From: Candidatus Woesearchaeota archaeon
GTDB taxonomy: Archaea; Nanobdellota; Nanobdellia; Woesearchaeales; UBA12501
NCBI GenBank assembly: GCA_026394915.1
Contig: JAPLZS010000025.1
Span: 1 to 11,090 of the forward strand
DNA length: 11,090 nt
Reading direction: 5' to 3'
The position numbers were made by a program, and so were the translations under genes. Shown here in pieces: positions 1 to 11,090 of the stretch. The notes beneath the pieces were generated by a model. It saw only the letters and a list, made by a program, of their open reading frames with translations. It was not told where the DNA came from and made no database searches. Position 1 is the first letter of the stretch. Every line of letters begins with the position of its first letter.

Positions 1-399
1 CTCGACGAGATAAAGGAAGCCATAACAAAGGCAGACCTGAGGGCATTGGCAAGTAAGGGTGCAATACAGGTAAAGCACAGCAAGTTCAAATCAAGGTCAG
101 GCAGCAGGCACAATCATGCCCAGAAGGTGAAGGGAAGGCAGAAAGGCCACGGAAGCAGGAAAGGGAACAAGACTGCAAGGACTCCTGCAAAGAGGGCCTG
201 GATAAACACAATAAGATCCCAGAGGAGATTCCTCAGGAGCCTCAAGAAAGGCAATCTTGTGTCAAAGAAGGATTACAGGGAGCTTTATAACAAGTCAAAA
301 GGAGGATTCTTCAGGAGCATAAGGCACATAAAAGTGTTCATAGATGAAAGAAACCTCATAATCAAGAAAGCCAAGAAAGAAAACAAGAAGAGCATATAA
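1..399 (+). CDS. rpl19e: Large ribosomal subunit protein eL19, 5' truncated by window
   Basis: This is the C-terminal part of the archaeal/eukaryotic-type 60S/50S protein eL19, which binds 23S rRNA. The reading frame is open from base 1 and already encodes family sequence (LDEIKEAITKADLRAL), so the true start lies upstream of the window; the TTG at 46 is not a start. The visible 132 residues are strongly basic and carry the family stretch SRSGSRHNHAQKVKGRQKGH followed by GSRKGNKTARTPAKRAWINT, then the RSLKKG and YRELYNKSKGGFFRS regions. The protein ends in a lysine-rich tail. One base separates its stop from the uL18 start, as expected in the archaeal spc operon (eL32-eL19-uL18-uS5-uL30-uL15-secY). 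Identification is firm; only the N-terminus is unseen. Confidence 0.96.
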   Translation, partial: LDEIKEAITKADLRALASKGAIQVKHSKFKSRSGSRHNHAQKVKGRQKGHGSRKGNKTARTPAKRAWINTIRSQRRFLRSLKKGNLVSKKDYRELYNKSKGGFFRSIRHIKVFIDERNLIIKKAKKENKKSI

Positions 400-400
400 A

Positions 401-946
401 ATGAAATCAAAAAAATCAAACAGGTACACTGTAGCATTCAGGAGAAAGAGAGAAGGAAGGACTGATTACAGGAAGAGGATGGCTCTCCTAAAATCAGGCA
501 AGGACAGGCTTGTCATAAGGAGATCTCTCAAGGGAATGATTGCGCAGATAGTGAGATATGAGACAAAAGGAGATATGGTCATAGTGGGCGCAAGCGCAAT
601 AGGCCTGAAGAAATTCGGATTAAAGACATCAGGAAGCAACATCGCAGTCTCGTATCTTGTAGGCCTGCTTTTGGGAAAAATGGCAGCTGAGAAAGGCATA
701 AAGAGCGCTATTGCAGATATCGGCCTTAACTCATCGACAAAAGGATCAAAGATATATGCAGTCGTGAAAGGAGTCATTGATGCCGGGCTTGATGTGCCTG
801 CATCTCCGGAGATGTTCCCTTCAAAAGAGAGGCTTGAGGGAAAGGACATAATGAACTATGCAAAGATGATTGAGAAGAGCTCAGGCGATGAGATACCTAA
901 ATATTTTGACAGCATAAAGAAGAAGATCACAGGTGGAAAATCATGA
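401..946 (+). CDS. rpl18: Large ribosomal subunit protein uL18 (L18P/L5E family)
   Basis: This is the archaeal uL18 of the L18p/L5e family, which binds 5S rRNA and anchors it in the central protuberance of the large subunit. The 181 residues fit archaeal family length. The N-terminus has the characteristic basic start (YTVAFRRKREGRTDYRKRMA LLKSGKDRLVIRRS). The middle carries the conserved YLVGLLLGKMAAEKGI helix and the ADIGLN strand followed by SSTKGSKIYAVVKGVIDAGL. The next segment, DVPASPEMFPSKERLEGKDI, is also typical of archaeal members. The start at 401 follows the eL19 stop by one base, and no strong Shine-Dalgarno is visible, consistent with translational coupling. The stop overlaps the uS5 start as ATGA. 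Confidence 0.96.
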   Translation: MKSKKSNRYTVAFRRKREGRTDYRKRMALLKSGKDRLVIRRSLKGMIAQIVRYETKGDMVIVGASAIGLKKFGLKTSGSNIAVSYLVGLLLGKMAAEKGIKSAIADIGLNSSTKGSKIYAVVKGVIDAGLDVPASPEMFPSKERLEGKDIMNYAKMIEKSSGDEIPKYFDSIKKKITGGKS

Positions 947-1803
947 AAGCAAAAGCATCAGAGAAAAAACCAGAAGATGTAGAAGCAAAGAAAGAGATTG
1001 CTGAGGAAGATGTTAGCAATGTCAAGATAGAGGCAGAGAAAGAGGTCGTAAGCGCTGTGCCTATCGAGGTAGAGGAACTCATAAAGGCCATGCCTGTAAA
1101 GAGAGAGGTAGAGGGATGGGTCCCAAAGACAGAGACAGGGAAGAAGGTCAAGAACGGCGAGATAAAGGACATCGAGGAGATCCTTGATATGGGAATAACG
1201 ATAATGGAGCCTGAGATAATAGACATGCTCATGCCAGAACTGTCTTCAGAGCTTCTCTTGGTCGGGCAATCAAAGGGAAAATTTGGAGGAGGGCAGAGAA
1301 GGGTCTTCAAGCAGACGCAGAAGAAGACAAAGGAAGGGAACAAGCCCAAGTTCTCCACAATCGCGGTCATAGGCAACAAGAACGGGATTGTCGGAATGGG
1401 ATTCGGAAAGGCAAAAGAGACTGTGCCGGCAAGAGAGAAAGCATTCAGGAACTCAAAACTGAATGTCATAAAGATAAGGAGAGGATGCGGATCATGGCAG
1501 TGCGGCTGCAAGAACCCCCATTCAATACCATTTGAGGTAGAGGGAAAAGAAGGGTCAGTCATAATGATCCTCAAGCCTGCGCCGAAAGGAAAAGGCCTCT
1601 GCATACAGAGCGAGTGCAAGAAGATACTCGAGATGGCAGGCATAAAGGATGTATGGTCAAAGACAAGAGGCAACACAGCAAGCAGGAGCAATCTCCTGAT
1701 GGCATGCTTCAATGCCCTTAAGAAACTCATGGAAGTGAAAACAGGCCCTGATCACAAAGAATCTCTTGGAATAGCAGAGGGAATGATAAAAAATGAGCAG
1801 TGA
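943..1803 (+). CDS. rps5: Small ribosomal subunit protein uS5 with long N-terminal extension
   Basis: This is uS5 of the small subunit, which sits near the mRNA entrance and decoding region and helps accuracy. The core begins near residue 57 with WVPKTETGKKVKNGEI. It continues through the double-stranded-RNA-binding-like S5 domain (FSTIAVIGNKNGIVGMGFGK) and the family stretch RGCGSWQCGCKNPHSIPFEV, and then PAPKGKGL and AGIKDVWSKTRGNT in the C-terminal domain. The 286 residues exceed the usual archaeal 200-235. Most of the excess is an acidic/lysine-rich N-terminal stretch of about 50 residues with low complexity. The first domain also has the basic segment GKFGGGQRRVFKQTQKKTKE. The ATGA overlap with uL18 supports the long start at 943. 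An internal start at codon 50 is possible but has no comparable context. Confidence 0.95.
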   Translation: MKAKASEKKPEDVEAKKEIAEEDVSNVKIEAEKEVVSAVPIEVEELIKAMPVKREVEGWVPKTETGKKVKNGEIKDIEEILDMGITIMEPEIIDMLMPELSSELLLVGQSKGKFGGGQRRVFKQTQKKTKEGNKPKFSTIAVIGNKNGIVGMGFGKAKETVPAREKAFRNSKLNVIKIRRGCGSWQCGCKNPHSIPFEVEGKEGSVIMILKPAPKGKGLCIQSECKKILEMAGIKDVWSKTRGNTASRSNLLMACFNALKKLMEVKTGPDHKESLGIAEGMIKNEQ

Positions 1804-2209
1804 AAAGACAGTCAAACCTTCAGAGGGAAATGGAGAAATGCTTGCAGTAGTTCTTATCAGAGGGCTTATTGACCTGAGATATGACATGCTCACTACACTG
1901 AAGATGCTCAGGCTGCACAAGAAACATTCATGCGTCATTGTCCCAAAGAACGCAGTCAATCTCGGCATGATCAACAAGGTAAAGGATTTTGTTGCATGGG
2001 GCGAGATAGACGGGCCCACGCTTAAGATGCTCATCGAGAAGAGAGCAGAGAAGAGCCCAAGGGATCCGAAGAAGACAAAACCCTTCTTCAGGCTGTCTCC
2101 TCCAAGAAAAGGGTTCGGAAGAAGGGGCCTTAAGGGATCTTTCAAGCAGGGAGGAGCTCTCGGCTACAGGGGCGATAAGATAAATGACCTTATCACGAGG
2201 ATGTTATAA
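1793..2209 (+). CDS. rpl30: Large ribosomal subunit protein uL30
   Basis: This is archaeal uL30, a large-subunit protein in its usual place between uS5 and uL15. Conserved blocks are LAVVLIRGLIDLRYDMLTTL KMLRLHKKHSCVIVP near the start, VKDFVAWGEID in the middle, and FRLSPPRKGF with GALGYRGDKINDLITRML at the C-terminus. The longer archaeal/eukaryotic C-terminal part is present, unlike the ~60-residue bacterial L30. The start at 1793 overlaps uS5 by 11 nt and gives 138 residues with an unusual 15-residue leader. The ATG at 1838, directly before the family core (MLAVVLIRG), is an equally credible start. Neither has an ideal ribosome binding site; a purine-rich GAGGG lies 10 nt before 1838. Confidence 0.94.
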   Translation: MSSEKTVKPSEGNGEMLAVVLIRGLIDLRYDMLTTLKMLRLHKKHSCVIVPKNAVNLGMINKVKDFVAWGEIDGPTLKMLIEKRAEKSPRDPKKTKPFFRLSPPRKGFGRRGLKGSFKQGGALGYRGDKINDLITRML

Positions 2210-2712
2210 TGACAACACATAAAAGGAAGAAAGTCGGAAGATACAGGGGGAGCCAGACCCACGGCGGAGGAGCCAAGAAGAAGAGAAGAGGAACAGGAAA
2301 CAAGGGAGGCGCAGGAAGAGCGGGAACAGGAAAAAGAGCTCACTGCAGGAAGCCTTCAATATGGGCAGACCCCCTTTATTTCGGAAGGCATGGCTTCAAA
2401 ATACCTTACAAGCTTGAGAAGATAAGTGCTGTCAATATCGATTGCATAAATGAGAAGATAGAAGATTTCAAGGCAAATGGAATTGCATCTGAGAAGTCCG
2501 GGGCATATGAGATTGACCTTTCAAAGCTCGGGTTCAACAAGCTTATTGGATCCGGAGCCTGTTCAAAGAAAATGATCATAAAAGTCAAGTATGCATCTAC
2601 GCACGCTGTCGAAAAGGTGAAGGAAGCTGGCGGAGAGGTCGTCTTGACTGCTGAGAAAAAGGAAAAGATAAATAAACCAGCGAAGGATACTATCAAAAAA
2701 GAGACGGCATAG
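2209..2712 (+). CDS. rpl15: Large ribosomal subunit protein uL15
   Basis: This is archaeal uL15, a late-assembling large-subunit protein. The basic, glycine-rich N-terminal arm is typical: HKRKKVGRYRGSQTHGGGAK followed by KKRRGTGNKGGAGRAGTGKR and then AHCRKPSIW. In the ribosome this arm threads along 23S rRNA. The globular C-terminal domain (residues ~60-150) includes the pattern IDLSKLGFNKLIGSGACSKK and ends with a lysine-rich tail of about 15 residues. The 167-residue length is normal to slightly long for archaea. The start overlaps the uL30 stop by one base (TAATG), so translation is probably coupled. It is followed after 13 nt by secY. Confidence 0.96.
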   Translation: MTTHKRKKVGRYRGSQTHGGGAKKKRRGTGNKGGAGRAGTGKRAHCRKPSIWADPLYFGRHGFKIPYKLEKISAVNIDCINEKIEDFKANGIASEKSGAYEIDLSKLGFNKLIGSGACSKKMIIKVKYASTHAVEKVKEAGGEVVLTAEKKEKINKPAKDTIKKETA

Positions 2713-2725
2713 GCAGGAGAAAAGG

Positions 2726-4114
2726 ATGTCTGTATTCAAAAACATCTTACTGAATCTTCCTGAAGTGGAGTCTCCGACGCAAAGGAAACTTTCATTCAAG
2801 GAAAAGCTGAAGTGGACATTGATAGTCCTTACCGCATTCTTCATTCTTGGATTGATACCGCTGTTCGGCCTCGGCCAGAACTCATTGCAGCAGTTCGAGT
2901 TCCTTTCTGTGATACTTGGCGCTGAATTCGGATCATTGATATCCCTTGGAATAGGCCCATTGGTCACAGCATCCATTGTCCTGCAGCTGCTGAATGGGTC
3001 AAGCATAATCAAGTTTGACCTTAAGACAGATGATGGAAAGAAGACTTTCCAGGGAACGCAGAAACTTCTTTCGTTATTTTTTATACTGTTTGAATCAGGG
3101 ATTTATGTATTCATGGGAGGGCTCTCTCCTGATCCTGCGCTTAAGGGGACTTCAATGTATCTTACAATGCAGCTGATCATAATATTCCAGATGTTCCTTG
3201 GAGGGATTGCCATACTCCTCATGGATGAGATTGTCTCAAAATGGGGATTTGGCTCTGGAATAAGTTTGTTCATTGCAGCAGGAGTGTCAAAGACTCTTTT
3301 CATAAGGACCTTCAGCCCATTGCCTTCTCCTACAAATCCTGAACTGGCAACAGGAGCTATTCCTGTGTTATTTCAGAGTTTATCCTCTGGAGGATCCCCT
3401 CAGACAACGCTCTTGATGCTTGCTGCGATTGCAGCGACTGTACTGATATTCATATTTGCAGTGTATTGCCAGGCAATGAAAGTGGAGATACCATTGTCTT
3501 TCGGCAGGATAAGGGGCCACGGAATAAGATGGCCATTGGCATTCATCTACACATCTAACATACCAGTCATACTTGTCTCTGCTTTACTGGCCAATATACA
3601 ATTATGGGCAAGGCTCATGGGAAACTGGCTTGGATGGAGTGCGCAGTCAGTTGTTGACTGGGTAAGCGTTCCAGGAGGCAGTGAGGGAATACTCGGCCTG
3701 ATAATCAAGCAAGGATCTATCTTTGTCGGAATAATGCCTTATCTGCATGCATTGACTTACATGCTCATCATGGTTGCAGGAGCTGTTGTCTTCAGCTGGT
3801 TCTGGGTCCAGACAGCCGGCATGGATGCAAGGAGCCAGGCAAAGAATATAATGGCTTCTGGATTGCAGATACCTGGATTCAGGAAAGATGAAAGGGTGAT
3901 GGAGAGGATACTTGACAGATATATAGGTCCTCTGACAATAATGGGTGCAATAACAATAGGGGTACTTGCTGCGCTTGCTGATCTTTCTGGATGCCTTGTG
4001 CACGGAACAAGCCTGTTGCTCACTGTGATGATTGTGTATAGATTGTATGAGGACATTGCAAAGCAGCACATGTATGACATGCATCCTATGATGAGAAAGT
4101 TCATGGAGATCTAA
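2726..4114 (+). CDS. secY: Preprotein translocase subunit SecY
   Basis: This is the channel-forming subunit of the archaeal Sec translocase, which moves unfolded proteins across, or inserts them into, the cytoplasmic membrane with SecE and SecG/Sec61beta. The 462 residues and roughly ten hydrophobic helices fit the family. The first helix follows an amphipathic N-terminus near residues 28-48. The plug/TM2 segment contains ISLGIGPLVTASIVLQLLNG. The cytosolic TM6-TM7 loop near residues 257-285 reads SFGRIRGHGIRWPLAFIYTS NIPVILVSALL, and the TM8-TM9 loop contains QTAGMDARSQAKNIMASGLQ IPGFRKDERV; both loops are ribosome-docking regions in the family. The C-terminus YRLYEDIAKQH is typical. An AGGAG 6 nt before the ATG supports the start. 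Its stop abuts the next ATG exactly. Confidence 0.97.
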   Translation: MSVFKNILLNLPEVESPTQRKLSFKEKLKWTLIVLTAFFILGLIPLFGLGQNSLQQFEFLSVILGAEFGSLISLGIGPLVTASIVLQLLNGSSIIKFDLKTDDGKKTFQGTQKLLSLFFILFESGIYVFMGGLSPDPALKGTSMYLTMQLIIIFQMFLGGIAILLMDEIVSKWGFGSGISLFIAAGVSKTLFIRTFSPLPSPTNPELATGAIPVLFQSLSSGGSPQTTLLMLAAIAATVLIFIFAVYCQAMKVEIPLSFGRIRGHGIRWPLAFIYTSNIPVILVSALLANIQLWARLMGNWLGWSAQSVVDWVSVPGGSEGILGLIIKQGSIFVGIMPYLHALTYMLIMVAGAVVFSWFWVQTAGMDARSQAKNIMASGLQIPGFRKDERVMERILDRYIGPLTIMGAITIGVLAALADLSGCLVHGTSLLLTVMIVYRLYEDIAKQHMYDMHPMMRKFMEI

Positions 4115-4963
4115 ATGGCTTTTTACGAGATGTTTAATGCTTTTTTTGATCCTGTGCTGGGGCCATTGCTTTCTTTAGGACCGTTCCTTGCTCTGTTTTT
4201 GATGTCTTTTCTTATATCTCTTATGATTACGCTCGTGTACAAATGGGTGACTGACCAGAAGCTGATGAAGACTATAAAGGATGACCTTACCAGGATGCAG
4301 AAGGAGATAAAAGAACACAAAGATAATCCTAAACGCATGATGGAGCTCCAGAAAGAGATGATGGACAAGAATTTCAAGTACATGTCGCACTCAATGAAGC
4401 CTACGCTGTTCACTTTCATCCCTTTGATAATCATTTTCGGCTGGCTGAGCGCAAACCTTGCTTATGCGCCAATAATGCCTGACACAAAGGTTGATGTCTA
4501 TGCTTTCTTTTATGACAATAATGCGACATCACAGGCTTCTTTGGTTGCTCCTTCTGGAGTGATTTTGCTTTCTGACAATACTTCTAATGTGAGTGTGATC
4601 TATGCAGGAGATAAATTGCTTTTCAATAATCCGAACCTGGCCAATGCGCGGTATGGAGGATTCCTTGATCTGAAGAAGGATATCTATTATGCTGGCTGGA
4701 AGATAAAAGCAACATCTGGAACGCACAATCTTGAGATAGATGTGAATGGGAAGCCATACTTCAAGGATATCCTTGTGGCAGACAACAAGTATGTCAATCC
4801 TCTTGAGAAAGTGGATGATGGGACTGTGCTGGGCCTTGCAGTCGACCAGAAAGGCCAGACAGTGATTGACTTTGCAGGCGTGAAGATAGGCTGGTTCTGG
4901 TCATACGTGATATTCTCGATACTGTTCAGCATGATACTGAGGAAAGTGCTGAAGGTTTACTGA
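4115..4963 (+). CDS. DUF106 / EMC3-TMCO1-type membrane insertase (YidC-like) with external domain
   Basis: This is an archaeal DUF106 family protein, related to EMC3/TMCO1 and YidC/Oxa1, thought to help insert membrane proteins. Helix 1 is at ~22-43. A charged coiled coil at ~46-90 (LTRMQKEIKEHKDNPKRMME) is the cytosolic hairpin of the family. Helix 2 is at ~97-117 (LFTFIPLIIIFGWLSANLAY) and helix 3 at ~258-278. This topology puts residues ~120-255 outside the cell. That segment is polar, beta-rich in appearance and contains several N-x-S/T sites (NNATS, NTSNVS), which is far longer than the short helix 2-3 link of simple homologues. Being fused to the end of the ribosomal-secY operon fits a co-translational membrane role. 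The family call rests on the N-terminal half and helix 3; the outer domain is not recognised. Confidence 0.87.
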   Translation: MAFYEMFNAFFDPVLGPLLSLGPFLALFLMSFLISLMITLVYKWVTDQKLMKTIKDDLTRMQKEIKEHKDNPKRMMELQKEMMDKNFKYMSHSMKPTLFTFIPLIIIFGWLSANLAYAPIMPDTKVDVYAFFYDNNATSQASLVAPSGVILLSDNTSNVSVIYAGDKLLFNNPNLANARYGGFLDLKKDIYYAGWKIKATSGTHNLEIDVNGKPYFKDILVADNKYVNPLEKVDDGTVLGLAVDQKGQTVIDFAGVKIGWFWSYVIFSILFSMILRKVLKVY

Positions 4964-5024
4964 TTCCATCTGCAGAACTCTTAGATCTCATCTGACAAAT
5001 CTCTTCTTTCTCAGGAATATAAGC

Positions 5025-5038
5025 AAAAACAAAAAAAA
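5025..5038 (-). terminator. T-tract terminator after the MopE-like gene
   Basis: On the minus strand, directly after the TAA stop, the sequence is eight T residues, a G and five T residues. Archaeal RNA polymerase terminates at such T-rich tracts without needing a hairpin. The 75-bp gap between this gene and the convergent ribosomal operon otherwise holds nothing clear; the + strand has only a short pyrimidine run near 5001-5012 that may serve the insertase gene. Confidence 0.65.
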
Positions 5039-6970
5039 TTATTTCCTTATCTTCACCGTTATCATGAACATAAGCATTGCGAATGCAAGTATCCATGAGA
5101 CAACTCCGATTGCCTTGAATATGTCTCCGCTGCCCTGATTAGCGACAGCATTGCCTGTTATCGGCGATACTGCTGCACCTGTGATTCCATTAGCGCCTGT
5201 TGGTGCATTTCCTTCTGTTTCTGCAGGCGTTCCTGCTGCTGGAGGTGTTGATTCTACCAGATGAGTTACTGGTACGACTGTCTGAGGTGCGGTTGAAGGT
5301 GCATACACAGCTCCACCACCGCCTCCGCCTCTATGACCTATTGGAGTGTCATCGTTTACTACTACTGGCGCTGGAGCCGCATAATCCTCATCAGTGCTTC
5401 CGTCGCAGTCATTGTCTATGCCGTCATTTGTATTGTCTGCTGCAGCTGGATTTATTGCTGTATCATTGTCATTGCAGTCTGAGTTTAATATGGAAAATCC
5501 TGCCGGAGCGCTTGCATAACAGGAGGATATTTCGCTTGAAGCATTGTCTATACCATATCCGTCTGAATCTGAATCAGTATAATGAGTATACATTGTCAGG
5601 CCGTTGTCTATGATTCCGTTACAATCGTTATCCAATCCATCACATAATTCGGTACTAGGAGTTCCTGCTGAACATGAATCAACCTCTGCACCAGCAACAC
5701 ATGTCTTTTGCCCTATTGCTGCGCATGCTCCAACCCCGCAGGTTGTAGATGTTGTAACATAACCATCATCTGGGATTCCATTGCAATCATTATCTTTTCC
5801 ATCACAATTAGCATCAGATGCCCCGGGATTTATGCTGTCACAAGCATCTCCCACTCCATTAGCATTACAATCTGCCTGGTCTGGATTCGCATGATCCTTG
5901 CAATTATCAATGCAGTCTGCAACACCATCTTGATCTGTATCAGTTGCGACAGGCATTACAGCCTGGCATATGCCATTGCAATCAGTCAATCCTGCATCAG
6001 TATCACCGCATGAATTAGCATCAGAAGTGCATATCTGATTCCAAGCCGGTCTTTCTGACGGAGTTAAAGCATTGCATTCTGTGCCCAATCCGTCTTGTGA
6101 ACATACATAATTTCCTGTGTTGGAATCTCCGCAAGTGTTAGAATCGCTTTGACAAGAATCCCCTATATTGAATCCTTCATCAACTGCGCCGTCGCAATTG
6201 TCATCTAAAGCGTCACAAATTTCAGATACGCCTGGATTTACTGAAATATGGCCATCATCACAATCAGTATTATCTGTTACATAACCCAAAGGAGCTGAAC
6301 ATCCTGATTGGGTTACTAAATTATTTCCATAACCATCACCATCTGAATCTTGATAATAAGTTGTTAAAACCCCTTCGTCAGTTTGTCCATTACAATTATC
6401 ATCTAAATCATTTGCACATACTTCGGCTACACTTGGATTTATTGCCGCATCATTGTCATTGCAATCGTCTCCGCCAAACATTTTTTCTGTATATCCATCT
6501 GAATCCTTATCAACATTCGTTGTTGGATCTGCTTCTGCAGTATTAATTGATAAAATACCGGAGTTTATATTGAAACTGCATGTTCCAGAGACATACTCAC
6601 TTTCATCTAAATAAACTATTGTTTTACTATTAATCAGATCAGAAGGATTTTGTATTTCAGTCATATTATATACAGTACAGACTTTAGTATTGTCTGTATA
6701 ATTAATGTTCATGGTGATGTTGGATTCTGGAGATTTAACTTTCCAAAAAAGGAATGTTCCGTCACTTTCTGGACTATAATGATTCAAAATTCCGAAATAA
6801 TCTCCAGTGTAAACATCTCCGACATATGCATAACCATTGAATGTGGCGTTCATTACATTATTTCCATCAATAAAGATCTCCATCTCTTTGTTTATTGATT
6901 GCGTAGATGCAGCCATAACCATTGGTAAAGCCATTAATAATATCAGCATGAATTTTATTATTTTCATCAT
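5039..6970 (-). CDS. Secreted/membrane-anchored MopE-like and TSP3-like repeat surface protein
   Basis: This predicted 643-residue exported protein begins with a signal peptide (MMKIIKFMLILLMALPMVMA then ASTQ). An unrecognised N-terminal domain (~20-150) precedes a cysteine/aspartate-rich repeat region (~150-530). That region contains at least five MopE-type modules of the form C-D-x-D-N-D-C-N-G-x-x-D (for example CDGLDNDCNGIIDNG) alternating with DSDGDGYG-type acidic loops and NP-x-x-x-E-x-C. A thrombospondin type 3-like calcium loop block lies at ~342-385 (DTDQDGVADCIDNC). A glycine-rich run near 546-551 and a Pro/Thr/Ala-rich linker follow. The C-terminus has TG-containing motifs (ITGAAVSPITGNAV), one hydrophobic helix (~617-640) and a short basic tail. 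The protein is probably held on the cell surface, with calcium-stabilised repeats. The name MopE describes the repeats only; copper binding should not be assumed. The start was chosen by the AGGAGG site. Confidence 0.85.
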   Translation of the reverse strand: MMKIIKFMLILLMALPMVMAASTQSINKEMEIFIDGNNVMNATFNGYAYVGDVYTGDYFGILNHYSPESDGTFLFWKVKSPESNITMNINYTDNTKVCTVYNMTEIQNPSDLINSKTIVYLDESEYVSGTCSFNINSGILSINTAEADPTTNVDKDSDGYTEKMFGGDDCNDNDAAINPSVAEVCANDLDDNCNGQTDEGVLTTYYQDSDGDGYGNNLVTQSGCSAPLGYVTDNTDCDDGHISVNPGVSEICDALDDNCDGAVDEGFNIGDSCQSDSNTCGDSNTGNYVCSQDGLGTECNALTPSERPAWNQICTSDANSCGDTDAGLTDCNGICQAVMPVATDTDQDGVADCIDNCKDHANPDQADCNANGVGDACDSINPGASDANCDGKDNDCNGIPDDGYVTTSTTCGVGACAAIGQKTCVAGAEVDSCSAGTPSTELCDGLDNDCNGIIDNGLTMYTHYTDSDSDGYGIDNASSEISSCYASAPAGFSILNSDCNDNDTAINPAAADNTNDGIDNDCDGSTDEDYAAPAPVVVNDDTPIGHRGGGGGGAVYAPSTAPQTVVPVTHLVESTPPAAGTPAETEGNAPTGANGITGAAVSPITGNAVANQGSGDIFKAIGVVSWILAFAMLMFMITVKIRK

Positions 6971-6974
6971 AGTT

Positions 6975-6980
6975 CCTCCT
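6975..6980 (-). promoter_or_regulatory. Strong ribosome binding site deciding the surface-protein start
   Basis: A perfect AGGAGG lies 4 nt before the ATG at 6970 and 7 nt before the adjacent ATG at 6967. It excludes the longer start at 6997, which would put nine polar residues ahead of the signal peptide. Spacing slightly favours the second ATG; the two options differ by one Met. Confidence 0.85.
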
Positions 6981-7027
6981 GTATCCGACTGCCCCAAATC
7001 GTATTTTTTAAGTGGTGATGCTGCAGG

Positions 7028-7034
7028 TATAAAA
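7028..7034 (-). promoter_or_regulatory. Candidate TATA box for the surface-protein gene
   Basis: The minus strand reads TTTTATA here, placing transcription start about 25 bp downstream near 7004 and leaving a leader of roughly 34 nt that includes the AGGAGG site. A second AT-rich candidate (TTAAAAAATA, ~7003-7012) would give an almost leaderless message lacking the ribosome binding site, so the distal box is preferred. This suggests the surface gene is transcribed separately from the upstream Lrp-like gene. Confidence 0.45.
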
Positions 7035-7060
7035 TCCCTTGCTTGAAATCTTTTAACTTA

Positions 7061-7070
7061 ATTCAAAAAA
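7061..7070 (-). terminator. Short T-tract after the Lrp-like gene
   Basis: Four bases after the minus-strand TAA stop of the regulator there is a run of six T residues followed by GAATT. It is weaker than the tract at 5025-5038 and could allow read-through into the surface-protein gene. Confidence 0.35.
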
Positions 7071-7074
7071 TGGG

Positions 7075-7638
7075 TTAACTGTTCAACTTTATTGAATGAT
7101 TCAGTTTGCATAAATCTGATCTGCATGATCTTCTTAGGTGCTCCTTTATGTATGCTGTATAATCATCCTTGATTATGCTCTTTTCTGAGAACTGGAAAAG
7201 ATCCACAACCTCAAATGAGCCGTCCTGCTGCATCTCATGAAAATAATCCTCAAGCTCTGAATTGTTCTTGAACACGAACATGCCTACTGCACAGACATCG
7301 CTCCTCGATATCCTGCATAGGCATGTCAGGTTTGACATCTCATCTATCTTCTTCTTGACTGACTCTGATCCTTTCTGCCAGAGCTCTGGCTTGACTTTGA
7401 TCAATGCTATTGCGTGTGAGGATATTCCCACTCTGTCTAAGTCTATGCTGGCAGAATATCCCTTGATTATCTTGTCATCCTCAAGCCTCTTCCTTATCTT
7501 GCCTATGGCCTGAGTGGATATCTTCAGCTTTTCGGCCATATGAAGATCAGGGATCCTTGCATTGTCAAGAAGGCAGCAAATCACTTCCCTTTCATTCTTT
7601 GTGAGTTTCCTGGCCTCTGTGTTCATTAAGTTAAACAT
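7075..7638 (-). CDS. Lrp/AsnC family transcriptional regulator
   Basis: This protein of about 187 residues has the Lrp/AsnC layout. An N-terminal winged-helix DNA-binding domain covers about the first 65 residues (LTKNEREVICCLLDN, then DLHMAEKLKISTQAIGKIRK RLEDDKIIKGYSASID, the classic recognition helix and wing). A C-terminal alpha/beta effector-type domain follows, containing IALIKVKP and CLCRISRSDVCAVGMFVFKN. Such proteins form dimers or octamers and regulate nearby or metabolic genes; no ligand can be read from the sequence. The C-terminus adds a short tail with two cysteines (RRSCRSDLC). Start choice is uncertain: ATG at 7638 (used here), GTG at 7647 or ATG at 7626 are all in frame with no clear Shine-Dalgarno, and a TATA-like box at 7653-7660 is consistent with a leaderless message. 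The gene lies 78 bp after the seven-gene operon on the same strand. Confidence 0.88.
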   Translation of the reverse strand: MFNLMNTEARKLTKNEREVICCLLDNARIPDLHMAEKLKISTQAIGKIRKRLEDDKIIKGYSASIDLDRVGISSHAIALIKVKPELWQKGSESVKKKIDEMSNLTCLCRISRSDVCAVGMFVFKNNSELEDYFHEMQQDGSFEVVDLFQFSEKSIIKDDYTAYIKEHLRRSCRSDLCKLNHSIKLNS

Positions 7639-7647
7639 TTTCGTCAC

Positions 7648-7706
7648 TTTGGTTTAAATAATTGAAGTTTAAGTCTTTGATGTTGTTTTGGGATTTGGTT
7701 TAAGTT
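7648..7706 (-). promoter_or_regulatory. Lrp-gene promoter with repeated TTAAAC elements
   Basis: The 10-bp word TTTGGTTTAA (+ strand) occurs exactly twice, at 7648-7657 and 7694-7703, and a related GTTTAAGT occurs at 7667-7674 and 7698-7705. On the minus strand these are three TTAAAC cores whose positions step by about 31 and 15 bp. The proximal copy merges with the TATA-like TATTTAAA at 7653-7660. They could be binding sites for the regulator encoded directly downstream (autoregulation is common in the family), but AT-rich chance repetition cannot be excluded. Confidence 0.4.
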
Positions 7707-7725
7707 GTTGATGAGTTCTTTTCAG

Positions 7726-8109
7726 CTAATAGCCTAAAACAGCATAAAATCTTATCTTCTTTATGCTCTTCTTTATACCTGCGCCCCAGACTATATGAAC
7801 ATCATCGTTCATCTTTTCCGTGATCCTGCTGATTGCCGGAAGGAGGTCTCTCTTGAGCTCTGCATCTTTTGGGCATTCCACCCTTATGGCTGCACCATTG
7901 ATTCTTTCAGGATTCTTGATATTTGATGCAAAATCACCTTCATCTCCTGAAAAGAACTCAGTTTCCTTGGAACCGTCTATCACTGACTTGATATCTTCTA
8001 TGTCAAGGAATACTTGGCCTTCTTTTTTGATCAGTCTCTTGACTAAGGCTATGCCTTTCTTGTCCTTTATCTTTGCTTTTAGATATTCATTGATTTCTTT
8101 GGTTTTCAT
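7726..8109 (-). CDS. Free-standing FtsZ C-terminal-domain-like protein
   Basis: This 127-residue protein resembles the C-terminal (non-GTPase) domain of FtsZ. Residues 31-44 (GQVFLDIEDIKSVI) line up with the FtsZ T7-loop region (G-L-I-N-V-D-F-A-D-V-x-x-x-M) and keep both aspartates (D36, D39) while the asparagine is Phe34. Residues ~70-100 (INGAAIRVECPKDAELKRDL onward) match the strand-helix unit usually reading A-x-x-x-L-V-N-I-T-G-G followed by an E-rich helix. Residues ~103-127 (DVHIVWGAGIKKSIKKIRFY AVLGY) match the family ending A-N-I-I-W-G-A...I-R-V-T-V-I-A-T-G. The N-terminal nucleotide-binding domain with its GGGTGTG loop is absent here and not encoded next door, so it should not be a GTPase on its own. 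It is the last gene of a seven-gene operon, joined to the previous gene by an ATGA overlap with GGGATGA upstream. The fold assignment is from motif reading and not from a search; role unknown. Confidence 0.62.
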   Translation of the reverse strand: MKTKEINEYLKAKIKDKKGIALVKRLIKKEGQVFLDIEDIKSVIDGSKETEFFSGDEGDFASNIKNPERINGAAIRVECPKDAELKRDLLPAISRITEKMNDDVHIVWGAGIKKSIKKIRFYAVLGY

Positions 8110-8528
8110 TTTTTCATCCCCTCAATCCATGCTCTGACTTCTTCATCAGGCGGGTTCTTGCATATGAGGCATTGCTTGCAGATGGTTACACATGCACAGT
8201 CGCAGCTTGTACTGCCTGAATCGATAATATAGTGATAATGAGATTCTCCTTTGTTCCCTTTATCGCACTGCACCTTGCAGCTTGCATCGCAGTCTCCATT
8301 GTTGGGCAGGGCATATCTGCTCCAGGAAACAGCACCTGTTGCTGTCCTGAATCTCTCATGATAGATCACCTTTGCAAAAAGAATTGGACAGATTATAATG
8401 AATATGGCCATAACCTTATCTTTCTTGCTTAATCTTTTCCATTCCCTCCTAATGACATACAAAGGGATTAGAGTAAACGACCATAAAAACAGAAAAAACA
8501 CAGACATGCCTAATATGCTCCAGTTCAT
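8106..8528 (-). CDS. Two-helix membrane protein with external cysteine-rich tail
   Basis: I do not recognise a family for this 140-residue protein. Two hydrophobic helices lie at ~6-27 and ~38-57. The loop between them (RREWKRLSKKDK) is strongly basic, so by the positive-inside rule it is cytosolic and both ends face outward. The tail holds nine cysteines at 80, 84, 88, 109, 111, 113, 117, 120 and 123 (CDASCKVQC and CDCACVTICKQCLIC) with two histidines between them (HYHY). The spacing suggests metal or Fe-S binding, or a disulphide knot if truly external. It overlaps its neighbours on both sides as ATGA, and GGTGA lies 4 nt before its ATG. It is the only membrane protein of the operon, so it may anchor the response to the envelope. 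Confidence 0.72.
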   Translation of the reverse strand: MNWSILGMSVFFLFLWSFTLIPLYVIRREWKRLSKKDKVMAIFIIICPILFAKVIYHERFRTATGAVSWSRYALPNNGDCDASCKVQCDKGNKGESHYHYIIDSGSTSCDCACVTICKQCLICKNPPDEEVRAWIEGMKK

Positions 8529-9034
8529 TTTCTCACCTTTGATCTCTTTGGCTTTGGATTCCTTATAAGAATCAGGCCATCATCAACCTTTTTCTTGTCA
8601 AGCCATATCCCATGTGTGCCTGCGCTGTCTGTGATCTCTGCCTTGTAATGGGCCTTTCCACGCCATCTCCTTATCTCATCATAATGCACACAAGGTGTGC
8701 AGCCATATTCGAAATGCATCTTATTTTTGATTTTCTTGTGAATTGGAGATCTTACTACTTGGTACTTCACTCCAGAAAACAAAGTCAGAGCATCCATATA
8801 CTCCTGAAGGTCTTTTTCCTTCAATCTGTCTGCCTTTATAACCATCTCCCAGAAGCCATCTTCATCTTTGTACACGCTTGGAATTGCTTTCTTGTTGTCT
8901 TCTCTTGCTTCTTTCAAAGTCATTATAGTGGCTTCGCAGCCTCTCTTTGAATTGAGATCTGCCCAGGTGACAGGGTGGTCTTTCTCTGTGCCCTTGAAAT
9001 CACAATAATCCCAGACTTTGATTATCTTTTTCAT
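8525..9034 (-). CDS. Hypothetical protein with C-x2-C, basic C-terminus
   Basis: I do not recognise this 169-residue soluble protein. It has four cysteines (11, 33, 112, 115); the last pair forms GCTPCVHYDE, a possible half of a metal site, with His99, His107 and His117 nearby. The middle is charged and helical in character (ADRLKEKDLQEYMDALTLFS). The C-terminal third has HYKAEITDSAGTHGIWLDKK, strand-like and rich in small residues, and a very basic tail (RNPKPKRSKVRK) that might touch nucleic acid or acidic lipid. The start is well supported: ATGA overlap with the preceding gene and GAGGTG 5 nt before the ATG. Confidence 0.7.
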   Translation of the reverse strand: MKKIIKVWDYCDFKGTEKDHPVTWADLNSKRGCEATIMTLKEAREDNKKAIPSVYKDEDGFWEMVIKADRLKEKDLQEYMDALTLFSGVKYQVVRSPIHKKIKNKMHFEYGCTPCVHYDEIRRWRGKAHYKAEITDSAGTHGIWLDKKKVDDGLILIRNPKPKRSKVRK

Positions 9035-9282
9035 CCATACACCTCGATTCCGACATCTTTCAGGGCCTCATTGATATTCTTGTATTCTTTATTATGCTTG
9101 AGCCAGACCTTGAAAATTAGTTTTCCCTTGTTCCAGAACATCAGGTGATGGTCAAATACTGGCTTTCCCATGAACTTTCCCCTGTCATGCACGTATTCTA
9201 TCCTGTCGCAGAATATCCTGCTCTGTTCCTCTGTATTCTTATGGCCGATGAAACCACGTTTTCTCTTGATTGTATTTTTCAT
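9031..9282 (-). CDS. Small basic hypothetical protein
   Basis: This is an unrecognised 83-residue protein. It begins with a basic patch (KNTIKRKRGFIGHK). The centre is aromatic and histidine-rich (KPVFDHHLMFWNKGKLIFKV WLKH) and looks like alternating beta strands, and the end (NINEALKDVGIEVYG) looks helical. No membrane segment or signal peptide is seen. The frame is open upstream as far as a TGA, but there is no other normal start codon, so ATG 9282 is the start. The AAGGAG at 9295-9300 is 12 nt away, which is poor spacing. A 55-bp gap to the previous gene is the widest within the operon; nothing else is visible in it. It overlaps the next gene as ATGA. Confidence 0.62.
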   Translation of the reverse strand: MKNTIKRKRGFIGHKNTEEQSRIFCDRIEYVHDRGKFMGKPVFDHHLMFWNKGKLIFKVWLKHNKEYKNINEALKDVGIEVYG

Positions 9283-9337
9283 TTTTTGAATATGCTCCTT
9301 GCGTGGCCTAATCTCTCCTTTGTTGAGATAGTATCAG

Positions 9338-9493
9338 CTAATTCCTCTCTCTGCCTTTTCCTCTTCTCTTGCTTTTTCTCTCTATATCTCTATTGAACTC
9401 CTGATCAGCTTTCCTTAATGCCTTTTCACCGAGTTTCTTCCTGCAGTGAGGGCACTTAAGGTTCTCATCAACAAAAAAGCATTTTTTCCCCAT
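9338..9493 (-). CDS. 51-residue zinc-ribbon-like small protein
   Basis: This is a very short gene supported by context. The upstream gene's TGA stop is the end of a GGTGA ribosome binding site located 5 nt before this ATG, an arrangement also seen between the two upstream genes. The protein starts GKKCFFVDENLKCPHCRKKL, giving a C-x8-C-x2-C pattern like one knuckle and a partial second knuckle of a zinc ribbon. After that it is a charged, helix-forming tail (REFN/RDIERKSKRRGKGRERN-like, overall strongly basic). It could bind RNA or DNA or act as a small partner of a neighbour. It has three cysteines and one histidine (CPHC), so a complete four-ligand zinc site is possible. No function can be assigned. 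Confidence 0.62.
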   Translation of the reverse strand: MGKKCFFVDENLKCPHCRKKLGEKALRKADQEFNRDIERKSKRRGKGRERN

Positions 9494-9498
9494 GTTTC

Positions 9499-9939
9499 TC
9501 ACCTTTTCCTCTCAATCAGCATTATGTTTATTTTCGGAAGATTAAAATTGAAGGGTCTTGTGCTTGGCGCTGAATTCCAGCATTTGGGTGCATACCATGA
9601 TGTTGCTACAAGGCCTGTTTTCTCAATTACAATATCTCCTGCCATGCTTCCTATGAGATTTAGCAGCGAGACTTCAGAGATGTGCAATCTTCCGTCATCA
9701 GGGAAGATATAAAAGCCCATGAAATCCTTATGCTCTGGATTTCTTTTCTTGATGAGCCTTGCAAGTATCCTTTCAAAATCTTTCCTTGTGCTGATAAGCG
9801 GTCTTTTCGGATTGAAACTGCATCTCTCTATTGTAAGTTTGCACCCTTTCACGCTTTTCAGGAAGCTTTTCCATTCTTTCCCATTGACAAGCCTGCTGCC
9901 TATGCCTTTCACGATAAATTCTGCATCTGGATGTACCAT
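9499..9939 (-). CDS. Hypothetical soluble protein of unknown family
   Basis: I do not recognise this protein (146 residues from the ATG at 9939). It reads as an alpha/beta protein with strands such as GCKLTIERCSF, DFMGFYIFPDDGRLHISEVS and INIMLIERKR, and a basic helix (RKDFERILARLIKKR). Two longer in-frame starts exist (9987 and 9975), but they lie inside the upstream 54-codon gene and lack a ribosome binding site. The 9939 ATG follows GGTGA by 4 nt, and the TGA stop of the upstream gene is embedded in that site. There is no signal peptide or membrane helix. Function is unknown; being second in the operon it is a likely core component. Confidence 0.7.
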   Translation of the reverse strand: MVHPDAEFIVKGIGSRLVNGKEWKSFLKSVKGCKLTIERCSFNPKRPLISTRKDFERILARLIKKRNPEHKDFMGFYIFPDDGRLHISEVSLLNLIGSMAGDIVIEKTGLVATSWYAPKCWNSAPSTRPFNFNLPKINIMLIERKR

Positions 9940-9943
9940 TGTT

Positions 9944-10108
9944 TCACCCGATGTAATCTGCTGAAAGTGTTTCATTGTCTTCAACATAATCAGCAGCCCT
10001 CACAGAAATTATGTCGACTTTGCCTTCTTTTCTCATGCCTATTGTGAAGATCACTTCCTTTCCTATGCTCTGCCTTATCTTTTCCAGCCTTTTCCCGAAG
10101 TTTTTCAT
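9944..10108 (-). CDS. 54-residue leader protein of the seven-gene operon
   Basis: This short first gene of the minus-strand operon starts with MKNFGKRLEKIRQSIGKEVI and continues FTIGMRKEGKVDIISVRAAD before an acidic end. The ATG is preceded by GGGTGA with 5 nt spacing, and a TATA-like TTAAATAA lies about 55 bp upstream. The protein looks like one amphipathic helix followed by two short strands; no family is recognised. Its stop is 4 nt from the next start. Support comes from the ribosome binding sites at both ends and the promoter position; a real but tiny protein is more likely than chance. Confidence 0.6.
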   Translation of the reverse strand: MKNFGKRLEKIRQSIGKEVIFTIGMRKEGKVDIISVRAADYVEDNETLSADYIG

Positions 10109-10140
10109 TTATTTCACCCTTCCTATCTTTATTGTCTATT

Positions 10141-10159
10141 TTCTACTTGTAAAGTAGAA
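10141..10159. promoter_or_regulatory. Operator-like palindrome, proximal copy
   Basis: TTCTACTTGTAAAGTAGAA is a perfect inverted repeat with 8-bp arms and a 3-bp centre. Its minus-strand position, between the TATA-like box (10163-10170) and the start codon at 10108, covers the predicted transcription start (~10141) of the seven-gene operon, a place where a bound protein would repress. A matching copy lies 34 bp away. The best candidate binder is the winged-helix regulator encoded at 10267. An RNA hairpin is possible but less likely, since the site would sit at or before the transcript's 5' end. Confidence 0.7.
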
Positions 10160-10162
10160 CTA

Positions 10163-10170
10163 TTATTTAA
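10163..10170 (-). promoter_or_regulatory. Candidate TATA box of the seven-gene operon
   Basis: The minus strand reads CTTAAATAAT here. Its centre is about 58 bp from the first ATG, predicting a leader of about 30 nt that includes the GGGTGA ribosome binding site. It sits precisely in the 15-bp interval between the two palindromes, so proteins bound at both would flank or exclude TBP/TFB. Confidence 0.55.
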
Positions 10171-10174
10171 GTCT

Positions 10175-10193
10175 TTCTATTTAATAAGTAGAA
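10175..10193. promoter_or_regulatory. Operator-like palindrome, distal copy
   Basis: TTCTATTTAATAAGTAGAA repeats the layout of the other copy: 8-bp arms, 3-bp centre, with a single C-to-T change in the left arm producing one mismatched pair. The right arm AAGTAGAA is identical in both. It lies just upstream of the minus-strand TATA box, in the position of the BRE/TFB contact, and about 24 bp before the plus-strand TATA box. Confidence 0.68.
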
Positions 10194-10210
10194 TTTATAG
10201 CTTTTTAACC

Positions 10211-10224
10211 GAAAGATTTATATA
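10211..10224 (+). promoter_or_regulatory. BRE/TATA promoter of the CARF-like regulator gene
   Basis: The sequence GAAAGA followed by TTTATATA is close to the archaeal BRE-TATA consensus. It predicts a start near 10246 and a short leader of about 20 nt containing the purine run GAGGGGG (10253-10259), 7 nt before the ATG at 10267. It is the best-looking promoter in the window. Confidence 0.7.
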
Positions 10225-10266
10225 TCAATCTTATTTTATAGGTATAACATAAGAGGGGGATATATT

Positions 10267-10857
10267 ATGAAGAAAGTGATGATCTCTACTATCTATGAAG
10301 GCAATGTAGTGCCGATTGCAGTCCATAAGCTTGGGCCTGACAAATTGATACTTCTTGACGCAGAAGACAGGAAAGACACAAGGGAGAGGGCTATAAATTC
10401 TTTAAAAGAGAAGTATAAGGGCATTGTTGAAGTGTCTGCTGTCAAGACTTCCTCTTATGACATTGTGAAGATAGCTTCTGATGTCGCTTCTATAATTGAT
10501 TCAGAGTCTGCAAAAGGGAACTCTGTAATGCTTCATATAACAGAATCCAGGAAGATACAGTCAATAGGCGCAATGTTCGGCGCTTATTTAAGGAAAGAGA
10601 AGGTTGACGGGATATATTATTTTATACAGGAGACAGGGGAGCCCATGAAACTGCCTGTTCTTGACCTGAAACTGAATGAGACCAAGATGAAGATGATGAA
10701 AGAGATCATGAAAGGCCAAACAAATGCAAAGGAACTGGCCTCAAAGCTGGATGTTCATCTTTCTCTTATTTATGCTAACTTTAAAGAGATGCAGAAGGAA
10801 GGCCTGCTTGACGACGACCTTAAGATAACAGAAGCAGGAAGACTGAGGATGGTATGA
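10267..10857 (+). CDS. CARF-like domain / winged-helix regulator (Csa3/HFX_2341-like)
   Basis: This is a 196-residue protein with two parts. Residues 1-130 have the Rossmann-like layout of CARF domains: a first strand and turn (VMISTIYEGNVVPIAVH), LGPDKLILLDAE, and near residues 88-106 LHITESRKIQSIGAMFGAYL. The last corresponds to the CARF ligand loop usually reading n-x-T-G-G-x-K but here has T-E-S-R-K. Residues ~135-196 form a winged helix (MKGQTNAKELASKLDVHLSL IYANFKEMQKEGLL). The family includes CRISPR-linked regulators such as Csa3 that sense cyclic oligoadenylates, and halophile HFX_2341-type proteins. No CRISPR array or cas gene is in this window, so the ligand may differ. Divergent placement next to twin palindromes makes it the probable regulator of the seven-gene operon. 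It overlaps the next gene as ATGA. The domain call is from layout and motifs only. Confidence 0.75.
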   Translation: MKKVMISTIYEGNVVPIAVHKLGPDKLILLDAEDRKDTRERAINSLKEKYKGIVEVSAVKTSSYDIVKIASDVASIIDSESAKGNSVMLHITESRKIQSIGAMFGAYLRKEKVDGIYYFIQETGEPMKLPVLDLKLNETKMKMMKEIMKGQTNAKELASKLDVHLSLIYANFKEMQKEGLLDDDLKITEAGRLRMV

Positions 10858-11090
10858 TGAAAAGAGAAATCGAAAGTAGGACAATATTGGACAAGTTTGC
10901 AAAAGATTTTGCAGATGTTGTTGAGAAGCATGCAAAGTACATCATAGTCTCCGGCTTTGTGGCCATAGCGCATGGAAGGAGCAGGGGAACAGAAGACATT
11001 GACATGATAATAGAGAGGATAAGCAAAGAAGAGTTTGTAAAGCTTCACAAAGATCTTGTAAAGAATGGGTTTGTCTGCATGCAGTCAGAT
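10854..11090 (+). CDS. Minimal nucleotidyltransferase-like protein, 3' end beyond window
   Basis: Seventy-nine codons are visible before the window ends. The start is ATG 10854 (ATGA overlap with the regulator stop) or the next ATG at 10857; GAGG lies 5 or 8 nt upstream. Residues ~30-53 read IIVSGFVAIAHGRSRGTEDI DMII, the pattern of stand-alone nucleotidyltransferase-fold proteins: a small-residue turn, a helix with A-x-x-H-G, then R-x-T-x-D-I-D with the two metal-binding aspartates (D48, D50). The usual G-G or G-S pair is S-G here. Related proteins include AbiEii/MNT-type toxins and antitoxins and DUF6036-like proteins, some of which add nucleotides to tRNA or to partner proteins. Activity cannot be judged because the third catalytic residue lies outside the window. 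Co-transcription with a CARF-like regulator suggests signalling or defence. Confidence 0.78.
   Translation, partial: MMKREIESRTILDKFAKDFADVVEKHAKYIIVSGFVAIAHGRSRGTEDIDMIIERISKEEFVKLHKDLVKNGFVCMQSD

Follow-up and report, generated by a model that had tools for sequence, protein, structure and literature searches.

Does a gene that encodes only the C-terminal half of FtsZ represent the broken end of a division gene, a domain put to another use or a modulator of the cell's own FtsZ? The question is raised by a minus-strand open reading frame (ORF), 7726..8109 (start codon ATG at 8109, stop codon at 7726), in an 11,090-nucleotide stretch of DNA, here called the window, from a Candidatus Woesearchaeota archaeon (genome G000). 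It encodes a 127-aa protein, P0001, assigned to the FtsZ C-terminal domain (FtsZ-C) by profile-profile match and predicted fold; in the same frame, the plus strand is interrupted by stops. To our knowledge, no natural FtsZ-family protein has been described that is devoid of the GTPase half yet carries the T7 aspartates, most subscription papers being outside the search.

Identity and predicted fold of P0001

Taken by itself, P0001 is weakly recognized. It scored 14.9 bits against Pfam FtsZ_C (PF12327; cut-off 27), matched positions 197-312 of 353 of the NCBIfam ftsZ model (TIGR00065) with E 5.6e-4, far below the model cut-off, and among PDB sequences retrieved M. jannaschii FtsZ with E 0.054. 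Its identity is settled by the scores of its relatives: the paralogue P0003 (27.2 bits) and the protein encoded at locus L047 (47.2 bits) are both above the FtsZ_C cut-off of 27, and a family profile of 11 rows matched FtsZ with a probability of 99.3 and E 3.9e-20, over FtsZ columns 229-348 of 435 only. The structure model (pLDDT 87) agrees with this assignment, as 50/50 PDB matches listed by Foldseek were FtsZ, with E 8.8e-8 and TMq 0.67 for 1w5a. On the basis of profiles and predicted fold, P0001 is a free-standing FtsZ C-terminal domain, as the initial annotation had proposed from motifs.

According to the structure model, from which the elements were taken (the FtsZ element names were assigned in this analysis), homology to FtsZ begins within helix 7, in its C-terminal half (residues ~17-27); an additional N-terminal helix (3-13) lies in front, and after helix 7 come H8, S7, a short H9, S8, H10, S9 and S10. 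The ORF had been read as a whole as the domain after helix 7; the C-terminal domain stands, and its start has to be moved back into helix 7, with the additional helix in front. The expectation that the operon holds no GTPase half was borne out when the window and four related contigs were scanned in six frames with the full FtsZ profile and no such half was found: the matches there covered positions 208-352 of 362 only, the remainder had E above 0.7, and profile positions 1-207 had no match in the window. With the GTPase half missing, P0001 is expected to be incapable of GTP-dependent polymerization. Although its domain places it in the FtsZ superfamily, it is not called an FtsZ because it lacks the GTPase half that defines one. 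P0001 and FtsZ have in common the C-terminal half of H7, the T7 aspartates, H8, S7-S10 and H10; P0001 is unlike FtsZ in that it is free-standing, has no GTPase domain, is missing the H9 region and has the T7 Asn replaced.

An intact gene and its relatives

Short FtsZ_C matches may be fragments, and some of those found in the survey were indeed contig-edge pieces: G043:C13 (locus L024), and G036:C25 and G037:C53, with starts at contig bases 74 and 84, were rejected as free-standing copies. For P0001, an origin as the truncated end of a complete ftsZ gene, or by misassembly of one, is contradicted by several observations and was rejected, its probability being negligible. The gene has its own start, with an ATGA overlap, the contig continues on both sides of it, and no GTPase remnant is present. 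A full ftsZ1 and a full ftsZ2 lie on other contigs of the same genome (76% complete, 225 contigs), which also contains a second family copy 52% identical to P0001. Finally, 11 relatives form one group with 100/100 support outside FtsZ1/FtsZ2 in a tree with 40 FtsZ1, 20 FtsZ2 and 12 bacterial domains (139 columns; bootstrap not fully settled). The family sits on a very long branch from FtsZ, and owing to the long branches and the 139 columns, the trees did not separate FtsZ1 from FtsZ2 as its direct parent.

The relatives retrieved by protein searches have 100-194 aa, some of them on short contigs and possibly cut, and genome G231 encodes a 290-aa version in which the domain corresponds to the first ~140 aa. 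The family is patchy: in the order, only 2/352 genomes reached E<=1e-20, with two copies each. FtsZ matches were present in 60/60 genomes (59 relatives and G000) of another search. In these 60 genomes there was no further clear free-standing copy, in a search that overlooked a distant ORF of G001. A full-length FtsZ frame was found in 6/6 genomes harbouring either the domain or a candidate, G164 having one such frame and one contig-edge piece. Among other candidates, P0017 turned out to be a plain FtsZ piece, and G015:C1 was rejected as an unrelated ORF, pilin-like by eye, with a marginal E of 0.0099.

A first profile scan of genome contigs gave no relatives; a second one gave at least 13 matches, of which, among those listed, one (L047) belongs to the family. 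The remaining 12 listed have bacterial, mostly clostridial, titles and were set aside, 11 with FtsZ ORFs of 372-406 aa and one (L058) with a 267-aa frame. A viral origin was rejected, since no relatives appeared in the viral contigs scanned with the FtsZ-C profiles and with the 169-aa and 162-aa ORFs of the window; PHROGs gave no convincing match (best E 0.023).

The operon and its surroundings

P0001 is the last gene of an operon on the minus strand in which 4-base ATGA overlaps join genes of 83 aa (9031..9282), 169 aa (8525..9034), 140 aa (8106..8528) and 127 aa. The 83-aa and 169-aa ORFs have no family assigned, and the 140-aa ORF has an N-terminal hydrophobic stretch and a Cys-rich part (by eye). 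Further upstream on the same strand are a 51-aa ORF with a Cys motif (C..CPHC; 9338..9493) and a 162-aa ORF (9499..9987), the first gene on this divergent side, which was found in 2/352 genomes of the order at E<=1e-4. Five of the operon proteins of the window, the 51-aa ORF being left out, had no PADLOC match at E<=0.01. A contig of genome G008 (G008:C35, locus L045) carries homologues of the 162-aa (3770-4270), 83-aa, 169-aa and 140-aa (6525-6962) genes together with a CARF gene, and no FtsZ-C gene was found on it.

The 51-aa ORF has a match directly after the paralogous FtsZ-C gene in locus L026 (88% over 41 aa), and in P0007, from a 680-bp contig, a similar stretch is fused in front of the FtsZ-C domain (76% over 49 aa). 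Together these give a fusion link between the small Cys-motif protein and the domain.

Elsewhere in the window, an Lrp/AsnC-like regulator (7075-7647, minus) lies between the FtsZ-C operon and a gene (5039-6997, minus) whose 652-aa product contains five stretches of the MopE metal-binding type (Pfam PF11617), has a hydrophobic C-terminal end (by eye) and is likely a surface protein. An ORF at 10854-11090 (plus) overlaps the end of the CARF gene described below and is cut by the window end; its GTEDIDMII motif recalls nucleotidyltransferases (by eye), and no convincing Pfam family match was obtained. The other end of the window is a ribosomal protein/SecY region, judged by eye from the ORFs.

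Linkage to CARF regulator genes

CARF signalling is known mainly from nucleases and CRISPR regulation. Across a divergent intergenic region of 279 bp (9988..10266), the operon faces a CARF regulator gene (10267..10857, plus strand, 196 aa), putatively of the CARF-HTH (Csa3/HFX_2341-like) kind, which matched PADLOC PDLC01849 with E 3.4e-57 and HFX_2341_N with 34.8 bits (cut-off 30); the HTH matches of its product are below cut-off (TIGR01884, 57.7 bits vs 60.2). This gene resembles those of Csa3-type CARF-wHTH regulators in the CARF profiles it matches, and is unlike them in that it faces an operon of uncharacterized genes with an FtsZ domain and that Cas10 was absent in 4/4 genomes tested, the source genome being only 76% complete. 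Csa3 factors recognize cyclic oligoadenylate, according to excerpts of two reports (PMC8844856, PMC8699464).

A CARF gene occurs on the divergent side of FtsZ-C in three of the four readable contigs of the core family (window, L047 and L090), at 105 to 2158 bp from the domain gene, the L047 CARF gene running off the contig end. On the fourth contig, L026 (4545 bp), which holds the second family copy of the genome, no CARF gene is seen; this contig begins 123 bp before the first gene of the operon. In G000 (1/1) and G231 (2/2), every CARF match of this kind falls at these divergent-side FtsZ-C loci. A check had been proposed on whether the homologues are always GTPase-free and in the same operon: the former was found in the window and the four related contigs, and the latter does not hold, as neighbours vary and it is the CARF gene that recurs.

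Seen from the CARF side, genes of this kind are present in 52/336 genomes of the order (64 matches at E<=1e-9). Sixty-three of these were examined, leaving out the one in G063, which starts where its contig does; in a separate scan 48 of the 63 had E<1e-25, and several are cut by contig ends. FtsZ-C-like ORFs were found at 7/63 loci: the window, L047 and L090, which match by construction because the profile contains them, and four weaker ones, L181, L186, L194 and L188 (best HMM E 1.1e-6 to 2.8e-5). In a search of 1967 ORFs drawn from 65 loci, among which one is no CARF locus and another, L026, shows no CARF gene, the distant ORFs, two in L181 and one each in L186, L188 and L194, had HMM E of 1.1e-6 to 1.3e-4, and a degenerate second copy in L090 had 6.9e-10; the high scores of the distant ORFs with a second-round profile arise by construction. 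Eight of nine copies lie on the divergent side of the CARF gene within 2.5 kb, and one runs in the same direction, overlapping the CARF gene end. Distant copies were sought around CARF genes and control loci only; as a control, 100 other loci with 1762 ORFs (423 kb vs 573 kb in 60 stretches, mostly around CARF genes) gave no such match except FtsZ itself, including one contig-edge piece, the best other E being 0.36. When the 1967 ORFs were shuffled five times, no E was better than 0.012. The distant ORF of G001 (L194) aligned with hhalign at a probability of 35 and E 4e-4, had no FtsZ_C match by Pfam and gave a model (pLDDT 47, pTM 0.36) that lends no fold support. The four weak loci are leads to candidate members of the FtsZ-C family.

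Two of these loci show further arrangements. L181 contains a 375-aa CARF ORF (1364-2491) with a long N-terminal extension and an FtsZ-C-like ORF on each flank. In L090, a region weakly similar to TYW3 (18.7 bits, cut-off 27) is fused to FtsZ-C (8832-9704), and the degenerate 107-aa copy (10835-11158) belongs to the same operon as this fusion.

Conservation of the T7 loop

The T7 loop of FtsZ, which inserts into the GTP pocket of the neighbouring subunit (PMC8456036, in excerpt), follows the pattern GXXNXD plus a second Asp. Its counterpart in P0001 is the segment G-Q-V-F-L-D36-I-E-D39-I-K41 (residues 31-41; 7987..8019, minus), with the codons of D36 and D39 at 8002-8004 and 7993-7995 on the same strand and with Phe34 at the place of the T7 Asn. 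G31, D36, D39 and W108-G-A110 are present, in line with the retained aspartates and the I-V-W-G-A ending of the first description. D36 and D39 are invariant in 12/12 core relatives and Lys41 is kept in 11/12; the Asn at position 34 is kept in six of the 12 and lost in the other six.

When 49 near-invariant columns, defined on 60 archaeal FtsZ1/FtsZ2 domains, were compared with the 11 relatives, only six (D36, D39, G55, L85, W108 and A110) were retained in all 11, D36 and D39 being the only charged residues among them. Thirty-six of the 49 columns were retained in half or fewer of the relatives, and the stretch around H9, with seven near-invariant columns, is a gap in 11/11. The T7 aspartates outlast most other conserved positions, which suggests that the T7 contact of the family is still in use.

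These comparisons also bear on another reading, in which the FtsZ-C fold has been repurposed as a scaffold or interaction module of the CARF islands with no FtsZ contact left. The loss of so many FtsZ-conserved columns and the very long branch point in this direction, as do the fusions of the domain to the weak-TYW3 part (L090) and to the Cys-motif stretch, and the erosion of T7 residues in diverged CARF-linked copies, only 1/6 of which has both aspartates (alignment, by eye). A mere scaffold, however, would have no need of the T7 aspartates, the sole charged FtsZ-invariant residues in 11/11 relatives, and repurposing of this sort appears rather unlikely.

Other partners of the CARF islands

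AAA+ genes related to that of L047 occur on the divergent side of 10/63 CARF loci, all within 850 bp, and in L047 itself the AAA+ gene (892-2340, with two AAA stretches) is directly upstream of FtsZ-C. Moreover, Pfam detects a CDC48 N-domain encoded without the ATPase in L026 (2476-3225) and L045 (7324-8007), and L158 has an ORF related to CDC48 N-domain proteins beside its CARF gene. This evidence is compatible with the domain acting as an adaptor that grips FtsZ, or tubulin-like proteins of invaders, and passes them to the Cdc48-like AAA+ unfoldase of the islands; but AAA+ proteins of this kind coincide with FtsZ-C at one locus only (L047) and none was seen in the operon of the window, and we regard an adaptor as quite unlikely.

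A charged family of ~110 aa is common to L026 (2162-2503), L045 (3397-3744), L181 (2943-3299) and L182 (8584-8904), with no match in the control ORFs; with 20 partner queries, 0/20 matched control ORFs at E<=0.001.

Proposed role and relation to known systems

We consider it plausible, if somewhat short of probable, that P0001 is a CARF-controlled modulator of FtsZ which docks through its T7 loop. The gene would be kept under selection and its product would modulate the cell's own FtsZ: activation of the adjacent CARF-HTH regulator would switch on synthesis of the domain, whose T7 loop (D36, D39) would then occupy the nucleotide face left exposed on an FtsZ subunit, a contact normally made by the T7 loop of the following subunit. 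Since the docked domain has no GTPase half, no further subunit would be accepted and filaments would be capped or shortened; the domain may also speed GTP hydrolysis, and division would pause. Capping had been put forward in the initial annotation, whose interpretation is partly supported, namely for the domain homology and fold, the operon free of a GTPase half and the retained T7 aspartates. We infer regulation by CARF, FtsZ binding, capping and division arrest within a stress or anti-virus response; the homology and predicted fold, the conservation of D36/D39, the CARF linkage and the full FtsZ of the same genomes count in favour. Counted against are the loss of the T7 Asn in half of the relatives, the missing H9 part, the diverged copies, mostly without both aspartates, the minority of CARF loci with FtsZ-C, four of the seven on weak HMM scores, the L026 copy with no CARF gene seen and the lack of Cas10 in the four genomes.

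A more specific proposal, which we hold to be somewhat improbable, is a division-arrest cassette under CARF control in which a second-messenger signal would make the FtsZ C-domain plug filaments via T7, a piece of the host cytoskeleton thus serving as an immune-type effector. Read in this way, the solo CDC48 N-domain and the AAA+ ATPases of the islands suggest a wider tactic by which host machines are competed with or redirected through domains of their own. The domain could instead be a decoy or bait, mimicking the FtsZ face bound by viral division inhibitors and soaking them up or reporting them; the CARF-island context would suit such a role, but most FtsZ surface identity is lost in the domain and we know of no viral division inhibitor for these hosts, which leaves a decoy very unlikely. 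In excerpts of one report (PMC13423816), phages target FtsZ and immunity can read FtsZ, which counts in favour of the FtsZ modulator, and phage Gp0.4 with FtsZ activates CapRel immunity, which counts in favour of a decoy.

As a modulator of FtsZ, P0001 would act like MciZ, SulA, Gp0.4 and Kil, small proteins that block FtsZ filament assembly; the SulA:FtsZ complex 1ofu is among the Foldseek matches listed for its model. It would differ from them in origin, as none of the four is described as a piece of FtsZ in the excerpts available, whereas P0001 derives from FtsZ and would exploit the T7 contact that FtsZ itself makes. No description of a free FtsZ C-domain, or of a link between CARF or cyclic oligoadenylate and FtsZ, was found by full-text searches of a literature collection that lacks most subscription papers. 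The CARF linkage of the FtsZ-C gene and the fusion with the small Cys-motif protein are new here.

In some small archaea, a separate gene encodes half of FtsZ, without the GTPase half, beside a regulator that probably senses infection, and its product may serve the cell as an inbuilt division modulator. If P0001 acts on FtsZ, it would provide a naturally evolved and genetically simple cap with which to test the T7 contact in hydrolysis and filament turnover, and would connect CARF signalling with division in archaea that are mostly known through metagenomics.
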